Assembly: GCF_000190435.1 (NCBI RefSeq)
Contig: NC_015152.1
Location: 1,866,458 to 1,930,457, forward strand
Source of the DNA: Sphaerochaeta globosa str. Buddy
Lineage (GTDB): Bacteria > Spirochaetota > Spirochaetia > Sphaerochaetales > Sphaerochaetaceae
Direction of reading: 5' to 3'
Length of the DNA: 64,000 nucleotides
Below the pieces are notes generated by a model, which did no database searches, was not told the DNA's origin, and was given only the letters and a program-made list of their open reading frames with translations. Every line of letters starts with the position of its first letter. The first letter of the stretch is position 1. Position numbers and translations under genes: made by a program. This document shows, piece by piece, positions 1 through 64,000 of this stretch.

Positions 1-2182
1 GTATCTGGATAATCCGGCGCTTGCAAAGGAGACATTGGGAGGCAGAGAGGCAAAGTTTGTCAGCAAGGCCATTGGAAAGGTGGAGATTACCGCCTTCTAC
101 ACCGATGTATCCTCAAGGGAACGTGCAAGAAAACGGATTACCGTCGATGTACAGAATGAGCCGATCGACCTGAGCATCAACTGGATGCATGGAAGTCTGG
201 TAAATGCCGCAATACCTCTACGCCCGACACTGGTCGGCCTTCCTCAAGGAGCCAAGGCAGAGTCGGTAAGTTGGAGCCTCAACGGCAATCCCATCGCCGA
301 TATTCGAGCCCTCACAGCACCAACCCAGAGTGGACTGTATACCTTGACGGCTACCTACCAGGCTGAAGGCCAACGAAAACAAGCCTCGGTTGCCTTTACG
401 GTCAATGCACCGCCGAAGGTCACCATTACCACGTTGACCGAAGGAACTGCTTATCAGGTCGGACAGCCTATCATCCTTTCGGCTGCAATCGAGGATGATC
501 AGGTGTTCAGCGGTGCAGTACAGTGGACCACCGCGGACCAGAAGGTGATTGGAGTTGGAAATCCCCTCATCTATATCCCGACTCAAACCGGTAGGACGAC
601 GATACAGGCAGAAGCAACCGATATAAGCCAAAGCAAGGGTGCTTCCCAGGTTTCAGTCTCCTTCTACGAGCCGCTGAAGCTGGTCGATGTCGTGGTGAAC
701 AACGGTCTTCCTTCCTATCTCATCGCTGAGGCTTCGCCCCCATTGGCACTGAAGGCCAGCGTTGAAGGAGGCATACAACCCAAGGTTACCTGGCGGATCA
801 GACAGGGCAACAGGGTGCTGGAGAAAGAGGGAAAGGAAACCTATCTCCTGTTTACCGAGCTTACACAACTGCTCAGGGAAAATGCCCTCGTTACCATGAT
901 CCTTTCGGACAGCACCGGGGATGCGAGTCAAGCGGAAATCCTACGCAAGGACTTCACGCTCGCTTTCACTTCCGATGCCACCCTCTCCATTATCAGTCCT
1001 CTTTCCGACTCCGTACTGAGAGTCGGTCAGGATATTGTGATGGAGGCAGCATTGACGGGTTTCACAGAACCCACCTTCTCGCTTACGATCAATGGATCTG
1101 AGCAGAAACTCACCTGGGAATTTGGAGAAGGCAGAAAGACGGTGCGAACAACCATTGCCCCCGCTCAATTTGCCAAGGAAGGAGTCTATGAAGTAGTACT
1201 CACTGCCCAGGAACCCGGTATAAAACGAACCTCGGCTACCAGCCTGAACCTTTTTGCCGGCAGGAAGGGAATCTTCCTAGAGGATGTGCCGGCAATCTTT
1301 GACAAGACAACCGACTCAGTGGTCATTCATGCAACCTTGGCCGATTTGACGGGAGTCAACCAGGTCACATGGATGCATGACCTCTCCTCCGAACCGGTGG
1401 CAAGTGGCTTCTCGCTTGACTTGACCCAGGCTGATCTCAAAGCTGGAGAACGCTCGATTACCGCCCTAGCGTATGCAGGTGGCAATATCGTTGCCCAAAC
1501 CTCCGTGAGGCTGCAGGTACTCGACCGCATGACGCTCTCCCTGCTTGAAGGGACCGAAGCATTGATCCTCCAAAAAGGGGCGGCTACAAGCTTGCACGCA
1601 GAAGGCTTCGACCGTAACGGAGAAATGCTGGAAGCCTCAGCCTTTAGCTGGCGTTCCCATCTCGATGGAGTGCTTGGTACAGGAAACACTCTCGCTTTTG
1701 ACAGCCTTGCAGACATCAGTGAGGGAGAGCATATCATCACAGCCGAAGCTGTCGGTAGTGACGGATCGACTGTGTCTGTGTTGAAGCCGGTACAAATACT
1801 CTCTTCGATTCCAACACCAGTCGAACAACAAGTAAGCGGAGGAACAAATATTGATATTCCTCCAGGATCGCAAGGGCCTGACAACGAGCCGACTCCCCCG
1901 CCTCCTCCATCCAACTATTTCCAAATGGGGATGCCTATTGACTCCTTCATGCCGCCCAATTATCCGCCTCCATTCGGCCCAGGTATGGGAGGAGGCGCCC
2001 CTGATCCAGGACTTGGAGGGTATATGGACGCGTTCTTTGGTGGTGGTGGTGGTTTTAGTGGCGGATCTGGTGGTGGTTTTAGTGGCGGAGCTGGTGGTGG
2101 TTTTAGTGGCGGATTAGGTGGTGGTTTTGGTGGCGGATTAGGTGGTGGTTTTAGCGGTGGCGCACCCGGATTCGGGATGTAA
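1..2182 (+). CDS. Large Ig-like-repeat surface protein, 5' end cut by window
   Basis: The frame is already open at base 2, so the gene begins upstream of the window; the first in-frame TTG (35) is not a credible start. About 725 residues are visible. They read as successive beta-sandwich (Ig/PKD-like) segments, with recurring phrases such as PPKVTITTLTEGTAY and LSIISPLSDSVLRVGQ about 90-100 residues apart, then a Pro-rich linker (PTPPPPPSN) and a Gly/Phe/Ser-rich tail of 8-residue repeats. No catalytic motif is seen. The next gene starts 11 nt downstream with a strong ribosome-binding site, so the two are probably co-transcribed. Exported or surface location is inferred; the N-terminus that would show a signal peptide is outside the window. 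Confidence 0.75.
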   Translation, partial: YLDNPALAKETLGGREAKFVSKAIGKVEITAFYTDVSSRERARKRITVDVQNEPIDLSINWMHGSLVNAAIPLRPTLVGLPQGAKAESVSWSLNGNPIADIRALTAPTQSGLYTLTATYQAEGQRKQASVAFTVNAPPKVTITTLTEGTAYQVGQPIILSAAIEDDQVFSGAVQWTTADQKVIGVGNPLIYIPTQTGRTTIQAEATDISQSKGASQVSVSFYEPLKLVDVVVNNGLPSYLIAEASPPLALKASVEGGIQPKVTWRIRQGNRVLEKEGKETYLLFTELTQLLRENALVTMILSDSTGDASQAEILRKDFTLAFTSDATLSIISPLSDSVLRVGQDIVMEAALTGFTEPTFSLTINGSEQKLTWEFGEGRKTVRTTIAPAQFAKEGVYEVVLTAQEPGIKRTSATSLNLFAGRKGIFLEDVPAIFDKTTDSVVIHATLADLTGVNQVTWMHDLSSEPVASGFSLDLTQADLKAGERSITALAYAGGNIVAQTSVRLQVLDRMTLSLLEGTEALILQKGAATSLHAEGFDRNGEMLEASAFSWRSHLDGVLGTGNTLAFDSLADISEGEHIITAEAVGSDGSTVSVLKPVQILSSIPTPVEQQVSGGTNIDIPPGSQGPDNEPTPPPPPSNYFQMGMPIDSFMPPNYPPPFGPGMGGGAPDPGLGGYMDAFFGGGGGFSGGSGGGFSGGAGGGFSGGLGGGFGGGLGGGFSGGAPGFGM
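2045..2164 (+). repeat. Five tandem 24-bp units coding GGGFSGGx
   Basis: Five head-to-tail 24-bp units encode GGGFSGGS, GGGFSGGA, GGGFSGGL, GGGFGGGL and GGGFSGGA. The first three units differ only in the last codon, and the later ones have single substitutions. The array forms the extreme C-terminus of the preceding protein, stopping six codons before its stop. The near-identity of the units suggests recent slippage or unequal crossing-over, so copy number may vary between strains. Confidence 0.9.
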
Positions 2183-2193
2183 GGAGGAAGAAC

Positions 2194-4761
2194 ATGAAAT
2201 ACAAACACACCCTACTTGTTATAGTACTTGTACTGACAACCTTCCTCCTCTATGCCCTGGAAGTCGATGTTAAGAATGCGGTACCTGCGTATCAGAACCT
2301 CAAGGTTACACTCACCCCCTCAAAAGCTGAGGGGACCATCAAGGAGGCACGCTTCTTCTTCTATCAGACCGGCGCACGCGATCCGCTGTACAGTGAATTC
2401 ACCGAAGAGCGGGGCATGTGGGTGGCCAACATTCCGTACACGTATCTGACTGAGGAAGAGCTGGTCTATTTCGCAGTCATGCAGAATACGGATGGAACTG
2501 TATTCAGAACTCCCCAGATCGGTGAGCAGAAAGCCCGATTGATCAAGGACACCACAGCCCCGAAGCTGAAACTGGTTTCTCCCAAGAGTGCAGATTTGGC
2601 GCTCGGCAAGGAACAAGTGGTAATCTTTGAAGTAATCGATGAGAGTGCACTGAGCAGTTTCACCGTAACCCTCGATGGACAGGAGGCAACGCGCAGCGGC
2701 GTTTTCAACCAATATCTCTCATTCTTGGTTACTCCAACCAATCAGACAGAGAGTATAGCGAACATTACCATGACCGACCGTTACGGCAATACTGCCACCG
2801 AGGAGATTCGTTTCACTGTCCAAGCAGAGAAAGCCCCGATGTTCCAGGCCACTGCCGGATACAGGACGAATGTGGAGCTCGAGTACATCCTTGGAATGGG
2901 AAAAAGTGCCAACGCCAGCGACTTGGAAACACTTTTTTCAGATTTGGACCATCAGCTCAACCTCACCTACGAAGTCGGTGGTGATGCCTATCTCAAGGCA
3001 GGCCCGGTAGGGTTGCAAGTATTGGGAACATTGAAGGATACTGTTTCACTTTTCGACATTACTGAAGCGTATCCCAATACCTTGCAGGCCGATTTGCAGA
3101 ACATTCTCAATCTGTATAACCCGATTGATTTCGCCAATGAGTTTGACTATACGGGTGAGGTCGCCAGGAAGTTCGACAATGACAATCAGTTTCTGGTAAA
3201 GGTCTCGTTCTTCGGTCCTGCCCTGACCTACCAGTTCGGTGACCAGAAAACAACATTCCAGAAAGAGACCATCAATGAAATGGGTTTCAGGGGTACCTCG
3301 ATCGGTCTCGACTTGAGCTTCTTGGAATTGAAAGTCAGCAAGGGTCTTACTGATCTGGGTCTCTATCAAGTGGCTTGGCCGCAGAACTTTTTCGGCTTCC
3401 AGTTTGCCATAAAGGTCAAGAAAGCTTGGTATTTACAGACAAACCTCTCCTTCATCAGCTCACTGCAAGGCCGATATACCGACCTCAAGCAAAGCGGGGC
3501 AACATCGGATATTGGAACATTGTACGACCTTGGCAGTGTGCTGCCCGACCAGAACATGCTCTTCGGTCTCTCCACCGGGCATTGGAACAAGCATTTCAGT
3601 GTGGATGCCTCGTTCTCATTAAGCCTGTACAACGAGAATGCAAGCACCATTGTGGATGTGAACCAATTGGCAACCGATTTGGAAGGACAAGGAGGACCTG
3701 ATCTCAGCACCTATGTAGGGTATTTGGACAAGGTGCATGCAATCTTCCCGATTCTCGACTACTTCCTCCCCTCCAACGGGTTGGTCTCGGGTATCATCGA
3801 CAAGGACCTGTGGGGCATCAGCTACGGCTTGGATGTGAAGGTGCCGAATCTTGGCTTGCTGGCATGGGTGCGTAAGACCGATGCAACCTACAAGAGCTTG
3901 GGTTCCTCGGTGGCAACCGATGAATTCACCTTTGGCTCTACGGTGGAAAAGAAAGCCGGAGATTTTTCGTTCCGTGGCGGCTACTCCTTCAAGATGGACA
4001 ACATCGCCGATATTCTTTTCAACGATATCATTGCCCTGATCAAACCCGATCTTGCCCCGAGTTCGACTCCTACCGCCAACGACATCTCCCATATCGTGCA
4101 TACCGCACAAGCTGGAGTGGACACCCCGCAGCATAAGCTGCTGGGAACCCTTGGCTTCGATTACACCTTTGCATGGGAAACGACCAATGCTGAGGCTTTG
4201 GCGAAGGATGCCGCCGATGCTACTGTTGCTACGGCAATCAGAACCTCGACGGAGAGCGATGTGACCCTCACCCATACAGGGGAATTGAGATGGCGCAGCG
4301 CCCGGTATAAAATGGGCACGGTGACTACGAATTTTGGTGCGAAGACCAAAGATTCCTATGTCACCCAGCTTACCGTTGACGGCGTCAAGGATGGCACTTC
4401 CTTCTTTGAGTTGAGTTATGCTCTCTCGGGCAGTGTAAACTTCAGCCGCTATACACTCTCACTGGGGTTCGATCATGCTTGGAGCACGGAAGCAAACTCC
4501 ATCACTGCCTTTGGCTATGATGCCAAGTTCGGTATAAAGGAAACGTTCTTCGATACTATCAGTTTCACCGCTTCATTCGACCAAGCCTTCAGGGCATCAC
4601 TTGAGGCCTACAAGGTCACCGGTTCCTTTGCACTGGAAAAACGTCTTGGCCTGATTACCCTTTCATCCAATCTCGATGTGAGTTTCTATGATTCCCTGCT
4701 GGACAACAACGACGATGCAATCACCTCAACGCTGACCGTCAAGGGAGTTTTCAGCAAATAG
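2194..4761 (+). CDS. Exported beta-rich protein, probable outer-membrane protein
   Basis: An 855-residue protein preceded by AAGGAGG at a good distance. The N-terminus (MKYKHTLLVIVLVLTTFLLYA) is a clear Sec signal peptide. Residues ~25-210 look like two small beta-sandwich domains. From ~215 to the end there are many alternating polar/hydrophobic strands, typical of a transmembrane beta-barrel, and the chain ends ...TLTVKGVFSK. No enzyme motif or named family was recognised. It forms a pair with the upstream Ig-like protein and ends in front of a strong hairpin. A function in the cell envelope, possibly with its upstream partner, is inference. Confidence 0.7.
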   Translation: MKYKHTLLVIVLVLTTFLLYALEVDVKNAVPAYQNLKVTLTPSKAEGTIKEARFFFYQTGARDPLYSEFTEERGMWVANIPYTYLTEEELVYFAVMQNTDGTVFRTPQIGEQKARLIKDTTAPKLKLVSPKSADLALGKEQVVIFEVIDESALSSFTVTLDGQEATRSGVFNQYLSFLVTPTNQTESIANITMTDRYGNTATEEIRFTVQAEKAPMFQATAGYRTNVELEYILGMGKSANASDLETLFSDLDHQLNLTYEVGGDAYLKAGPVGLQVLGTLKDTVSLFDITEAYPNTLQADLQNILNLYNPIDFANEFDYTGEVARKFDNDNQFLVKVSFFGPALTYQFGDQKTTFQKETINEMGFRGTSIGLDLSFLELKVSKGLTDLGLYQVAWPQNFFGFQFAIKVKKAWYLQTNLSFISSLQGRYTDLKQSGATSDIGTLYDLGSVLPDQNMLFGLSTGHWNKHFSVDASFSLSLYNENASTIVDVNQLATDLEGQGGPDLSTYVGYLDKVHAIFPILDYFLPSNGLVSGIIDKDLWGISYGLDVKVPNLGLLAWVRKTDATYKSLGSSVATDEFTFGSTVEKKAGDFSFRGGYSFKMDNIADILFNDIIALIKPDLAPSSTPTANDISHIVHTAQAGVDTPQHKLLGTLGFDYTFAWETTNAEALAKDAADATVATAIRTSTESDVTLTHTGELRWRSARYKMGTVTTNFGAKTKDSYVTQLTVDGVKDGTSFFELSYALSGSVNFSRYTLSLGFDHAWSTEANSITAFGYDAKFGIKETFFDTISFTASFDQAFRASLEAYKVTGSFALEKRLGLITLSSNLDVSFYDSLLDNNDDAITSTLTVKGVFSK

Positions 4762-4781
4762 ATTGGAGTACTTGGATTGGC

Positions 4782-4809
4782 AAACAGGGCAGCGTTCGCT
4801 GCCCTGTTT
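4782..4809. terminator. Bidirectional hairpin between convergent genes
   Basis: A perfect 13-bp inverted repeat (AAACAGGGCAGCG / CGCTGCCCTGTTT) with a 2-nt loop lies between the envelope-protein stop and the thrC stop. A- and T-rich ends on both arms suit termination from either side. Confidence 0.75.
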
Positions 4810-4813
4810 CATG

Positions 4814-6082
4814 TTAGTTGAACAACTGCCTGTAATCAGTGCCGATCGCCTTGAAGCTGGAAGGCTTCATAAGCAACTTGGCCAGATTCTCAGGAACCTC
4901 AACGGTCTGTTTGATCAATGGCTCGACCACTTGCTCAAACTTGGCCGGGTGGGCGGTAGAAACCACAATGGTGGGCTTGCCTGCAAAATGGTCCCGTCTG
5001 ACCCTTTCTCCTGTAGCCGTATGAGGGCAAAGAATATACCCAAGCTCCTCATAGACCTCCTTGATCGTGGCTTCAATCGTTTGGTCGTTTACGGCATAGG
5101 CGCTGATCATGCTTCTGAGGGTATCGGTATTCGGATAGAGGTTGAAAAGACGTTCCATATTGCTCGGGGCCCCTACATCCATGGCATTTGCCAAGGTTTG
5201 CACCGAAGCTCGTGTCTGGTAGGTTCCGCTACTTAGGAAGTCGGGAATGGTTTTATTCTCATTCACCGAAAGAACAATCTGCTCGATGGGAGCTCCCATC
5301 GTCAAAGCCCAGAAAGCTGCACAGCTGTTGCCGACGTTGCCGCTGGGAATAATGAAGATCGGTTTTTTGCCGAACGCCTGGGTATAGAGATGGGAAGCAA
5401 ACACGTAGTACACACTCTGGGGAAGGAGCCGCCCCAGATTGATGGAATTGGCACTGGAGAGTCCCCATTGCTGGGAGAGTTCCGAATCCATGAAGGCATC
5501 CTTGACCATTTTCTGGCAGTCATCGAAGGATCCGTCAACCTCATACGCCTGAATATTCCCACCCCAGCAGGTAAGTTGTTGCTGTTGGCGTCCGCTCACC
5601 CGGCCCTTGGGATACAATACCTTCACGTCAATGCCTTTACGACCGGCAAACGCTGCGGCTACCGCCCCTCCGGTATCACCGCTGGTGGCAACCAGGATAG
5701 TGAGCTTGCGTTGCTCTTTGGTAAGCATGCGCTCCATGCATGCTGCAAGGAAGCGGGCCCCGAAATCCTTGAACGCTGCCGTAGGGCCGTGGAAAAGTTC
5801 AAGAACCGTCTCCTGGTCCCGAAGCGTAACCAAGGGAACGGGAAAATTGAAGGCATCCATGCAGATTTCTGCAAGGTCATCCTTCAGTGGATCATCTTCA
5901 AAAAAGGGTGCGAGAACTTCGAACGCAAGTTCGGGGTAGCTGGATATCTCATGGATTGCAAGATGCGTCAGGGCAGGAAACGATTGGGGAACATACAGGC
6001 CCCCATCCGGGGCCAGTCCTTGCATAATGGCTTCACTGGCAGTGACTGCCGGCTCTTTACCGCGTGTTGATACAAACTTCAT
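4814..6082 (-). CDS. thrC: Threonine synthase
   Basis: This 422-residue PLP enzyme converts O-phosphohomoserine to threonine. The N-terminus (MKFVSTRG, then LAPDGGLYVP) is characteristic of the family. The PLP-binding lysine is K105 in FHGPTAAFKDFGARF. The glycine-rich phosphate-binding stretch SGDTGGAVAAAF follows, and IIPSGNVGNSCAAF lies in the middle. Length is normal for the family. The gene follows the homoserine dehydrogenase gene with a 9-nt gap on the same strand, so the two form a threonine operon. No thrB (homoserine kinase) is adjacent, so that step must be encoded elsewhere. Confidence 0.95.
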   Translation of the reverse strand: MKFVSTRGKEPAVTASEAIMQGLAPDGGLYVPQSFPALTHLAIHEISSYPELAFEVLAPFFEDDPLKDDLAEICMDAFNFPVPLVTLRDQETVLELFHGPTAAFKDFGARFLAACMERMLTKEQRKLTILVATSGDTGGAVAAAFAGRKGIDVKVLYPKGRVSGRQQQQLTCWGGNIQAYEVDGSFDDCQKMVKDAFMDSELSQQWGLSSANSINLGRLLPQSVYYVFASHLYTQAFGKKPIFIIPSGNVGNSCAAFWALTMGAPIEQIVLSVNENKTIPDFLSSGTYQTRASVQTLANAMDVGAPSNMERLFNLYPNTDTLRSMISAYAVNDQTIEATIKEVYEELGYILCPHTATGERVRRDHFAGKPTIVVSTAHPAKFEQVVEPLIKQTVEVPENLAKLLMKPSSFKAIGTDYRQLFN

Positions 6083-6091
6083 TCCTACCTC

Positions 6092-8488
6092 CTAAATTCT
6101 TGCACCGAGATATGCTGCAAGACGCAGCATATCGGAGAATACACCACCGGCAGTAACTTCCCGCCCTGCCCCAGGCCCCTTGATCACCAACGGCTGGGTT
6201 AGGTACCGGTCGGTGGTAAAACAAATGACATTGTCGGTTCCACTGGTCTGGGCAAAGGGATGGTCCACCCCGAAGCTCGCAAGCGTTGCGCTGCAAGAGC
6301 CCTGTTCATCAACAATACCGACATAGCGAAGTTTTTCCTGCTTCAGAGCAGCTGTACGATATGCTTGTTCAATAGAAAGATCCAACGCTTCCAAATTCTG
6401 CATAAAGGCCTCGATGGAAAGCGAAGCCATGCCATCGGGAACCATGCTTTGGATGGGAATATCCTCAAATTCAACCTCATAGCCCATCTCTCGTGCGAGG
6501 ATGACGGTCTTGCGTCCGACATCCATTCCTGATAGGTCGTCACGAGGATCGGGTTCCGTATATCCCATTTCCTTGGCCTTCCGAACCAGGGTGCTGAACG
6601 GAACCGTCCCATCGTAGGTGGAGAAAAGCCAAGCCAAGGTCCCGCTGACGATACCTTCGATGCGGTGAATCCGATCACCGGTCTGGACCAGGTCCTTCAG
6701 GGTGCAGATCACCGGCAGTCCCGCCCCTACCGTGGTCTCGTACAGAAACCGACGGCCGGTTCTCAGACAAGTGTCAAAGAGCTTGTTGTAATAGGCCATC
6801 GGGGCGGTACCGGCCTTCTTGTTCGGGGTAATGACGTGAATACCCATCTCAAGCCAACTGTCGTACTGCTGGGCCAGAAGACTGCTGGTGGTACAATCGA
6901 TCAGAAGCGAATGGGGAAAATAGGTCGCCCCTATGTGCCGGGTGAACAGCTCGAGGTCCAAGGGAACGGCTTCTGTTTCGAAGCGTTCTTTCCAGTGGCT
7001 CGGATCGATTCCGTCCTGATCGAGCATCATTTTCTTGGAATTGGCAATACCGCGAATATGAATATCAACACCGAATTGTTCTTTCAGCCGATGGCTTTCA
7101 GAGGCAATTTGCTCAAGCAGGGTGCTGCCGATGTTCCCAGGTCCGATCAGGCCGACCGAAAGGGCCTGCTTGGAGAGGAAAAAACGGGCATGCAGGGCCC
7201 TAAGGGCCTTTTTGGAATCACTGCCTTTGATTACCGCACTGATGTTGGTTTCGCTTGAGCCTTGGGCGATGGCTATCACGTTGACGCCGGCCCTGCCCAG
7301 CGATGAGAAAAACTTGCCGGCAATTCCGGCTTGGCCGGTCATTTGTTTGCCTACAGCTGCGAGGATGGCCAAACCAGGCTCCCCTTCGATGCTCTGGATC
7401 AGATGTTCGTTCATTTCGTGGGCGAAGGCATCTTTTGCGACAGAGCAGGCATTCTCCATTTGACTTTCAGGTACGGCAAAGCAGATTGAGTATTCACTGC
7501 TTGCCTGGCTGATCAAGACTACCGATATGGAGGCTTTGCGCATGGCACTGAACAGGCGGCTGGCAATACCGATCACACCGCTCATGCCTGCACCTTCGAC
7601 GTTGATCAGGGCTATGTCATGGATGATGGAAAAACCCTTCACCCTATTGAGTTGCTCACCCTCACCATCCTTGCTGATACTGGTACCCTCTTCATCCTCC
7701 TGCCCCCACCAACGAAGTTGTACGTTGATGGATTTGTTGATCGCCGGCAGCAAGGCTTGCGGATGGATTACCGGAGCACCAAAGAAGGAAAGTTCGGTGG
7801 CTTCTGAATAGGAAAGCGAACGGATTACCAAAGCGGAAGGAACCTCATTGCTGTCTGCATTCTTCAACAGCGAAGTGTTGTTCCAGAATGTCACCCCCTG
7901 TGCACCCAGTACCCCGGCAAGGTGTGAGGCTGCATATTCACTTCTGCCATCACGCAAGAAAGAGCCCTCTGCTTGGGGAAGCTGGCCATATACGAAGAGC
8001 ATTTGATATGTTTGGGGAGCGATGGATGAAACAGCACCGTACTCAGCCATGTCGGCTGTGATTCCGCTGGTAGTCGCGTAGTGACAGAGCAGATCAGCTA
8101 TCCAGCTGTCGCAGAGCTTCTCAAGATAGCGCTGTACACCACTGGAGACTTCCTCCACCAACCATACAGAACGAAGTATGTCTTCTATGTCTGCAAACCC
8201 CTGCTTGATGCGTTCCAGCACTTTTTTACCCGAGGGGACGGATAGTATGGTTTCAACCAACATCGTCCAGCTGGAGAACCGTTGCTCCTGAAGCGACCAG
8301 AGCCGCTCATCGCGCCCTTTTGCCGAGAGCAGGAGGCTGGAAAGCTCAAACTCCGTATCCCTAAGCGGTGCCAGCACGAAGACCTGATGAGTCTCCTTTG
8401 CCGATTTGAAAATACGTAAAATCTTCTCACAACCATCTTTAGAGACTAGGTTGGCGCTCTCTACTGCATGTACACGAATACTGCTCAT
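6092..8488 (-). CDS. thrA: Homoserine dehydrogenase fused to degenerate aspartokinase domain
   Basis: The architecture is that of ThrA: aspartokinase region (~1-280), two ACT domains (~285-435), homoserine dehydrogenase (~445-800). The dehydrogenase half looks intact: GLIGPGNIGS nucleotide-binding loop, TPNKKA, and EPDPRDDLSGMD. The ACT region keeps typical motifs (SVVLISQASSEYSI, VIAIAQGSSE). The kinase half does not: the N-terminal KFGGTS motif is replaced by RVHAVES, and the usual GRNGSDYSA motif reads RDGRSEYAA. FFGAPVIHP is kept, showing descent from a true fusion enzyme. Loss of kinase activity is inferred. An ATG at 8503 is also possible, but the ATG at 8488 has GGGGG placed correctly upstream. 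Confidence 0.88.
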   Translation of the reverse strand: MSSIRVHAVESANLVSKDGCEKILRIFKSAKETHQVFVLAPLRDTEFELSSLLLSAKGRDERLWSLQEQRFSSWTMLVETILSVPSGKKVLERIKQGFADIEDILRSVWLVEEVSSGVQRYLEKLCDSWIADLLCHYATTSGITADMAEYGAVSSIAPQTYQMLFVYGQLPQAEGSFLRDGRSEYAASHLAGVLGAQGVTFWNNTSLLKNADSNEVPSALVIRSLSYSEATELSFFGAPVIHPQALLPAINKSINVQLRWWGQEDEEGTSISKDGEGEQLNRVKGFSIIHDIALINVEGAGMSGVIGIASRLFSAMRKASISVVLISQASSEYSICFAVPESQMENACSVAKDAFAHEMNEHLIQSIEGEPGLAILAAVGKQMTGQAGIAGKFFSSLGRAGVNVIAIAQGSSETNISAVIKGSDSKKALRALHARFFLSKQALSVGLIGPGNIGSTLLEQIASESHRLKEQFGVDIHIRGIANSKKMMLDQDGIDPSHWKERFETEAVPLDLELFTRHIGATYFPHSLLIDCTTSSLLAQQYDSWLEMGIHVITPNKKAGTAPMAYYNKLFDTCLRTGRRFLYETTVGAGLPVICTLKDLVQTGDRIHRIEGIVSGTLAWLFSTYDGTVPFSTLVRKAKEMGYTEPDPRDDLSGMDVGRKTVILAREMGYEVEFEDIPIQSMVPDGMASLSIEAFMQNLEALDLSIEQAYRTAALKQEKLRYVGIVDEQGSCSATLASFGVDHPFAQTSGTDNVICFTTDRYLTQPLVIKGPGAGREVTAGGVFSDMLRLAAYLGARI

Positions 8489-8551
8489 AGCAACTACCCC
8501 CATTTCAAGATAATGAACAACTCACTGAACAAACGCGTCGCCAAAATATAC

Positions 8552-8574
8552 AAAAAGAGCCCAGTAGTGGGCTC
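8552..8574 (-). terminator. Rho-independent terminator of rpmB
   Basis: On the minus strand a 7-bp stem (GAGCCCA/TGGGCTC) with a 4-nt loop is followed by TTTTT. It lies between the rpmB stop and the thrA start, so it separates ribosomal-protein expression from the threonine operon. Confidence 0.75.
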
Positions 8575-8605
8575 TCTGTCGATCGAGATAGTGTAACAAA
8601 AGCTG

Positions 8606-8836
8606 TTATACGAGCTTCTCGACCTTTCCGCTTCTCAGGCAACGAGTGCAAATCTTAATGGTGCGAGGAGTACCATTGATCAAAGTCTTGATCGTTACGA
8701 GATTGGGGCGGAATACGCGCTTCGTGGTTACGCCAATGTGCTGACCGACACCACCATGCTTCTTGGCCTGACCTTTTCTCGGAACACTGTTTCCGGCTAC
8801 CGTTCCTTTTCCGCAAATCTCACATCTACGAGCCAT
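8606..8836 (-). CDS. rpmB: 50S ribosomal protein L28
   Basis: A 76-residue basic protein, MARRCEICGKG...; the start at 8836 is chosen because of the family N-terminus and AAGGTGG upstream, although the frame stays open for 47 more codons. It belongs to the zinc-binding (C+) form of L28: C5/C8 near the start pair with C63/C66 (ICTRC) near the end. The typical GNSVPRKG and TKRVFRPNL segments are present. It stands alone between nth and thrA, with its own terminator. Confidence 0.95.
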   Translation of the reverse strand: MARRCEICGKGTVAGNSVPRKGQAKKHGGVGQHIGVTTKRVFRPNLVTIKTLINGTPRTIKICTRCLRSGKVEKLV

Positions 8837-9070
8837 AGCTATATCCACCTTGTCAAAATAATTCGTTATTTGGCCGAACCGAGGCCTGTTAAAGTCACGG
8901 CTATCCTTGTACGGGCAACCTCTTGTCCGTGAGCAGTTCCACAAGGTTATCGCATTGGAGACTTCAACCTTAGCCAAATTACCAGATAACGGCTTTTGTG
9001 TAAAGAGAAAGGGTACATCTTTTCTATTTTTTCCCTTGCCGAGCTTTGTCAGCTTAGCTATCCTTAGTGT

Positions 9071-9517
9071 ATGGAGAGCTATTATATCCTCAGGTTGGGT
9101 AACGACCTAAGAACCAAGTTAATCAAAATCAGGACTCTGTTGTTCGAAAAAAGCGGACAGAGCTGCTTTTGCTGTCTCGAGCCTTGTATCATCCTTGGAC
9201 CTTGCGACCCCTCTTCGAGTGTGCCGTTCGTATCCTGTCCCCAGCTTCCAATTTTAATTGACGGAACCCTTCATTTCGAAGAAGGCCAACTCTTTCTTCC
9301 TCTAGAGAGAGAGGTTTTGGCCCCGTTGCGCAACGAGCTCGCCACCGATTACCCAATTTCGGGCATCTATCTCGGGTCTGAGCAGGTATCGGTTCCTATC
9401 CAGAGTTTTACCATCAACAGTGTCAGCCTTGCAATGCTCACGGTTGAGAGAACAGAGGATCTCACCCTTTGGAACGTGCTTTCAGAAAGGCATCTCGACT
9501 CGGGCAAAGAGAGCTGA
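9071..9517 (+). CDS. Hypothetical protein, 148 aa
   Basis: This open frame runs convergent to nth and overlaps its 3' end by 56 nt. The protein has a Cys-rich stretch near residues 30-60 (SCFCCLEPCIILGPC) and a moderately acidic remainder. No signal peptide, membrane segment or family motif was recognised, and there is no clear ribosome-binding site before the ATG. It could be a lineage-specific gene or a chance frame. The 234 bases between rpmB and this ORF show nothing else that I can identify. Confidence 0.4.
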   Translation: MESYYILRLGNDLRTKLIKIRTLLFEKSGQSCFCCLEPCIILGPCDPSSSVPFVSCPQLPILIDGTLHFEEGQLFLPLEREVLAPLRNELATDYPISGIYLGSEQVSVPIQSFTINSVSLAMLTVERTEDLTLWNVLSERHLDSGKES

Positions 9518-10106
9518 GCGGACAGTTCTCACACTCCGGTTTCTTGGCATGGCACACTGTCCTGCCAAAAAGATTGGCCGTCATTGAGAAGCGGTACTGC
9601 TTGGGGTCATCCAAAAGAACAGCTATCTGTTTTTCCACCTTCTCCGGGTCCTTGGTATCGACCAAGCCCAAGCGGTTCACCACCCGAGAGAAGTGAGTAT
9701 CTACTATAATTGCGCATTTACCGTAGATGTCTCCCAGCACACAACTGGCTGTTTTGCGCCCTACCCCGGGAAGCTTGACCAATTCTTCCATGGTATCGGG
9801 CAGGTCGCAATCCAAGAGGGCCTCGGAGCAGGCGATAATGTGCTTAGCCTTGTTGCGATAGTATCCGGTGGGGTAAATAATGCTTTCAACATCCTCTGAC
9901 GAAGCTTGGGCAAGGGTTTGCTTGTCCGGGTACTTGGCAAACAACTCCTTGGCGACAACATTCACAATCCTGTCGGTTGTTTGTGCCGAAAGAATGACAC
10001 TGATGAGGAATCGGAAGGGATCGCGTTGTTCCAAAAACTGTATGGTTTGGGGAAGCAGGGTATCCAAGGTTGAAAATATCTCTTGCATGCGTTGTTTCTT
10101 ATTCAT
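9462..10106 (-). CDS. nth: Endonuclease III (DNA glycosylase/AP lyase)
   Basis: This 214-residue HhH-GPD enzyme removes oxidised pyrimidines and cleaves AP sites. The helix-hairpin-helix LPGVGRKTA carries catalytic K118, and the catalytic aspartate is D136 in VDTHFSRV. The C-terminal [4Fe-4S] cluster ligands are C185, C192, C195 and C201, with the canonical C-X6-C-X2-C-X5-C spacing. Length matches E. coli Nth (211). It appears monocistronic. Confidence 0.95.
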   Translation of the reverse strand: MNKKQRMQEIFSTLDTLLPQTIQFLEQRDPFRFLISVILSAQTTDRIVNVVAKELFAKYPDKQTLAQASSEDVESIIYPTGYYRNKAKHIIACSEALLDCDLPDTMEELVKLPGVGRKTASCVLGDIYGKCAIIVDTHFSRVVNRLGLVDTKDPEKVEKQIAVLLDDPKQYRFSMTANLFGRTVCHAKKPECENCPLSSLCPSRDAFLKARSKG

Positions 10107-10166
10107 AGGCTTTCTATGGTACCCCTTGACGCTTAGCTTCTCAAGTGCGTATACTCCAGAAAGTTT

Positions 10167-10239
10167 CGGGGCGTAGCCCAGTGGCTAGGGCACCTGCTTT
10201 GGGAGCAGGATATCGAAGGTTCGAGTCCTTTCGCCCCGA
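10167..10239 (+). tRNA. tRNA-Pro(UGG)
   Basis: A full cloverleaf: acceptor arms CGGGGCG/CGCCCCG, anticodon stem CCTGC/GCAGG with loop TTTGGGA giving anticodon TGG, and T-loop GGTTCGAGTCC. Discriminator A is at 10239. The 3' CCA is not encoded. Confidence 0.95.
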
Positions 10240-10245
10240 TTCATG

Positions 10246-10273
10246 AAGGCAACCAGTTTTGGTTGCCTTTTTT
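10246..10273 (+). terminator. Terminator of tRNA-Pro
   Basis: A 9-bp stem AAGGCAACC/GGTTGCCTT with a 6-nt loop is followed by a T run, directly after the tRNA. Confidence 0.8.
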
Positions 10274-10295
10274 CATGCTCAGTGAGAAAACTTTC

Positions 10296-10323
10296 TTTAC
10301 AATCTACCGATTTGGTGTATCAT
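10296..10323 (+). promoter_or_regulatory. Probable sigma-70 promoter of the iclR operon
   Basis: TTTACA (10296) and TATCAT (10318) are separated by 16 bp, and the palindromic operator lies just downstream of the expected transcription start. The -10 matches consensus at five of six positions. Confidence 0.5.
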
Positions 10324-10342
10324 ATACGTATAAGCGAACACC

Positions 10343-10358
10343 GTTCGTATATACGAAC
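10343..10358. promoter_or_regulatory. Palindromic operator before iclR
   Basis: A perfect 16-bp palindrome, GTTCGTATATACGAAC, sits 14 bases before the iclR start codon and downstream of the predicted -10. A second half-site-like GAAC is just upstream (GAACACCGTTC). The position fits autorepression by the IclR-family product; the binding partner is inferred. Confidence 0.6.
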
Positions 10359-10372
10359 TCTAAAGGGAAAAT

Positions 10373-11164
10373 ATGACTGAATCTACGCACCGAACCACAG
10401 CGAGAATTCTTGACATATTGGAATTGGTTGCAGAACATCCGACAGGAATCACCCTTGCCGACATTGCCCGTCGACTTGAAATTCCCAAGAGCAGTCTGCA
10501 TCCGCTGGTCACCACCCTCTCTGCACGCAAATACCTTAACTACAACCATAGGGAAGAACAGTACTACGCCGGGGAGAGTCTGTTTGTGTACGGCAACAAA
10601 TTCATCAATAATGTCGATATTCTGGAGCAGATCAGGAGCGTACTGCTTTCGGTCAATCAGAAAACCAACGAGACACTCTATTTCGGCGTACTTTCCGATC
10701 TGGATGTTTTGTACTTGGTGAAAATGGACCTTTTCTCCCAGTTCAGGGTGATATCCAACCCCGGCAATAAGCTGCCTGCCTATAGTACCGGATATGGCAA
10801 AGCACTGCTCAGTCAGTTTTCCAAGGAACAAATGGAACAGTTTTATCCGGCTGGCACGCTTAAGCCTGTGACCGGAAAAACAATTAAAACTGTTGCTGAA
10901 CTCAATGGACAGCTTGCCGAAATACGACGTACAGGGTTCTCCTATGAAAACGGAGAGTCGACCGACGGTATTCAATGCGTGGCAACCGCCATTGATGTGG
11001 ACGGTGCAATACTCGCGGGAATGAGCATTGCAGTGCCTGAATTTAGATATACCCAGGAGCGGGAAGCTTTGTTTAAAACGCTTTTGCTCGATGCGAAAGC
11101 ACAAATACGAAAGATCATCAGTGAGCACCGCAACCATTGGATCTATAGTGGAGAGTTAGTATGA
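10373..11164 (+). CDS. IclR-family transcriptional regulator
   Basis: A 263-residue protein with an N-terminal winged helix-turn-helix (~residues 8-65; LADIARRLEIPKSSLHPLVTTL is cut here to its core DIARRLEIPKSSLHPLV) and a C-terminal IclR effector domain (~80-255) including GYGKALLSQF and the typical ending of conserved small residues. It is the first gene of the kdgK-eda-tct operon and overlaps kdgK by 4 nt. Homologues in such a position usually repress sugar-acid catabolism and respond to a pathway keto-acid; the ligand here is unknown. A palindrome upstream is its likely target. Confidence 0.85.
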   Translation: MTESTHRTTARILDILELVAEHPTGITLADIARRLEIPKSSLHPLVTTLSARKYLNYNHREEQYYAGESLFVYGNKFINNVDILEQIRSVLLSVNQKTNETLYFGVLSDLDVLYLVKMDLFSQFRVISNPGNKLPAYSTGYGKALLSQFSKEQMEQFYPAGTLKPVTGKTIKTVAELNGQLAEIRRTGFSYENGESTDGIQCVATAIDVDGAILAGMSIAVPEFRYTQEREALFKTLLLDAKAQIRKIISEHRNHWIYSGELV

Positions 11165-12114
11165 AGGGCAGCCAAGTAATCACCATCGGAGAGAGTCTGG
11201 TAGCATTTATACCCAATGCACACACCAAACTTCGGTATGTCCAGCAGTTTAGCAAAGTGGTTGCAGGGGCTGAGAGCAACGTAGCGGTGGGGCTTTCCAA
11301 GCTTGGGCATCCCACCAGCTGGGTCAGCAAGGTCGGCACCGATGAGTTCGGACAGTACATCATTCGTGAATTACGCGCCGAGGGTGTCGATACCAGCCAT
11401 GTTTTGGTCAGTGACGAAGGGCCTTCAGGTATTATGTTCAAGCAATTCTCCGCAAACTTGGCTTCCCAAGTCTTCTATTACAGGAAAGGATCGGCTGCCA
11501 GTACGCTGAAAGTTCGTGACCTCGATTGGGAATACCTGAAAGGAGCAAAGATTTTGCACCTTTCAGGCATTACTCCGGCTTTGAGCGCATCCTGCAGGGA
11601 TGTGGTGTATGAACTCTTCTCGTTTGCAAAACAAGAAGGCATTCCTATCAGTTTCGATCCGAATATCCGTCGCAAGCTATGGAGTGAAGCAGAGGCCAAG
11701 CGCACCTTGTCACCGCTCATTGTTCAGGCTGACATTGTTCTGATGGGAGAAGATGAAGGGGAACTGCTGCTTGCCAGCAATGACCGACACCGTATTGCTT
11801 CCCTGTTGCTGGAAAAAGGGGCTAAAGCCGTAGGAATCAAGCGTGGTGGGGATGGGGCCTATGTTGCCGATGCAACAGGGATTTTCGATATCCCACCCTA
11901 TCCGGTAAAGGTAGTGGATACCATAGGGGCAGGCGATGCATTCAATGCGGGTTTTCTTGCAGGAATCCTGGAGGGAAGCCCCATCCAGCACTGCGCTAGG
12001 ATGGGTGCTCTGATGGGAGCGTTGGCGGTAAGCAGCTATGGTGATGTGGAAGGCTTACCCGATCGCAAGGCCTTTGATGATTTGATGTTGGATGAGAAGG
12101 AAATCGAACGATGA
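11161..12114 (+). CDS. kdgK: 2-keto-3-deoxygluconate kinase (PfkB family)
   Basis: A 317-residue PfkB/ribokinase-fold kinase predicted to phosphorylate 2-keto-3-deoxygluconate to KDPG. The N-terminal GESLVAF and GAESNVAVGLSKLG signatures are present. The C-terminal PfkB signature DTIGAGDAFNAGF holds the catalytic Asp in GAGD (256-259). Substrate is assigned mostly from the neighbour eda, whose product cleaves KDPG, since PfkB kinases have varied substrates. Starts overlap the upstream and downstream genes by 4 nt, indicating translational coupling. Confidence 0.85.
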   Translation: MKGSQVITIGESLVAFIPNAHTKLRYVQQFSKVVAGAESNVAVGLSKLGHPTSWVSKVGTDEFGQYIIRELRAEGVDTSHVLVSDEGPSGIMFKQFSANLASQVFYYRKGSAASTLKVRDLDWEYLKGAKILHLSGITPALSASCRDVVYELFSFAKQEGIPISFDPNIRRKLWSEAEAKRTLSPLIVQADIVLMGEDEGELLLASNDRHRIASLLLEKGAKAVGIKRGGDGAYVADATGIFDIPPYPVKVVDTIGAGDAFNAGFLAGILEGSPIQHCARMGALMGALAVSSYGDVEGLPDRKAFDDLMLDEKEIER

Positions 12115-12746
12115 CACACATACAGACTGTATTGCAGACCATTGGAACCAGCAAAGTAATTTCCATTATCAGGGGAATTGAATATGAAGCGGCGGCAAAC
12201 GTGATTGCCGCACTCAAGAAAGGTGGAGTCTCTTGCTTGGAAGTGACCATGAACACCAATCAGTCACTTGCAATCATTGAAAAGGCACGTTTGGATGAGA
12301 GCCTTTTGGTAGGGGCTGGAACGGTACTGGATGTGAACATGGCTCGAGAGTGCATTAGAGCCGGGGCTCAGTTCGTGCTCTCCCCTCTGCTCGATATCAA
12401 GGTTATCGAGTACTGCCTTTCCCACGATGTACTTCCTGTCCCTGGTGTTTTTACCCCGACTGAGCTCTATAGCGCCCACCGCTGTGGAGCTCCTTTGCTG
12501 AAGATTTTTCCCGCCGGCGGTGTAGGGCCTCAATATATTAAAGACCTCCTCGGCCCATTCAATGGCATGAAACTGCTTCCTGTGGGAGGAGTCTCTGTTG
12601 AAAATACTGCCGCATTCATGAAAGCCGGATCCTTTGCTGTGGGTGTCGGCTCGTATCTGGCAAATCCCGAGCTTTCCAAACAAAAAGCTTGGGAGACCAT
12701 CACACAGCGTGCTAAGCTCTTTATTGAGCAAGCCAATCAACGTTGA
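12111..12746 (+). CDS. eda: KDPG/KHG aldolase
   Basis: A 211-residue class I aldolase that splits 2-keto-3-deoxy-6-phosphogluconate into pyruvate and glyceraldehyde 3-phosphate. The general acid/base Glu is E44 in CLEVTM, and the Schiff-base lysine is K131 in LLKIFPA. Other family features are VGAGTVLD, and PVGGVSVEN for phosphate binding. Length is normal. It lies between kdgK (4-nt overlap) and the tct transporter genes, completing a two-step route from KDG to central metabolism. Confidence 0.93.
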   Translation: MTHIQTVLQTIGTSKVISIIRGIEYEAAANVIAALKKGGVSCLEVTMNTNQSLAIIEKARLDESLLVGAGTVLDVNMARECIRAGAQFVLSPLLDIKVIEYCLSHDVLPVPGVFTPTELYSAHRCGAPLLKIFPAGGVGPQYIKDLLGPFNGMKLLPVGGVSVENTAAFMKAGSFAVGVGSYLANPELSKQKAWETITQRAKLFIEQANQR

Positions 12747-12792
12747 TTTCGTAGTTTTGCGAAATATATTCACAAAGGAAAGAGGTGAGAAA

Positions 12793-13764
12793 ATGAAGAA
12801 ACTCCTCGTTTTGTTGGTGCTTCTGTCTCTCGTTCTTGGTTCAGCATTTGCCCAAGGCACTGCTGAAGCTACAGCTGACTCCTATCCCAGCGGACCGGTC
12901 TCGGTAATTGTTCCCTATTCTGCTGGTGGTGGAACCGACTTGGTTGCTCGTGCTCTGGTAGATGCTGCAAAAGCATCCTTCCCGAAGAACATTGCTGTTG
13001 AGAACAGAACCGGTGGCGGTGGTGCTGTCGGTATGTCGTATGGTGCAAATGCAAAGGCCGATGGTAGTGTCATTACCATGATCACCGTTGAATTGGTAAC
13101 CCTTCCGCACACCGGAACCGGTGCCGGTCTGTACTATGACCAGTTCAAGCCGATCATGATGGTCAACAGTGCTTACAGTGCTGTAACCGTTCAGGCTAAC
13201 TCACCGTACAACACACTCAAAGATTTCTTGGATGCAGCAAAGACCAAGACCATGCGTGTCGGTAACTCCGGTGTCGGAGCAATTTGGCACCTGGCAGCTG
13301 CAGGCCTTGGAAAGACAGCCGGCGTTTCTTTCAACCACATTCCGTTTGAAGGTGCAGCTCCTGCCATCACCAGCTTGCTTGGCGGCCATATCGATGCAGT
13401 AACGGTTAGTTATGCAGAGGTTGCAAGCCAGGTAGCAGCCGGTAATCTGAAGGTGCTCGCAGTTCTCGCTCCCGAGCGCATTGCAGCAACCCCGAACATT
13501 CCCACCGCAAAGGAATTGGGATACGACGTTGCTATCGGTACCTGGAGAGGGCTTGGTGTACCCAAGGACACTCCTCAGCCGATCGTCGACAAGATTTACT
13601 CCATTTTCAGCCAGGCAGCGAAGTCCGATGCTTTCGTGAAATTCATGAACGGCAGCAACAACATCATTGATGTACTGGACAGCGCAACCTATGGCAAAAA
13701 ACTCGCTACGGACAATGAGATGTTCAAGGCCCTGATCGCAGAGCTTGGACTGAAGCAGCAGTAA
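12793..13764 (+). CDS. tctC: TTT-family periplasmic solute-binding protein (TctC-like)
   Basis: The start at 12793 follows AAAGGAAAGAGGTGAG and opens a signal peptide (MKKLLVLLVLLSLVLGSAFA, cleavage after residue 20). The mature part is a Bug/TctC-type binding protein of about 300 residues: VIVPYSAGGGTDLVAR near the start, ENRTGGGGAVG, and later FEGAAPAITSLLGGHIDA. Such proteins bind carboxylates or sugar acids. The position after kdgK-eda suggests a sugar acid that feeds KDG metabolism, rather than tricarballylate or citrate. Confidence 0.88.
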   Translation: MKKLLVLLVLLSLVLGSAFAQGTAEATADSYPSGPVSVIVPYSAGGGTDLVARALVDAAKASFPKNIAVENRTGGGGAVGMSYGANAKADGSVITMITVELVTLPHTGTGAGLYYDQFKPIMMVNSAYSAVTVQANSPYNTLKDFLDAAKTKTMRVGNSGVGAIWHLAAAGLGKTAGVSFNHIPFEGAAPAITSLLGGHIDAVTVSYAEVASQVAAGNLKVLAVLAPERIAATPNIPTAKELGYDVAIGTWRGLGVPKDTPQPIVDKIYSIFSQAAKSDAFVKFMNGSNNIIDVLDSATYGKKLATDNEMFKALIAELGLKQQ

Positions 13765-13774
13765 CCTATTTACG

Positions 13775-13802
13775 TACCACAGCACCGCTTGGTGCTGTGG
13801 TA
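13775..13802 (+). promoter_or_regulatory. Intergenic hairpin between tctC and tctB
   Basis: A perfect 12-bp stem (TACCACAGCACC/GGTGCTGTGGTA) with a GCTT loop lies just after tctC and has no T run. Such hairpins commonly protect the binding-protein mRNA from 3' decay or reduce read-through, giving more binding protein than membrane subunits. That role is inferred from position. Confidence 0.65.
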
Positions 13803-13828
13803 ACCCTTCCCGCAAAGGAATCGTACCT

Positions 13829-14281
13829 ATGAAAAAAGCCAATTTTATTGTCAGCGGCGTGTTTGCCGCTTTTGCGATTGTTATCATCGCCATCTCTTTG
13901 GGATATCCTCCCAGTAATCATGGGGTTCCCGGGCCCGGCATGTTCCCCATCCTGATAGCCGGTCTCATCCTTATCTCAGCACTGACTCTTGCCCTTCTGA
14001 CGCTCCGTATGCCGAAGGAAAAGGATACAGAAATCGACCTGAAAAGCAAGAACGTCTTGAATGTGTACATCACCATGGCAGGGCTTATTGTCTATGCAAT
14101 AACATTTCCCCTGATTGGATTCATCGTTACCAGCTCTATCATGCTTACTCTGTATATCAAATGGTTTGGAAAACGTTCTTGGTGGAAATGCATCTTGATT
14201 GGTGTGTTGTTTTCCATTGGCATCTTCTTGCTCTTCGGTTCAGTACTCAATGTGCCGATGCGTTTTGGCTTGCTCATATAG
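13829..14281 (+). CDS. tctB: TTT-family small membrane subunit (TctB-like)
   Basis: A 150-residue membrane protein with four predicted hydrophobic segments (near residues 5-25, 35-55, 75-105 and 115-140), the normal plan of TctB. GPGMFPILIAG after the first segment is typical. It is preceded by AAAGGAA and followed 16 nt later by tctA. Confidence 0.82.
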   Translation: MKKANFIVSGVFAAFAIVIIAISLGYPPSNHGVPGPGMFPILIAGLILISALTLALLTLRMPKEKDTEIDLKSKNVLNVYITMAGLIVYAITFPLIGFIVTSSIMLTLYIKWFGKRSWWKCILIGVLFSIGIFLLFGSVLNVPMRFGLLI

Positions 14282-14297
14282 GCAAGGGAGGAATAAC

Positions 14298-15773
14298 ATG
14301 CTACTAGAAGTATTAAGCTCAGTATTCAGCTTCCAGATACTCCTTTTTATCATTTTGGGAGTTTTTACCGGCATTTGCATCGGAGCGCTTCCTGGTCTTA
14401 CAGCAACTATGGGTGTAGCCCTGGTTCTACCGCTTACCTTCGGTATGGAAGCTATTCCCGGTATTCTGTTGCTTATCGGTGTCTATGTGGGCGCAATTTA
14501 TGGTGGATCCATTTCTGCAATCCTACTCAGGACTCCGGGAACGCCGGCTGCCGCGGCCACGGTCTTGGACGGGTATGAATTTTCCAAGCGCGGTGAAAGT
14601 GGCCGTGCTTTGGGTATTTCTACGGTGTCTTCCTTTATTGGAGGAGTTGTCAGTGTTTTGGCCTTGTGGTTGATCTCCCCGCAGCTTGCAAAGCTTGCTC
14701 TGCGCTTCAGCGCCCCCGAATTCTTTCTGCTTGCAGTCTTCGGCCTTTCCATCATCGCCTCCATTTCAGGAAACAGTCTGGCAAAAGGTGTGCTGTGCGG
14801 TGCTTTGGGTATCAGCCTCTCGTTCATCGGGATCGACAATATCACCGGCTATCCCCGATTCACATTCAACAATATCAATCTGCTCAGCGGGATGTCATTC
14901 ATTCCAGTTATGATCGGTCTGTTTGCGATGAGTCAAGCTTTCTCAACTGTTGAGAAGATTTTTGTTCCCGACCAGGTCACCCAGAAAATTTCCAAAGTTT
15001 GGCCGAGCAAGAGCGACTGGAAAGTGATTCTCAAAATCACGCCCATTTCTGGTGTCATCGGCACAATCATCGGCATTGTTCCCGGAGCCGGGGCAGAAAT
15101 CGGAGCGTTTGTTTCTTATGGACAGGCAAAGCGTATGTCCAAACATCCTGAACGCTTCGGCACCGGTATACCCGAGGGTATTGCTGCTCCAGAGGCTGGC
15201 AACAATGGTGTAACCGGCGGTGCCTTGATTCCTATGCTCACCATGGGTGTTCCCGGTGATGCAGTTGCAGCAATCCTTATTGGTGCCCTTACGGTACAAG
15301 GGTTGCAGCCGGGGCCTCTTTTGTTCACCGAACATACAACCTTGGTCTATTCAATATTCTTGGGTATGTTTGTTGCAAATGTTACGATGTTGGTGCTGGG
15401 GCTTTCCAGCTTGAAGTTGTTTGTGAAGGTGCTCTCTGTTCCGAAGGCAATCCTCACACCCATGATTTTCATTCTCTGTGTGGTTGGCTCGTATGCCATC
15501 AACACCAACTTCTTCGATGTGGGTGTCATGCTCTTCTTCGGTATTCTTGGCTACTTCATGCAGAAGGCCGATATCTCGGTCTCCCCTGCCGTGCTTGGCT
15601 TAATCCTCGGACCGATGGCGGAAACCAACTATAGACGGGCTTTACTGATGAGCGAAGGTTCCTACTCCATCTTCTTTGCTTCCCCGATTGCATGGGTCTT
15701 TGTCATTTTGACGTTGATCACGTTGCTTGGACCGGTAGTCGGCGATGTATTGAAGAAAAAGCGCGTAGCGTAA
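14298..15773 (+). CDS. tctA: TTT-family large membrane subunit (TctA-like)
   Basis: A 491-residue, multi-span permease subunit. The start at 14298 is chosen because GGGAGG lies 7 nt upstream; the open frame extends 33 codons further into tctB. Family signatures are GALPGLTATMG near the N-terminus, YGGSISAILLRTPGTPAAAAT, and in the second half IVPGAGAEIGAFVSYG and GVPGDAVAAILIGAL, reflecting the internal duplication of TctA. With TctB and TctC it makes an ion-driven carboxylate/sugar-acid importer. Last gene of the operon. Confidence 0.92.
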   Translation: MLLEVLSSVFSFQILLFIILGVFTGICIGALPGLTATMGVALVLPLTFGMEAIPGILLLIGVYVGAIYGGSISAILLRTPGTPAAAATVLDGYEFSKRGESGRALGISTVSSFIGGVVSVLALWLISPQLAKLALRFSAPEFFLLAVFGLSIIASISGNSLAKGVLCGALGISLSFIGIDNITGYPRFTFNNINLLSGMSFIPVMIGLFAMSQAFSTVEKIFVPDQVTQKISKVWPSKSDWKVILKITPISGVIGTIIGIVPGAGAEIGAFVSYGQAKRMSKHPERFGTGIPEGIAAPEAGNNGVTGGALIPMLTMGVPGDAVAAILIGALTVQGLQPGPLLFTEHTTLVYSIFLGMFVANVTMLVLGLSSLKLFVKVLSVPKAILTPMIFILCVVGSYAINTNFFDVGVMLFFGILGYFMQKADISVSPAVLGLILGPMAETNYRRALLMSEGSYSIFFASPIAWVFVILTLITLLGPVVGDVLKKKRVA

Positions 15774-15791
15774 GTGCTGCAATGATTATAC

Positions 15792-15820
15792 AAAGGCCGC
15801 TTCCAAGAAAAGCGGCCTTT
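15792..15820 (+). terminator. Hairpin after tctA
   Basis: An 11-bp stem (AAAGGCCGCTT/AAGCGGCCTTT) with a 7-nt loop lies 18 nt after the tctA stop. The T run is short. A second small hairpin (GGTGGC AAC GCCACC, 15841-15855) follows before the convergent gene. Confidence 0.65.
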
Positions 15821-15888
15821 GGTGTCCATAAACAACATAAGGTGGCAACGCCACCCTATGAGTTACAAATAAACTGGAGATATATCTC

Positions 15889-16302
15889 TTACGCTGCGTG
15901 GTTGAAGGACATCAGTTTGGCAAGGATCCTTCCGAGGGTCTTTCCGTACTGTGCGTTATAATCAAGCACTGCATCATATGCGTTCACTTCACTCTGTTTT
16001 GCTACACTGAGGTAGTACAGATGGTCACACACTTCGAAGAACAGGTCTGCTTTCCTTTTTCCGGGGAAGCTCATCTGCGTAGTCCAAGTTTCCATCACCT
16101 GACTGATGGGTTCGTAGAGGTTGCTCATCCAAGAGTAGACTGCTTCATCCCAGGTAATGGGCATTTGCAGGTTCTTCCCTAAGAAGTAGCGATGACCTTC
16201 TATTTGAGAAGCAAGCTTCTCGTAATCTGCATCAAGGAACATATCGGTGTTCTTGATCAGGAATTCAATACTTTCTTTTTTGTGTAAATCATTATTCTGC
16301 AT
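15889..16302 (-). CDS. Conserved-looking small helical protein, unknown
   Basis: The start at 16302 (MQNNDLHKKES) follows AAAGGAG at ideal spacing; an upstream in-frame ATG has no such site. The 137-residue product is soluble and rich in helix, aromatic residues and acidic residues (EGHRYFLGKNLQMP, VYSWMSNLYEPISQVMETW). I do not recognise the family. It is monocistronic, next to sodA and separated from it by 230 bases that contain the sodA terminator and otherwise AT-rich sequence. Confidence 0.7.
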   Translation of the reverse strand: MQNNDLHKKESIEFLIKNTDMFLDADYEKLASQIEGHRYFLGKNLQMPITWDEAVYSWMSNLYEPISQVMETWTTQMSFPGKRKADLFFEVCDHLYYLSVAKQSEVNAYDAVLDYNAQYGKTLGRILAKLMSFNHAA

Positions 16303-16478
16303 GATTTGCTCCTTTTGTTTTTCTCTGTTTACACTGGTATTGTAAGGATTTATGGCATTTGATAGCAAGTACTAAAAGACTAATATATTTGTATTGTGCC
16401 GCTCTCTATTTGGATATTTCAGTCTTTAACCAGATACTATCATACAGTTTGTATATTCATATTACAGTTTTGATGTAC

Positions 16479-16514
16479 AAAAAATGCCCTCCTCCAGATT
16501 ATGAAGAAGGGCAT
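16479..16514 (-). terminator. sodA terminator
   Basis: On the minus strand a stem formed by ATGCCCT/AGGGCAT, extended by an imperfect CTTC/GGAG-rich portion, is followed by six T residues. Confidence 0.75.
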
Positions 16515-16532
16515 CGAAATGAATGGTATGAA

Positions 16533-17159
16533 TTACTGATACTTAATCACTTGCTCATACCGTTTCTGTACCTCAGCCCAGTCAAGTACCGACCAGAATG
16601 CTTTGATATAGTCGGCTCTCACATTCTTGTACTTCAGATAGTAGGCATGCTCCCAGACATCAATGCCAAGAATGGGGACTCCCCCGTTCTTGGTCATCAG
16701 AGGGGTATCCTGATTGGGTGTATTCACCACGGAAAGCTTTCCATCGGCCTGGGCTACCAAGAACGCCCATCCTGATCCGAACCTTCCAGCTGCTTGTTTA
16801 CTCAGCTCATCCTTCAGGGCATCGAGACTGCCAAACTCTTGTGTTATTCGCCTTTCAAGAATTCCTGTGGGGCTGAGGGTGGCATTCGGTGAAAGCGTAG
16901 CAAAATACAGGTTGTGGTTTGCGTACCCGCCGCCATTGTTTCGCACGCTCGTCCGCAGCGCCTCATCCTTGATGGTATCCAAATGTAAGAGAATATCCTC
17001 AATGGAACGATTCTTAAGGCTTGCGTCCTTATCCAGGGCGGCGTTCAGATTATTGGTATAGGCTGCATGGTGCTTCGTATAGTGGGTCACCATGGTCAGT
17101 TCGTCGATATGGGGCTGTAGGTCGGCATATCCATAGGAAAGTGCAACTTGCGTAAACAT
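16533..17159 (-). CDS. sodA: Superoxide dismutase, Mn/Fe type
   Basis: A 208-residue Fe/Mn superoxide dismutase. Metal ligands are H26 ([10 protein letters not shown]), H82 (NHNLYF), D167 and H171 ([10 protein letters not shown]). Gly at 78 in NNGGGYANH and Q150 in NQDTPL follow the manganese-type pattern, in which the active-site Gln comes from the C-terminal domain; metal preference is inferred. No signal peptide, so it is cytoplasmic. It has its own promoter and a perfect palindrome over the expected transcription start, pointing to strong repression under some condition. The enzyme fits an anaerobe that meets occasional oxygen. Confidence 0.95.
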
Positions 17160-17188
17160 CTACGTACCTCCTAACAAGTACTGTTATT

Positions 17189-17205
17189 CCTAGTAATTTA
17201 CTAGG
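17189..17205. promoter_or_regulatory. Perfect palindromic operator at sodA
   Basis: CCTAGTAATTTACTAGG (two 8-bp arms around one base) lies 7 nt after the predicted -10 on the minus strand, and so covers the transcription start, and 29 nt before the start codon. A repressor bound here would block sodA. The regulator is not identifiable from the window; metal- or redox-sensing families are candidates. Confidence 0.7.
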
Positions 17206-17212
17206 TAAACTG

Positions 17213-17241
17213 AGTATACCCAATATTCTCCCATTAGGCAA
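17213..17241 (-). promoter_or_regulatory. sodA promoter
   Basis: On the minus strand TTGCCT (17236-17241) and TATACT (17213-17218) are 17 bp apart, close to sigma-70 consensus. Confidence 0.7.
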
Positions 17242-17363
17242 GTATAAATATAATGGAACACCATTGTATCTATTCCAATACGTTTCTTTGTAAGGCATCT
17301 TTACCTTTTTTCTAATTTACGCTAAGGTTTCCACGTTTCCGGTACTATGGTACCTGTAAGCAT

Positions 17364-17437
<74 letters not shown>

Positions 17438-17452
17438 GTACAAACAAACCAC

Positions 17453-17500
17453 TATAAAGAAAGAGGATACTGGCTACAAAACCGGTATCCTTTCTTTATA
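17453..17500 (+). terminator. Terminator after tRNA-Arg
   Basis: A long inverted repeat (arms near TATAAAGAAAGAGGATAC and GGTATCCTTTCTTTATA) with a short loop lies 16 nt after the tRNA. T-rich stretches lie within the 3' arm. Confidence 0.7.
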
Positions 17501-17529
17501 TACCAGACTACCCTACCCTAAGCTACATC

Positions 17530-17676
17530 GTGATCTACATCAAGAAGCAAGATAAAGATCTTTCAAGCGATGGGTCACCAGCAGTTCTGCCGATGAACAG
17601 AGAGGTATTCTCACAGGAAGTGCGGAAGAACTTGTTTGAGAGCGACCTCGAAGCGCTGAGGATGATTTGGAGATAG
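17530..17676 (+). pseudogene. Short coding remnant, unknown
   Basis: A 48-codon frame from GTG reads VIYIKKQDKDLS...VRKNLFESDLEALRMIW and has protein-like composition and base usage closer to the host than to the island genes. It has no ribosome-binding site and could be the tail of a decayed gene. The rest of 17501-18091 holds no frame or RNA that I can support. Confidence 0.25.
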
Positions 17677-18091
17677 GATGAGTATGTGTATTTCAATTTC
17701 ATCCTGGCTACAGCAGGGAAAAGCAGAGTTGTGCTATTGATGATTCAGAGAGCTGAGCTGATCCTGGAGCATGAGAACACATTTCATGGGCTTTCTGATT
17801 CACATAATCTAAACCTCTGAGTCCCGCTACATTCGGTGATTTTGGTAAGTAAGCTTGTTCAAAATATGCATAGCAACAGAAGAAAAGAGTTCAAAGAATT
17901 TCCTTGCAGAGCCTTGATAATTGAGCCAAGGTTTTGTCTTTATCAGGAGAAAGCCAAAGAGTCCTGATTATGCCTAAACGGCCAGATATGGAGTAATAGA
18001 TTAACCAGAGGTACTTAATTCATAATTTACATTGTCAACCTAGTCAATGAGTGATAATATTTGTCTTAGTATTGCAATGGGGGTCAAAATA

Positions 18092-18814
18092 ATGACAAGT
18101 TCTGATTTTACAGGTCTAAATACACTAAATACATTTGTGAACCAATCCCGGAATAATTTGCTTAATTATTTCTGCAAAACATGCTTTGTTCTGGGTAAAT
18201 TTAATCAGAGCACTCAGTTCTATGAAATGTTAGGAACATGTTTCTTAATTAAAAACAACCTAATAGCAACATCAACACATGTTATTGGTGGAAATACTTC
18301 TAATCTCTTTATTTTTTTCCCTGAAATCTTGGAGATTAACTCATATCAAGACGTTTCCAATACTGAATGCAAACCAATTCCTGCTGAGATTGTCTCACAG
18401 AATCCTTTTTCTGATATTACAATTTTGAAAACTGACATAAGCTATTCTGGTAATTTGATTCCATTGGGCTCATTTGATGATACTTCTATACTAGAAACAC
18501 TTTGGGTTTTCGGCTTTCCACATTGTGTTGAGGGCAGAAGAGTTTTTACAGCACAGCAGGCAGAGCTTGGAGCGAAGATCTTGTTGTCTAGCAGTAATAT
18601 CAAATCAAAGTTTGGTGTTTTAAATATTCAATCCAGACCGGGACAATCTGGAAGTATTGTTTTTTCTCCCACTAAAAATAAGATTGTGGGAATGCTAGCT
18701 GGCGCATATGCCATCGATTGTGGAATATCTCTTGGGGGCATTAATCCTAGAGAACTTAACCAGACAACTCAGTGTATTTCTGCTGAGTATATTTCCGAGA
18801 TGCTCGAAGAGTAG
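18092..18814 (+). CDS. Trypsin-like serine protease
   Basis: A 240-residue S1-fold protease. The start at 18092 is preferred because GGGGGT lies at normal distance; an in-frame ATG at 18047 would add 15 residues. The catalytic triad is visible: H63 in LIATSTHVIGG, D108 in NPFSDITILK, and S186 in RPGQSGSIVF. Length and order match a minimal trypsin domain without PDZ or membrane segments, and there is no signal peptide, so it is probably cytoplasmic. It is AT-rich compared with flanking genes and followed after 10 nt by a gene for a membrane-tailed protein. Cytoplasmic trypsin-like proteases in islands are known in bacterial conflict systems; that role is inferred here. Confidence 0.8.
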   Translation: MTSSDFTGLNTLNTFVNQSRNNLLNYFCKTCFVLGKFNQSTQFYEMLGTCFLIKNNLIATSTHVIGGNTSNLFIFFPEILEINSYQDVSNTECKPIPAEIVSQNPFSDITILKTDISYSGNLIPLGSFDDTSILETLWVFGFPHCVEGRRVFTAQQAELGAKILLSSSNIKSKFGVLNIQSRPGQSGSIVFSPTKNKIVGMLAGAYAIDCGISLGGINPRELNQTTQCISAEYISEMLEE

Positions 18815-18824
18815 GAGTCTAATT

Positions 18825-19283
18825 ATGCAATCTCAAGATTTTTCTGATGTCATATCTCAACTTCCAAAATTCCAACGAAGACTAGTTATTGAATTGCTCG
18901 GTGAGAAAGAAGCTTACTTATCAGCTGCAGAAACATATTTCTTAACTTCTGGCCCTGACAATATGCAACCATTTGGTGGAGAACCGTTTACAAGCAAGGA
19001 ATCTAAAGAATCAAAGAAGGCTTTATGGCCAAATTTCTTAAAAGAACTCAATAAATTAATATGCGGTCATCCAGAATACTCTACAAATAGAGAAGAGTTT
19101 TTCAAAGAAAGTGATACATTAAGAACTATAATTATTACTAATGTCTCAGCATACATGGGAATCAAATTTGGAATACCAGCAACTTATTTGGCTCCGATTA
19201 TTGTACTTATCGTTTGTGCTGCTATTAAGGTCGGAAAAAATGCATATTGCTCAACGTATTATGATGAGATGGAAGCTTTGTAA
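18825..19283 (+). CDS. Small membrane-anchored partner of the protease, unknown family
   Basis: A 152-residue protein whose start is set by GGAG 9 nt before the ATG; the open frame extends upstream into the protease gene but without a site. Residues 1-40 are predicted helical (FQRRLVIELLGEKEAYLSAAE), 45-100 polar, and 112-136 form one hydrophobic segment (GIPATYLAPIIVLIVCAAIKVG), followed by a short polar tail. No enzyme motif. It shares the AT-rich composition of the protease gene and is almost certainly co-transcribed. It could anchor, inhibit or be the substrate of the protease. Confidence 0.7.
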   Translation: MQSQDFSDVISQLPKFQRRLVIELLGEKEAYLSAAETYFLTSGPDNMQPFGGEPFTSKESKESKKALWPNFLKELNKLICGHPEYSTNREEFFKESDTLRTIIITNVSAYMGIKFGIPATYLAPIIVLIVCAAIKVGKNAYCSTYYDEMEAL

Positions 19284-19676
19284 CTACTACACCAATTCTA
19301 AATCAAATTTCCTAACAACCTCTAATATTGATGTATATACGCTGATAGTTGCTGATAAAACTACCTATTCTTATCTGCTTATATTTCTTTATCAATTAAT
19401 CTCTTATGATTGTCATTGATAGCGGTTGATAAACCCACAATGGCGCCTTCTAAGCAGTAGGTCTTATCTCGCCTCCTCCTGGTGTATTCGATCAAGCGGT
19501 CTGATTCTATGAATAGTATCTTTCTTCTTGATTTCCTATACCTTTTCCTTGACTTCTGACATACCTTGACGTAGTGTGAATTCGGGCATTTCTGATTGGG
19601 CTAAATCCTCATGTGAAAGACTTGACCCTCTACATTTACTCGTACTGCTTTACATCCCCACTGGGAAAAAGAGGTA
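19284..19676. other. Gene-poor island right end and flank
   Basis: About 390 bases without a supported gene. The first ~160 are very AT-rich, then comes the 19-bp tRNA-Arg repeat (19445-19463), after which composition returns towards that of the host. No RNA gene is seen. Confidence 0.5.
19445..19463 (+). repeat. Right att-like copy of the tRNA-Arg anticodon arm
   Basis: Exact copy of the 19-mer at 17394-17412. The flanks do not match the tRNA further in either direction (the preceding GGC replaces ACT, and the following TTATC replaces GTAGG), so this is not a second tRNA. Confidence 0.65.
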
Positions 19677-19880
19677 TTGATTTTGCTTGCATATGATATA
19701 CGTGTTCAGGTCAATTGTTTGTTTGATTACTGTAAAGTCTTCTCAATGAGTAATGATGATTTGAGAGAATATACTCGACTAATTTGGTATGGCTACGACG
19801 AAGTAGGCCCTGCTGTTTATAGAAAGAATCCGGAGACGGGGATGGTGGTTCGCATCGATTTCCTGAAAGAATCCGTCTAA
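19677..19880 (+). CDS. Small protein, paralogue A (67 aa)
   Basis: A TTG-initiated frame with AAAAAGAGG just upstream. The product resembles the 63-residue product at 20087 along its whole length: YDIRVQVNCLFDYCKVF against FDLRIQAQHHFDYCRVF, and WYGYDEVGPAVYRKNPETG against WFGYDEEGPAVYREDPDTG, both ending VVRIDFL. Conservation between the copies supports both as real genes. No family was recognised. There is no signal peptide or membrane segment. Confidence 0.6.
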   Translation: MILLAYDIRVQVNCLFDYCKVFSMSNDDLREYTRLIWYGYDEVGPAVYRKNPETGMVVRIDFLKESV

Positions 19881-20086
19881 AAAACTTCGGCTTTTGACAT
19901 ATCTCATGATAATTGCAAGGGAAGTGTCATAGTTCAATCTTGACGCCTCGCGTAGAAGGTCCTACGCTTATGCCATGAGAGGCATCTTTGTGGACTTCTT
20001 AGGTGTATCGCCTCAGAGACAGCGCAGTGAACAACTGTTCTTCAGGTTGTTTTTCCTTCAGGCAGAAACTAGAGGAGGCTTGACTG

Positions 20087-20278
20087 ATGCTGCCATTTGA
20101 TCTTCGCATCCAGGCACAACATCACTTCGATTATTGTCGGGTCTTCGACTTTCCAAAGGAAGCCAAACTACTGCGTTTCACTCGCGTCAAATGGTTTGGC
20201 TATGATGAAGAAGGACCGGCCGTCTACCGGGAGGATCCTGATACAGGGGAGGTTGTACGTATAGATTTTCTTCACTGA
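20087..20278 (+). CDS. Small protein, paralogue B (63 aa)
   Basis: An ATG start with GAGGAGG 9 nt upstream. The 63-residue acidic product has the conserved core FDYCRVF ... WFGYDEEGPAVYREDPDTGEVVRIDFL (quoted in parts) shared with the protein at 19677. Two tandem copies 200 bases apart indicate a local duplication. Function unknown; the short length and regular beta-strand-like pattern in the second half suggest a small single-domain protein. Confidence 0.65.
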   Translation: MLPFDLRIQAQHHFDYCRVFDFPKEAKLLRFTRVKWFGYDEEGPAVYREDPDTGEVVRIDFLH

Positions 20279-20457
20279 CCGTACAGCAGAAAGGCTTAAA
20301 TCGCTGGACAGTATCACAATACTGGGATAGCGTTTACCAACAAGAAAACTCATCGTTCAGACCCTGAATTGTCTGAAAGGTTTTGTAATTATAAGTTGTT
20401 ATTTTGTAATATTTTGTTTTAGTATTTTTAAATGTAAAGGAATTTTAGGTAAACTAG

Positions 20458-20486
20458 TTGACAGAGGTGGATAAATATTCGATATT
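20458..20486 (+). promoter_or_regulatory. Probable promoter of potABCD
   Basis: TTGACA (20458) and GATATT (20481) are 17 bp apart, about 80 bases before potA. The 286 bases before potA contain otherwise only AT-rich sequence. Confidence 0.5.
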
Positions 20487-20564
20487 CGCATTGAATCGTG
20501 AAGGCTCCATAGTCTCCAACTATGGAAATTCTATGCCTGAAACGAGTGGAGGGAATGGAAAAGA

Positions 20565-21695
20565 TTGAAAGGTGTTGAAGTTTCTGTCGAACGGGTTTCC
20601 CGCTCCTATGGCGATTTCAAGGCACTCGACGATGTGAGTGTCAAGATAAACAAAGGTGAGTTCTTCTCACTGCTGGGGCCTTCCGGGTGTGGCAAAACCA
20701 CCCTGCTTAGGATTATCGCTGGGTTTGATTACCCTGATTCTGGAAGCGTGGCGTTCGACAACAAGGACATTTTGCCCTTGCCGCCGGATAAAAGGCAATC
20801 CAACACTGTATTCCAGACCTACGCATTATTCCCCCACCTAACGGTCTACGAAAATATTGCCTTCCCTCTACGTCTCAGACGTGTAGACAAGCAAACCATC
20901 GAAACCAAAGTCATGGAATACGTGCGCCTCGTGCAGCTTGAAGACCATGTCAATAAAAAACCCTCAATGCTCAGCGGCGGTCAAAAGCAGCGCGTTGCCA
21001 TTGCCAGGGCGCTCATCAACGAACCACGAGTACTGTTGCTTGACGAGCCTTTATCCGCCCTCGATGCAAAGCTTCGCCAAAACCTGCTGGTTGAACTGGA
21101 CCAAATCCATGACAAAGTTGGAATCACATTCATCTATGTCACGCACGACCAGAGCGAAGCACTCTCTGTTTCAGATCGTATTGCCGTCATGAACAGAGGC
21201 AAGGTTCTGCAGATTGGTACTCCCTACGAAATTTACGAGGCTCCGGCAACTCGTTTTGTTGCCCAGTTCATCGGCGAATCAAACAGCTTCCCGTGTACGG
21301 TAGTCTCCTGCGAACCGTATGAAGGCGAATATCTGATACGTGTCGACGTTCCAGCCTTGCAAGGGGAAATATCGGTTACCGATTATGAACCCCAGGCAAT
21401 TGGAGCTGCACTCGATTTTACCGTACGTCCGGAGAAAGTACGGATCTCCGCCAACCCTCCCCGCAGTACCGTGAAAGAACTCAACACCTTCAAGGGCGTG
21501 GTTGATGAACCGGTGTATTCGGGATTCCAATCCAAATTTTATGTCAAACTCGAACGGGTGCCTTCCACCCAGGTTAAAGTCTTCAAGCAGCACACCGTAT
21601 TCCTTGAGGATGGTCCCGACATTGAATGGAAGGATTCTGTCTACGTCAGTTGGACAGCAGCTGACGGCTATCTGGTAAAGGATACCGACCGATGA
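20565..21695 (+). CDS. potA: Spermidine/putrescine ABC transporter ATPase
   Basis: A 376-residue ABC ATPase started by TTG with GGAGGG upstream (the nearby ATG at 20555 is out of frame). Walker A is GPSGCGKTT, the signature is LSGGQKQRVA, and Walker B with D-loop is VLLLDEPLSALDAKLR, followed by the switch His in YVTHDQSEA. A C-terminal TOBE domain (~290-370) is typical of PotA/MalK-type ATPases. The gene overlaps potB by 4 nt and is the first of potABCD. Confidence 0.92.
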   Translation: MKGVEVSVERVSRSYGDFKALDDVSVKINKGEFFSLLGPSGCGKTTLLRIIAGFDYPDSGSVAFDNKDILPLPPDKRQSNTVFQTYALFPHLTVYENIAFPLRLRRVDKQTIETKVMEYVRLVQLEDHVNKKPSMLSGGQKQRVAIARALINEPRVLLLDEPLSALDAKLRQNLLVELDQIHDKVGITFIYVTHDQSEALSVSDRIAVMNRGKVLQIGTPYEIYEAPATRFVAQFIGESNSFPCTVVSCEPYEGEYLIRVDVPALQGEISVTDYEPQAIGAALDFTVRPEKVRISANPPRSTVKELNTFKGVVDEPVYSGFQSKFYVKLERVPSTQVKVFKQHTVFLEDGPDIEWKDSVYVSWTAADGYLVKDTDR

Positions 21696-22633
21696 AAAAG
21701 ACCCTCAAGCCAAGGGAACGTGAACAAATGCTCGGAACCATGTATGGTGGTCCCATGGGCTTGTGGTTCACCCTCTTTTTCACGGTCCCCTTGGGTATCA
21801 TCATTCTCTATAGTTTCATGAAGCGTGGTTTGTACGGGGGTGTGGAGTGGGAATTCACCCTCACTGCCTACAAACAGATGTTCAATCCCAGTTTCGGCAT
21901 GGTGGTCCTGCGAACGTTATGGATTAGTATACTCTCCACATTCCTGTGCATTCTCATAGCCATACCCTGCGGCTATGCCATGGCGAAGAGCAAGCACCAG
22001 ACCTTCCTGCTTTTCCTCATTATCATTCCGTTCTGGACCAATTCGCTGATCAGAATCTACGCTTGGATTTCCATTCTATCCACCGAGGGCTTCATCAACA
22101 GCCTGCTTATGAAACTCGGCCTGATTGATGAAGGTCTGAAACTCATCTACAACAACGGGGCTGTCGTGTTGGTTCTCATCTACATGTACCTGCCGTTCGC
22201 CATCCTGCCTTTGTTCACCACCATCGACAAGTTTGATTTTTCCCTGCTCGATGCAGCACGCGACCTTGGAGCAACAAAACTCGGCTCGATTGTCAGAGTG
22301 ATGTTCCCCAATATCAAGAGTGGGTTGAGCACGGCATTCATTTTTACCTTCATCCCGATCTTTGGAGCATACACTGTTCCGCTGTTGGTTGGCGGCAAGG
22401 ACTCAACCATGATCGGCAATATCATCGTCGACCAGGTTTCAAAAACAAGAAACTGGCCGTTGGCTTCGGCTTTCTCCATGATACTCACCCTCATCTCCCT
22501 GGTTGGGGTATTCTGGATGCTGTACAACGGCAAACGAGAGCAAATGCAGAAGGAAGGCGGTTCAAAGAAAACCACCCAACAGGCACTTGAGCACAACATC
22601 AGGGCACATCACAACCATCGAGGTGCCAAATGA
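21692..22633 (+). CDS. potB: Polyamine ABC transporter permease B
   Basis: A 313-residue inner-membrane permease with six predicted spans and the EAA-type loop (DAARDLGATKLGSIVRVMFPNI, seen near residue 190) that docks on PotA. The motif FWTNSLIRIYAW is typical of PotB. The C-terminal 30 residues are charged and His-rich (HNIRAHHNHRG). It overlaps both neighbours by 4 nt. Confidence 0.9.
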   Translation: MKKTLKPREREQMLGTMYGGPMGLWFTLFFTVPLGIIILYSFMKRGLYGGVEWEFTLTAYKQMFNPSFGMVVLRTLWISILSTFLCILIAIPCGYAMAKSKHQTFLLFLIIIPFWTNSLIRIYAWISILSTEGFINSLLMKLGLIDEGLKLIYNNGAVVLVLIYMYLPFAILPLFTTIDKFDFSLLDAARDLGATKLGSIVRVMFPNIKSGLSTAFIFTFIPIFGAYTVPLLVGGKDSTMIGNIIVDQVSKTRNWPLASAFSMILTLISLVGVFWMLYNGKREQMQKEGGSKKTTQQALEHNIRAHHNHRGAK

Positions 22634-23433
22634 ACTACCACAGATACTCAAGCAAATCAGGATTCTCTTTCTCCTACGGAATGTTGGCCCTGGTAATAGT
22701 CTTTCTGTTCATCCCCTTGTTTGTTGTAGTATTCTTTTCCTTCAACAACGCAAAGGGAATGCAATGGGACCACGCCTCGCTGGTGTGGTATAAGACGCTG
22801 ATTTTTGACAGCCCCTCATTGTGGGCAGCATTCAGAAACAGCTTGGTCATAGCGCTTACCAGCTCCATTACGGCAACCGTACTCGGCTCTCTTGCAGCCA
22901 TCGGCATTAAGTGGTATCGCTTCCATGGCCGCAACTACATCACGACCGTAAGCTACCTTCCGATGGTCCTTCCCGAAGTCATCATCGGTATTTCCATGTT
23001 GATTTTTTTCTCAGCGGTCAAGGTACGCTTGGGCATGTTTACCATTTATGCAGCTCATACGACGTTCAACCTCCCCTTTGTGTTCATGATGGTCACAGCA
23101 CGCCTCGATGAGTTCGACTATTCCACCGTGGAAGCAGCAAGGGACTTGGGTGCCAATGAACGGCAGACATTAACCAAAGTCATTATACCCAGCATTATTC
23201 CGGCAGTACTCTCGGGCTTTTTGATGTGTATTACCATGTCCCTTGAGGACTTTGTCATTACATTCTTCGTATCCGGACCTGGTTCGGGTACCCTTCCGCT
23301 GTATGTATATTCGATGATTCGCTACGGCGTCTCCCCGGTGATCAACGCACTGTCGTTCGTTATGATTCTCGGTACCATGGTCATCGCATTCATCTTCAGG
23401 AAATTCCTAAAAACTGTGGCTGCGAGCAGCTAA
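22630..23433 (+). CDS. potC: Polyamine ABC transporter permease C
   Basis: A 267-residue permease with six predicted spans. The EAA loop reads VEAARDLGANERQTLTKVIIP near residue 175. PMVLPEVIIGISMLIFF is characteristic of PotC. It pairs with PotB in the membrane and is coupled to it by a 4-nt overlap. Confidence 0.9.
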   Translation: MNYHRYSSKSGFSFSYGMLALVIVFLFIPLFVVVFFSFNNAKGMQWDHASLVWYKTLIFDSPSLWAAFRNSLVIALTSSITATVLGSLAAIGIKWYRFHGRNYITTVSYLPMVLPEVIIGISMLIFFSAVKVRLGMFTIYAAHTTFNLPFVFMMVTARLDEFDYSTVEAARDLGANERQTLTKVIIPSIIPAVLSGFLMCITMSLEDFVITFFVSGPGSGTLPLYVYSMIRYGVSPVINALSFVMILGTMVIAFIFRKFLKTVAASS

Positions 23434-23466
23434 GGTTGGAGGCATGATCTCATTTGGAGGTGCGTC

Positions 23467-24522
23467 GTGCACAAGATGTTCCGGTATTTTTCCATACTGG
23501 TTGTCTGCTTACTCATGCTTACCGGCATGGGTTGCAGGAAACCCGCACAGCAGAACAGCAAGCTGTATCTGTACAACTGGACGTATTACACTCCGGATGC
23601 TTTGGTGGCCCAGTTTGAGAAAGAAACCGGTATTGATGTAGTTATCGATAATTTTGCCTCCAACGAAGAGATGTTTGCAAAAATCATGGCGGGCGGCAAT
23701 GAGGGATACGACCTCATATTCCCTTCCTCTGATTACACAGCGATTATGATCAAGCTTGGTCTGTTGACCGAGCTCGACCATACCATGATTCCAAACCTCA
23801 AGTACCTCTCGCCCTTGTTCAGGGAAAAAGCAGACTACGACCCTGCCTTCCGCTATAGCGTCCCCTACTTCATGGGTTCTAGCGGCATCGCTGTGAATAC
23901 ACAGCGAGCTCCTGCCGGGTATGAGCGCACGTGGGACATTTTCTCCGATATCCGCATGGCCGGGAGCATGTCCATGCTCGATGACATGCGCGAAGTAATG
24001 GGAGCGGCCCTCAAACATCTGGGATATAGCGGCAACTCCATAGACCGCGATCAGCTGCAGCAAGCTGCCGACCTCATCAACACCAAGTGGAAGCCCAATC
24101 TGGTAAAGTTCGATTCTGAATCGTTCGGCAAGGCGTTCAGCAGAGGTGAATTCGTTGTAGTACACGCGTATCCGGAGAATGTGTTTGCTGAAATCAGCAA
24201 GGAGAAGTGGTCGTCGATTGACTTCTTCATCCCTCCTGAAGGTGGAATGATGTACATCGACAACATGGTCATACCCAAAGGATCGAGAAATTTGGAGGCA
24301 GCCCATGCCTTCATCAATTTCATCCACGAACCGAAAAATTATGCCGTTTTCTTGGATACCTTCAGCCTTCCTCCCACTACCAATACAGGAGCCGCTGCCT
24401 TCATGAAAACAGAACAACCGTTCTTTTCCATCGAAGATCTTTCCCATTCTGACAACATCAGCGATTTAGGATCTGATTTGGAATTATACAATCAGCTGTG
24501 GCAAGTCATACGGTATCATTAG
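23467..24522 (+). CDS. potD: Spermidine/putrescine-binding lipoprotein
   Basis: A 351-residue extracytoplasmic binding protein. GTG start with GGAGGT 5 nt upstream. The N-terminus is a lipoprotein signal ending in GMGC (residue 23), so it should be membrane-anchored. The mature chain starts with the PotD-type LYLYNWTYYTPDALVAQFE (in parts) and includes FEKETGIDVVID, MAGGNEGYDLIFPSSDY and the later YIDNMVIPKGSRNLEAAHAF. Polyamine specificity is from family resemblance. Last gene of potABCD. Confidence 0.9.
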   Translation: MHKMFRYFSILVVCLLMLTGMGCRKPAQQNSKLYLYNWTYYTPDALVAQFEKETGIDVVIDNFASNEEMFAKIMAGGNEGYDLIFPSSDYTAIMIKLGLLTELDHTMIPNLKYLSPLFREKADYDPAFRYSVPYFMGSSGIAVNTQRAPAGYERTWDIFSDIRMAGSMSMLDDMREVMGAALKHLGYSGNSIDRDQLQQAADLINTKWKPNLVKFDSESFGKAFSRGEFVVVHAYPENVFAEISKEKWSSIDFFIPPEGGMMYIDNMVIPKGSRNLEAAHAFINFIHEPKNYAVFLDTFSLPPTTNTGAAAFMKTEQPFFSIEDLSHSDNISDLGSDLELYNQLWQVIRYH

Positions 24523-24529
24523 AAATTCT

Positions 24530-24552
24530 TGCATATTTATGCATGATTTTTA
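24530..24552 (+). terminator. Weak hairpin after potD
   Basis: TGCATA-TT-TATGCA followed by TGATTTTTA, 8 nt after the potD stop. The stem is short and AT-rich, so this is a weak terminator candidate. Confidence 0.4.
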
Positions 24553-24572
24553 CATTCTGTTCTAGTTTACTC

Positions 24573-24601
24573 TTGCAACGTGGTTTTACAACAGGTATTC
24601 T
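24573..24601 (+). promoter_or_regulatory. Probable promoter of putP
   Basis: TTGCAA (24573) and TATTCT (24596) with a 17-bp spacer, about 30 bases before the ribosome-binding site of the symporter gene. Confidence 0.45.
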
Positions 24602-24636
24602 GAACCAACATGCTTTTGTTGGGGAGAGAATGATCC

Positions 24637-26133
24637 ATGAATAGCTATCAAATTATTACCGGTATCGCCTTTGCACTCTATCTTGGCCTCATGCTGGCCA
24701 TCGGGTTCTTTACGTTCCGCAAGACCAAGTCCACCAGCGACTACTTCCTTGGCGGACGATCCATCGGTCCCTGGTTCACCGCCCTCAGTGCTGAGGCATC
24801 CGACATGAGTGGTTGGCTCTTAATGGGCCTTCCCGGACTTGCCTACTTTACCGGCCTGCAGGAAGCCTTCTGGACTGCAGTGGGACTTTTGGTGGGGACG
24901 TACCTCAATTGGCTCTTCGTTGCCAAACGAATGCGCAAGTATACCATCCATGCTAAGGATTCCATCACCATCCCCGAGTTTTTGACCAATCGGTTCCACG
25001 ACAAATCAAAAACACTGCAGATTATCAGCTCGATTATCATTCTTGTGTTTTTTGTCGTGTATACAGCCAGCGGGTTCCTTGCTTGTGCGAAGCTCTTCAC
25101 CTCCGTCTTCGGCATGAATTACTACGTCGCACTCATCCTTGGAGTGGTAGTCATTCTTGGATATACTCTGCTCGGCGGGTACCTGGCTGTCGTTGCAACA
25201 GACTTCGTTCAAGGAAGCTTGATGTTCATAGCCCTTGTTGCGACCGGAATTCTTGCCCTTTTTATGGCAGGTGGTCCCGTTCATACTTTCACCAAACTCG
25301 CAGAATTCGGTCAACACTTCATCAACCCGTTCATCACCCCTCCGGGAACGACCTACGGCTTTTTGCAGATTCTCAGCGCGCTGGCTTGGGGCCTTGGCTA
25401 CTTCGGCATGCCCCACATCCTGGTACGGTTCATGTCAATTCGCAGCAATGCTGAAGTTAAGACCAGCCGTAGGATTGCCATGATCTGGGTTACCATTGCA
25501 ATGGCGGCAGCACTGCTCGTTGGTGTTGTAGGCAAGATTTTCCTCCTGCCAACGACCTACGCCAGCCAAAGTGCAGCAGAGGCAGTATTCATTGCAAGCA
25601 TGCAGAAAATATTCCCCACATTCATTGCCGGTTTCTTCCTATGTGCCATTCTTGCCGCCAGTATGAGTACCGCTGATAGCCAGTTGCTTGTTGCCTCCTC
25701 AGCCTTCAGCAAAGACGTTTACAAGGCAATGCTTCGCAAGAACGCCTCCGATAAGGAGACCCTTTTGGTAAGTCGTATTACTGTTATCGCCGTCACCATC
25801 ATTGCCATTTTTTTGGCAATGGACCCCAACTCTTCTATTTTCGACGTTGTCAGTTATGCATGGGCGGGATTTGGTGCAACCTTCGGGCCAGTCATCATCG
25901 CAGCCCTCTTCTGGAGACGGGCAACCCGTAATGGAGCCATTGCAGCCATGGTGGGTGGTGGACTGACAGTCATTATCTGGAAGCAACTGTCCGGTGGCCT
26001 CTTTGATGTCTACGAACTGCTTCCCGGCTTCATATTCGCTTCCATTCTTATGGTGATATTCAGCCTTCTGGAAAAAAATCCAGATAAGGCGATGGTGGCA
26101 GAATTCGATGCCTATATGGCCATCGAAGACTGA
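24637..26133 (+). CDS. putP: Sodium/proline symporter
   Basis: A 498-residue sodium:solute symporter (SSS family) with about 13 hydrophobic spans. The N-terminal YFLGGRSIGPWFTALSAEASDMSGW (quoted in parts; YFLGGRSIGPWF and ASDMSGWLLMG) closely follows PutP. The central AAILAASMSTADSQLLVASSAF segment (in parts) supplies sodium-site Ser/Thr residues. RBS GGGGAGAG. Monocistronic, with its own promoter and terminator. Proline as substrate follows from PutP similarity; related carriers move other solutes. Confidence 0.88.
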   Translation: MNSYQIITGIAFALYLGLMLAIGFFTFRKTKSTSDYFLGGRSIGPWFTALSAEASDMSGWLLMGLPGLAYFTGLQEAFWTAVGLLVGTYLNWLFVAKRMRKYTIHAKDSITIPEFLTNRFHDKSKTLQIISSIIILVFFVVYTASGFLACAKLFTSVFGMNYYVALILGVVVILGYTLLGGYLAVVATDFVQGSLMFIALVATGILALFMAGGPVHTFTKLAEFGQHFINPFITPPGTTYGFLQILSALAWGLGYFGMPHILVRFMSIRSNAEVKTSRRIAMIWVTIAMAAALLVGVVGKIFLLPTTYASQSAAEAVFIASMQKIFPTFIAGFFLCAILAASMSTADSQLLVASSAFSKDVYKAMLRKNASDKETLLVSRITVIAVTIIAIFLAMDPNSSIFDVVSYAWAGFGATFGPVIIAALFWRRATRNGAIAAMVGGGLTVIIWKQLSGGLFDVYELLPGFIFASILMVIFSLLEKNPDKAMVAEFDAYMAIED

Positions 26134-26140
26134 CAGGTTG

Positions 26141-26167
26141 AACCGGGGAGCAATCCCCGGTTTTTTA
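26141..26167 (+). terminator. Rho-independent terminator of putP
   Basis: A 9-bp stem AACCGGGGA/TCCCCGGTT with a GCAA loop followed by TTTTT. Confidence 0.85.
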
Positions 26168-26196
26168 CTATTTTCCTAATTTTGTAGAATAACCTC

Positions 26197-26225
26197 TTGA
26201 CGCAACAACAACCTGACTTTATACT
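26197..26225 (+). promoter_or_regulatory. Promoter of the metY-metA transcript
   Basis: TTGACG (26197-26202) and TATACT (26220-26225) with exactly 17 bp between them. Transcription would start near 26232 and give a leader of about 240 nt before metY. Confidence 0.7.
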
Positions 26226-26276
26226 TCGGCATAATCCAGCCTTTCGGTAGGATATTTTACTTGGAGGAGGCACACC

Positions 26277-26342
26277 ATGATGCAGATGCAAAGCGCAACT
26301 GAATCCTCTGATCCTATGATGTGCCGCACGGCACTCACCTAA
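26277..26342 (+). CDS. Methionine-rich leader peptide upstream of metY
   Basis: A 21-codon frame with a very strong ribosome-binding site (GGAGGAGG, 7 nt before ATG). It encodes MMQMQSATESSDPMMCRTALT in parts: Met at positions 1, 2, 4, 14 and 15 and Cys at 16. Five Met codons in 21, with a Met-Met-Cys cluster overlapping a small hairpin (26321-26334, GTGCC GCAC GGCAC), in front of methionine-synthesis genes, suggest a ribosome-mediated regulatory leader. No riboswitch fold was recognised in the leader. Function is inferred. Confidence 0.55.
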   Translation: MMQMQSATESSDPMMCRTALT

Positions 26343-26360
26343 GAACTCCAAGGTACTTTC

Positions 26361-26411
26361 ATGAAACAAGCAAAACATCCTCGTTGTGGATCGATAGTCG
26401 ACCACATGTGA
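26361..26411 (+). CDS. Possible second short leader ORF
   Basis: A 16-codon frame (MKQAKHPRCGS... ending in Met before TGA) with AAGGT 8 nt upstream, between the Met-rich leader and metY. It may be chance. Confidence 0.25.
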   Translation: MKQAKHPRCGSIVDHM

Positions 26412-26430
26412 CGCTTCTGGTCTCACTGCC

Positions 26431-26448
26431 CACGAACAGACGTTCGTG
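26431..26448 (+). promoter_or_regulatory. Leader hairpin before metY
   Basis: A 7-bp stem CACGAAC/GTTCGTG with loop AGAC, 12 nt before the metY ribosome-binding site (AGGAG at 26461). No T run follows, so if it is regulatory it acts on translation or as part of a larger alternative fold. Confidence 0.45.
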
Positions 26449-26472
26449 CATTCATACACCAGGAGAATCCCT

Positions 26473-27771
26473 ATGGCTACCTATCATTTTGAAACAATCG
26501 CCCTCCATGCGGGCCAAGAACGGGCTGACAGTGCAACCGGAGCAAGAGCTGTTCCGATTTATCAGACGACCAGTTATGTGTTTGACAATTGTGCCCACGC
26601 CGAGGCACGCTTCAACCTAAGCGAACCCGGAAACATTTACAGCCGGCTTACAAATCCCACCCAGGATGCTTTTGAGCAACGCATAGCCGCCCTTGAAGGA
26701 GGCATTGCCGCCCTTGCCGTATCCAGCGGGTCGGCAGCGATCACCTATTCCCTGCTCAACCTCGCCAAGCAGGGAGAACACATCGTATCGGCAAAGACCA
26801 TCTACGGGGGCACCTACAACCTGCTCTCGCATACGCTGTGCGAGTGGGGTATTACCACCACGTTCGTAGATGCTTCGAATCTGGGTGAGGTCGAACAGGC
26901 GATCACCGATGCAACAAAGGCACTCTTTGTGGAGACGATAGGAAATCCCAATGCCACCTTGTGCGACCTTGAGGCGTTGGCGGCCCTCGCCCACCGTCAC
27001 AAAATTCCCTTGGTGGTGGACAATACCTTTGCCACACCCTATCTGGTTCGGCCCATCGAGCTGGGAGCCGACATTGTCGTCCATTCTGCAACGAAGTTCA
27101 TCGGCGGCCATGGGACAAGCCTCGGGGGAGTCATCGTCGACAGCGGCAATTTCGATTGGAAGGCAAGCGGCAAATTTCCGTCGATCACCGAACCCAATCC
27201 CAGCTATCACGGGATCAGCTTCACCGAAGCGGGCGGTCGTGCTGCGTGGATCACCAAAGCCCGTGCCGTCCTTCTGCGTGATACCGGCTCTTGCCTGTCC
27301 CCCTTCCATTCCTTTTTCTTCCTCCAAGGCCTCGAAACCCTTGCCCTCAGAGTGACTCGCCACGTTGAGAACACCCTTGAGGTGGTGGCGTTCCTGTCCA
27401 AGCACCCCTTGGTCGATGTTGTGCGTCACCCCAGCCTTACGGACAATGCCTATCATGCTTTGTACAAGCGATACTTCCCCAAGGGAGGCATCAGCATCTT
27501 CACCTTCGACATAAAGGGAACGGAAAAAGAGGCCAGGGCCTTCATCGACTCATTGAAGCTCTTCAGCCTGCTCGCCAATGTTGCCGATGTGAAGTCGCTG
27601 GTCATCCATCCGGCCACCACCACCCATTCCCAGTTGAATGCAGAAGAGCAGGAAAGCCAGGGAATAAAGGGGACGACCATCCGCCTTTCCATAGGCTGTG
27701 AGCATGCCCAGGATTTGATCGACGACTTGGCCCAAGCCTTTGATGCGATAGGAGGACCAGTATGCCGGTAA
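26473..27771 (+). CDS. metY: O-acetylhomoserine sulfhydrylase
   Basis: A 432-residue Cys/Met-metabolism PLP enzyme that makes homocysteine from O-acetylhomoserine and sulfide. The start at 26473 follows AGGAG and gives the family N-terminus FETIALHAGQ. Other signatures are PIYQTTSYVFD, YSRLTNPTQD, and the PLP lysine K208 in HSATKFIGGHG. Length (~430) fits MetY rather than the ~390 of cystathionine enzymes. It overlaps metA by 10 nt, and MetA appears to be of the acetyl type, supplying its substrate. Confidence 0.93.
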   Translation: MATYHFETIALHAGQERADSATGARAVPIYQTTSYVFDNCAHAEARFNLSEPGNIYSRLTNPTQDAFEQRIAALEGGIAALAVSSGSAAITYSLLNLAKQGEHIVSAKTIYGGTYNLLSHTLCEWGITTTFVDASNLGEVEQAITDATKALFVETIGNPNATLCDLEALAALAHRHKIPLVVDNTFATPYLVRPIELGADIVVHSATKFIGGHGTSLGGVIVDSGNFDWKASGKFPSITEPNPSYHGISFTEAGGRAAWITKARAVLLRDTGSCLSPFHSFFFLQGLETLALRVTRHVENTLEVVAFLSKHPLVDVVRHPSLTDNAYHALYKRYFPKGGISIFTFDIKGTEKEARAFIDSLKLFSLLANVADVKSLVIHPATTTHSQLNAEEQESQGIKGTTIRLSIGCEHAQDLIDDLAQAFDAIGGPVCR

Positions 27772-28685
27772 CCATACCCCAAGATCTGCCTGCCGCTCTC
27801 GTGCTGAAACAGGAAAACATTTTCTTTATGACCAAGGAGCGGGCAATCCATCAGGATATACGACCTCTGCAGGTGGCCTTGCTCAATTTGATGCCCAACA
27901 AGAGCCGCACGGAAGAACAGTTTCTCAGGCTTTTGGGCAACACAGCCCTGCAGGTCGAGCTGACTTTCCTGACTACGGCAACCTATCAGAGCAAGAACAC
28001 CCCGGTTTCTTACTTGCAGACGTTCTATCAGACGTTCGACCAAGTACGAGACCGTCATTTCGACGCACTCATCATCACCGGCAGCCCGGTCGAGACCCTG
28101 GCCTTTGAAGAAGTTGCCTATTGGCAGGAACTGACAAGCATCCTGTCTTGGGCCGACTTGCATGTATATGCATCCTTCTTTGTCTGCTGGGCGGCCCAGG
28201 CTGCCCTCTACCACTACTATGGGATAGGGAAACACCAACTTCCGAAAAAGCTCTCAGGTGTATACAGTCATAGCGTACGCAAAAAAGGCACTCCCTTGGT
28301 TCGGGGATTCGATGATGTATTTTGGGCGCCGCACTCGCGTCACACAGCCCTTGACGAGGAAAGCCTCTATGCCCATGAGGACCTAGAGGTTCTTGCCGAC
28401 TCAAAAGAGGCAGGTGTCTATGTAGCTGCAAGCAAGGATGGAAGAAAAACGTTTGTCACCGGACACAGCGAATACGACGAGCTGACATTGCACGATGAAT
28501 ACCAGCGCGACCTCGCAGCAGGAATGAATCCCCAAATTCCCGTCAACTACTATGAAAACGGGGAAGTTGCGGTGCGCTGGCGGTCACATGCACACCTGCT
28601 GTTCAGCAACTGGCTGAACTATCAGGTCTACCAGAACACCCCGTATCAGTTGGAGGAGATCAGCAAAGCCTTGCAGCACAGCTGA
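27762..28685 (+). CDS. metA: Homoserine O-acetyltransferase (MetA family)
   Basis: A 307-residue MetA-fold acyltransferase. The catalytic residues fall at the canonical numbers: C142 in FFVCWAAQAA, H235 and E237 in TGHSEYD. Residue 111 is Glu (TGSPVETLAFEE); in this family Glu111 goes with acetyl-CoA and Gly111 with succinyl-CoA, so acetylation is predicted, which agrees with the neighbouring metY. Translationally coupled to metY by a 10-nt overlap. Its 3' end overlaps the convergent phosphorylase gene by 40 nt. Confidence 0.92.
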   Translation: MPVTIPQDLPAALVLKQENIFFMTKERAIHQDIRPLQVALLNLMPNKSRTEEQFLRLLGNTALQVELTFLTTATYQSKNTPVSYLQTFYQTFDQVRDRHFDALIITGSPVETLAFEEVAYWQELTSILSWADLHVYASFFVCWAAQAALYHYYGIGKHQLPKKLSGVYSHSVRKKGTPLVRGFDDVFWAPHSRHTALDEESLYAHEDLEVLADSKEAGVYVAASKDGRKTFVTGHSEYDELTLHDEYQRDLAAGMNPQIPVNYYENGEVAVRWRSHAHLLFSNWLNYQVYQNTPYQLEEISKALQHS

Positions 28686-29353
28686 GTCATCTGTTCCTTC
28701 AAGGCTTCTATCTGGGCATCACCGATAAAGCTCACATTCGCCTGCTCGACCCCTGCGGCCCAGTTGATACTGTATGCAAGGGCGAGCGTGCGGATGCCGG
28801 CTTCCGCAAGCAAGCCCACCTCGGTGGCCAACGTCATCCCTACCACATCACAACCCATGTGTGCAAACATACGGATTTCCGCCTTGGTCTCCAAACGCGG
28901 TCCGTTTGTACACACATACACCCCAGCATCCTTGAGGTAAGGAGCGAGTGCCTTCATGCGATTACTAAGCGCAACATCGAATACCTCGTCCATCGCACAA
29001 TGCCTTACGCCGCTGGAGCCTCCGATGTGGAAGGTGTGTTCCCGAGCGCCCCCACTGACGTCGATAAAGTCAGAGACAATGCCGATATCCCCGGGCTCAA
29101 GTGCTTTTGAAATGGAGCCTACTGCATAGATGCCGACGGCCTCTTGCACCCCCAAGGCAGCCAAAGCAGCCACATTGGCCCGATAATTGATCAAATGGGG
29201 AGGGACACTGTGATCAGAGCCGTGGCGGGGCAGGAAGACCAAATCATCACCTACGAACAACGCAACCTTTCCATAGGGAGTTCCTACAACCGTTTTCTTG
29301 AGTGTAAGACCTTCCAAGGAATCGACACCGGTTCCACCAATAATTGCTTTCAT
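28646..29353 (-). CDS. Methylthioadenosine/methylthioinosine phosphorylase
   Basis: A 235-residue PNP-2/MTAP-family phosphorylase; the ATG at 29353 is the start because MKAIIGGTGV is the family N-terminus. Conserved motifs are LPRHGSDHSVPPHLINYRAN (phosphate and sugar pocket; 41-60) and TNGPRLETKAEIRMF. At the base-binding site the chain reads SINWAAG, with N197, where human MTAP has Asp residues. Asn is the residue used for 6-oxopurines, so methylthioinosine may be preferred over methylthioadenosine. The start overlaps the mtnA stop by 4 nt. Third gene of a deaminase-mtnA-phosphorylase operon. Confidence 0.85.
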   Translation of the reverse strand: MKAIIGGTGVDSLEGLTLKKTVVGTPYGKVALFVGDDLVFLPRHGSDHSVPPHLINYRANVAALAALGVQEAVGIYAVGSISKALEPGDIGIVSDFIDVSGGAREHTFHIGGSSGVRHCAMDEVFDVALSNRMKALAPYLKDAGVYVCTNGPRLETKAEIRMFAHMGCDVVGMTLATEVGLLAEAGIRTLALAYSINWAAGVEQANVSFIGDAQIEALKEQMTQLCCKALLISSN

Positions 29354-30369
29354 GAAAAGTTCCTTTGTATTTCTTCCGGTTTGAGTATCCCTTTGGGGGT
29401 AACGAGGGCTGTTACCAGTTGGGCGGGAATACTGTCGAAAGCCGGATAGAGGGCTTTGATTGAATCCAACGTCGTGGCTGAGCCCATACATCGCTTAACC
29501 TCTTGGGGGGGACGCATTTCCATTGTAACATCGGCTCTCCCCTGCTTGCTGGGATCGGGGGAGATGCTGAAAGCATAGTAGGGAACGGATGCGTATCGTG
29601 CGGCTATGGCATTGGCAAGCGTTCCCACCTTGTTCACCACCGTCCCGTCCATGCAGAGCAGGTCGACCGCTGTCATGTACGCATCCACCTTCCCTGCCTC
29701 CATAAAGGTTGCACCCATGCCATCGGTAATGACATTGACCTCGATGTCCATCTCCTCAAGACTCACGGCTGTCAACCTTGAGCCTTGCAGGTAGGGCCTG
29801 GTCTCATTGGCCAGGACGCGTACTTCCTTACCGCTCTCTTTCGCATAGGCCAAGGAGAGCAGAAAGGTATGCTCGGCAAAGCAGGTGGTCAGGATGACAG
29901 AACGGTCGGCTATCAGAGAGCTTCCCAAACGCCCCATCTGATGATAGAGCTGATCGTATCCATCCAACATCGAAGAAACTTCTTGCTTCAAAGCACTTGC
30001 TAGTTCTTCGAGATCCGCTTGCTTCGGCTGTACAGCGGCAAGCAAATGGGAAAGGGCCCTGTGCATGGTCGTATTGGTCGGCCTGGCAGCGATGAGAAGC
30101 TTTGCAGCATCGGTGAGTGTTTCAAAGCCATGGCCCAACAATCCTTGTTGCATCTGATTGGTGACCAGGATCATGGTTTGCAAGGCTACCTCAAGCGGCC
30201 CTCCCCCCTGGGTTACCATCGCCTGCAACGAGCGGGCAACCTCCTGGACATTCGCACAGACCTCAAATCGTTTCTCGAAGGGAAAAACCCTCCGGTCTCC
30301 GATCAACAACCTATTGCCTTCCAAGCGGCAGATATTCTCATGCCTGAGCACATACGGAAGCTCGATCAT
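29350..30369 (-). CDS. mtnA: Methylthioribose-1-phosphate isomerase-like protein
   Basis: A 339-residue member of the eIF2B-alpha/MtnA fold. The presumed catalytic pair is present: C163 in ILTTCFAEH and D235 in VDAYMTAVDLL. NETRPYLQGSRLTA and VVNKVGT match MtnA closely. It is divergent elsewhere: the usual RGAPAIG loop reads QGGGPLEVA and the usual THCNAG reads TTCFAE. It should isomerise methylthioribose 1-phosphate, or 5-deoxyribose 1-phosphate, to the ribulose form. Overlaps the phosphorylase by 4 nt and the deaminase by 1 nt. No mtnBCD genes are nearby. Confidence 0.82.
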   Translation of the reverse strand: MIELPYVLRHENICRLEGNRLLIGDRRVFPFEKRFEVCANVQEVARSLQAMVTQGGGPLEVALQTMILVTNQMQQGLLGHGFETLTDAAKLLIAARPTNTTMHRALSHLLAAVQPKQADLEELASALKQEVSSMLDGYDQLYHQMGRLGSSLIADRSVILTTCFAEHTFLLSLAYAKESGKEVRVLANETRPYLQGSRLTAVSLEEMDIEVNVITDGMGATFMEAGKVDAYMTAVDLLCMDGTVVNKVGTLANAIAARYASVPYYAFSISPDPSKQGRADVTMEMRPPQEVKRCMGSATTLDSIKALYPAFDSIPAQLVTALVTPKGILKPEEIQRNFS

Positions 30370-30878
30370 CAGTGCACCCAGAACGAAAGATGGTCGGAAA
30401 CAATTGCTTGTACGAGATCCTCATCGTCGGTAGGACCTACGACCTCGATATCCTTTTGCCCGTGGGCCAATACTTCGTGGCTGGGAAGGTCGAAGGTGGG
30501 ATTCTGCTCATCGGCACCCGTCAGCTCAAGCAATTTGGCTTCGGTGATGCCATATACAAGCCGTCGCACATTGGTCCAATACATCGCACCGGTGCACATG
30601 ACGCACGGCTCTGCATTGGTATACAGCGAGCAGGTCGCCAAGAAGTCGGGTGCGTACAGCCTGCTTGCCTTGAAGAGAAGCAGTGTCTCTGCGTGCATAG
30701 CAGAACCCCCTTCCTCATAGCTGTTGCCTTGTTCGAGAAGGATGTTGCCATCCTTGTCTGCAAGCAGGGCCCCGAAAGGGTGGTTTCCCTGCTCTTTTGC
30801 AGTATGTGCGATGCGAACGGTCTGGTACAGAAGTTGTATATCCTGCTCATTGGGTGTGCTGCGTTTTATGATGCTCAT
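30369..30878 (-). CDS. Nucleoside/guanine deaminase-like protein (CDA fold)
   Basis: A 169-residue zinc deaminase; the start at 30878 has GAGGAAGAAG upstream, and an earlier ATG does not. The zinc and catalytic motif is complete: H62-A-E64 in MHAETLLLF and PC92-x-x-C95 in EPCVMCTGAMYW. It is not tadA-length and more like guanine/nucleoside deaminases. Being first in an operon with mtnA and an MTA-type phosphorylase, it may deaminate methylthioadenosine to methylthioinosine, which would be inference from context. Confidence 0.82.
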   Translation of the reverse strand: MSIIKRSTPNEQDIQLLYQTVRIAHTAKEQGNHPFGALLADKDGNILLEQGNSYEEGGSAMHAETLLLFKASRLYAPDFLATCSLYTNAEPCVMCTGAMYWTNVRRLVYGITEAKLLELTGADEQNPTFDLPSHEVLAHGQKDIEVVGPTDDEDLVQAIVSDHLSFWVH

Positions 30879-31031
30879 AGCTTCTTCCTCTCTTTGATGT
30901 GCACTAACCCTAGCATGCAATGTTCCTGTTGGCAATGAGGTGCAAGTTCACAAAACTACAAGAATGGACCTATCTGATGATAATGTAGTACAATAAGGAA
31001 AAGAGTCAGCAAATTCTTGAAAAATCGAGCA

Positions 31032-31060
31032 TTGACGTTTGACTTGAGAGAACGTACAGT
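31032..31060 (+). promoter_or_regulatory. Original promoter of the FKBP gene, now split off by an IS
   Basis: TTGACG (31032) and TACAGT (31055) with a 17-bp spacer. A ribosome-binding site (AAAAAGGA, 31095-31102) follows, then the IS begins at the start codon. The remainder of 30879-31110 holds only the small hairpin GTTGCT/AGCAAC (about 31069-31085). Confidence 0.5.
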
Positions 31061-31110
31061 ATGGAGAAGTTGCTAGAGAAGCAACCACCCTACAAAAAGG
31101 AATGACTATG

Positions 31111-31126
31111 GAGGCTCTTGCAAAAT
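31111..31126 (+). repeat. Left terminal inverted repeat of the IS
   Basis: GAGGCTCTTGCAAAAT, matching the reverse complement of 32576-32591 exactly. Confidence 0.88.
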
Positions 31127-31300
31127 GAGGATTCATTGAGAAATTGAATCCATCCGACGATACTAATACCATTGATTAAGAGGAGCGAACCGTCCAATCA
31201 AGGGCTTCAAACGAGTAAATACGCCCGGTCCATCGATAATCGAGTGCAAGAAGACACACCTACCCCACGATAGGCTAATGCATCATTGCTCTTTGTGGTG

Positions 31301-32378
31301 TTACGCAGTTTTCTGGATGCCCGGCAGGATGCAATACTGCAGTATCTTGATTGCAGCAAGGCACAGCACGCCGGTCATCAGGCAGTGGGAGACCTTCTCC
31401 GTCCCCCTGACCATGATCTTCGGCGGAATAAGCCAATCCTTCAGGTGGGAGTTGGACCTCTCCACGGTCGAACGGATCCTGAACCGCTGCTTTTCAGAGG
31501 GGGAGAGGACCCGTTGCTGCTTGCGCCGCTTGTTCGGGTCGATGATGGGCATCCTGCCGTTTCCGATGATGAAGTCCTTGATGGGCTTTGCATCGTAGGC
31601 GCTGTCCATCAGCGAGTACAGGTGTTTGATCCGCTGCCCGGTCATCCGCTCCAAGGGAATCGCCGCTTGGCTGTCATGTACGTTGGCACCCGTGACGATG
31701 GTGCTGACGGGGAATGCCGCTGTCGGTGACATCCAGGTGAAGCTTGTAGCCCTTCCAATAGTTGCGGGTGCCCTGGCTTGTGCGCTTGCATCCCCAGCTG
31801 CACTGGGAGTTCAATTCCTCGACTGCCTGTTCGGCAGTCTGGCCAAGTTGCTTCTGCAGAACGTTTTGCTTCTTGGTTTTCGACTCAGAGCCTTTCCTGG
31901 GCCTGCCGGGTTTCCCCCTCGGGATTACTTCCTTCTTCTTGTTCACGGCCTTCTCGCGCGCCTCGATGGCTGTGGAGTCCCGGCTGACATGACCCACGAT
32001 GCGGCCGTCCAGATAGGAGCTTACCAAGGGGCCCAGCGCCTTCTCCATGAGTTTTTGGCGTGCATGGGATGCAAATTTCCTGCTGAAGGTGGCCTCACTC
32101 GGTACGGAGGTGAACCCGCAGACCTGCCGCAGCGACGGATCGCTGAGCAGGCGGTTGCGAAGCGAGGTGACGGTGGGAATCTTGAAAAACTGCTTGGCCA
32201 GGGCCGAACGGATCATCGCCGTCTCATCATAGCCTTTGCGCCCAAGCAGGCTTGCCTTGCCGTCGCACGCCGGCAGGAATTCCTCTAGCACCTGCAGCAT
32301 CTGGATGAACGTACGGTGTTCGGCGGTCACATACCCTTCGAAAACCTCTTGGATGTCGAAAGAAATACCGAATACCAT
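31301..32378 (-). pseudogene. Frameshifted DDE transposase
   Basis: Two minus-strand frames join at 31709-31712. The upstream part (32378 to ~31710) ends properly as LDVTDSGIP, and the downstream part continues VSTIVTGANVHDS. The run GGGG (CCCC on the coding strand) has one base too many; removing it restores one ~358-residue transposase. The DDE candidates are Asp in VSRDSTAIE, Asp in ANVHDS and Glu in RSTVERSNSHL. A basic linker (VNKKKEVIPRGKPGRPRKG) lies between. As read the gene is inactive unless +1 frameshifting occurs or the extra base is a sequencing error. Confidence 0.8.
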
Positions 32379-32575
32379 CTGGCAACCGCCGAGGATTTCT
32401 GCTATGCTTTTAATGGACCTGCTCTCCTTCTAATTGTTTGTAGTTAATCATATTATAAAGGATTGTCAGGTCCATTTCTATACAAATATCCAAATAACGT
32501 GCTTGTTTGCAGCAAGGATGAGCTTCTGAAGCTGCCTCAAGTAGCTCAGAAGAATGAAAATATCAGGCATTTGCT

Positions 32576-32591
32576 ATTTTGCAAGAGCCTC
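32576..32591 (-). repeat. Right terminal inverted repeat of the IS
   Basis: ATTTTGCAAGAGCCTC on the plus strand, the exact complement of the left end; followed by the TATG target duplication. Confidence 0.88.
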
Positions 32592-32592
32592 T

Positions 32593-33846
32593 ATGAATAA
32601 GAGTAATCGAACAAAGGTGGTCGTGACCCTGCTGGCCATGATCCTCGTTTCTGCAACCCTCTTCGCGATGGGTATGAAAGAGAGCGACCCAGCAGCTCTG
32701 ACCGTACGCATCCTTACTTCAGTCAATCAGAACGGCCAGGTAGAGCTGGTAGCAAGAACCACCGGGAATGAGGATATTGTGTTCCAGGCAGGCTCGTATA
32801 CTGATGCAAGTTATCCTGTTGCCAGCTTGGCAGCCGGAGATTACGTGGAAGTGGTCCTTGACAACAATAAGGCCGTAAACATCCGGTACATCAACCCCTT
32901 GGTAACCTTGGGTGTTTTCCCCTACTCCATCAGCATGGACAGGGCTACCGAGCTTGAGAGCTTGACCGACCGATTCAGCTACACCTACGGGTACCTGCTG
33001 ATCCAGTCCTTCTCCTCCCAGGGCTTGTTCTTCGATGCAGGCTACTATGTAAAGGGAGCACTCGATGGATACAAGGATTCCTTAAGCGAAGTCCCCCAAG
33101 GGTACTACACGCTCGAAGAGCTGTATGCGAATGTCAATGACTACCAGGAGAAAATCTGGAATGCAGGGCTGGCCAATACCGACTACGGCAAGCGCTATGC
33201 AAGCATCAGTGATGTTGCTTCCTTTGCAAAACCTGAGGATTTGTCCGATGCATTCAGCTACACCTACGGCTACCTGCTGGCCCTCAATATGGCTGGACAG
33301 GGAATTACGGTCAATGGCGATTTGTATGCCCAGGGTGCCTTGGACTTTGCCTGTGAGAATCAACTGTTGATGAACGATGCTGAAATGCAGGTGGCTTTCA
33401 CCGAGTACCAGCAGATTCTGGAAGAGGATTACCAGACATGGATTGCCGAGATTGCCGTCAGCAACCTCGCTGATGCTGAAGCTTTCCTCGAGCAGAACAA
33501 GGCCAATGAGGGAGTCATCACCACTTCCAGCGGTCTGCAATATCAGGTGCTCACTGAGGCAACCGGTGCCAAACCGGTGATCACCAATACCGTTGAGGTC
33601 AATTACCAGCTGCAGCTCATCGACGGGACCGTAGTTGAAAGCTCCTACGACATGGGACAGACTGCTCACTTCCCGGTTGATGGCTTGATCCCTGGATTCA
33701 CCGAAGCATTGCTCACCATGAATACCGGCAGCGTGCTCAGAACCTGGATTCACCCCAGCCTCGGCTATGGTGAGATGGGTACTGAGACCATTCTTCCCAA
33801 CGCTCTACTGATTTTCGATATCGAGTTGGTTGGAATCGACCAATAA
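32593..33846 (+). CDS. Exported FKBP-type peptidyl-prolyl isomerase, start codon at IS junction
   Basis: A 417-residue protein whose ATG (32593) is part of the IS target duplication. An in-frame ATG in the IS (32554) could add 13 residues. N-terminus MNKSNRTKVVVTLLAMILVSATLFA is a signal peptide. Two FKBP-N-type helical segments are recognisable by a repeated FSYTYGYLL phrase (near residues 126 and 220), and a C-terminal FKBP domain (~310-415) has DGTVVESSYDMG, FPVDGLIPGFTEAL and IHPSLGYGE. This is the FkpA/Mip plan with one extra N-terminal copy. The native promoter and ribosome-binding site lie on the far side of the IS, so expression is probably reduced or altered. Confidence 0.85.
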   Translation: MNKSNRTKVVVTLLAMILVSATLFAMGMKESDPAALTVRILTSVNQNGQVELVARTTGNEDIVFQAGSYTDASYPVASLAAGDYVEVVLDNNKAVNIRYINPLVTLGVFPYSISMDRATELESLTDRFSYTYGYLLIQSFSSQGLFFDAGYYVKGALDGYKDSLSEVPQGYYTLEELYANVNDYQEKIWNAGLANTDYGKRYASISDVASFAKPEDLSDAFSYTYGYLLALNMAGQGITVNGDLYAQGALDFACENQLLMNDAEMQVAFTEYQQILEEDYQTWIAEIAVSNLADAEAFLEQNKANEGVITTSSGLQYQVLTEATGAKPVITNTVEVNYQLQLIDGTVVESSYDMGQTAHFPVDGLIPGFTEALLTMNTGSVLRTWIHPSLGYGEMGTETILPNALLIFDIELVGIDQ

Positions 33847-33865
33847 GCATCCTAAGGTACTTTGT

Positions 33866-33899
33866 ATGGCCGCAGCTTATGCTTGCGGCCATTATTTTG
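33866..33899 (+). terminator. Terminator after the FKBP gene
   Basis: A 9-bp stem ATGGCCGCA/TGCGGCCAT with a 9-nt loop followed by TATTTTGT. Confidence 0.75.
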
Positions 33900-33943
33900 T
33901 CTTATGCTATGCATAAACGATGGCATTGGTTATACTGCATCCG

Positions 33944-34600
33944 ATGGACACACAGAGTAAAAGCCAACTGATTGATACAATCTACAACCATCTCAAACAT
34001 CAGATTCGGCAAGGGTTGCTCCCTAACGGGGCAAAGCTTTCCGAGAATACCTTAGCCAAGGACTTCTCATGTTCCCGAACCCCGGTCCGTGAAGCCCTCA
34101 AACGGTTGGAGCAGGATGGGTTTGTGGTCATCATCGCCCACAGCGGTAGCTATGTCAAAGACATCACCATGGTTGATTATCAACAGCTGACCGAAGTCAG
34201 GGCTTATCTGGAAGCACTCGCCATGCGACTTGCCTGTGAGAACGGCGCCGACCCATCAGTATTGGAGCAGATTCTCGACAGCATGGATGAACTCTGGAAA
34301 GGAGGCAGGACCTTCGATGTACAGACCTTCAGCAGCCTGCATTACCAGTTCCATCTTGAGTTGGTCAAGCTCTCGGGCAACAACCTGCTCGTTCTCACCT
34401 ACAGCCGGCTGAACCTCAGTGAAGCCGCCCTGCTTTTCGCCCAAAACATCACCGACCGCGGTATCACCAAAACACAGGCAGAACATCGCCGCATCGTTCA
34501 GGCGATCAGGGATCGGAACGAAAAAGAGGGAGAGCGTTTCATGCTCTCCCACCTCTGGCGTAAACGTGATCGGTTCAGAGCTCAGACTCAGGCAATCTAA
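33944..34600 (+). CDS. GntR-family regulator (FCD subfamily)
   Basis: An N-terminal winged helix (~residues 5-70; LAKDFSCSRTPVREALKRLEQ in part) and an all-helical FCD ligand domain (~80-215), with the likely metal ligands in LRVYLEALA-like, HYQFHLELV and HRRIVQAI segments. The start at 33944 gives a typical N-terminus; an ATG at 33920 in frame is also possible and neither has a clear ribosome-binding site. It is convergent with the yhcH-like gene (26-nt overlap). Such proteins often control sugar-acid genes; the target is not evident. Confidence 0.85.
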   Translation: MDTQSKSQLIDTIYNHLKHQIRQGLLPNGAKLSENTLAKDFSCSRTPVREALKRLEQDGFVVIIAHSGSYVKDITMVDYQQLTEVRAYLEALAMRLACENGADPSVLEQILDSMDELWKGGRTFDVQTFSSLHYQFHLELVKLSGNNLLVLTYSRLNLSEAALLFAQNITDRGITKTQAEHRRIVQAIRDRNEKEGERFMLSHLWRKRDRFRAQTQAI

Positions 34601-34964
34601 AAACCACCTTCTTGACAGCACAGGAGGTATTGAGCACCTGTTGATGCCGATACACTTCTCCTTTTGCTACCAATACAAACGAGCTGACTGTAAAGCGGGC
34701 AACCACCAAAGGTTGTCCATCATCCTGCAGGCTGAAAAGCTCCTCACCCTCGAGCATCACATGCAACTGCCGTTCAGCTGCACTCTGCATGACGCCTTGC
34801 TCATCGGTCATGTAGGTAAGAATCTGGTAGGAAAGATTATCAACTCTGTGCTGACCCACCGCATCCTCATACGGAAGGCTGCGATCCAGAATATCGATGA
34901 CTGTCTGCATCTTCGGATGCAAAAGGCGATACCATTCAAGGTTGTCTAAAAGGTCCAACAGCAT
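34575..34964 (-). CDS. YhcH/YjgK/YiaL-family protein
   Basis: A 129-residue cupin-like protein. The recognisable part is ERQLHVMLEGEELFSL, corresponding to the family's H-x-hydrophobic-x-LEGEE region, and a C-terminal VKKVVFRL strand. It is somewhat shorter than the usual ~150 residues. Family members are linked to sialic acid or other sugar handling, but the biochemical role is weakly known. Its start overlaps the stop of the upstream kinase-like gene by 1 nt. Confidence 0.65.
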   Translation of the reverse strand: MLLDLLDNLEWYRLLHPKMQTVIDILDRSLPYEDAVGQHRVDNLSYQILTYMTDEQGVMQSAAERQLHVMLEGEELFSLQDDGQPLVVARFTVSSFVLVAKGEVYRHQQVLNTSCAVKKVVFRLPESEL

Positions 34965-35605
34965 TAAATACCCTGACCCTTATGAGCACGCCACAGTTTC
35001 TCAAACGAGATGATCTGATCTGCACATCCTTCGATACCCAGCATGCCGCTGTCCAAACTCAAATCGTACGTCCGACACATGCCCCACTTCCGGTCACTGT
35101 AGTAGTTGTAGAAGTTTGCACGCTGCTTGTCTGCCTTCAGACAAACATCCTCTGCCTTGTTCTCAGGGACTTCGTACACGCGTACCGCCCTTTCAACTCG
35201 GTTTTTCAGGTCGGCATGTACGAAAATGTTCACAACATTGTCCATATCCCTGAGAATATAGTCGGCGCAGCGGCCTACGATGACGCAGGAGCCCTCTGAG
35301 GCTAGACGCTTGATCGTTTTGCTCTGGATAAGGAACAGCTGGTCGTTCAACGGCATTTCCGTTACACCCAACGCCCCGCTGGCCATAGGATAGTTGCCCA
35401 TCACCAATGAATAGAAGATGCTGCTGGTGGCTTTCTCATCCGCATTCGAGAACAGGGCCTCGCTCAGTCCGCTGTCGCGGGCGCTGATGGCGATGAGTTC
35501 CTTATCGTAGAAGGGTATGCCAAGCTTCTCTGCCAAGGTTTTCCCTACCTGCCTGCCTCCGCTTCCGAATTGTCTGCCGATTGTAAACACTACGTTTGTA
35601 CTCAT
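34964..35605 (-). CDS. Cytidylate kinase-like protein
   Basis: A 213-residue P-loop protein of the cytidylate-kinase-like family. The start at 35605 gives MSTNVVFTIGRQFGSGGRQVGKTLAEKLG (seen in parts), in which GRQFGSGGRQVGK is the phosphate-binding loop. Further marks are YDKELI, GRCADYILRD, and an NRVERAVRVYE-type Arg-rich lid. Unlike Cmk, members of this family have no proven substrate. Transcribed with the yhcH-like gene; divergent from the epimerase-like gene, with an intervening promoter region of about 110 bases. Confidence 0.8.
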   Translation of the reverse strand: MSTNVVFTIGRQFGSGGRQVGKTLAEKLGIPFYDKELIAISARDSGLSEALFSNADEKATSSIFYSLVMGNYPMASGALGVTEMPLNDQLFLIQSKTIKRLASEGSCVIVGRCADYILRDMDNVVNIFVHADLKNRVERAVRVYEVPENKAEDVCLKADKQRANFYNYYSDRKWGMCRTYDLSLDSGMLGIEGCADQIISFEKLWRAHKGQGI

Positions 35606-35714
35606 ATGCAGGTTCCTCCACTGCCTACAGTATACCACATACGCACTAGGTATGCCTAAGGGAACTTGCAACAAGGCAGAAGTTGCCGTAGGATGCCTGT
35701 AAGGGAGAAATTGC

Positions 35715-36578
35715 ATGATTACCTTACACCAGAACAATCTCGTAATGGAAATTTCAGAAGTGGGTGCCGAGATTCACTCACTGTACAACACACACACCAA
35801 TATCCAGTATATCTTTGATGGCAACCCCGTCTATTGGGCTCGTCATACCCCGCTGCTCTTTCCCGTAACAGGACCGCTCAAAGATGGCAAAGTACAAGCA
35901 AAAGGCAAAACCTATGCTATGCCGGTCAATGGATTTGCCCGCGACCTGCAATTCGATGTTGTCACCCAGAAAAAGAATGAGGCAACGTTTGTCTTGCATG
36001 CAAACGAGCAAACCCGTGCCTTCTACCCCTATGAGTTCAGCCTGACGGTCACCCATACCCTATTGGACAACGGCTACAGCAGCAAAGCCGTCATTACCGC
36101 CAAGGAAGCTTTATCCTGCACCTTCGGATGGCACCCTGCTTTCAGTTTGGCTATGAACGGCCCCGATGCTCCGCTACAATCGTATTATATCGAGTTTGAA
36201 ACACAGGAGAGTGCAGACCGCCTCTATCCGGTACAGGGAATTTTTGCCAAGCAGGCAGGCTTTCTGGACAAGCAAAGCACCCTCGCTCTCAGCCTACAAG
36301 AGTTGGACAAGGGTCCGATCGTTCTCAACGGCCTGAAAAGCCGCTTTGTCAGCCTGAAAAGCAAGAACGGCAAGGCAGGAGTCACCATCGACCGGGGGGA
36401 TCTTCCCACCCTGGTCATCTGGACGAAGGAAAAAGCCCAGGCTCCCTATGTCTGCGTAGAACCGATGTACAGTTTTCAGGATGCCAGCCGTAAGAGTGAG
36501 CTTTCAGAAATGGAAGGAATGATGCACCTGGCGCAAGGAGAAAGCAGAACCTTCTGCAATACCTTCACCGTGTTCTAG
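35715..36578 (+). CDS. Aldose 1-epimerase family protein
   Basis: A 287-residue GalM-fold protein (LacX-like branch) with AAGGGAG upstream. It starts with the family beta-strand pattern (EISEVGAEIHSLYN), and has HGFAR-equivalent NGFARDLQF, an aromatic GWHPAFSLA with the likely catalytic His, and a late VCVEPMYSFQD with the likely catalytic Glu. Substrate unknown; hexose or hexose-phosphate mutarotation is expected. Ends 4 nt inside the convergent HemA-cyclase gene. Confidence 0.85.
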   Translation: MITLHQNNLVMEISEVGAEIHSLYNTHTNIQYIFDGNPVYWARHTPLLFPVTGPLKDGKVQAKGKTYAMPVNGFARDLQFDVVTQKKNEATFVLHANEQTRAFYPYEFSLTVTHTLLDNGYSSKAVITAKEALSCTFGWHPAFSLAMNGPDAPLQSYYIEFETQESADRLYPVQGIFAKQAGFLDKQSTLALSLQELDKGPIVLNGLKSRFVSLKSKNGKAGVTIDRGDLPTLVIWTKEKAQAPYVCVEPMYSFQDASRKSELSEMEGMMHLAQGESRTFCNTFTVF

Positions 36579-38281
36579 ACCTCATAGGTCGCAACCACTC
36601 TTGCAGGGGCGCCGTCTGCATGCGTAAAAAAGAGTGGGAGGGCCGTCAGTTGTACCGAGCGGTGGAGAATGCGTTCGAGGTTCACCAGATTCTCGAGAAT
36701 GAGGGCTCCACCGCCCAGCATGATATGATGGATGGGAAAGGACAGATCCCCATCACGGTCACAGTTGGCCGTGTCAAAGCCCACGATTTGTATACCCCGC
36801 TCTACGAGGTAGGCTGCAGCCTCCTCATCCAAATAAGAGCCGCCTTTTGTGAAGAAAAGCACAGCATCACAACCGGATGGGATTGCCGACAAGGCATCGA
36901 TGCTGATGGTCCCAAGGTCAGCACAATCCAATACATAGGCTGTTGCAAAGAATCGCGAAACAGGAAATTCATCCAGATACAACCCTTGCTCGAGCATGTG
37001 GGCAGGACTATCCATATGCGTGCCTGCATGCGAACCGAATTGCAGGTGCGTCAACCGCCACCCTTCCCTTTCCAAGGTATGAAAGGCGGAAAGGACGACA
37101 GGGGGGTCCCCGGCATAGCTGCTCTGACCGTTTTCAAGCGGTTTGGTAAGATCAAGATGACAATACATTGACTGGGCCTTCTTTTGTGCATAGAGGTAAT
37201 GGCTGAAGGCTTTTCTTGCAGTCTCGTAGATGCTCGGACCCAAAACTGCCTTCTCTTCACCGAGAGCCTTCAGGGGAGCCTGCAGGCGGTACACCAAATC
37301 GTTTGCAGCATCGATGGCGAGATTCTGCAGTTCAGGCACCGCACTCCGATAGGCGATATACTGATCCACCTTGCGGCAGGCGATTTCAATGATTGCCAAG
37401 GCTTTTGAAGTTTGCTGCTCCCGCTGGACAAGAGGGATCGCCAAGTCTTCGATGCGGATCACCCCGTCTATACCGGGATCGATATCCCTGACCGGTGCCA
37501 GATCCAGGTAGAGGTGCGGCCCCTGTACCTGGTCTTTTCGTATCGTATACTCCATACCCTTGGTAGCGCTGATGACGACAAAGCACCTGGGCAGGTACGA
37601 AAACCGTTGGTCGTACGCTATGGCGTGCACCTTGGGAGGAAGCAACAGATCGACCTTATCGGTGTCACGAAACGTCATCCATATCACAAATCCTCGTTCT
37701 GCCAGATACGATGCGACCGAACGCGAAAGGGCACTGCTCCCCAGTACGAGAATCTGCTGTCCCGCATAGGGAGCGAGGAACCTATGTACGTACTCTGCCA
37801 CACTCTGGTCCACAATTTGCAGGTCGACCGTTGTCTGGACCTGTTTCGCCGTTGTAACGACTTCCCGCACCAAGTAAGCAAGCATCGAAGAAGCGCAACC
37901 GACCTGCACACTACGATTGAACGCTTGCTGTATTTGGCTGATAATCTGGTCTTCCCCGAAAAGGGGGCTGAGCAGTCCGCATGCCAAGGAAAAACAGTGC
38001 ATCAGACTCTCTTGCGCTTTGATGGTATACACCTCTTTGGCCCAAGCCAGCGGTGAAAGGGAGAGACCTCTGAGTAGGGGCTCTACAAGGCTGGTCCGAG
38101 GCTCCTCACACCAAAGCTCGATGCGGTCACAGGTACCAAGCAGCATGACCGACCGGCTCTGCGTCTGCTTCTTAATCTTGACACAAGCATCGCTAAGCCG
38201 TCCTTCCTCGAATGCAAAAACAGCTTGCTCTGGAGGGCTCAGATGGTCAAACCGAAGACCCACAATGGTAAAGGGAATCAC
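36575..38281 (-). CDS. Glutamyl-tRNA reductase-like protein fused to a cyclase/formamidase domain
   Basis: A 568-residue fusion. Residues 1-370 follow HemA from end to end: LLGTCDRIELW with the catalytic Cys at C51 (usual TCNR reads TCDR), GLLSPLFGEDQIISQI, REVVTTAKQVQT, an NADPH-binding region (~175-290; ILVLGSSALSRSVASYL) and the helical dimerisation tail. Residues ~373-568 are a cyclase-family domain (kynurenine formamidase-like) with the metal motif HAGTHMDSPAH (418-428). Both halves look complete. I know of no standard enzyme with this arrangement. Overlaps the glycosylase start region by 4 nt and the convergent epimerase by 4 nt. Confidence 0.85.
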   Translation of the reverse strand: MIPFTIVGLRFDHLSPPEQAVFAFEEGRLSDACVKIKKQTQSRSVMLLGTCDRIELWCEEPRTSLVEPLLRGLSLSPLAWAKEVYTIKAQESLMHCFSLACGLLSPLFGEDQIISQIQQAFNRSVQVGCASSMLAYLVREVVTTAKQVQTTVDLQIVDQSVAEYVHRFLAPYAGQQILVLGSSALSRSVASYLAERGFVIWMTFRDTDKVDLLLPPKVHAIAYDQRFSYLPRCFVVISATKGMEYTIRKDQVQGPHLYLDLAPVRDIDPGIDGVIRIEDLAIPLVQREQQTSKALAIIEIACRKVDQYIAYRSAVPELQNLAIDAANDLVYRLQAPLKALGEEKAVLGPSIYETARKAFSHYLYAQKKAQSMYCHLDLTKPLENGQSSYAGDPPVVLSAFHTLEREGWRLTHLQFGSHAGTHMDSPAHMLEQGLYLDEFPVSRFFATAYVLDCADLGTISIDALSAIPSGCDAVLFFTKGGSYLDEEAAAYLVERGIQIVGFDTANCDRDGDLSFPIHHIMLGGGALILENLVNLERILHRSVQLTALPLFFTHADGAPARVVATYEV

Positions 38282-39039
38282 GACCGGCCTCCTTGGGTGC
38301 GCTCATAGTGGAACAGGTACTGCTGGGCGAGTGCTGCGTAGGGTGCAAAGTAGGAAGCGTCTCGGCCGGGATAGTAGGTTTTCATTACCTTCAGCATCCA
38401 GGTATCCAAAGGAAAGGCCTGCTGTCGATGATACGCAAAAGCAAGGATGCACAAGGCCACCTTCGGCCCTACGCCCTTGATGGTTTGCAGCTCCTCGGAT
38501 GCCTTCTGATCGGAAAGAAGGGGAATGCCGGCAAGTATAGCATGGTTTTGTATGGCATCCAGCAGATAGGGAGCACGAAATCCCATGCCCAATGCACGCA
38601 GTTCCCTTTGTGTCACCCCTTGCAGGTGTTGAGGGCGCGGGAATGCATACCAAGGCCCTTCGATATGCGCCCCATACACCTCTGACAACTTCTGGTACAT
38701 CGATCTGATGCGCTTGATGTTGTTGTTCTGGCTGAGCAAGAAACTCATCAGAACCTCCCAGGGGTCCTGATTGAGTATATGGATTCCCCTATAGGACTGT
38801 ATTGCTTCAGAAAGATGCCCATCCAGAGAGCTCAGATGGGAGAGGGCCTTTTCATACTCCCAATCCATGTCGAAATAGTGACGAAGCTGTGGGTTGGAGG
38901 AAACTACGGTATGAAAGCTCTCTTCAGTGAAACTGACCAGTTCCTGATTCAGCACAGCCTGATAGATGCCATCCTGCTGTGTCCATGCAAAACTTTGGCC
39001 TGAGAATAGGGTTGCTTCTAGATGAATCGACGCACTCAT
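38278..39039 (-). CDS. ogg: 8-oxoguanine DNA glycosylase
   Basis: A 253-residue Ogg1-type HhH-GPD glycosylase; start chosen at 39039 (MSASIHLEATLFSGQSFAW) because the upstream frame lacks conserved sequence. The N-terminal domain has the SGQSFAW hallmark. HhH TIKGVGPKVA contains K193, and D212 in FPLDTWMLKV is the catalytic Asp; PYLLDAI lies between. No Fe-S cysteines, as expected. It is the upstream partner of the HemA-cyclase fusion (4-nt overlap). Confidence 0.88.
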   Translation of the reverse strand: MSASIHLEATLFSGQSFAWTQQDGIYQAVLNQELVSFTEESFHTVVSSNPQLRHYFDMDWEYEKALSHLSSLDGHLSEAIQSYRGIHILNQDPWEVLMSFLLSQNNNIKRIRSMYQKLSEVYGAHIEGPWYAFPRPQHLQGVTQRELRALGMGFRAPYLLDAIQNHAILAGIPLLSDQKASEELQTIKGVGPKVALCILAFAYHRQQAFPLDTWMLKVMKTYYPGRDASYFAPYAALAQQYLFHYERTQGGRS

Positions 39040-39112
39040 GTGGCTACTGTAGCAAAGCGCTGAAGCTAATGCAAGCAAAGCGAACCAGTATAGACAACAC
39101 AGGAGGCATTGC

Positions 39113-39757
39113 ATGGAAACCCTGCAGCAAATCCGTTATGAACATCTGATTGCACAGAGTGGCTCCCTGCTGGGGCTGTTCGATGTGGGCCAGCTGAAAC
39201 AACTAGGCAGGATTGAAGCCTCGTTACCACCCCGTGACTTTTCCTTGCTCTACCCTTTCAGTTTTGCAGATCTGCACCTCTATGACTATCCACTTCTGGC
39301 ACACAAATTTGCATCGCTGAGTGAAATCGAACAATGTCGAGTACTCGATGTTGCATTGGAACTGGCAACTGAGCATGAGGGAAAAGCCTTGGTAGCGGTA
39401 TCATATCAGAGTGGGAACGCCATCCTGCTTGCCCTGGGAACACAATCGGACAGGCTTACTGAGCTTTCCATCAAGTACCTGGAAAGCCCGTTGCTGCAGG
39501 CAATGGTCGATTCAGCGTTTGAGCCGGATTTGTACAGACTCCTTAGGCAAGCAAAAGTGGCTTTGGAAAGCGGGGTGAGAGAATCGTTGGAACTGGGGTT
39601 GTTTGAAGTAGCATGCAGTGAAGAGTTTTTCATCGAGAAGGTACTCAGCTTCCCCCTGTCGGCAGCGTTCGCACTGGATTGGGGCCCGGACAAGGACAGT
39701 TTCAAACGAATGAAACCTACCTACCTTCACGAAGCGACTGTTTGCTCACTTCGATAA
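39113..39757 (+). CDS. Hypothetical protein, 214 aa
   Basis: Strong ribosome-binding site (AGGAGG) before the ATG. Mixed alpha/beta, mildly acidic, with no membrane segment or recognised motif. The middle part (LVAVSYQSGNAILLALGT) resembles a beta-hairpin, and the C-terminal half is leucine-rich helix. It starts 74 bases from the divergent glycosylase gene, and its end overlaps the convergent gene by 41 nt. Confidence 0.65.
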   Translation: METLQQIRYEHLIAQSGSLLGLFDVGQLKQLGRIEASLPPRDFSLLYPFSFADLHLYDYPLLAHKFASLSEIEQCRVLDVALELATEHEGKALVAVSYQSGNAILLALGTQSDRLTELSIKYLESPLLQAMVDSAFEPDLYRLLRQAKVALESGVRESLELGLFEVACSEEFFIEKVLSFPLSAAFALDWGPDKDSFKRMKPTYLHEATVCSLR

Positions 39758-40157
39758 AGCCGTTGAATAGGGCCGAGAAGGTTCCATTTTGGCTGGGAAG
39801 GGAGAGGTTTTGTGATTTTGTATTGATGAACATCACCGGGGCGTACATGACCAAGGCTTCTTCCGACCGGGCATACTTGAGCACCTCAAGGCCAACATCG
39901 TCGCTGAGTTGGGGAATATGCGGGTACATAGCGGCCTCTACCACGACCCACCACAAGCACTCCCCTTTTTTGAAGGCCTTCAGCTGAGGGAAGCGGGTCG
40001 GGCTTCCACTCTGAAAAAGGATTTTGTACTCTTGCTGCGCCAACGTCCGCTCGATATGGGCAACACCCATCGAGTGAAGCTCATTCGGACTCAGCAACCG
40101 ATAGGAAGCAGCCGTTCGGGCTGCTTGGATACCTGGATACCTGAACAGCTCTCTCAT
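39717..40157 (-). CDS. Hypothetical protein, 146 aa
   Basis: A soluble, basic protein with no recognised family. Notable stretches are FKKGECLWWVVVEAAMYPHIPQ and a C-terminal SALFNGFIEVSKQSLREGR (in part). No good ribosome-binding site. Lies downstream of cysK on the same strand with a 29-base gap, so it may be co-transcribed with it. Confidence 0.6.
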   Translation of the reverse strand: MRELFRYPGIQAARTAASYRLLSPNELHSMGVAHIERTLAQQEYKILFQSGSPTRFPQLKAFKKGECLWWVVVEAAMYPHIPQLSDDVGLEVLKYARSEEALVMYAPVMFINTKSQNLSLPSQNGTFSALFNGFIEVSKQSLREGR

Positions 40158-40186
40158 ACCCTATTGTACCACGGATGTCCAGCTTC

Positions 40187-41116
40187 TCAAGCCTCGTCGA
40201 ACAGCCAGGTCGAAAGATACCGCTCTCCACTGTCGGGGAGCAATACCACGATAGTCTTGCCCGCCCATTCGTCTTTCTGTGCATAGGAAAGTGCAGCACT
40301 TAAGGCGGCACCGCTGGATATACCAACAAGCAGGCCGTCCAGCTTGGCAGCCTGTCTGGCAGCATCCCCGGCTTTTGCATCCTCTACCGTGCAAATCTCA
40401 TCGATGACCGAGCGATCGAGGGTATTGGGAACAAACCCTGCACCGATTCCCTGGATTTTATGCGGTCCGCCATACCCTTCACTGAGCACGGGACTGGTTG
40501 CAGGCTCGACAGCCACAATCTTGACCGACGGATTCTTCTCCTTAAGGTAGCGACCCACTCCCGTTATGGTTCCACCGGTACCAACCCCCGCAATAAAGAG
40601 ATCAACATTCTCACCGCTGTCCGCCCATATTTCCGGACCGGTTGTCGCATAATGGACACTTGGATTGTCTGGATTCTCGAATTGGGAGGGAATGAACGAG
40701 TGTTTCGTATGGCGGGCAATTTCTTCTGCCTTGGCAATGGCACCCTTCATTCCAAGCGAGCCATCGGTAAGAACAAGTTCCGCACCCAAAGCAGAGAGCA
40801 ACTTCCGTCTTTCAATGCTCATGGTCTCGGGCATGGTGATGATAAGGCGGTAGCCCTTCACTGCGGCAATATAGGCAAGCCCTACACCGGTGTTTCCGCT
40901 GGTAGGTTCGATGATGACCGAACCGCTGGTAAGCAGACCACGTTTTTCCGCCCCTTCGATCATCGCCAAGGCGATACGATCCTTCACGCTGGAAAGCGGA
41001 TTGAAACTCTCCACCTTCACCAAAATGGTTGCTTTGGTAGTATTGAGCCGATTGAGACGGATCAAAGGGGTATTGCCAATTTTCTCCGTGATGTTCTGAT
41101 ATATGTGTGTACTCAT
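40187..41116 (-). CDS. cysK: Cysteine synthase A (O-acetylserine sulfhydrylase)
   Basis: A 309-residue PLP enzyme that makes cysteine from O-acetylserine and sulfide. PLP lysine K45 is in SSVKDR, the substrate loop is PTSGNTG, the phosphate-binding loop GTGGTITG, and SSGAALSA follows. Length typical. RBS AGGAGG; its promoter sits in the 92-bp gap after two Rrf2 regulators on the same strand, one of which may be its CymR-like repressor. Confidence 0.95.
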   Translation of the reverse strand: MSTHIYQNITEKIGNTPLIRLNRLNTTKATILVKVESFNPLSSVKDRIALAMIEGAEKRGLLTSGSVIIEPTSGNTGVGLAYIAAVKGYRLIITMPETMSIERRKLLSALGAELVLTDGSLGMKGAIAKAEEIARHTKHSFIPSQFENPDNPSVHYATTGPEIWADSGENVDLFIAGVGTGGTITGVGRYLKEKNPSVKIVAVEPATSPVLSEGYGGPHKIQGIGAGFVPNTLDRSVIDEICTVEDAKAGDAARQAAKLDGLLVGISSGAALSAALSYAQKDEWAGKTIVVLLPDSGERYLSTWLFDEA

Positions 41117-41169
41117 GGTTCGGGGCCTCCTACGGCTGGTTTTTATATCCTAGTATTGTTGTAGATATA

Positions 41170-41198
41170 ATAGTAATTTCAGGAGGCGTTTTCGTCAA
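41170..41198 (-). promoter_or_regulatory. Probable cysK promoter
   Basis: On the minus strand TTGACG (41193-41198) and TACTAT (41170-41175) are 17 bp apart. ATACTAGG-containing AT-rich sequence just downstream could be a regulator site; it shares CCTAGTA with the sodA palindrome but is not a full inverted repeat. Confidence 0.5.
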
Positions 41199-41208
41199 GC
41201 CCCCGCCC

Positions 41209-41625
41209 CTAGATGACGTAGGTGAACCACGCAGCCTTGGTTACATCGGCCAACGTCAATCCCTCAAAGACTTTCTTCACCTCTTGGTCGAGCTTCTGAT
41301 AGACATGCAATCTGATGACACGCTCGATGGCATTCTCCTCGCCTTGCACGGGCTCCTCAAAACAGATGTTGCCCTCCAAGAGATCAAGCACATCGTAAAT
41401 CATCATGGATGCAGGACTGCGTTCAAGCAGATACCCACCACCCGATCCTTTGACCGAAGTCAAAAAGCCACCCCGGGTAAGCAGCAAAGCCACTTGCTGA
41501 AGGTATTTCTCACTGAGGTCCTGCCGCTTGGCCACGACCGTGAGAGCGATGGGTCCCTCATTGGAATGCTCGGCGATGTCAACGAGCAGTCTCAGACCGT
41601 ACCGACCTCGTGTTGAAATTTTCAT
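41209..41625 (-). CDS. Rrf2-family regulator without Fe-S cysteines (CymR-like)
   Basis: A 138-residue winged-helix regulator starting MKISTRGRYGLRLLVDIA, the classic Rrf2 N-terminus, with recognition helix DLSEKYLQQVALLL and wing GSGGGYLLER. The three-cysteine cluster motif of IscR/NsrR is absent, as in CymR, which controls cysteine genes. It overlaps the second Rrf2 gene by 4 nt and precedes cysK, so regulation of sulfur assimilation is likely but inferred. Confidence 0.82.
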   Translation of the reverse strand: MKISTRGRYGLRLLVDIAEHSNEGPIALTVVAKRQDLSEKYLQQVALLLTRGGFLTSVKGSGGGYLLERSPASMMIYDVLDLLEGNICFEEPVQGEENAIERVIRLHVYQKLDQEVKKVFEGLTLADVTKAAWFTYVI

Positions 41626-42029
41626 ATGCCACCCCCCGCTTCACTCTCCACCAAATGAGAGGCGAGTTCATCAATGGTGACTTGGCTGGTAAAATCCACA
41701 ACGGTGCTTTGCAACATGGTCCAAATCTGATGCGTCTTGCAGGCATCGGTCCTGGGGCAGTTTCGGCAGGGAACCGGCTCGAAATCACCCTCACTGGCAG
41801 AAAGCACCTCAGCGCAGGTGATGCCGCTCTTCGCAAGGCGATAGCCACCCTGTACACCGCGCTCTGCTTGCACAAGACCGGCACGGCGAAGAGGAATCAT
41901 CAGTTGCTCAAGATATCCACTGCTGATACCGGTGGCCTCGCTGATACTACGTATACTGCAGTTTTCCCTACACGTGGCTAAATACACCATGGTCTGAAGG
42001 GAGTACCTACCTTTTGTCGATAATTTCAT
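41622..42029 (-). CDS. Rrf2-family regulator with cysteine cluster (IscR/NsrR-like)
   Basis: A 135-residue Rrf2 protein (MKLSTKGRYSLQTMVYLA; GYLEQLMIPLRRAGL; GVQGGYRLAK). The sequence PCRNCPRTDACKTH gives three closely spaced cysteines, as in Rrf2 regulators that bind an iron-sulfur cluster, so sensing iron-sulfur status, NO or redox is likely. First of two tandem Rrf2 genes (4-nt overlap). The 153 bases upstream, shared with the divergent abrB-like gene, are AT-rich and may contain their promoters. Confidence 0.85.
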   Translation of the reverse strand: MKLSTKGRYSLQTMVYLATCRENCSIRSISEATGISSGYLEQLMIPLRRAGLVQAERGVQGGYRLAKSGITCAEVLSASEGDFEPVPCRNCPRTDACKTHQIWTMLQSTVVDFTSQVTIDELASHLVESEAGGGI

Positions 42030-42182
42030 ATCTAGAAGGTATCAGTACCATAGATGCACGTCAAGCTCTCTGGAAGGCTATCAATGTTTCTCTAAAGCAA
42101 ATCTTGTGATACAATCAGCACCTGATAGGGGTTGCCACTGCAACAGCCTTCCTTACTCCATTTCAAATTGCAAGGATTCCTT

Positions 42183-43223
42183 ATGAATTTACTTCTTCTT
42201 GTTCTACTGCATGTGGTGGGAGCCGTTGGTGGTTTGTTGCTCAGAAAATTCCGACTTCCTGCTGGGGCCCTTGTGGGTGCCATGCTTGCAGTCATGCTGT
42301 TCAACAGTTTTTCCACCATGCTGCCAGCCTATCCCTATACCTTGCGAATCGTAGTACAGATTATTTCCGGACTGGTCATCGGAACCCGGTTTTCACGCTC
42401 CGATGTTCAATCACTGAAGACAATGGCAGTGCCGGTCATCGTCTTGGTCACCGTCCTTTTGGCAACAAACCTGGTTTTCGCCTTCATCATGGAAGACACA
42501 ACAGTGCTGAGCTTCATGACTTCGTTCTTTGCCTGCGCCCCCGGTGGAGTCTCCGACCTCGCCTTGGTGGCAACCGACTTCGGAGCGGTGATGGAGCATG
42601 TTGCCCTCCTGCAGCTCTTTAGGCTCACCTTGGTAATCATCGTATTCCCCCCGATGATCAGATCCATGCTTAAAATCAAGCATCCACCTTTTGATAGTGA
42701 ACAAAAGGTAAATCAGGGCACACAGAAACGTACAAAAACCTTGCTGCACTATATCCTGACGTTTGCCTGCGCCTTGGGCGGGGGGTTGCTTCTGTATGTG
42801 CTCAACGTTCCGGCAGGAGCAATTCTCGGTTCCATCATAGCAGTCGCCATCCTGAATATCGTCGGCCAAAATGCTTGCTATCCGAGCAAAGTCAAAGTAC
42901 TGGTACAGATTTTTGCCGGCACGTACATCGGCAGTAAAATTACCGCCCAAACCTTTATGGAAGTGGATATTCTGATCGTCCCTGCCCTCATTCTTACTGT
43001 CGAACTGTTTGTCATGGCCTTTTTGAGCGCTTTCATCCTACATAAGGTGTGCAAGATGGATTGGGCCACCGCGCTTTTCTCCTCCACCCCCGGAGGCATC
43101 CAGGAGATGGGGTTGATCAGTGATGAGCTGGGATTGGAAACCCCCAAAATCGTCCTGATGCATACGTTCCGCATTTTGGCCGTTTTGGGGGTACTTCCCG
43201 TACTCGCCGGGATGTTTGGTTGA
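42183..43223 (+). CDS. AbrB-family membrane protein
   Basis: A 346-residue polytopic membrane protein with internal duplication: GALVGAMLAVML and GAILGSIIAVAIL in equivalent places, and CAPGGVSDLALVATDFG and STPGGIQEMGLISDELG in the two halves. This is the AbrB (formerly ammonia-monooxygenase-like) family plan, with about 10 spans. The start at 42183 gives MNLLLLVLLHVVG; ORF continues upstream without a site. Substrate is not known for the family. Divergent from the Rrf2 pair. Confidence 0.82.
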   Translation: MNLLLLVLLHVVGAVGGLLLRKFRLPAGALVGAMLAVMLFNSFSTMLPAYPYTLRIVVQIISGLVIGTRFSRSDVQSLKTMAVPVIVLVTVLLATNLVFAFIMEDTTVLSFMTSFFACAPGGVSDLALVATDFGAVMEHVALLQLFRLTLVIIVFPPMIRSMLKIKHPPFDSEQKVNQGTQKRTKTLLHYILTFACALGGGLLLYVLNVPAGAILGSIIAVAILNIVGQNACYPSKVKVLVQIFAGTYIGSKITAQTFMEVDILIVPALILTVELFVMAFLSAFILHKVCKMDWATALFSSTPGGIQEMGLISDELGLETPKIVLMHTFRILAVLGVLPVLAGMFG

Positions 43224-43225
43224 AA

Positions 43226-44740
43226 CTACGCCGGATTGTAGAGATTCGAGGTCGGAAACCTAGGTTCACTGGTCACATTCAAAGCCAATTTCCTCAAACC
43301 CGATGAGTCACCGGAGGAAGGGATATGGGTCATGTGGACTTCGCACCCGTTCAGGGAGGGAAGAACAGCCGAGGCTTTTTTTGCATCCTCGCTGATTGCA
43401 CAACTCATGGCCAAGCAAATGAGCACCTCATCGAGATTCAGGCTCACCCCCCTACCTTTCAGTACATCGCGTTTCATCGCTGTAACCGATTGCACAATGG
43501 CCGGCGGTATGAGGTCAACTTCATGATCGATGTTTGCAAGCATTTTCACTGCATTAAGAATCAGAGCCGAGGATGCATGCAAAAAAGGTGAGTTGCACCC
43601 TGTCACTATCCGTCCATCAGGCAGTTCGATTGCGGCGGCACACACAATCCCATTGAGCCCCTTGCCCCGGGAAATTCCAGATTCCAAGGCATTTTGTGCG
43701 GCAGGAACCACCATGCGATCGGTGATGGAAAGCTTGGCGCCTTCCATGATCGAGCGGCTGCGCTCCACAGTCTCCTTGCTTCCAATGCCCTGTACATATT
43801 CACAGGCTGCACGATAGTAGCGGCGGATGATCTCCTGCTGACCGGCCTTGCGGACCACTGCGTCATTGATGATGCCGAACCCGCAACGATTCACCCCCAT
43901 GTCGGTAGGGCTCTTGTACACACAATCGGTTCCGGTAATCTTGCTGAGTATCCTGTTCAACAGCGGATAGGCTTCCAAGTCGCGCGAATAATTTACCGTA
44001 ATGGTTGAATACGCACTCGCATGAAAATGATCGATGAGATTCTTGTCTCCCAAATCAGCAGTCGCGCTCTCATACGCGATGTTGACAGGATGGTCGATCG
44101 GCAGGTTCCAGATGGGAAAGGTCTCAAACTTTGAGTATCCGCTGTGCCTTCCATCCTTGTAGTCATGATACATCTGAGAAAGACAGGTCCCCAGCTTGCC
44201 GGAACCAGGACCGGGCCCGGTTACAATAACCACCGGACGATCAGTCTCGATGTAGGGATTGGCCCCATAGCCCTCGTCGCTTACAATCAAATCCACATCG
44301 TTTGGGTATCCACGGGTGGCTTTATGGGTATACACAGTAATTCCGCGCTGTTCGAGGATATTCTTGAAATGCACCGCCCCTGGTTCCTCATCAAAGCGGG
44401 TGATGACCACCCGGGTGACTGTCAGACCCCATTTGGAAAAATCGTCGATCATCTTAAAGACATCGGTGTCGTAGGTGATACCGAAATCACTGCGCATCTT
44501 GCGTCGCTCGATATCGCCGCTGTGAATGCAGATAATGACATCGATCTGGTCTTTCAGAGACTGGAAAACCCGCATTTTCACATTCGGATCAAAACCCGGG
44601 AGCACCCGGGCTGCATGATAATCGAAGAGCAACTTTCCCCCGCACTCGAGATACAACTTTCCGTCACTCTGCTTCACCCGTTCGAGGATGAAATGTCTCT
44701 GCTCGGAAAGGTACTTCTCGTTATCAAACCCAATCTCCAT
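43226..44740 (-). CDS. DUF1846 family protein
   Basis: A 504-residue soluble protein that matches the DUF1846 family in length and sequence (MEIGFDNEKYLSEQ start, VTGPGPGSGKLGTCLSQMYHD, KSPTDMGVNRCGFGI). The GPGPGSGK stretch looks like a P-loop variant. Structures of this family are known, but no settled reaction. It ends 3 nt from the convergent AbrB-like gene and starts 11 nt after the DJ-1-like gene, so it probably ends that minus-strand operon. Confidence 0.88.
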   Translation of the reverse strand: MEIGFDNEKYLSEQRHFILERVKQSDGKLYLECGGKLLFDYHAARVLPGFDPNVKMRVFQSLKDQIDVIICIHSGDIERRKMRSDFGITYDTDVFKMIDDFSKWGLTVTRVVITRFDEEPGAVHFKNILEQRGITVYTHKATRGYPNDVDLIVSDEGYGANPYIETDRPVVIVTGPGPGSGKLGTCLSQMYHDYKDGRHSGYSKFETFPIWNLPIDHPVNIAYESATADLGDKNLIDHFHASAYSTITVNYSRDLEAYPLLNRILSKITGTDCVYKSPTDMGVNRCGFGIINDAVVRKAGQQEIIRRYYRAACEYVQGIGSKETVERSRSIMEGAKLSITDRMVVPAAQNALESGISRGKGLNGIVCAAAIELPDGRIVTGCNSPFLHASSALILNAVKMLANIDHEVDLIPPAIVQSVTAMKRDVLKGRGVSLNLDEVLICLAMSCAISEDAKKASAVLPSLNGCEVHMTHIPSSGDSSGLRKLALNVTSEPRFPTSNLYNPA

Positions 44741-44751
44741 ACTTTGTACCC

Positions 44752-45297
44752 CTAAAATTTAATTTGCTCTGCAATTGAATCTGCAGTCTTTGTATCAAAC
44801 AATGCCGCGATGATGGCCAAGGAAAATTGAACGGCACTTCCTGCAGCCTGGGCTGTAATAAGCCTTCCATCGGTGATCACCCGCTCATTCTCCAGCACCA
44901 GCCCGGGACAGTGCTCCTCAGTAGACGGATAGCCGGTTACACGCTTGCCGTCAAGCAAGCCTGTCTTTCCCAATACTACCGCCGGAGCGGCACAAATGGC
45001 GGCTACAAAGCCTTTTTGTGCAGTTTTTATCACCGCCTCAAGAACAGTGAAAGAGGAAGCAAGGTTCAAAGACCCTTTCCCACCGCCTGGCAGCACCACG
45101 CAGTCGTACGAATCATCCATGCACTCACTCAGGTGTCGGTCACACCCCACGACCAAACCATGGGAGCCCTTGACCAACAAATCATCAAGACCGGCAACGG
45201 TGACCTTGGCCCCGCTACGCCTGAGCAAATCAATCGGGGTGACCGCTTCCACTTCCTCAAAGCCCTCTGCAAGAATCACCAATACTGAAGGAACCAT
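44752..45297 (-). CDS. DJ-1/PfpI-family protein
   Basis: A 181-residue protein; start at 45297 with AGGAGG upstream. The DJ-1 core is clear: EGFEEVEAVTPIDLLRRSG with the conserved Glu (~E14/E15), VVLPGGGKGS, and the nucleophile C102 in AAICAAPAVVLG. This YajL/DJ-1-like group is associated with stress protection or deglycase/chaperone activity, which is debated. It lies 13 nt after the DAHP synthase gene and is probably co-transcribed with it. Confidence 0.9.
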   Translation of the reverse strand: MVPSVLVILAEGFEEVEAVTPIDLLRRSGAKVTVAGLDDLLVKGSHGLVVGCDRHLSECMDDSYDCVVLPGGGKGSLNLASSFTVLEAVIKTAQKGFVAAICAAPAVVLGKTGLLDGKRVTGYPSTEEHCPGLVLENERVITDGRLITAQAAGSAVQFSLAIIAALFDTKTADSIAEQIKF

Positions 45298-45310
45298 ACT
45301 ACCTCCTGTG

Positions 45311-46387
45311 CTATAGCGGTTGGACGCTACCGCCTTCCAGTCGAGCCTTACGAAGCAATTCGCAAGCATGCAATACTATTCGCTGAGTTTCATCCCATCC
45401 GATGCAGGCGTCGGTTACAGACACCCCATACTTGAGGTTTGACAAGTCGGAAGGAATTTTCTGGCAACCGGGTAAAAGATTGCTCTCCAGCATGAAACCA
45501 CGAATGGATTTCTCTCCCCAGCAGACCTGATCGATAATCGAACGCAACACCCGCTTTTGTCGTTCATAGTTCTTACGGGAGTTGGAGTGGCTGCAATCGA
45601 CGATGATCGCCGGTACAAGACCTTCCTTTTCCAAAAGAATGCGGGCACTCTCAACATCGTCCTCATAGTAATTCGGACTCTGGTCCCCCCCGCGAAGAAT
45701 GAGATGGCAGCAATCGTTTCCCGTAGTACGGAAGATTGCACTGGCTCCCTTGCCGTCCATACCGATGAAAGAAGCCGGTTGGTAGGCACTCTTGATCGCA
45801 TTCACCGCACTGACCAAATCTCCGCTTGTACTGTTCTTAAAGCCTACCGCCACGCTCAATCCACTGGCAAGGTTACGATGTATCTGGCTTTCGGTGGTCC
45901 TCGCCCCGATACTCGACCAGCTCATCAATTCATCGATGTACTGGGGAATGATGGGATCGAGCACCTCACAACCGACGGGAAGGCCGAGTTTGACAATCTC
46001 AAGCAACAAGGACCTGGCAAGTGCGATTCCCCCGCCGATATCGTAGCTCCCATCCATTTTTGGATCCAGAATGAGGCCTTTCCAGCCTGCCACCGTCCGA
46101 GGTTTCTCGAAATAGGTACGCATGACCACAAACATCTCATCCTCGATCTCAGATGAAAGAACCTTGAGCTTTTTCGCATAATCGATTGCTGCAACAGGGT
46201 CATGCAGAGAACAGGGACCTACGATTGCCAACAATCGCCGGTCCCTTCCTTGGATAATATCATTCACGGTCTGCCGTGTCTGGTGAATGGATTCGCTGGT
46301 TGCCTCATCCACCGGAAACTGTGTGTACAGTTCATCCGGTGTGGCCAGAGCCTCCACCTTTCGAATCCTGATGTCTACGTTTGCCAT
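45311..46387 (-). CDS. aroF: DAHP synthase (3-deoxy-7-phosphoheptulonate synthase)
   Basis: A 358-residue type I DAHP synthase, the first enzyme of aromatic amino acid synthesis, condensing PEP and erythrose 4-phosphate. Start 46387 follows AAAGGAAA. Metal and active-site landmarks: Cys in IVGPCSLHDP, PRTVAGWKG, KNSTSGD, His in DCSHSNSRKNYERQ, Glu in MLESNL and Asp in VSVTDACIGW. Length equals the AroF/G/H isozymes. Which isozyme (feedback type) cannot be told, so the symbol is nominal. Confidence 0.93.
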   Translation of the reverse strand: MANVDIRIRKVEALATPDELYTQFPVDEATSESIHQTRQTVNDIIQGRDRRLLAIVGPCSLHDPVAAIDYAKKLKVLSSEIEDEMFVVMRTYFEKPRTVAGWKGLILDPKMDGSYDIGGGIALARSLLLEIVKLGLPVGCEVLDPIIPQYIDELMSWSSIGARTTESQIHRNLASGLSVAVGFKNSTSGDLVSAVNAIKSAYQPASFIGMDGKGASAIFRTTGNDCCHLILRGGDQSPNYYEDDVESARILLEKEGLVPAIIVDCSHSNSRKNYERQKRVLRSIIDQVCWGEKSIRGFMLESNLLPGCQKIPSDLSNLKYGVSVTDACIGWDETQRIVLHACELLRKARLEGGSVQPL

Positions 46388-46430
46388 GGTTTTTCCTTTT
46401 GAAAGATATACCATACCAACGGCTCAAGAC

Positions 46431-48254
46431 TCAAGTCTGTGGTTTCTCCTTTGACCCATCATCTTTGATTCTGGAATAGAGGAATCGCTTGATTTTCTGG
46501 GTTGGCGTACGCTGGAACGGTTCTTCCTGCAACTCAACGGCGCTGATCCTACTGAAGGCACTGAGCTCCTTGTTCACATCCTCACGCAGCTTTGCCACAT
46601 ACTTGAGAGCCTCGGTTTTGGCATCGTTGACATTGATTGCCATTTTTTGGGCGAACATGTCAAAGTCAATCTTAACCAGGGCGATCAGGCCTCCGTTCTC
46701 AGGAACCACCAAGGATTCGGTGACATAACTCTGATTATTGATGACTGCCTCGATCAGCTCCGGATAAATATTCTCACCGCCGCTGCCCAGGATCATGGTC
46801 TTGGTCCTACCCTTGATGGACAGCCTTCCATGCTTGTCCAAGTGTCCCAAGTCTCCGGTCCTGAAGTACCCATCGCTGGTAAAGACCTCTGCGTTGAGTG
46901 CATCATTATCGTAGTAGCCCTGCATGACATTGGGTCCCTTGACCAGAATTTCGCCCACCCCGGTTGCGGGATCGGGATTTTCAAGCTTGACTTCCACGTG
47001 CTCCACCAATTTTCCAATGGCACCCACATAGTGCTTCTTCGGTTGGCCTCCGGCAATCAGGGGAGCTGTTTCAGTCAAACCGTAGCCGATGGCATACGGG
47101 AACTTTGCATCGCTGAGAAATTGTTCCACCTCACGGTCCAGCGGAGCTCCGCCGATACCGAAGAACTTCAGTCTTCCACCGAAGGTCATCTTGAGCTTGC
47201 GGCCGATGACGCGGCAGATGAAACGCCTGACAACGGCATGCTTAAGCCATTTCTGCAGATTCTTGTTGTCCCTGAGCACAGGAACGACCGAACTGCGGTA
47301 CACCTTCTCCATGAGCAGGGGAACAGTCATTACAATTCTGGGTCTGACTTCCTTGAGGGCGGGAAGCAGGATGGAGGGGGCAGGAGCCTTGCCAAGATAG
47401 ACGATCTCACAGCCTCGCATCAGTTCCAGAATCTGACCGGTAGTGAACTCATATACATGGCTGATCGGAAGAATGGAAAGGACTTTGTCACCGGGCTTGA
47501 GGTTGACATAGACATCGGTGGAGATGTCCGCATTCCAAACTAAATTCTTGTGGGTGAGCATGACTCCCTTGCTGTTTCCCGTAGTCCCGCTGGTATAGAT
47601 CAAGGATGCAAGATCCTCTTCCCTGGCAAGCGAGGAGAGCCTGAGCTCTTCCGCCTTCTTGTCCAGCTTGCGCCTGCGGATATCGCGACCGGGAGCCGCC
47701 GCAAACTGTTGGCGGTCGGTCAGTTGGCTGCTGATGGGATCGGGGATGTGGAAGAGGTCTTCCATTCGAACTAAAAGGGAGGGATTATCCTTCACAAACG
47801 GAATTACCTTCTCAAAGTTCTTTGCATTGACAACAATGCCTTTCGCCTTGGAGTGCGCCAGAATCTGGCAGGCTTCCTTCGCGGAGAAATCGGGGAGAAC
47901 GGGCACTGCCGTACATCCGATGCTGGTTATGCCGAAGTAGGCAATAAGCCAGGTGGGACAGCTTTCGCCCATGATGGCGATACGATCGCCTCGAACATAT
48001 CCATGCTCCAAAAGAAAGACACCGATGGCATCTTTCATGGTTTTCAGCTGGGCATAGGTTACCTCGCCCTCATCCTCACCATAGGTACGCAGGGCAATGT
48101 GCTTGGCATTCCTGCTAACGGTACACTCAACCACCGATTCCATCGTGTAGCTGGTGACTGCCTTCATCGTCAGGCCGTCCTCGCGCTTGAGCTTACGAAT
48201 CTTGCGATACGACCATACTTGACGTTTTTCCTTGTTTTTCTTGCTTTTCTTCAT
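46431..48254 (-). CDS. Long-chain fatty acid-CoA ligase 1 (AMP-binding)
   Basis: A 607-residue ANL-family enzyme. ATG at 48254 has GGGAGG upstream. Unusual basic N-terminal extension (MKKSKKNKEKRQVWSYRKIRKLKRE). ATP motif LIYTSGTTGNSKGVMLTHKN, then GYGLTETAP, YFRTGDLGHLDKHGRLSIKGR and C-terminal lysine region PTQKIKRFLY. Predicted to activate fatty acids to acyl-CoA or transfer to a carrier. A second ligase gene lies 1.2 kb upstream; the WalJ-like gene overlaps its start by 4 nt. Confidence 0.88.
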   Translation of the reverse strand: MKKSKKNKEKRQVWSYRKIRKLKREDGLTMKAVTSYTMESVVECTVSRNAKHIALRTYGEDEGEVTYAQLKTMKDAIGVFLLEHGYVRGDRIAIMGESCPTWLIAYFGITSIGCTAVPVLPDFSAKEACQILAHSKAKGIVVNAKNFEKVIPFVKDNPSLLVRMEDLFHIPDPISSQLTDRQQFAAAPGRDIRRRKLDKKAEELRLSSLAREEDLASLIYTSGTTGNSKGVMLTHKNLVWNADISTDVYVNLKPGDKVLSILPISHVYEFTTGQILELMRGCEIVYLGKAPAPSILLPALKEVRPRIVMTVPLLMEKVYRSSVVPVLRDNKNLQKWLKHAVVRRFICRVIGRKLKMTFGGRLKFFGIGGAPLDREVEQFLSDAKFPYAIGYGLTETAPLIAGGQPKKHYVGAIGKLVEHVEVKLENPDPATGVGEILVKGPNVMQGYYDNDALNAEVFTSDGYFRTGDLGHLDKHGRLSIKGRTKTMILGSGGENIYPELIEAVINNQSYVTESLVVPENGGLIALVKIDFDMFAQKMAINVNDAKTEALKYVAKLREDVNKELSAFSRISAVELQEEPFQRTPTQKIKRFLYSRIKDDGSKEKPQT

Positions 48255-49024
48255 AGCGCCTCCCGTTGTGGACCATACCATTGGTTCTTATGGCACACCG
48301 TAAATGGTGTTTGGATACACCGGTGTGCTGCTTTCTCCAAGAGGGCGGGATCATTGTTCACATCTGATAAATGAATGAAATAGATATGCTCGCCGGCGAA
48401 ACCACTTTCTTGTAAAAAAGATAGGGCTTGCTCGTTTGAAAGATGGCCATACGAACCATCGATACGTCGTTTCAGGTAAAGGGGATACGGACCGTTTTGC
48501 AACATCTGCTTGTCATAGTTTGCTTCCAAAAAGAGAATTTTGGCATCCTTGGCAAGCATCTTGTGCTCTTCTGTGGTAAGACCGGTATCGGTGAGTACCA
48601 TCAGACTTTGATCCTCATAGGTGACAAACCACCCTACCGATCCTGCACTATCATGACTGGTAGCAAAACAAAACAGGCAAAAGGGACCTATCGTAATCAT
48701 CTCGAACGGAGCAACAGGGGTAACCTGGTTTTCAGGAATGCAAAGCTTTTCAAACAATTGCTTTTGTTCGCCTATCGACCGTGTGCTGATGAGAGTTTGC
48801 ACGCCTTGTTTTCGACACAGGGTGCCTACCCCTTTGGCATGGTCGGGATGCAGATGGGTGACAGCTACCGCTTTCACCGTATCCAGGTCTATACCAAAAC
48901 GATCGAGGCGCCGTCTCAACTCAACAACACTGTAGCCTTGGTCGATGAGAATGGAGGTACAGCCATCGGAAAACACATAACTGTTTCCACTGGAACCGCT
49001 GCCAAGCACGGCATATTGCAACAT
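48251..49024 (-). CDS. Metallo-beta-lactamase-fold hydrolase (WalJ/YycJ-like)
   Basis: A 257-residue MBL-fold protein; ATG 49024 is chosen because it overlaps the upstream stop as TAATG and has GGGGAG in place. The N-terminus LGSGSSGNSYVF and the metal motif THLHPDHAKGV are diagnostic for the YycJ/WalJ branch; later ligands are His in TSHDSAGS and Asp in VLTDTG. Such proteins are thought to be nucleases or phosphodiesterases linked to cell-wall and DNA-repair processes. Coupled to the arsC-like gene above and the ligase below. Confidence 0.87.
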   Translation of the reverse strand: MLQYAVLGSGSSGNSYVFSDGCTSILIDQGYSVVELRRRLDRFGIDLDTVKAVAVTHLHPDHAKGVGTLCRKQGVQTLISTRSIGEQKQLFEKLCIPENQVTPVAPFEMITIGPFCLFCFATSHDSAGSVGWFVTYEDQSLMVLTDTGLTTEEHKMLAKDAKILFLEANYDKQMLQNGPYPLYLKRRIDGSYGHLSNEQALSFLQESGFAGEHIYFIHLSDVNNDPALLEKAAHRCIQTPFTVCHKNQWYGPQREAL

Positions 49025-49359
49025 TACTGTGCTCCCCACTCAGTCAAAACCTGCAGATCAAATCCTACATGTACTCGACCTTTGGACCGAAGGATAGGGG
49101 TTTTCAACAGTTGGGGATGCTCCACCAATTCCTGTTCAGCATCGAATTCTCGATACGAATACCCTTCCTTGCTATAGTAAGCGCTCTCACTGTCAACCAG
49201 TGAGAGCGGAGTATGGGTAGAAAAAAGCGACTTCCATTCACCGGCGGAGAGTTCGCGTTCTGCCAAGTCTACAAATTGGAACGTAATGGTACGCTCCTTG
49301 CAGGCACGTATGGCCTTCGCTGTCTCTTTACACTTCTTAGTGCCGATGATCTGAATCAT
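49024..49359 (-). CDS. ArsC/Spx-family protein
   Basis: A 111-residue thioredoxin-fold protein. IIGTKKCKETAKAIRAC carries a single N-terminal Cys (C10) with C20 nearby, KTPILRSKGRVHVGFD is the typical cis-Pro/Arg region of ArsC-like proteins, and the length matches. It could be an arsenate-reductase-like enzyme or an Spx-type regulator; CxxC is absent. Coupled by TAATG overlap to the MBL gene. Confidence 0.8.
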   Translation of the reverse strand: MIQIIGTKKCKETAKAIRACKERTITFQFVDLAERELSAGEWKSLFSTHTPLSLVDSESAYYSKEGYSYREFDAEQELVEHPQLLKTPILRSKGRVHVGFDLQVLTEWGAQ

Positions 49360-49448
49360 TGCATCCCCTGAATTCCATTGTATACTCTTATAGTATAGAA
49401 GACAGGAGAAAAAAGCAATAAAGCTGACAGCAAGGCCATGGGTGTCAA

Positions 49449-51368
49449 TTAACTGACAAATAGCTCCTGAATCTCATTTTGATAGAGCCGTTGGATCTCA
49501 AAACGCTTGAGTTCCTGCTTGGCGCTGAGCTCCTTGCCTACCTCGAAACTCTTTGCCAACAGCTTGAACTTCACAATATGCTCAAAACTCTTGAAACCTT
49601 GTTTGCTGCTGACAATCTCGCCTACTGTCTTCTCAATGAGCTCTTTCACCTCTTTCATGGAAGAAAGCTTGTCGACAAGGTAAGGAATCTGCTTCTCGGT
49701 GAGGTATTCCTCAATGCGTTTCTTATTCAGTACGATCAAAGCACCCAGATACTTCTGGTCCTGGCCGAGCACCACGGCACTTTCGATGAACTCGCTCTCG
49801 CACAACTTGGCTTCGATGGGAACCGGCTCAAGATTCTCACCACCACTGAGCACGATGGTATCCTTGGCCCGACCACGGATGGCAAACTCGCCTTTATGCG
49901 TCCACATGCCAAGGTCTCCTGTATCCAGCCAACCATCCTTTGAAAGTACGCGGTCGGTAAGGTCCTGTCGCTTGTAGTAGCCCTTCATGACCTGGGGACC
50001 TCTGACCTGGATGACGCCCTTCTGTCCGGGCTTCACTTCAATGCCCGTCTCATCAACGATCCGAACCTCAGTGCCTTCCAATGCAGTAATGGTACGCTTC
50101 ACCCCATGGGACAACGGACGCACAGCGACGACCGGAGCGCTTTCAGTGAGACCGTACCCGTCAAGCAGCTTGATGCCGATCGAGGCGAAGAAAAGGTCGA
50201 CGCCTTCACTGAGGGAACCACCGCCGCTGACTCCGGCAATGAAATTCTTTCCAAGCTTATGCTTCACCTTCGAGAACACAAGCTTGTTTCCAAGTTTATA
50301 CAGGGGGTACAACAAGACCGTGGGCAGGAAAGAGACCAATACGTCCAAAACCCTGTTGCGTTTTTGGAAGGTTGCTACTTCTCCCAAAAGCAAATCCTTG
50401 TTATGGCTGTAGAGCCGGGCAATTTGCACAAAGAAGGCAAACAGGCCTTTTGCAATCGGACTCTTATTCTTCATACTGGCAAAGACACCAGCTTTCACCG
50501 CCTCCCAAATTCTGGGGACCGAGCCCATCCAGTGGGGATTTACCACAGCAAGGTCGGCAAGGAGAATCGAACCAAGCGGCTTGGAATAGGCAATGGTGGA
50601 AGCATTGCTGATGATGACATACTGTAAAATCCGTTCAAAAGAGTGCCAGACGGGCAATACGCTGAGCCATCTCTGGGCGGGAGCGAATTTCTGGATCAGC
50701 TTGGGAACCGCTTCCAGCTGGTAGGCAAAGTTCTTATGGGTAAGCATAACACCCTTGGGGTCGCCGGTAGTACCGCTGGTGAAGATAATGGTGGCAACTT
50801 CATCGATGGTACCCTTCTTGCGTTCATTCTCGATATAACGAGCAACGTTTCGATCATCCAGAAGGGTGCGTCCTTCCTTGACCAGGTCGCGATAGAACAG
50901 AATCTGGACATCTTCAGGTTTCGCTACCTCTGCAGCCATTTGCATATCGAATTCCTGGTCCATGACTATCAGGTGCTTGAGCAGGGGAAGCTTGTCCAGC
51001 AGATTCACTAGCTTTCTCAGCTGTACAGCATTCTCCACAAAGCAGAAACGAGCTTCGGTGACACCGAGAATAAAGCTGATCTCGTACGGCATTGCGTCGC
51101 GGCCGCGGGGGACATCGGCGGCTCCAAGACTGAGAATGGCCAAATCACCGGCAAGCCACTCGCTTCGGTTGTCGCTGATCAAACCAACGAGATCGCCGCG
51201 CTTTACTCCGCGCTTGGAGAGGGAGGCGGCAAGACTATTTACCTCGCTGGATAGTTCCAAATAGGATGTTGAAGAAAAAACTCCATTCTTATCCTTACTC
51301 ATCTGCACTGCATAGGCAGGATATTGTGCTACTATTTGCTCAAATGTTTGAGGAATGGTCTTATACAT
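49449..51368 (-). CDS. Long-chain fatty acid-CoA ligase 2 (AMP-binding)
   Basis: A 639-residue ANL-family enzyme; start at 51368 after GGAGG. ATP motif IIFTSGTTGDPKGVMLTHKN, then DGYGLTESAP, WLDTGDLGMWTHKGEFAIRGRAKD, and C-terminal region SAKQELKRFEI with the likely adenylation Lys. Distinct from ligase 1 (clearly different sequence and no basic extension). Roles in phospholipid fatty-acid turnover are likely. Own promoter upstream. Confidence 0.9.
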   Translation of the reverse strand: MYKTIPQTFEQIVAQYPAYAVQMSKDKNGVFSSTSYLELSSEVNSLAASLSKRGVKRGDLVGLISDNRSEWLAGDLAILSLGAADVPRGRDAMPYEISFILGVTEARFCFVENAVQLRKLVNLLDKLPLLKHLIVMDQEFDMQMAAEVAKPEDVQILFYRDLVKEGRTLLDDRNVARYIENERKKGTIDEVATIIFTSGTTGDPKGVMLTHKNFAYQLEAVPKLIQKFAPAQRWLSVLPVWHSFERILQYVIISNASTIAYSKPLGSILLADLAVVNPHWMGSVPRIWEAVKAGVFASMKNKSPIAKGLFAFFVQIARLYSHNKDLLLGEVATFQKRNRVLDVLVSFLPTVLLYPLYKLGNKLVFSKVKHKLGKNFIAGVSGGGSLSEGVDLFFASIGIKLLDGYGLTESAPVVAVRPLSHGVKRTITALEGTEVRIVDETGIEVKPGQKGVIQVRGPQVMKGYYKRQDLTDRVLSKDGWLDTGDLGMWTHKGEFAIRGRAKDTIVLSGGENLEPVPIEAKLCESEFIESAVVLGQDQKYLGALIVLNKKRIEEYLTEKQIPYLVDKLSSMKEVKELIEKTVGEIVSSKQGFKSFEHIVKFKLLAKSFEVGKELSAKQELKRFEIQRLYQNEIQELFVS

Positions 51369-51397
51369 ACGAGGCCTCCCTGTAGGAATATATCTAT

Positions 51398-51435
51398 TAT
51401 ATATACACATTATCATAATTTGTCAATCTGTCAAA
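51398..51435 (-). promoter_or_regulatory. Promoter of acyl-CoA ligase 2
   Basis: On the minus strand TTGACA (51421-51426) and TATATA (51398-51403) are 17 bp apart; a second TTGACA lies immediately upstream at 51430-51435. Confidence 0.6.
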
Positions 51436-51542
51436 ATAGAGCATAACTCGTTTTTCCTTCTTATCTTATAAAACATCTTGATCAAGCATCGAAACAGCAA
51501 ACTGGGACCAGCATTTCCTCCCCTCCCAAACTGTGAGGATTA

Positions 51543-51572
51543 TTGACTCTTTAGCGGCAAAGGAATCATAAT
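51543..51572 (+). promoter_or_regulatory. asnS promoter
   Basis: TTGACT (51543) and CATAAT (51567) are 18 bp apart, with the ribosome-binding site AAGGAG following at 51587. Confidence 0.6.
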
Positions 51573-51600
51573 GGCTCAATACGAGAAGGAGTTTTGATCC

Positions 51601-52989
51601 ATGAAAGAACGAATTTCAGCATTGCTCAAGAGAACACCATCCACAGAGATCGTCACCGCCGAAGGTTGGGTTAGAACCAAGCGTGACAGCAAGAATGTAT
51701 GCTTCCTTGAGGTAAATGACGGATCATGCCTGAAGGGACTGCAAGTGGTCATCGACAAGGATACACTTGCCGACCAAAATATCCTTTCTGCCATTACCAC
51801 CGGATGTTCGGTAATCTGCAAAGGCCCCATCGTAGAGAGTGCCGGCGGCGACCAAGCCGTGGAAATGGCCTCAAGCGACATCACCTTGGTTGGTGAATGC
51901 CCGGTTGATACCTATCCTTTGCAGAAAAAGCGACATACCATTGAATATTTGCGCGAAATTTCCCATCTCAGGGCAAGAACCAATATGTTCGGAGCAGTGG
52001 CGAGAGTGCGCAACACTCTCAGCTATGCGGTGCATCAGTTCTTCCAGGAACGAGGATTCGCCTATGTAAATACGCCCATCATCAGTGCCAGCGATGCAGA
52101 AGGGGCCGGTGAGCAATTTTTGGTAACCACCTTGGACTTGCATAACATCCCCAAGACCGAGGAAGGAAAAATCGACTATTCCAAGGACTTTTTCGGTCGT
52201 GAAGCTTTTTTGACGGTAAGTGGACAATTGGAAGGTGAAACCTACGCGATGGCACTGAAGAATATTTACACCTTCGGGCCGACCTTCCGTGCAGAGAATT
52301 CCAACACCAAACGTCATCTTGCCGAATTCTGGATGGTTGAACCTGAAATGGCTTTCTGTGAGCTCGACGGCAACATGGAAGTTGCAGAATCCTTTTTGAA
52401 GTACCTCTTCAAGACTGTTTTGGAGAAATGCCCTGAGGATATGGCCTTTTTCAGCAAGTTTGTGGAAGCCGGCATGGAGCAGACACTCCAGCACATCGTA
52501 GAGACTCCCTTCGCACACATGACCTACACCGAAGCGGTCAAGGAACTGGAAAGGCACAATGAGCTTTTTGAGTTCCCTGTAGCCTGGGGAAGTGACCTGC
52601 AGAGTGAACACGAAAAATTCTTGACTGAAGTGGTGTGCAAGCGCCCGGTCATCGTCACCGACTATCCCAAGGAGATCAAGGCCTTCTATATGAGGCTCAA
52701 CGCCGACGAAAAGACGGTGCGGGGCATGGATGTCCTTGTTCCCCGCCTCGGCGAGATCATCGGAGGCAGTGAGCGTGAAGCAAACCTTGACACCCTGATC
52801 GCTCGCATGCAGCAACTCAAGCTCGACCCCAAGGACTATTGGTGGTACCTCGACCTCAGGCGCTTTGGCTCGGTTCCCCATGCAGGATTCGGACTTGGCT
52901 TTGAACGGGCGGTTCAGTACATCACCGGTATGGGCAACATCCGAGATGTCATTCCCTACCCCAGAGCTCCCAAGCTCGCTGATTTCTAG
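51601..52989 (+). CDS. asnS: Asparaginyl-tRNA synthetase
   Basis: A 462-residue class IIb synthetase that charges tRNA-Asn. OB-fold anticodon domain (~15-105; VTAEGWVRTKRDSKNVCF), then the catalytic domain with LRARTNMFGAVARVRN (motif 1 region), FRAENSNTKRHLAEFWMVEPEM (motif 2; seen in parts) and GFGLGFERAVQYITG (motif 3). Length normal. Monocistronic, with promoter and terminator. Confidence 0.96.
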   Translation: MKERISALLKRTPSTEIVTAEGWVRTKRDSKNVCFLEVNDGSCLKGLQVVIDKDTLADQNILSAITTGCSVICKGPIVESAGGDQAVEMASSDITLVGECPVDTYPLQKKRHTIEYLREISHLRARTNMFGAVARVRNTLSYAVHQFFQERGFAYVNTPIISASDAEGAGEQFLVTTLDLHNIPKTEEGKIDYSKDFFGREAFLTVSGQLEGETYAMALKNIYTFGPTFRAENSNTKRHLAEFWMVEPEMAFCELDGNMEVAESFLKYLFKTVLEKCPEDMAFFSKFVEAGMEQTLQHIVETPFAHMTYTEAVKELERHNELFEFPVAWGSDLQSEHEKFLTEVVCKRPVIVTDYPKEIKAFYMRLNADEKTVRGMDVLVPRLGEIIGGSEREANLDTLIARMQQLKLDPKDYWWYLDLRRFGSVPHAGFGLGFERAVQYITGMGNIRDVIPYPRAPKLADF

Positions 52990-52995
52990 CATTCC

Positions 52996-53020
52996 GGCGG
53001 TGGTACATCCACCGCCTTTC
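52996..53020 (+). terminator. asnS terminator
   Basis: An 8-bp stem GGCGGTGG/CCACCGCC with a 5-nt loop followed by TTTCATTT. Confidence 0.7.
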
Positions 53021-53030
53021 ATTTGTATCG

Positions 53031-53585
53031 CTAGCACACCTGCTTGAGCATGGCCCATACCACCAATTGGCTGGTGGTATGCACCCCGCTTTTCAAAAAC
53101 ATATGCTTCTTGTGGGCGACAACCGTAGAACGTTTAATGCCAAGAATCAGAGCAATCGACTGTATGTCCTGTCCGCTGATCATCAAGGCCAGCACCTGTT
53201 CTTCACGTCTGGTCAGTGCGACCACCTGTTCCTGTACACACTCTTTTTCCCGTACATCGGTACAGCAAAGCAGAGTCTGCTGCAGGGTTGAAACGGAGCA
53301 CGAAAGACTTTGCGCCCTGCAATGTGCATCCTCCAGCAGGCTGCACATCCCCAAAAGCGAAGGCGGACAGAACAGCAGCAAGTATGGACAGCTCACCTGC
53401 TGCTTAAGGTGCAGGGCTGTAGGCAGGTCGCGTGCAAAACAGATTACCGGTGCGCGGTATTCCATGCATTCCTTTCCTTCGAGTTTCTTGCAATCGAGCT
53501 CAAGAAAGGATATCGGTGACAAGCGACAGAGCAGTTGCTCACGTTCCAATACGCTGTGATACAGAAGAACGGCTGTTCGTTTCAT
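53031..53585 (-). CDS. LuxR-type HTH protein
   Basis: A 184-residue protein. The C-terminal third (~120-178) is a GerE/LuxR helix-turn-helix: LTRREEQVLALMISGQDI followed by IALILGIKRSTVVAHKKHM. The N-terminal ~115 residues are Cys-rich (11 cysteines in the first 115) and do not match a receiver domain, lacking the phosphoacceptor Asp pattern; its signal is unknown. Reads as a stand-alone transcription factor; 26 bases separate it from yaiI upstream. Confidence 0.72.
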   Translation of the reverse strand: MKRTAVLLYHSVLEREQLLCRLSPISFLELDCKKLEGKECMEYRAPVICFARDLPTALHLKQQVSCPYLLLFCPPSLLGMCSLLEDAHCRAQSLSCSVSTLQQTLLCCTDVREKECVQEQVVALTRREEQVLALMISGQDIQSIALILGIKRSTVVAHKKHMFLKSGVHTTSQLVVWAMLKQVC

Positions 53586-53610
53586 TACCCACTAAGAACA
53601 GCGATTTCCT

Positions 53611-54150
53611 TTATTGCTTCAGCATCGCAGTCAACAGAGTGTCGAAAGCATCGCTGAAGGCCTTGATCTGCTTGTTTCCCATACGCTCATGCTTCTCGGC
53701 AAACAATCCCATTTCCCGAAACTCTGTCATTGCATTACGCACCGAAAGGCGTTCTGCCATATTCTCACGCGTATACGTCTTGCCGCGGTCATCGAGAACG
53801 GTCAAGCCTTTTTCCACCAAGCGGCTGGCAAGCGGGATATCATGGGTGATAGCCATAGCCGGGGCAACGGCTTGTTCGACTATCCAATCGTCGGCACTAT
53901 CCATTCCCGGCTGTACGATAACCATGGTAATGGTGCTTTTTATTGAGCGCAGGACCTTCGCATCGGTTTCCCCTGCCTCCTTGGCCGCTTTTCGCAGCAA
54001 GGAGGTGTGTTCCTGATAGGCAATTTCAATATCCTTCAGCGGACGGTCGGCGACAAAGAACGAGACAAGATTGTGCCTCATTATCGCTTTCAACACGATC
54101 TGACGAAGATTTTTCGGACAGGAGTCGGCATCTATATACAACTTCACCAT
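53611..54150 (-). CDS. YaiI/YqxD family protein (DUF188)
   Basis: A 179-residue protein of the YaiI/YqxD family, a PIN-like fold. LYIDADSCPKNLRQIVLKA and the later DDWIVEQAVAPAMAITHDIPLASRLVEKG (in parts) with conserved Asp residues are diagnostic; DDRGKTYTRENM follows. Nuclease activity is suspected for the family. Length typical (~150-180). Four bases separate it from the GH2 gene stop. Confidence 0.88.
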   Translation of the reverse strand: MVKLYIDADSCPKNLRQIVLKAIMRHNLVSFFVADRPLKDIEIAYQEHTSLLRKAAKEAGETDAKVLRSIKSTITMVIVQPGMDSADDWIVEQAVAPAMAITHDIPLASRLVEKGLTVLDDRGKTYTRENMAERLSVRNAMTEFREMGLFAEKHERMGNKQIKAFSDAFDTLLTAMLKQ

Positions 54151-54154
54151 GCAA

Positions 54155-56494
54155 CTAGCCTACTGCAAAATGTATTGTTGTGTCACCCAATGCAGAGTGA
54201 ACCGTCAGCGTTGCCTCACCGGCCTCTTGTTTCGTTCTCACGTAAATCACTGCACTACCTCCTACGGTGCAACTGACCGAGGGACTAGCTAAAATAAGAG
54301 GACCTTCAACACTGACTGAGAAACCGATACAGGCATAACTGAGGGGCAGCAGTTGCCCGGCTTTGGTTATCAGCACCTGGACTTGGGCCATATCATAGGT
54401 AGAAAGGCCCAAGGAGAGTGTGTTCGTCGAGCACTTGAGCTGTAAAGAAGGAGCAAGGGCTTGCTCAATGACCTGTCGGGCCACCACCTTCCCATCGATC
54501 AAACCTTCGAAACGCCAAACGGCTTCTTTGCTTCCCCAGTTGCCCACATACGTATTGAACATGCGTACCGCATCGCCATATTTCTTTCGATGGCGAGCTA
54601 GGAAGAAGCCCAATTTGGCAGTATCGAGGAGGGTCAGCTGTACAGCTTGCCTGCCAACCTTGCCTAGGAGTCTTGCAAGGGCTTTCCTCTGCTTTTCGGT
54701 AAGATAAGCCTCTGCTTTAAGTCGATCGCCGATAAAGTCCCTGATAATGACAGGGGGATGGGCCAGGTGGGGGAATTGCCTCCTGTCGGGGTAGAAAAGT
54801 CCCACCTCATCCTCATTGAACCAAAGTCGTACCGCATCACAGTTGGTGGCAACCACCGCTTGGTCGAGGCAGGCATTCGGATGGTCTCCCCCTTCCATGC
54901 TGGACAGCACGCAAAGCAGGGGCTTCTCGTCCAGCTGGCTCTGGTAGACAAAGGCCGCAGCCTTCAGGTTGCGTGCCAGGTCGGTGACCCCATGGTAGCA
55001 GATCTGGTCTCCGCTACCGAAATTTGCATGGGTGTAATAGTCGTGCATGCACCAGCCGATGGCACCAGAGAGCCCGACAGTAGCGTGTGCTGCATCAAGG
55101 ATCCGATAATGCCTGAGGGCATGCTCGCTACGCACCATAGGCGGATCGAATCGCTTGGTCGGATAGATATGACCACAGTATTCAGTCACAAGGTACGGTA
55201 CCTGGCGGGGGCACACGTTCGTTTTCTTCTGAAGTCCCTTTCCCTTGCCGGCATAGGAAAAATCGTTGTAGGTATAGACATCCTCAAGGAATTCACTGTG
55301 CTTGAGATTGCGCACCCCCCCTGTCTGACGATAGGGATCGAGGTTTCTCGCAAGAGCGTTTGTTGCTTGGTAGAGTTCATGATCGTCAGCTGATTCGTTG
55401 ACCCGCACACCCCACAGGATGATGCTTGGGTGATTGCAATCCCGCTCGATCATCGCCTGTGTGTTTTCAAGACAAGCCTTTCTCCATGCCTCCTGCCCTC
55501 CGATGTGCTGCCATCCGGGAATTTCCTCGAAAACCAGCAGGCCCAGTTCATCACAGGCACTCAGAAAACTCGGATCTTGCGGATAATGGCTGGTTCGTAC
55601 CAGATTTACTCCGATAGCCTTCAACAACTTCGCATCCTCACGCTGTAGGCTCGGGGGTGCTGCATACCCCACATAGGGGTAATCTTGGTGACGGTTGAGT
55701 CCTGTCAGTACAAGCTTTTCTGAGTTGAGATAGAAACCGTCGCTTCTGAATTCGGCCGACCTGCTGCCGAAGCGGACAACCTTGGTTTGCTTATCGGCAA
55801 GTGTAACTTCCACGGTGTACTGATAGGGGTCGTTCAAAGACCAACGCTTAAGAGAAAGGTTGCCAAGTGAAAGTGAGAAGGAGCCCTTCTCTATGACGGT
55901 CTCTCCTTTGGCAAGGAGTACTTCTTGGTCATACAAGCGAACCTGCACTCTGCGAGATTCACTGTTTACTGCCCTGCCATGAATGTGCACACTATCAGCT
56001 TCGGTACTCGATGCATACACGAAGGACAGGCTCTCGTTTTCTTTGATGATCAGGGTGACCAAGCGATAGATGCCGCAAAAGGTGATGTAATCCATACTTC
56101 CACCGAAGGGAGGAAACTGCGGATTTTCCGTAGCATCGACGACAACGGTAAGAACACATTCCTCCAATGTTCCGAGTTCAAGGGTATACGGCAGGTAGGG
56201 TCCCGTGCAACTGCCAACCTGCTTGCCATTGCAGTAGAAAACAGCACTGTTTGCGATACCGTCGAACCGGAGGGCAAGCAGGTGTTTTTCCTCCTTTTGG
56301 ACGGAGAATTTGCGTCGGTAGGTCGATAAACCCTGATGAAAACCCTCTTTTTTATAGCCAATCTCAAACAGGTGGGGGCTGTGCGGCAGGTCTACCTGTG
56401 GCCACGAACTGCTGTCAAAATCAGGTTTCAGAAACGCTTCTTCAAAGCCCGGAAAAAAAGACCAACCATTGTTGGCGGGAATCTCTTGGTACAT
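54155..56494 (-). CDS. Glycoside hydrolase family 2 (beta-galactosidase-like)
   Basis: A 779-residue cytoplasmic GH2 enzyme: sugar-binding jelly-roll (~5-155), Ig-like domain (~160-250), TIM barrel (~255-540) and a C-terminal beta region. Catalytic acid/base is E367 in WGVRVNES, nucleophile E438 in VTEYCGH. RBS AGAAGGGGGG. Slightly compact, with the N-terminal domain giving LHxRK-like STYRRKF. Activity could be beta-galactosidase or another beta-glycosidase. No sugar transporter is adjacent. Confidence 0.85.
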   Translation of the reverse strand: MYQEIPANNGWSFFPGFEEAFLKPDFDSSSWPQVDLPHSPHLFEIGYKKEGFHQGLSTYRRKFSVQKEEKHLLALRFDGIANSAVFYCNGKQVGSCTGPYLPYTLELGTLEECVLTVVVDATENPQFPPFGGSMDYITFCGIYRLVTLIIKENESLSFVYASSTEADSVHIHGRAVNSESRRVQVRLYDQEVLLAKGETVIEKGSFSLSLGNLSLKRWSLNDPYQYTVEVTLADKQTKVVRFGSRSAEFRSDGFYLNSEKLVLTGLNRHQDYPYVGYAAPPSLQREDAKLLKAIGVNLVRTSHYPQDPSFLSACDELGLLVFEEIPGWQHIGGQEAWRKACLENTQAMIERDCNHPSIILWGVRVNESADDHELYQATNALARNLDPYRQTGGVRNLKHSEFLEDVYTYNDFSYAGKGKGLQKKTNVCPRQVPYLVTEYCGHIYPTKRFDPPMVRSEHALRHYRILDAAHATVGLSGAIGWCMHDYYTHANFGSGDQICYHGVTDLARNLKAAAFVYQSQLDEKPLLCVLSSMEGGDHPNACLDQAVVATNCDAVRLWFNEDEVGLFYPDRRQFPHLAHPPVIIRDFIGDRLKAEAYLTEKQRKALARLLGKVGRQAVQLTLLDTAKLGFFLARHRKKYGDAVRMFNTYVGNWGSKEAVWRFEGLIDGKVVARQVIEQALAPSLQLKCSTNTLSLGLSTYDMAQVQVLITKAGQLLPLSYACIGFSVSVEGPLILASPSVSCTVGGSAVIYVRTKQEAGEATLTVHSALGDTTIHFAVG

Positions 56495-56618
56495 CGTTGT
56501 CCCCCTTCTTTGTATATACCAGCCCAGGAGTCGCCAAGCAAGTGTCTATGCTTGAAACACAGGGCCTTTTTGTTCTATGGTTAGCATGTTCAGACACCAA
56601 ATTTGACAGGAGTTCATT

Positions 56619-58277
56619 ATGGACATTTCCCCTTTGCAGCAGGTTCGATATGCGTACCAGCCAAAGCTGCCCGCAATTCTTAGAAAGGACATCGCCAGCA
56701 TTGCCCCCGCTTTCGGCGAGGCAACCGGTGCCCCAACCGATGCCGATGCCATCAAGGCACTGTTCCCTCATACCTATGGAATGAGCAGGATCACCTTCAC
56801 TGAAGGCGACAACAAAGCCGTCAAAGTACAGCGCAATGTCGGTGTCATTCTCAGCGGCGGCCAAGCTCCCGGTGGACACAATGTCATCAGTGGATTGTTC
56901 GATGCCCTCAAGGCAGCAAATCCCGAAAACACCCTCTACGGGTTCAAAGGTGGTCCCTCCGGTATTCTGGAAGACTCCTACCAGATTATCAGCAGCGAGT
57001 TCCTGCAATCGTTTCGCAATACCGGTGGCTTTGACATCATCGGCAGTGGTCGAACCAAGCTCGAGACGCAACAGCAGTTTGAAGTTTGCGCCCAGGTGTG
57101 CAAGAAGCACGCTATCAGCGCCCTGGTCATCATCGGTGGTGACGACTCAAACACCAATGCAGCAGTTCTTGCAGAATATTTCTTGCAGAAGCAACATGGC
57201 ATCCAGGTAATGGGCTGTCCCAAAACCATCGACGGCGACTTGAAGAATGAATTCATTGAGATTTCCTTCGGCTTCGACACCGCTACCAAAACCTACAGCG
57301 AATTGATCGGTAATATCGCCCGTGACGCCAACAGTGCCAAGAAATATTGGCACTTCATCAAACTCATGGGCCGCAGTGCCAGCCACATCGCATTGGAATG
57401 CGCTCTCCAGACCCAGCCGAATGTGTGTCTGATCAGCGAAGAGGTTGAGGCGAACAAGCAGAGCCTGGTCAGCATTGTAGAGTACATTGCTCAGACTGTC
57501 CGCGATCGCGCTGAGGATGGAAACAACTTCGGTGTAGTACTCATTCCCGAGGGTTTGGTTGAGTTCATTCCCGAGATCAAGGCTTTGATCGACGAGATCA
57601 ACCACCTGCTTTCCAAAGAAGAGAGTGCTTTCAATGCCCTTTCCGACAGTGAGCAGCGCATCGACTTCGTCAGCAGCCGTTTGAGCAATAACAGCCGGGA
57701 AGTCTTCACCATTCTTCCCGATGAGATCCAGAAGCAGCTGTTGATGGACCGCGACCCGCACGGGAATGTGCAGGTATCGCGCATCGAGACCGACAAACTG
57801 CTCTCCACCATGGTTGACGCACGACTGAAGCAGCTGAAGGCTGAGCACACCTACAAGGGCAAGTTCAGCTCGATGACGCACTTCTTCGGGTATGAGGGAC
57901 GTTGTGCCTTCCCGACCAATTTTGATGCTGATTACTGTTACAGCCTTGGGTATAATGCTTTCTGCCTCATCGCAGCAGGGGTGAGCGGTTACCTCAGTTC
58001 GATAACAAACCTCTGTGCACCGGCGAATGAGTGGAATGCAGGCGGGATTCCCATCACCATGATGATGAACATGGAAGTTCGTCATGGGGAGAAGAAACCT
58101 GTTATCAAGAAAGCTTTGGTAGAGCTACAAGGCAAGCCGTTCAAATACTTTGCCGAGCATCGCGCACAGTGGGCACGCAAGACATGCTTCACCTATCCCG
58201 GAGCTGTACAGTACTTTGGTCCAGCCGAGGTGTGTGACAGAACTACAGTCACGCTGACTTTGGAGCAATCCAACTAA
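56619..58277 (+). CDS. pfp: Pyrophosphate-dependent 6-phosphofructokinase (long form)
   Basis: A 552-residue PPi-PFK of the long clade known from spirochaetes and plants. [14 protein letters not shown] is the nucleotide/PPi loop, [10 protein letters not shown] has the Asp that favours PPi in place of ATP-binding Gly residues, [10 protein letters not shown] the catalytic Asp, [11 protein letters not shown] the hexose site. It replaces ATP-PFK in glycolysis and is reversible. Monocistronic, with GGAG upstream and a strong terminator. Confidence 0.94.
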
Positions 58278-58301
58278 GCAACTCCCACTAGATTAGGAAA
58301 T

Positions 58302-58330
58302 GAGACCGGGTTGAACGCCCCGGTCTCTTT
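58302..58330. terminator. Terminator shared by pfp and the GGDEF gene
   Basis: A 9-bp stem GAGACCGGG/CCCGGTCTC with an 8-nt loop then TTTC, between convergent stops. Confidence 0.75.
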
Positions 58331-58335
58331 CATGT

Positions 58336-59724
58336 TCAGCCAAAACTGCAAAGTCGGCCTTTCCCACCAAGCTTGGCTTGGTAGAGTCGACGATCGGCGG
58401 TAGCGATAAGAGCCTGTGGGCTTTTTTCTTCATCAGCGGAAAATGCGATTCCCATGCTGATTACCACTTCGACCTGCTTCCCCTCGAGTTCCACGTTCGT
58501 ATGCCTGATCGCTTGGAAAAGGCGTTTGCAGAAGTCGATGTTGGAGCAGTCACGAAACAGCAGAATAAACTCATCACCCCCGAATCGTGCGATGACATCG
58601 CTCATGCGGATATGGTGCTTGAGTGTCTCCACCAGGGAAAGCAAGGCCTTGTCCCCGTTGAGATGTCCGTAGGTATCGTTGATTTCCTTGAAGTTGTCGA
58701 TGTCGATCAATGCTACGGCATACGATTGTTCACCCGAATCGGTTTGTGAAAGTAAATTGAGAAATTCCCTGCGGTTGAGCAAGCCGGTCAGGCTGTCGGT
58801 GCGCGAGCGTGCTTTCACCAACTCGTAGCGGATTTGATGCAAGTAAATCAGCACCCCTATTGCCAAACAGACGAGAGTACTGACTATTCCGTAAAGCAAC
58901 AACGGCAGGGAGAATGCAACCCAAGAATCTTTGGGTGCCAATTTCATATTCCAGCGTAGCGACGAATATGACAAGTCCATGGAAACAGCATCCTCACTAG
59001 CGAGTGACTCAGCACCCCATACGAAGGTTTCTTCTCCTCCTTCGTGTGAGAAATTCATCGACACCTGATACTGGCTGGAAACCTCATCGGCCCCTGCTTC
59101 TATGAGGAACTGCTCAAAGTCGAAATAGAGGGTTAGCAGGCCCCAGTGGGCGCGGTTGTCGGATAGAGCATATCGGCTTACCAAATAGTTTCTATGATCC
59201 TCATCTTTGATGGGACCGTCCAAGGTTGCACTATCATTGAGGAGTGTTTGCATGATGTGCGATGCATACTGCTCAATATTCTGATAGTTGTATCCTATTC
59301 CATAGGGTCCCAAAGTTGGATACCGGTCAAGCACCACCATCTCACGGTCGAGAGTTGCAAAGCTGAAGGATGGATGCGTTTTTTTCAAGAAGTCGAGATA
59401 GGTGGCAAGGTCGGCGAGCTTGGGCACCTCCCCGATAAAAAGGCTCTCTTCTATTCTTTGTCCGTACAGGGCGGTAAACATTTCCTGATTTCCCATCAAC
59501 AGAAAGAGATTTTTCCGTATGCCCAACAACTCCGACTGTCCTGCTTGCTTTCCCCGTTCCACCAGCCGTTCATTCCACCCTTGGTAGAGGGTATACGTTA
59601 TCAACAGAAGGAGAACCGTAACAAAAATTGCCTGCAGCAACGCCCCAAGCTTTAGCGTGGAGTCTTGCGTATGGTGAGCCTCGTACGATGAGGCTCCCTG
59701 ATTCACGTTCCTTCTTTGCCTCAT
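58336..59724 (-). CDS. Membrane-bound GGDEF diguanylate cyclase
   Basis: A 462-residue signalling protein: transmembrane segment ~27-47, extracytoplasmic sensor ~50-265 (no named fold recognised), second membrane segment ~272-295, then a GGDEF domain. The active-site motif is intact (GGDEF at 382-386), and an inhibitory RxxD site (R373...D376) stands exactly five residues before it, so feedback by c-di-GMP is expected. SRTDSLTGLLNRREF marks the domain start. No EAL domain. The start has only a weak ribosome-binding site. Confidence 0.92.
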   Translation of the reverse strand: MRQRRNVNQGASSYEAHHTQDSTLKLGALLQAIFVTVLLLLITYTLYQGWNERLVERGKQAGQSELLGIRKNLFLLMGNQEMFTALYGQRIEESLFIGEVPKLADLATYLDFLKKTHPSFSFATLDREMVVLDRYPTLGPYGIGYNYQNIEQYASHIMQTLLNDSATLDGPIKDEDHRNYLVSRYALSDNRAHWGLLTLYFDFEQFLIEAGADEVSSQYQVSMNFSHEGGEETFVWGAESLASEDAVSMDLSYSSLRWNMKLAPKDSWVAFSLPLLLYGIVSTLVCLAIGVLIYLHQIRYELVKARSRTDSLTGLLNRREFLNLLSQTDSGEQSYAVALIDIDNFKEINDTYGHLNGDKALLSLVETLKHHIRMSDVIARFGGDEFILLFRDCSNIDFCKRLFQAIRHTNVELEGKQVEVVISMGIAFSADEEKSPQALIATADRRLYQAKLGGKGRLCSFG

Positions 59725-59818
59725 GGCTCAAGTATAGGTTGCCGGCAGGAGCACCTCAAGCTTTTTCGACGCAGCCGCCCTTGCCTATGGTATACTCTGC
59801 CATCGGAGGTCACCATTC

Positions 59819-62317
59819 ATGCACACACTCGATAGTAACGGAGTCTGGAATCTCTATCCGCTCGATACAGAAAAGATTGCCCCGCATTGTAAATATTTCC
59901 TGAACCATGACCACATCCCCTGTACCCTGCCCGGCGACATTCATTCGGCTTTGCTCGCTGCTTCAATTATACCGGACCCCTACCTTGGAACACAGGAACT
60001 GGATATCCAATGGGTCGGACAAAACGATTGGGTTTTACAGCGCACATTCTCGATTTCCGAGGCTGACCTACGCGATACTCATGCAATCCTCACCCTGACT
60101 ATGGCCGATACCATCATAGATATACTGGTCAATGATGCACACATAGGCAGCTGCGACAACCAATTCAGACGTTGGCGCTTTGACATCGGTTCTGCATTGC
60201 AGGTAGGGCAAAACAGCATCAAACTGATTTTCACCAGTGCAGAGAATCATGCCATCAAAGAAGCCGCGAAGCTTGCCTACCCCATTCCGTACTCAGTCTA
60301 TCCGGTTTCGGCAAAACATCGGAACTTGGTGCGCAAAACCCAATGCCACAGCGGGTGGGATTGGGGTCCATGCATACTGAGTTTCGGCATCTATGAGCCG
60401 ATCCAGCTGACCTTTGCCGACGAAGGCATTATCGAAAGCGTCACCTGCGACACGAAACCGCTCTCCGATGATAGCTGGGACTTGGTTGTACAGGTCATTT
60501 TCAATGCCCAAAAAGCTCAGATCCTGCCTTGCAGTGCAACCTGTTCAGGCGTTACACAACAGGGATCCATTGAAACCCAGGTTGGATTGAACAAGATTAC
60601 CTTTCATCTTGTCTGCAACAAGGTACAACGTTGGTGGCCGAACGGCGAAGGGAAAGCAGTGCTGTATCCCCTAAACCTGACCATAGGAAGCCAAGAAGTA
60701 TCCAAACGTATCGGTTTCAGGACATTGGTTGTTAAAACCGAGGAAGATGCAGAGGGCGGCAAAGGTATGGTTTTCTCTGTCAACGGCAGGGATATTTTTG
60801 CCAAGGGCGCCAACTGGATTCCCATGGATGCCTTCATGGGCCGCCTGAAGCGGGACCGCTATGAACAACTGCTGCAGTACGCAATGGATGCCAACATGAA
60901 CATGCTGCGGATCTGGGGTGGTGGATTATACGAGAAAGAGGATTTCTACGAGCTTTGTGACGAAAAAGGCATTCTGCTTTGGCAGGATTGCATGTTCAGC
61001 TGCTCTATGTACCCATCCGATCCCTCCTTCCTCGCTAGTGTCGAGGCGGAGCTCCGCTACCAAGTCAATCGTCTGCACGACCACCCAAGCCTGGCCCTGT
61101 GGTGCGGAAACAACGAGGACTTGGGGGCCATCAGCTGGTATGAGGAGTCACGCAAGAATCCATATCGCTATGTCATCGACTATGACCGGCTCAACGAAGG
61201 CGTCGTTGGAAAGGTCATCAAAGAGCTCGATCCCAATCGAACGTGGTGGCCCAGCAGTCCGTCGGCAGGTCCCAGCGACTTCTCAGACAACTGGCACAAT
61301 GACAAACGCGGTGACATGCACTTCTGGTCGGTCTGGCATGAGGGAAAGAGCTTCGAGGAGTATTATTCAATCAAGCCTCGGTTTGTCAGTGAATTTGGCT
61401 ATCAGAGCTTCCCTTCATTATCCACTGTCGCAACGTATGCCCATCCCTCCATGTGGAATCTTACCAGCGTCGAAATGGAACACCACCAGAAGAATCCCAG
61501 GGGAAATTCCATCATAATCGAGAACTTCAGCCGCTATTACCGCTTTCCAACCAACTTTGAACAGATGCTGTATCTCAGTCAGGTTCAGCAGGCTACTGCC
61601 ATGAAAATGGCCATAGAGTACTGGAGAACCACCATGCCCCATTGCATGGGTACGTTGTACTGGCAACTCAATGACAACTGGCCGGTAGCTTCCTGGTCCT
61701 CAATCGACTATACCCTCAAGTGGAAGCTCTTGCACTATGCTGCAAAGCGCTTCTATGCCCCTGCCCTTCCCATCGCCTATCAGAAGGAGGATGGCAAGGT
61801 TGAGGTGTACATCGTCAATGACGGGCCGAAGGGTATTGAGGATGCAAAGCTCTCAGTGAAGTTCTGCACGTTCGACGGCCAAAAGCTCGGCAAGCAGGAA
61901 TATCGGCTTACCATCGATGCAAAAAGCAGCACCCATATGTGCACCATCGACTTGAAGAAGAAACCCAAAATCGATAGACAAAAAACATTTATCTATCTCA
62001 AGCTCAAGAGCGATGACCTGTACATTGAGAACTGCCTGCTTCTGGATAAACCCAAAGCTTGCCAACTCTGCGATCCTGGTATTGAAACGCACATAGAAAA
62101 AGCGAGCGGGGGTTTCTTGGTCACCGTGAGCTGCACCCATCCTGCATTCGAGGTCGCTCTCGATGCCCAGGACCTGAAGGGGGTTTTCAGTGACAACCTT
62201 TTCAATATCCGACCTACAGCGCAGAAGGTGGTGTTCTTCAAGACTCATGAGAGTATTACCGCTTTGCAGTTCAAGGAGAAGCTGAAGGTCTTCGACGTAT
62301 TCAGCAGCAGCAAATAG
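59819..62317 (+). CDS. Beta-mannosidase (GH2)
   Basis: An 832-residue GH2 enzyme of the beta-mannosidase type, with GGAGG before the ATG. Features: CHSGWDWGP and FAKGANWIPMDAF of ManA-type enzymes, LRIWGGGLYE, acid/base E433 in WCGNNED, nucleophile E525 in VSEFGYQS. No signal peptide, so it hydrolyses imported mannosides or manno-oligosaccharide ends in the cytoplasm. Convergent with a sugar ABC transporter operon that might import its substrate. Confidence 0.92.
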   Translation: MHTLDSNGVWNLYPLDTEKIAPHCKYFLNHDHIPCTLPGDIHSALLAASIIPDPYLGTQELDIQWVGQNDWVLQRTFSISEADLRDTHAILTLTMADTIIDILVNDAHIGSCDNQFRRWRFDIGSALQVGQNSIKLIFTSAENHAIKEAAKLAYPIPYSVYPVSAKHRNLVRKTQCHSGWDWGPCILSFGIYEPIQLTFADEGIIESVTCDTKPLSDDSWDLVVQVIFNAQKAQILPCSATCSGVTQQGSIETQVGLNKITFHLVCNKVQRWWPNGEGKAVLYPLNLTIGSQEVSKRIGFRTLVVKTEEDAEGGKGMVFSVNGRDIFAKGANWIPMDAFMGRLKRDRYEQLLQYAMDANMNMLRIWGGGLYEKEDFYELCDEKGILLWQDCMFSCSMYPSDPSFLASVEAELRYQVNRLHDHPSLALWCGNNEDLGAISWYEESRKNPYRYVIDYDRLNEGVVGKVIKELDPNRTWWPSSPSAGPSDFSDNWHNDKRGDMHFWSVWHEGKSFEEYYSIKPRFVSEFGYQSFPSLSTVATYAHPSMWNLTSVEMEHHQKNPRGNSIIIENFSRYYRFPTNFEQMLYLSQVQQATAMKMAIEYWRTTMPHCMGTLYWQLNDNWPVASWSSIDYTLKWKLLHYAAKRFYAPALPIAYQKEDGKVEVYIVNDGPKGIEDAKLSVKFCTFDGQKLGKQEYRLTIDAKSSTHMCTIDLKKKPKIDRQKTFIYLKLKSDDLYIENCLLLDKPKACQLCDPGIETHIEKASGGFLVTVSCTHPAFEVALDAQDLKGVFSDNLFNIRPTAQKVVFFKTHESITALQFKEKLKVFDVFSSSK

Positions 62318-62322
62318 CATCA

Positions 62323-62355
62323 ATACCCTGCAGGAAAGCTTGCAGGGTATTTTTA
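62323..62355. terminator. Bidirectional terminator
   Basis: A 10-bp stem ATACCCTGCA/TGCAGGGTAT with an 8-nt loop followed by TTTTTA; also lies at the 3' end of the convergent permease gene. Confidence 0.8.
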
Positions 62356-63207
62356 TTGCTTCATGCCTGTCATGACGATGCCTTCAATAAAATATCGCTG
62401 TCCAACCAAGTAGAATAGGATACCCGGGACAAAGGACATGCAGGTGGCGCTCATGATCATCGACCAATCGGTTCCCAGACTTCCCTTGAATTGGGAGAGT
62501 CCCAAGGCTATGGTGAATTTATCCAGACTATTGATGTAGATGATCTGCTGCAATAAATCATTCCAGAGCATGATGAACAACAGAAGGGCAACTACAATCA
62601 TGGCTGATCTGATGGCGGGAACAATGATGGAGGCCAAAACTCGCAGTGGGCCTGCTCCATCAATGGTAGCGGCTTCATCCAGCTCCCTCGGAATGGATTT
62701 GATGAACTGACGAATCAAGAAAATATTGAAAGCTCCACCACCACAAAAATGAGGAAGCACCAACGGCAGATAGGAGTCGTAGACACCAAGCAAGCGGGTC
62801 CAAAGAATATACAAGGGAAGCAAGGTAACCATTGTGGGAAGCAACATTGACCCTACACACAGCAAAAAGAGAAAGTCTTTTCCTTTGAAGCGAAGCCGGG
62901 CAAAAGCATAGCCTCCCATCGTTGCTGTCAGGGTTCCACCCAACACGGAAGGGACAATGATCGTAAGGGTATTCCCCAGGTACTTGAAAAATGGAAAGAA
63001 TTCCAGGGTTGCTGCATAGTTGGAAAAGAGCCATTTGTCGGGAAAGAAGGCCGGGGGGAAAGCATACAATTCGGTATTGGTCATCAGGCTGGAACGTACC
63101 ATCCACCAAATAGGCAATAGGACCAATGCTCCCAGAACAAACAATATCCCAAATGTAAGAATATCAAACATCCTTTTCAGCTTTTGCTTGCTTTGTAGCG
63201 TATTCAT
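62353..63207 (-). CDS. Sugar ABC transporter permease (MalG/CUT1 type)
   Basis: A 284-residue inner-membrane permease with six spans; EAA loop ELDEAATIDGAGPLRVLASIIVP in the region ~190-215, typical of CUT1 carbohydrate systems. It overlaps the upstream permease by 4 nt. The ATPase and binding protein are not in the window. Substrate unknown; the convergent beta-mannosidase gene makes mannosides or oligosaccharides plausible. Confidence 0.88.
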   Translation of the reverse strand: MNTLQSKQKLKRMFDILTFGILFVLGALVLLPIWWMVRSSLMTNTELYAFPPAFFPDKWLFSNYAATLEFFPFFKYLGNTLTIIVPSVLGGTLTATMGGYAFARLRFKGKDFLFLLCVGSMLLPTMVTLLPLYILWTRLLGVYDSYLPLVLPHFCGGGAFNIFLIRQFIKSIPRELDEAATIDGAGPLRVLASIIVPAIRSAMIVVALLLFIMLWNDLLQQIIYINSLDKFTIALGLSQFKGSLGTDWSMIMSATCMSFVPGILFYLVGQRYFIEGIVMTGMKQ

Positions 63208-64000
63208 GCCTTCTCCCCCTCATAGAAAATCCAGTGTTTGCTGGTTGCAAACAAGAGAATCGTAAATACTGCAATGATGAGGAAAAACACAAAGGAGATA
63301 GCACCGGCATACCCCAGTTGATTACTTACAAAGGCATATCGATACATCAGATACGTCATGAAAGTGGAAGCATTCCCGGGTCCTCCGTTGGTTAATGCCA
63401 AGGCAGGAGTGACTATCTGCATATTGGTAATCAGCGCCATGAGTAGGTTGTAGAAGAGTATCGGTGTCATACAGGGAACGGTAACATGCACAAACCGTTG
63501 AAAGCTGTTCGCCCCATCAATCTCGGCTGCGTCATGGTATACTTTTGGTACATTTTGAAGTCCTGCAAGGAAGATTACTATGAGATTGCCTGCCAGCCAA
63601 ACGGCGATTAGCGCCAAGGAAGGAACAACCAACGAAGAATCGGCAAGAAACTTGACTTTCGTACATCCTAAGGCAGAGAGGATGTAGTTGAACAACCCAA
63701 AATTGGACTCATACAACCAAGACCAACCTATGTAAACGGCCATAGCCGGCAGTACATAAGGAAGATAAAAAATTGCTCTGAAGAACAGCCGGCCCTTAAT
63801 CTTTCGGTTGAGCAGCATGGCAATAAAAAGGGAGTAAGCCATGCTCATCACAACCGAAAGAAGACTGAACAGCAACGTGACTTTCAGAGAATCAGAAAAA
63901 TAGGGATCGGTGGTAAAAAGACGGCGGTAGTTGTCAAAGCCCACAAAAATCGGCTCTACCGCCCCCTTTCCCCATTTAAAAAACCCTAATATGCAAACAC
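63204..64000 (-). CDS. Sugar ABC transporter permease (MalF/CUT1 type), 5' end cut by window
   Basis: The minus-strand frame is open to the window edge, beyond the first GTG at 63944, so the gene continues outside. About 265 residues are visible, including the typical NYRRLFTTDPYF near the N-terminal side and the EAA loop DAAEIDGANSFQRFVHVTVP in parts (~residue 160 of the visible part). Paired with the MalG-type permease through a 4-nt overlap; together the two form the translocation channel. Confidence 0.86.
   Translation of the reverse strand, partial: VCILGFFKWGKGAVEPIFVGFDNYRRLFTTDPYFSDSLKVTLLFSLLSVVMSMAYSLFIAMLLNRKIKGRLFFRAIFYLPYVLPAMAVYIGWSWLYESNFGLFNYILSALGCTKVKFLADSSLVVPSLALIAVWLAGNLIVIFLAGLQNVPKVYHDAAEIDGANSFQRFVHVTVPCMTPILFYNLLMALITNMQIVTPALALTNGGPGNASTFMTYLMYRYAFVSNQLGYAGAISFVFFLIIAVFTILLFATSKHWIFYEGEKA

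Follow-up and report, generated by a model that had tools for sequence, protein, structure and literature searches.

What do two small adjacent genes, one for a trypsin-like protease (A) and one for a hydrophobic helical partner (B), do in the chromosome of Sphaerochaeta globosa str. Buddy? They lie in a stretch of 64,000 nucleotides (NCBI RefSeq assembly GCF_000190435.1, contig NC_015152.1, positions 1,866,458 to 1,930,457 of the forward strand), hereafter called the window. The original prediction, made from the letters of the window, was that of a two-gene module, a candidate for defence or conflict. We find that the pair is a real, well-defined and catalogued candidate system which is as yet uncharacterised, and that its genes and their surroundings are laid out as follows (window positions):

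17363..17438, + strand: tRNA-Arg (anticodon TCT), the integration site
17394..17412, + strand: attL core, 19 bp, GCCTTCTAAGCAGTAGGTC, within the anticodon arm of tRNA-Arg
17559..18010, + strand: decayed integrase remnant and left-end DNA common to sister elements (tblastn 2.7e-16 to the 388-aa integrase of G005; internal deletion and stops)
18092..18814, + strand: gene A, cytoplasmic trypsin-like (S1/HtrA-fold) serine protease, PDC-M35A, 240 aa, triad H63-D108-S186
18825..19283, + strand: gene B, all-helical partner, PDC-M35B, 152 aa (N-terminal helical region; low-confidence loop at about 42-56; hydrophobic hairpin at about 99-136; KxGxNAxC tail)
19284..19444, + strand: conserved right end of the element, up to attR, about 80% identical in sister elements
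19445..19463, + strand: attR core, the same 19 bp, GCCTTCTAAGCAGTAGGTC

The protease and its helical partner

Trypsin_2 (PF13365, E 7.4e-10) is the sole Pfam domain of A above the cut-off. The three triad residues are invariant in the A alignment (22 relatives), and the same 22-sequence alignment reveals further fixed motifs, namely YQD 85-87, PH 143-144, GR 148-149, PGQSG 183-187 and a C-terminal P..L.QT. Structure models were computed with AF2 from alignments drawn from the window and the fetched loci. The model of A (20 relatives, pLDDT 80) has a chymotrypsin-type fold, with M. tuberculosis MarP/Rv3671c and HtrA proteases as its nearest fold matches. A thus combines the trypsin-like domain and H-D-S triad of S1/HtrA-fold serine proteases; it differs from HtrA/DegP in that neither Pfam nor the sequence revealed a PDZ domain, an export signal or anchor, or an N-terminal hydrophobic segment. 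Together, the PF13365 match, the invariant triad, the MarP/HtrA fold and the lack of an evident signal peptide confirm that A is the cytoplasmic protease with a complete triad that had been predicted. Which start codon A uses is uncertain, given that in most relatives the protein starts about 23-25 residues later: the candidates are an upstream in-frame ATG at 18047, the ATG at 18092, and a TTG at about 18158 that would match the relatives.

The model of B consists of helices only (pLDDT 78.7), with a weakly modelled loop at about 41-60. Its hydrophobic stretch of about 38 residues is modelled as a hairpin of two helices (99-115 and 119-136), followed by the conserved tail K.G.NA[WY]C, and most relatives outside the Bacillus group carry uncharged runs of 30-45 residues. 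Because the stretch is long and modelled in this way, the single C-terminal span of the original prediction may in fact be a two-helix hairpin. The other part of that description, the lack of a known domain, held: none of 22 family members gave a convincing Pfam match (best E 0.049), no fold match at E <= 0.001 was returned by PDB and viral fold searches, and the Pfam, PDB and viral fold searches yielded no recognised pore-forming family or fold. The top VIA-align match was a designed protein (Z 4.2); Bcl-2 and hemoglobin also appeared but were set aside as generic helical matches that give no evidence of kinship.

A protein encoded at L132 (1306-1800) carries the C-terminal half of B fused to an unrelated N-terminal region, and no trypsin-like gene lies nearby. 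This arrangement suggests that the hydrophobic domain of B is modular. The L132 protein had no match in the plasmid search.

Catalogue identity and pairing

Compared with PADLOC-DB 2.0.0, A matches PDC-M35A (E 2.2e-79, residues 29-238 aligned to positions 6-216 of the 216-position profile) and B, 10 nt downstream, matches PDC-M35B (E 1.5e-33). Both are near full-length matches, and the genes are adjacent and in the same order as in PDC-M35; the composition is identical, and the window copy stands apart only as the cargo of a decayed tRNA-Arg element. By these profile matches, the pair is PDC-M35, a catalogued phage-defence candidate. The earlier statement that the pairing was not one to be recognised was therefore wrong, and the claim of novelty falls with it, while the catalogue entry gives independent support to the defence hunch. 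PDC entries came out of a guilt-by-embedding screen as candidates, and most are unvalidated (PMC10855318; PMC12988326); the screen goes back to a preprint by Payne et al. (2024), as cited in PMC12988326. Our literature search found no paper that names or tests PDC-M35, nor any characterised two-gene system of a trypsin and a membrane protein. Newly resolved here are the tRNA-Arg element that carries the window copy and the presence of the pair in this genome.

In the window, A and B are consecutive on the same strand and sit in a G+C dip (35.2% for the pair, 50.2% for the whole window). A three-sequence A profile was run against 84,980 genomes and 2.9 million viral contigs, and 21 A loci were recovered from these scans, in Aeromonas, Vibrio, Cellvibrionaceae, Clostridia, Paenibacillus, Bacillaceae, Pontibacter, an actinomycete, Acetobacteraceae and others. 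B follows A in 20 of them, the exception (L049) being a contig that ends inside A; at L058, B is frameshifted, which may be an assembly error. Among 72,556 plasmids a single one carries A (Priestia pN447-3.3); it is also the only one with B, and the two genes are adjacent. Searches from the side of B gave two genomes out of 393 in the phylum of the window and two out of 398 in a second phylum, B adjoining A in all four, and two matches in a sample of a third phylum. One of the latter has A; the other is L132, where the match covers the C-terminal half only (47 bits) and no protease is near. The plasmid, genome and B-side searches thus all found adjacent A and B genes, which excludes that the two never co-occur elsewhere.

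The two genes also evolve together. Searches from the side of B showed a single copy in 10 of 10 carriers, the gap between A and B ranges from -8 to +10 nt with a 4-nt overlap as the commonest arrangement, and the distance matrices of A and B are strongly correlated (Mantel r 0.881, a value that none of 9,999 permutations reached). In close pairs, A and B both show purifying selection (dN/dS 0.01-0.18). Carriers span Bacillota, Pseudomonadota, Bacteroidota, an actinomycete and the window's own phylum. The pairing, the purifying selection and this conservation across several phyla show that A and B are real genes rather than chance reading frames, and the two form an essentially inseparable, co-evolving operon. 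As the scans use short conserved patterns and samples, these counts give a strong co-occurrence rule and not a census.

Several searches were negative. Genome contigs scanned with a single A sequence gave no match, whereas the three-sequence alignment did; viral contigs scanned with the B alignment gave none; phage records had no match to A, B or the P2-borne A; and the Aeromonas pair was absent from the E. coli genomes searched. With the PADLOC A profile, most relatives gave matches, but only 2 of 149 exceeded 260 bits, the matches in most relatives being due to generic trypsin/HtrA proteins.

The carrier element and other genomic settings

The window pair is carried, with no other cargo, by a 2.07-kb element that is inserted at tRNA-Arg, bounded by the 19-bp repeat and left with a decayed integrase. 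A 22-nt version of the att repeat is the only direct repeat of at least 15 nt reported in 17300-20600. The features of a tRNA-integrated mobile element are all present: a tRNA target, att sites as direct repeats, an integrase (intact in sister elements) and shorter sites in relatives. The tRNA 3' remnant past attR is decayed in the window and intact in the sister elements. An ORF at 17458-17676 was rejected as a separate gene, since tblastn to the sister integrase identified it as integrase debris. The flanks are conserved in congeners, with superoxide dismutase and tRNA-Arg on the left and a potA-like gene on the right.

Sister elements in G005, G018, G001, G025, G002 and G017 match the left end of the window element (pieces of 17440-18010) and its right end (19281-19463), and nothing between. 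Their left end encodes a 388-aa tyrosine integrase (PF00589, 1.9e-25); G005, G018 and G025 have it intact, others in a damaged form. Five genomes (G013, G010, G012, G019 and G009) are free of the element; there the flanks are about 0.6-0.8 kb apart, a much shorter tRNA-potA interval. The sister cargo is a HEPN_RiboL-PSP protein in G018, a 730-aa ATPase-like protein with a weak PDC-S06 match (4.8e-13) in G025 and G017, where it lies in two separate tRNA-Arg elements (L093 4727-6919 and L097 3845-6037), and unknown proteins elsewhere. Shared ends with differing cargo indicate an element family made of an integrase and one exchangeable cargo slot, which in the window is filled by A and B. For a search for more defence candidates in the genus, this family is a convenient starting point.

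Small elements of this family were seen at the same tRNA-Arg of congeners at L085, L088, L089, L093, L094 and L096/L097, and several of their cargo proteins, which have no Pfam or PADLOC match, are candidate conflict genes. The T-arm of the tRNA reads GTAGGTTCGATTCCTAC in the window (17363-17440) and AGAGGTTCGAGACCTCT in the empty site or remnant form of relatives (L084, L085), a difference from which integration appears to replace the 3' half of the tRNA. Just outside the element, two related small ORFs lie side by side (19677-19880, 67 aa; 20087-20278, 63 aa) and share the motif GYDExGPAVYRxxPxTGxVVRIDFL; DNA related to them occupies the same site in most congeners.

Elsewhere, the pair lies directly behind hsdS and hsdR (L047) or, in a type I restriction locus, between hsdM/hsdS and hsdR (L048). 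An OLD-like TOPRIM ATPase/nuclease is near it at L045, tyrosine/serine recombinases at L043 and L050, and an HTH regulator immediately upstream at L042 and L044. At L057/L058 it belongs to a Bacillus-type prophage and at L055 it is placed between the P2 gpA and portal genes. A pair 81% identical to that of L055 is present in 12 of 5,426 E. coli genomes; in both of the two inspected, a P2-like prophage holds it in the gpA-gpQ slot, with DinI on one side and the portal gene on the other. One such E. coli pair borne by a P2-like prophage lies at L111 9001-10091. In neighbouring prophages this slot holds SIR2+ATPase, ParA+RelA/SpoT, retron Ec67, and HEPN or P-loop NTPase genes. The gpA-gpQ interval of P2-like prophages is a tested anti-phage hotspot (Rousset et al., PMC9122126), but part of its cargo serves other functions (PMC9122126), and the location of the pair is thus suggestive and not proof. 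No obvious defence gene was near the pair at L038, L039, L040, L046 and L051.

Occurrence on a tRNA element, on a plasmid, in prophages, in type I restriction loci and near recombinases supports describing the pair as a mobile module. The conflict role proposed for it gains support from the strict co-occurrence, the mobile context, the defence hotspot and the PADLOC candidate entry, although the interpretation as a whole is only partly supported.

Proposed role and competing explanations

We consider it most likely, if well short of certain, that PDC-M35 is a mobile two-gene module which protects the carrier cell, or its own element, against phages or competing elements; this judgement covers a defence or conflict module as a whole. 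It is favoured by the PDC-M35 match, the obligate pairing, the mobile, restriction and hotspot contexts and the precedent of protease-effector systems. Several points count against it: PDC entries are mostly unvalidated, five loci have no obvious defence neighbour, P2 slots and tRNA islands hold non-defence cargo too, B fits no recognised pore-forming family or fold, and L132 has a B-like protein without a protease.

How might such a module work? A and B would act as a sensor/protease and a membrane effector. In the uninfected cell, either A or the N-terminal region of B itself would keep B inactive. Upon infection A would become active and cut B, perhaps in the 42-56 loop with its conserved F-G or else at about residues 91-98, before the hairpin begins, freeing the C-terminal hairpin; this would insert into the inner membrane and lead to growth stop or cell death before phage release. 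Protease-activated pro-nucleases in Hachiman/AVAST offer a precedent (PMC12799240). Activation of B through cleavage by A, taken alone, is a possible step that we put forward tentatively.

Beyond PDC-M35, several known systems can be compared with the pair. In the nuclease-protease pairs of Hachiman, AVAST, Lamassu and DRT (HamM with trypsin-HamA, among others; PMC12799240), as in A and B, a trypsin-like protease is obligately paired with an effector, and A is weakly similar to the protease domains of RT-Protease_XI (5e-12), LmuA (6e-8) and HamA (3e-7). In HamM-type pairs, however, the protease is fused to a sensor and the partner is an MBL-fold nuclease, whereas A stands alone and B is a downstream, helical, hydrophobic protein with no Pfam match. 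Trypco1 and Trypco2 (Kaur et al. 2020, PMC7159879) resemble B as stand-alone partner genes beside trypsin-like peptidases in conflict loci. Neither was among the Pfam matches of the 22 B members, in a Pfam release that may not hold both domains, and no vWA, MoxR or VMAP genes were seen around A and B.

A functional parallel would be the bacterial gasdermins, membrane-active effectors that are freed by trypsin- or caspase-like proteases. Gasdermins are mixed alpha/beta proteins, in contrast to B, which at 152 aa is predicted to be all-helical and matches no family. B could be the first of a family of immune effectors that disrupt membranes and are gated by a protease, its all-helical hydrophobic hairpin being distinct from gasdermins and released by a dedicated stand-alone trypsin-like protease. 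The two proteins would form a minimal infection sensor and executioner with no NTPase, spreading as the sole cargo of very small integrative elements and of slots in prophages; we regard this proposal as doubtful. If the defence reading is true, few protease-based immune modules would be smaller: the pair takes up about 1.2 kb and has neither an NTPase sensor nor a fused recognition domain, and how a lone trypsin-like protease senses infection becomes a testable question. The copy in E. coli P2-like prophages makes a standard laboratory test straightforward.

Much of the same evidence would suit a toxin-antitoxin-like or addiction system, which we judge unlikely. B would be a membrane-active toxin and A an antitoxin that degrades it in healthy cells; loss of A, or its inhibition by a phage, would let B accumulate and kill. 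Such a system would stabilise mobile elements and might give abortive infection. The obligate pairing, the role as single cargo of small mobile elements, the plasmid copy and the hydrophobic hairpin all fit, and a protease gene upstream of the toxin gene with a 4-nt overlap suits co-production. The invariance of the triad is compatible with either direction of control, but the restriction-operon and P2-slot locations favour defence over mere addiction, and proteolytic antitoxins of this type, with A degrading B, are rare. The prophage settings bring in superinfection exclusion or competition between elements, where a membrane-located B, processed by A, would keep related phages from bringing in their DNA or from assembling, without cell death. 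The pair is indeed an accessory of P2-like and Bacillus prophages, and exclusion factors are often small membrane proteins; but its presence in restriction operons and in a non-phage tRNA element, and an obligate protease for which such a factor has no obvious need, make this explanation rather improbable.

That A is a cytoplasmic HtrA-like quality-control protease with B as its membrane adaptor, and no conflict role, appears very improbable. The HtrA/MarP fold match of A speaks for it, as does the conserved paralogue, likewise trypsin-like, that congeners hold in a BCCT transporter operon. Against it stand the scattered occurrence (2 of the 393 genomes from the window's phylum), the mobile contexts and the lack of a PDZ domain or signal peptide, and the BCCT-linked paralogues form a separate, degenerate group without B. 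Congener proteases scoring about 80 bits had been considered as A relatives with other partners; they were rejected as degenerate BCCT-operon proteases.

In these operons, a BCCT (betaine/choline/carnitine) transporter gene is consistently followed by a trypsin-like gene, the two often overlapping, in congeners and other related genomes (L024-L035 and L037; for example L029 5486-7745). The catalytic Ser is replaced by Thr, Ala or Ile at GxSGG, and His or Asp is also lost in several. Judged from these substitutions, the BCCT-linked protein is a conserved transporter-linked pseudo-protease.
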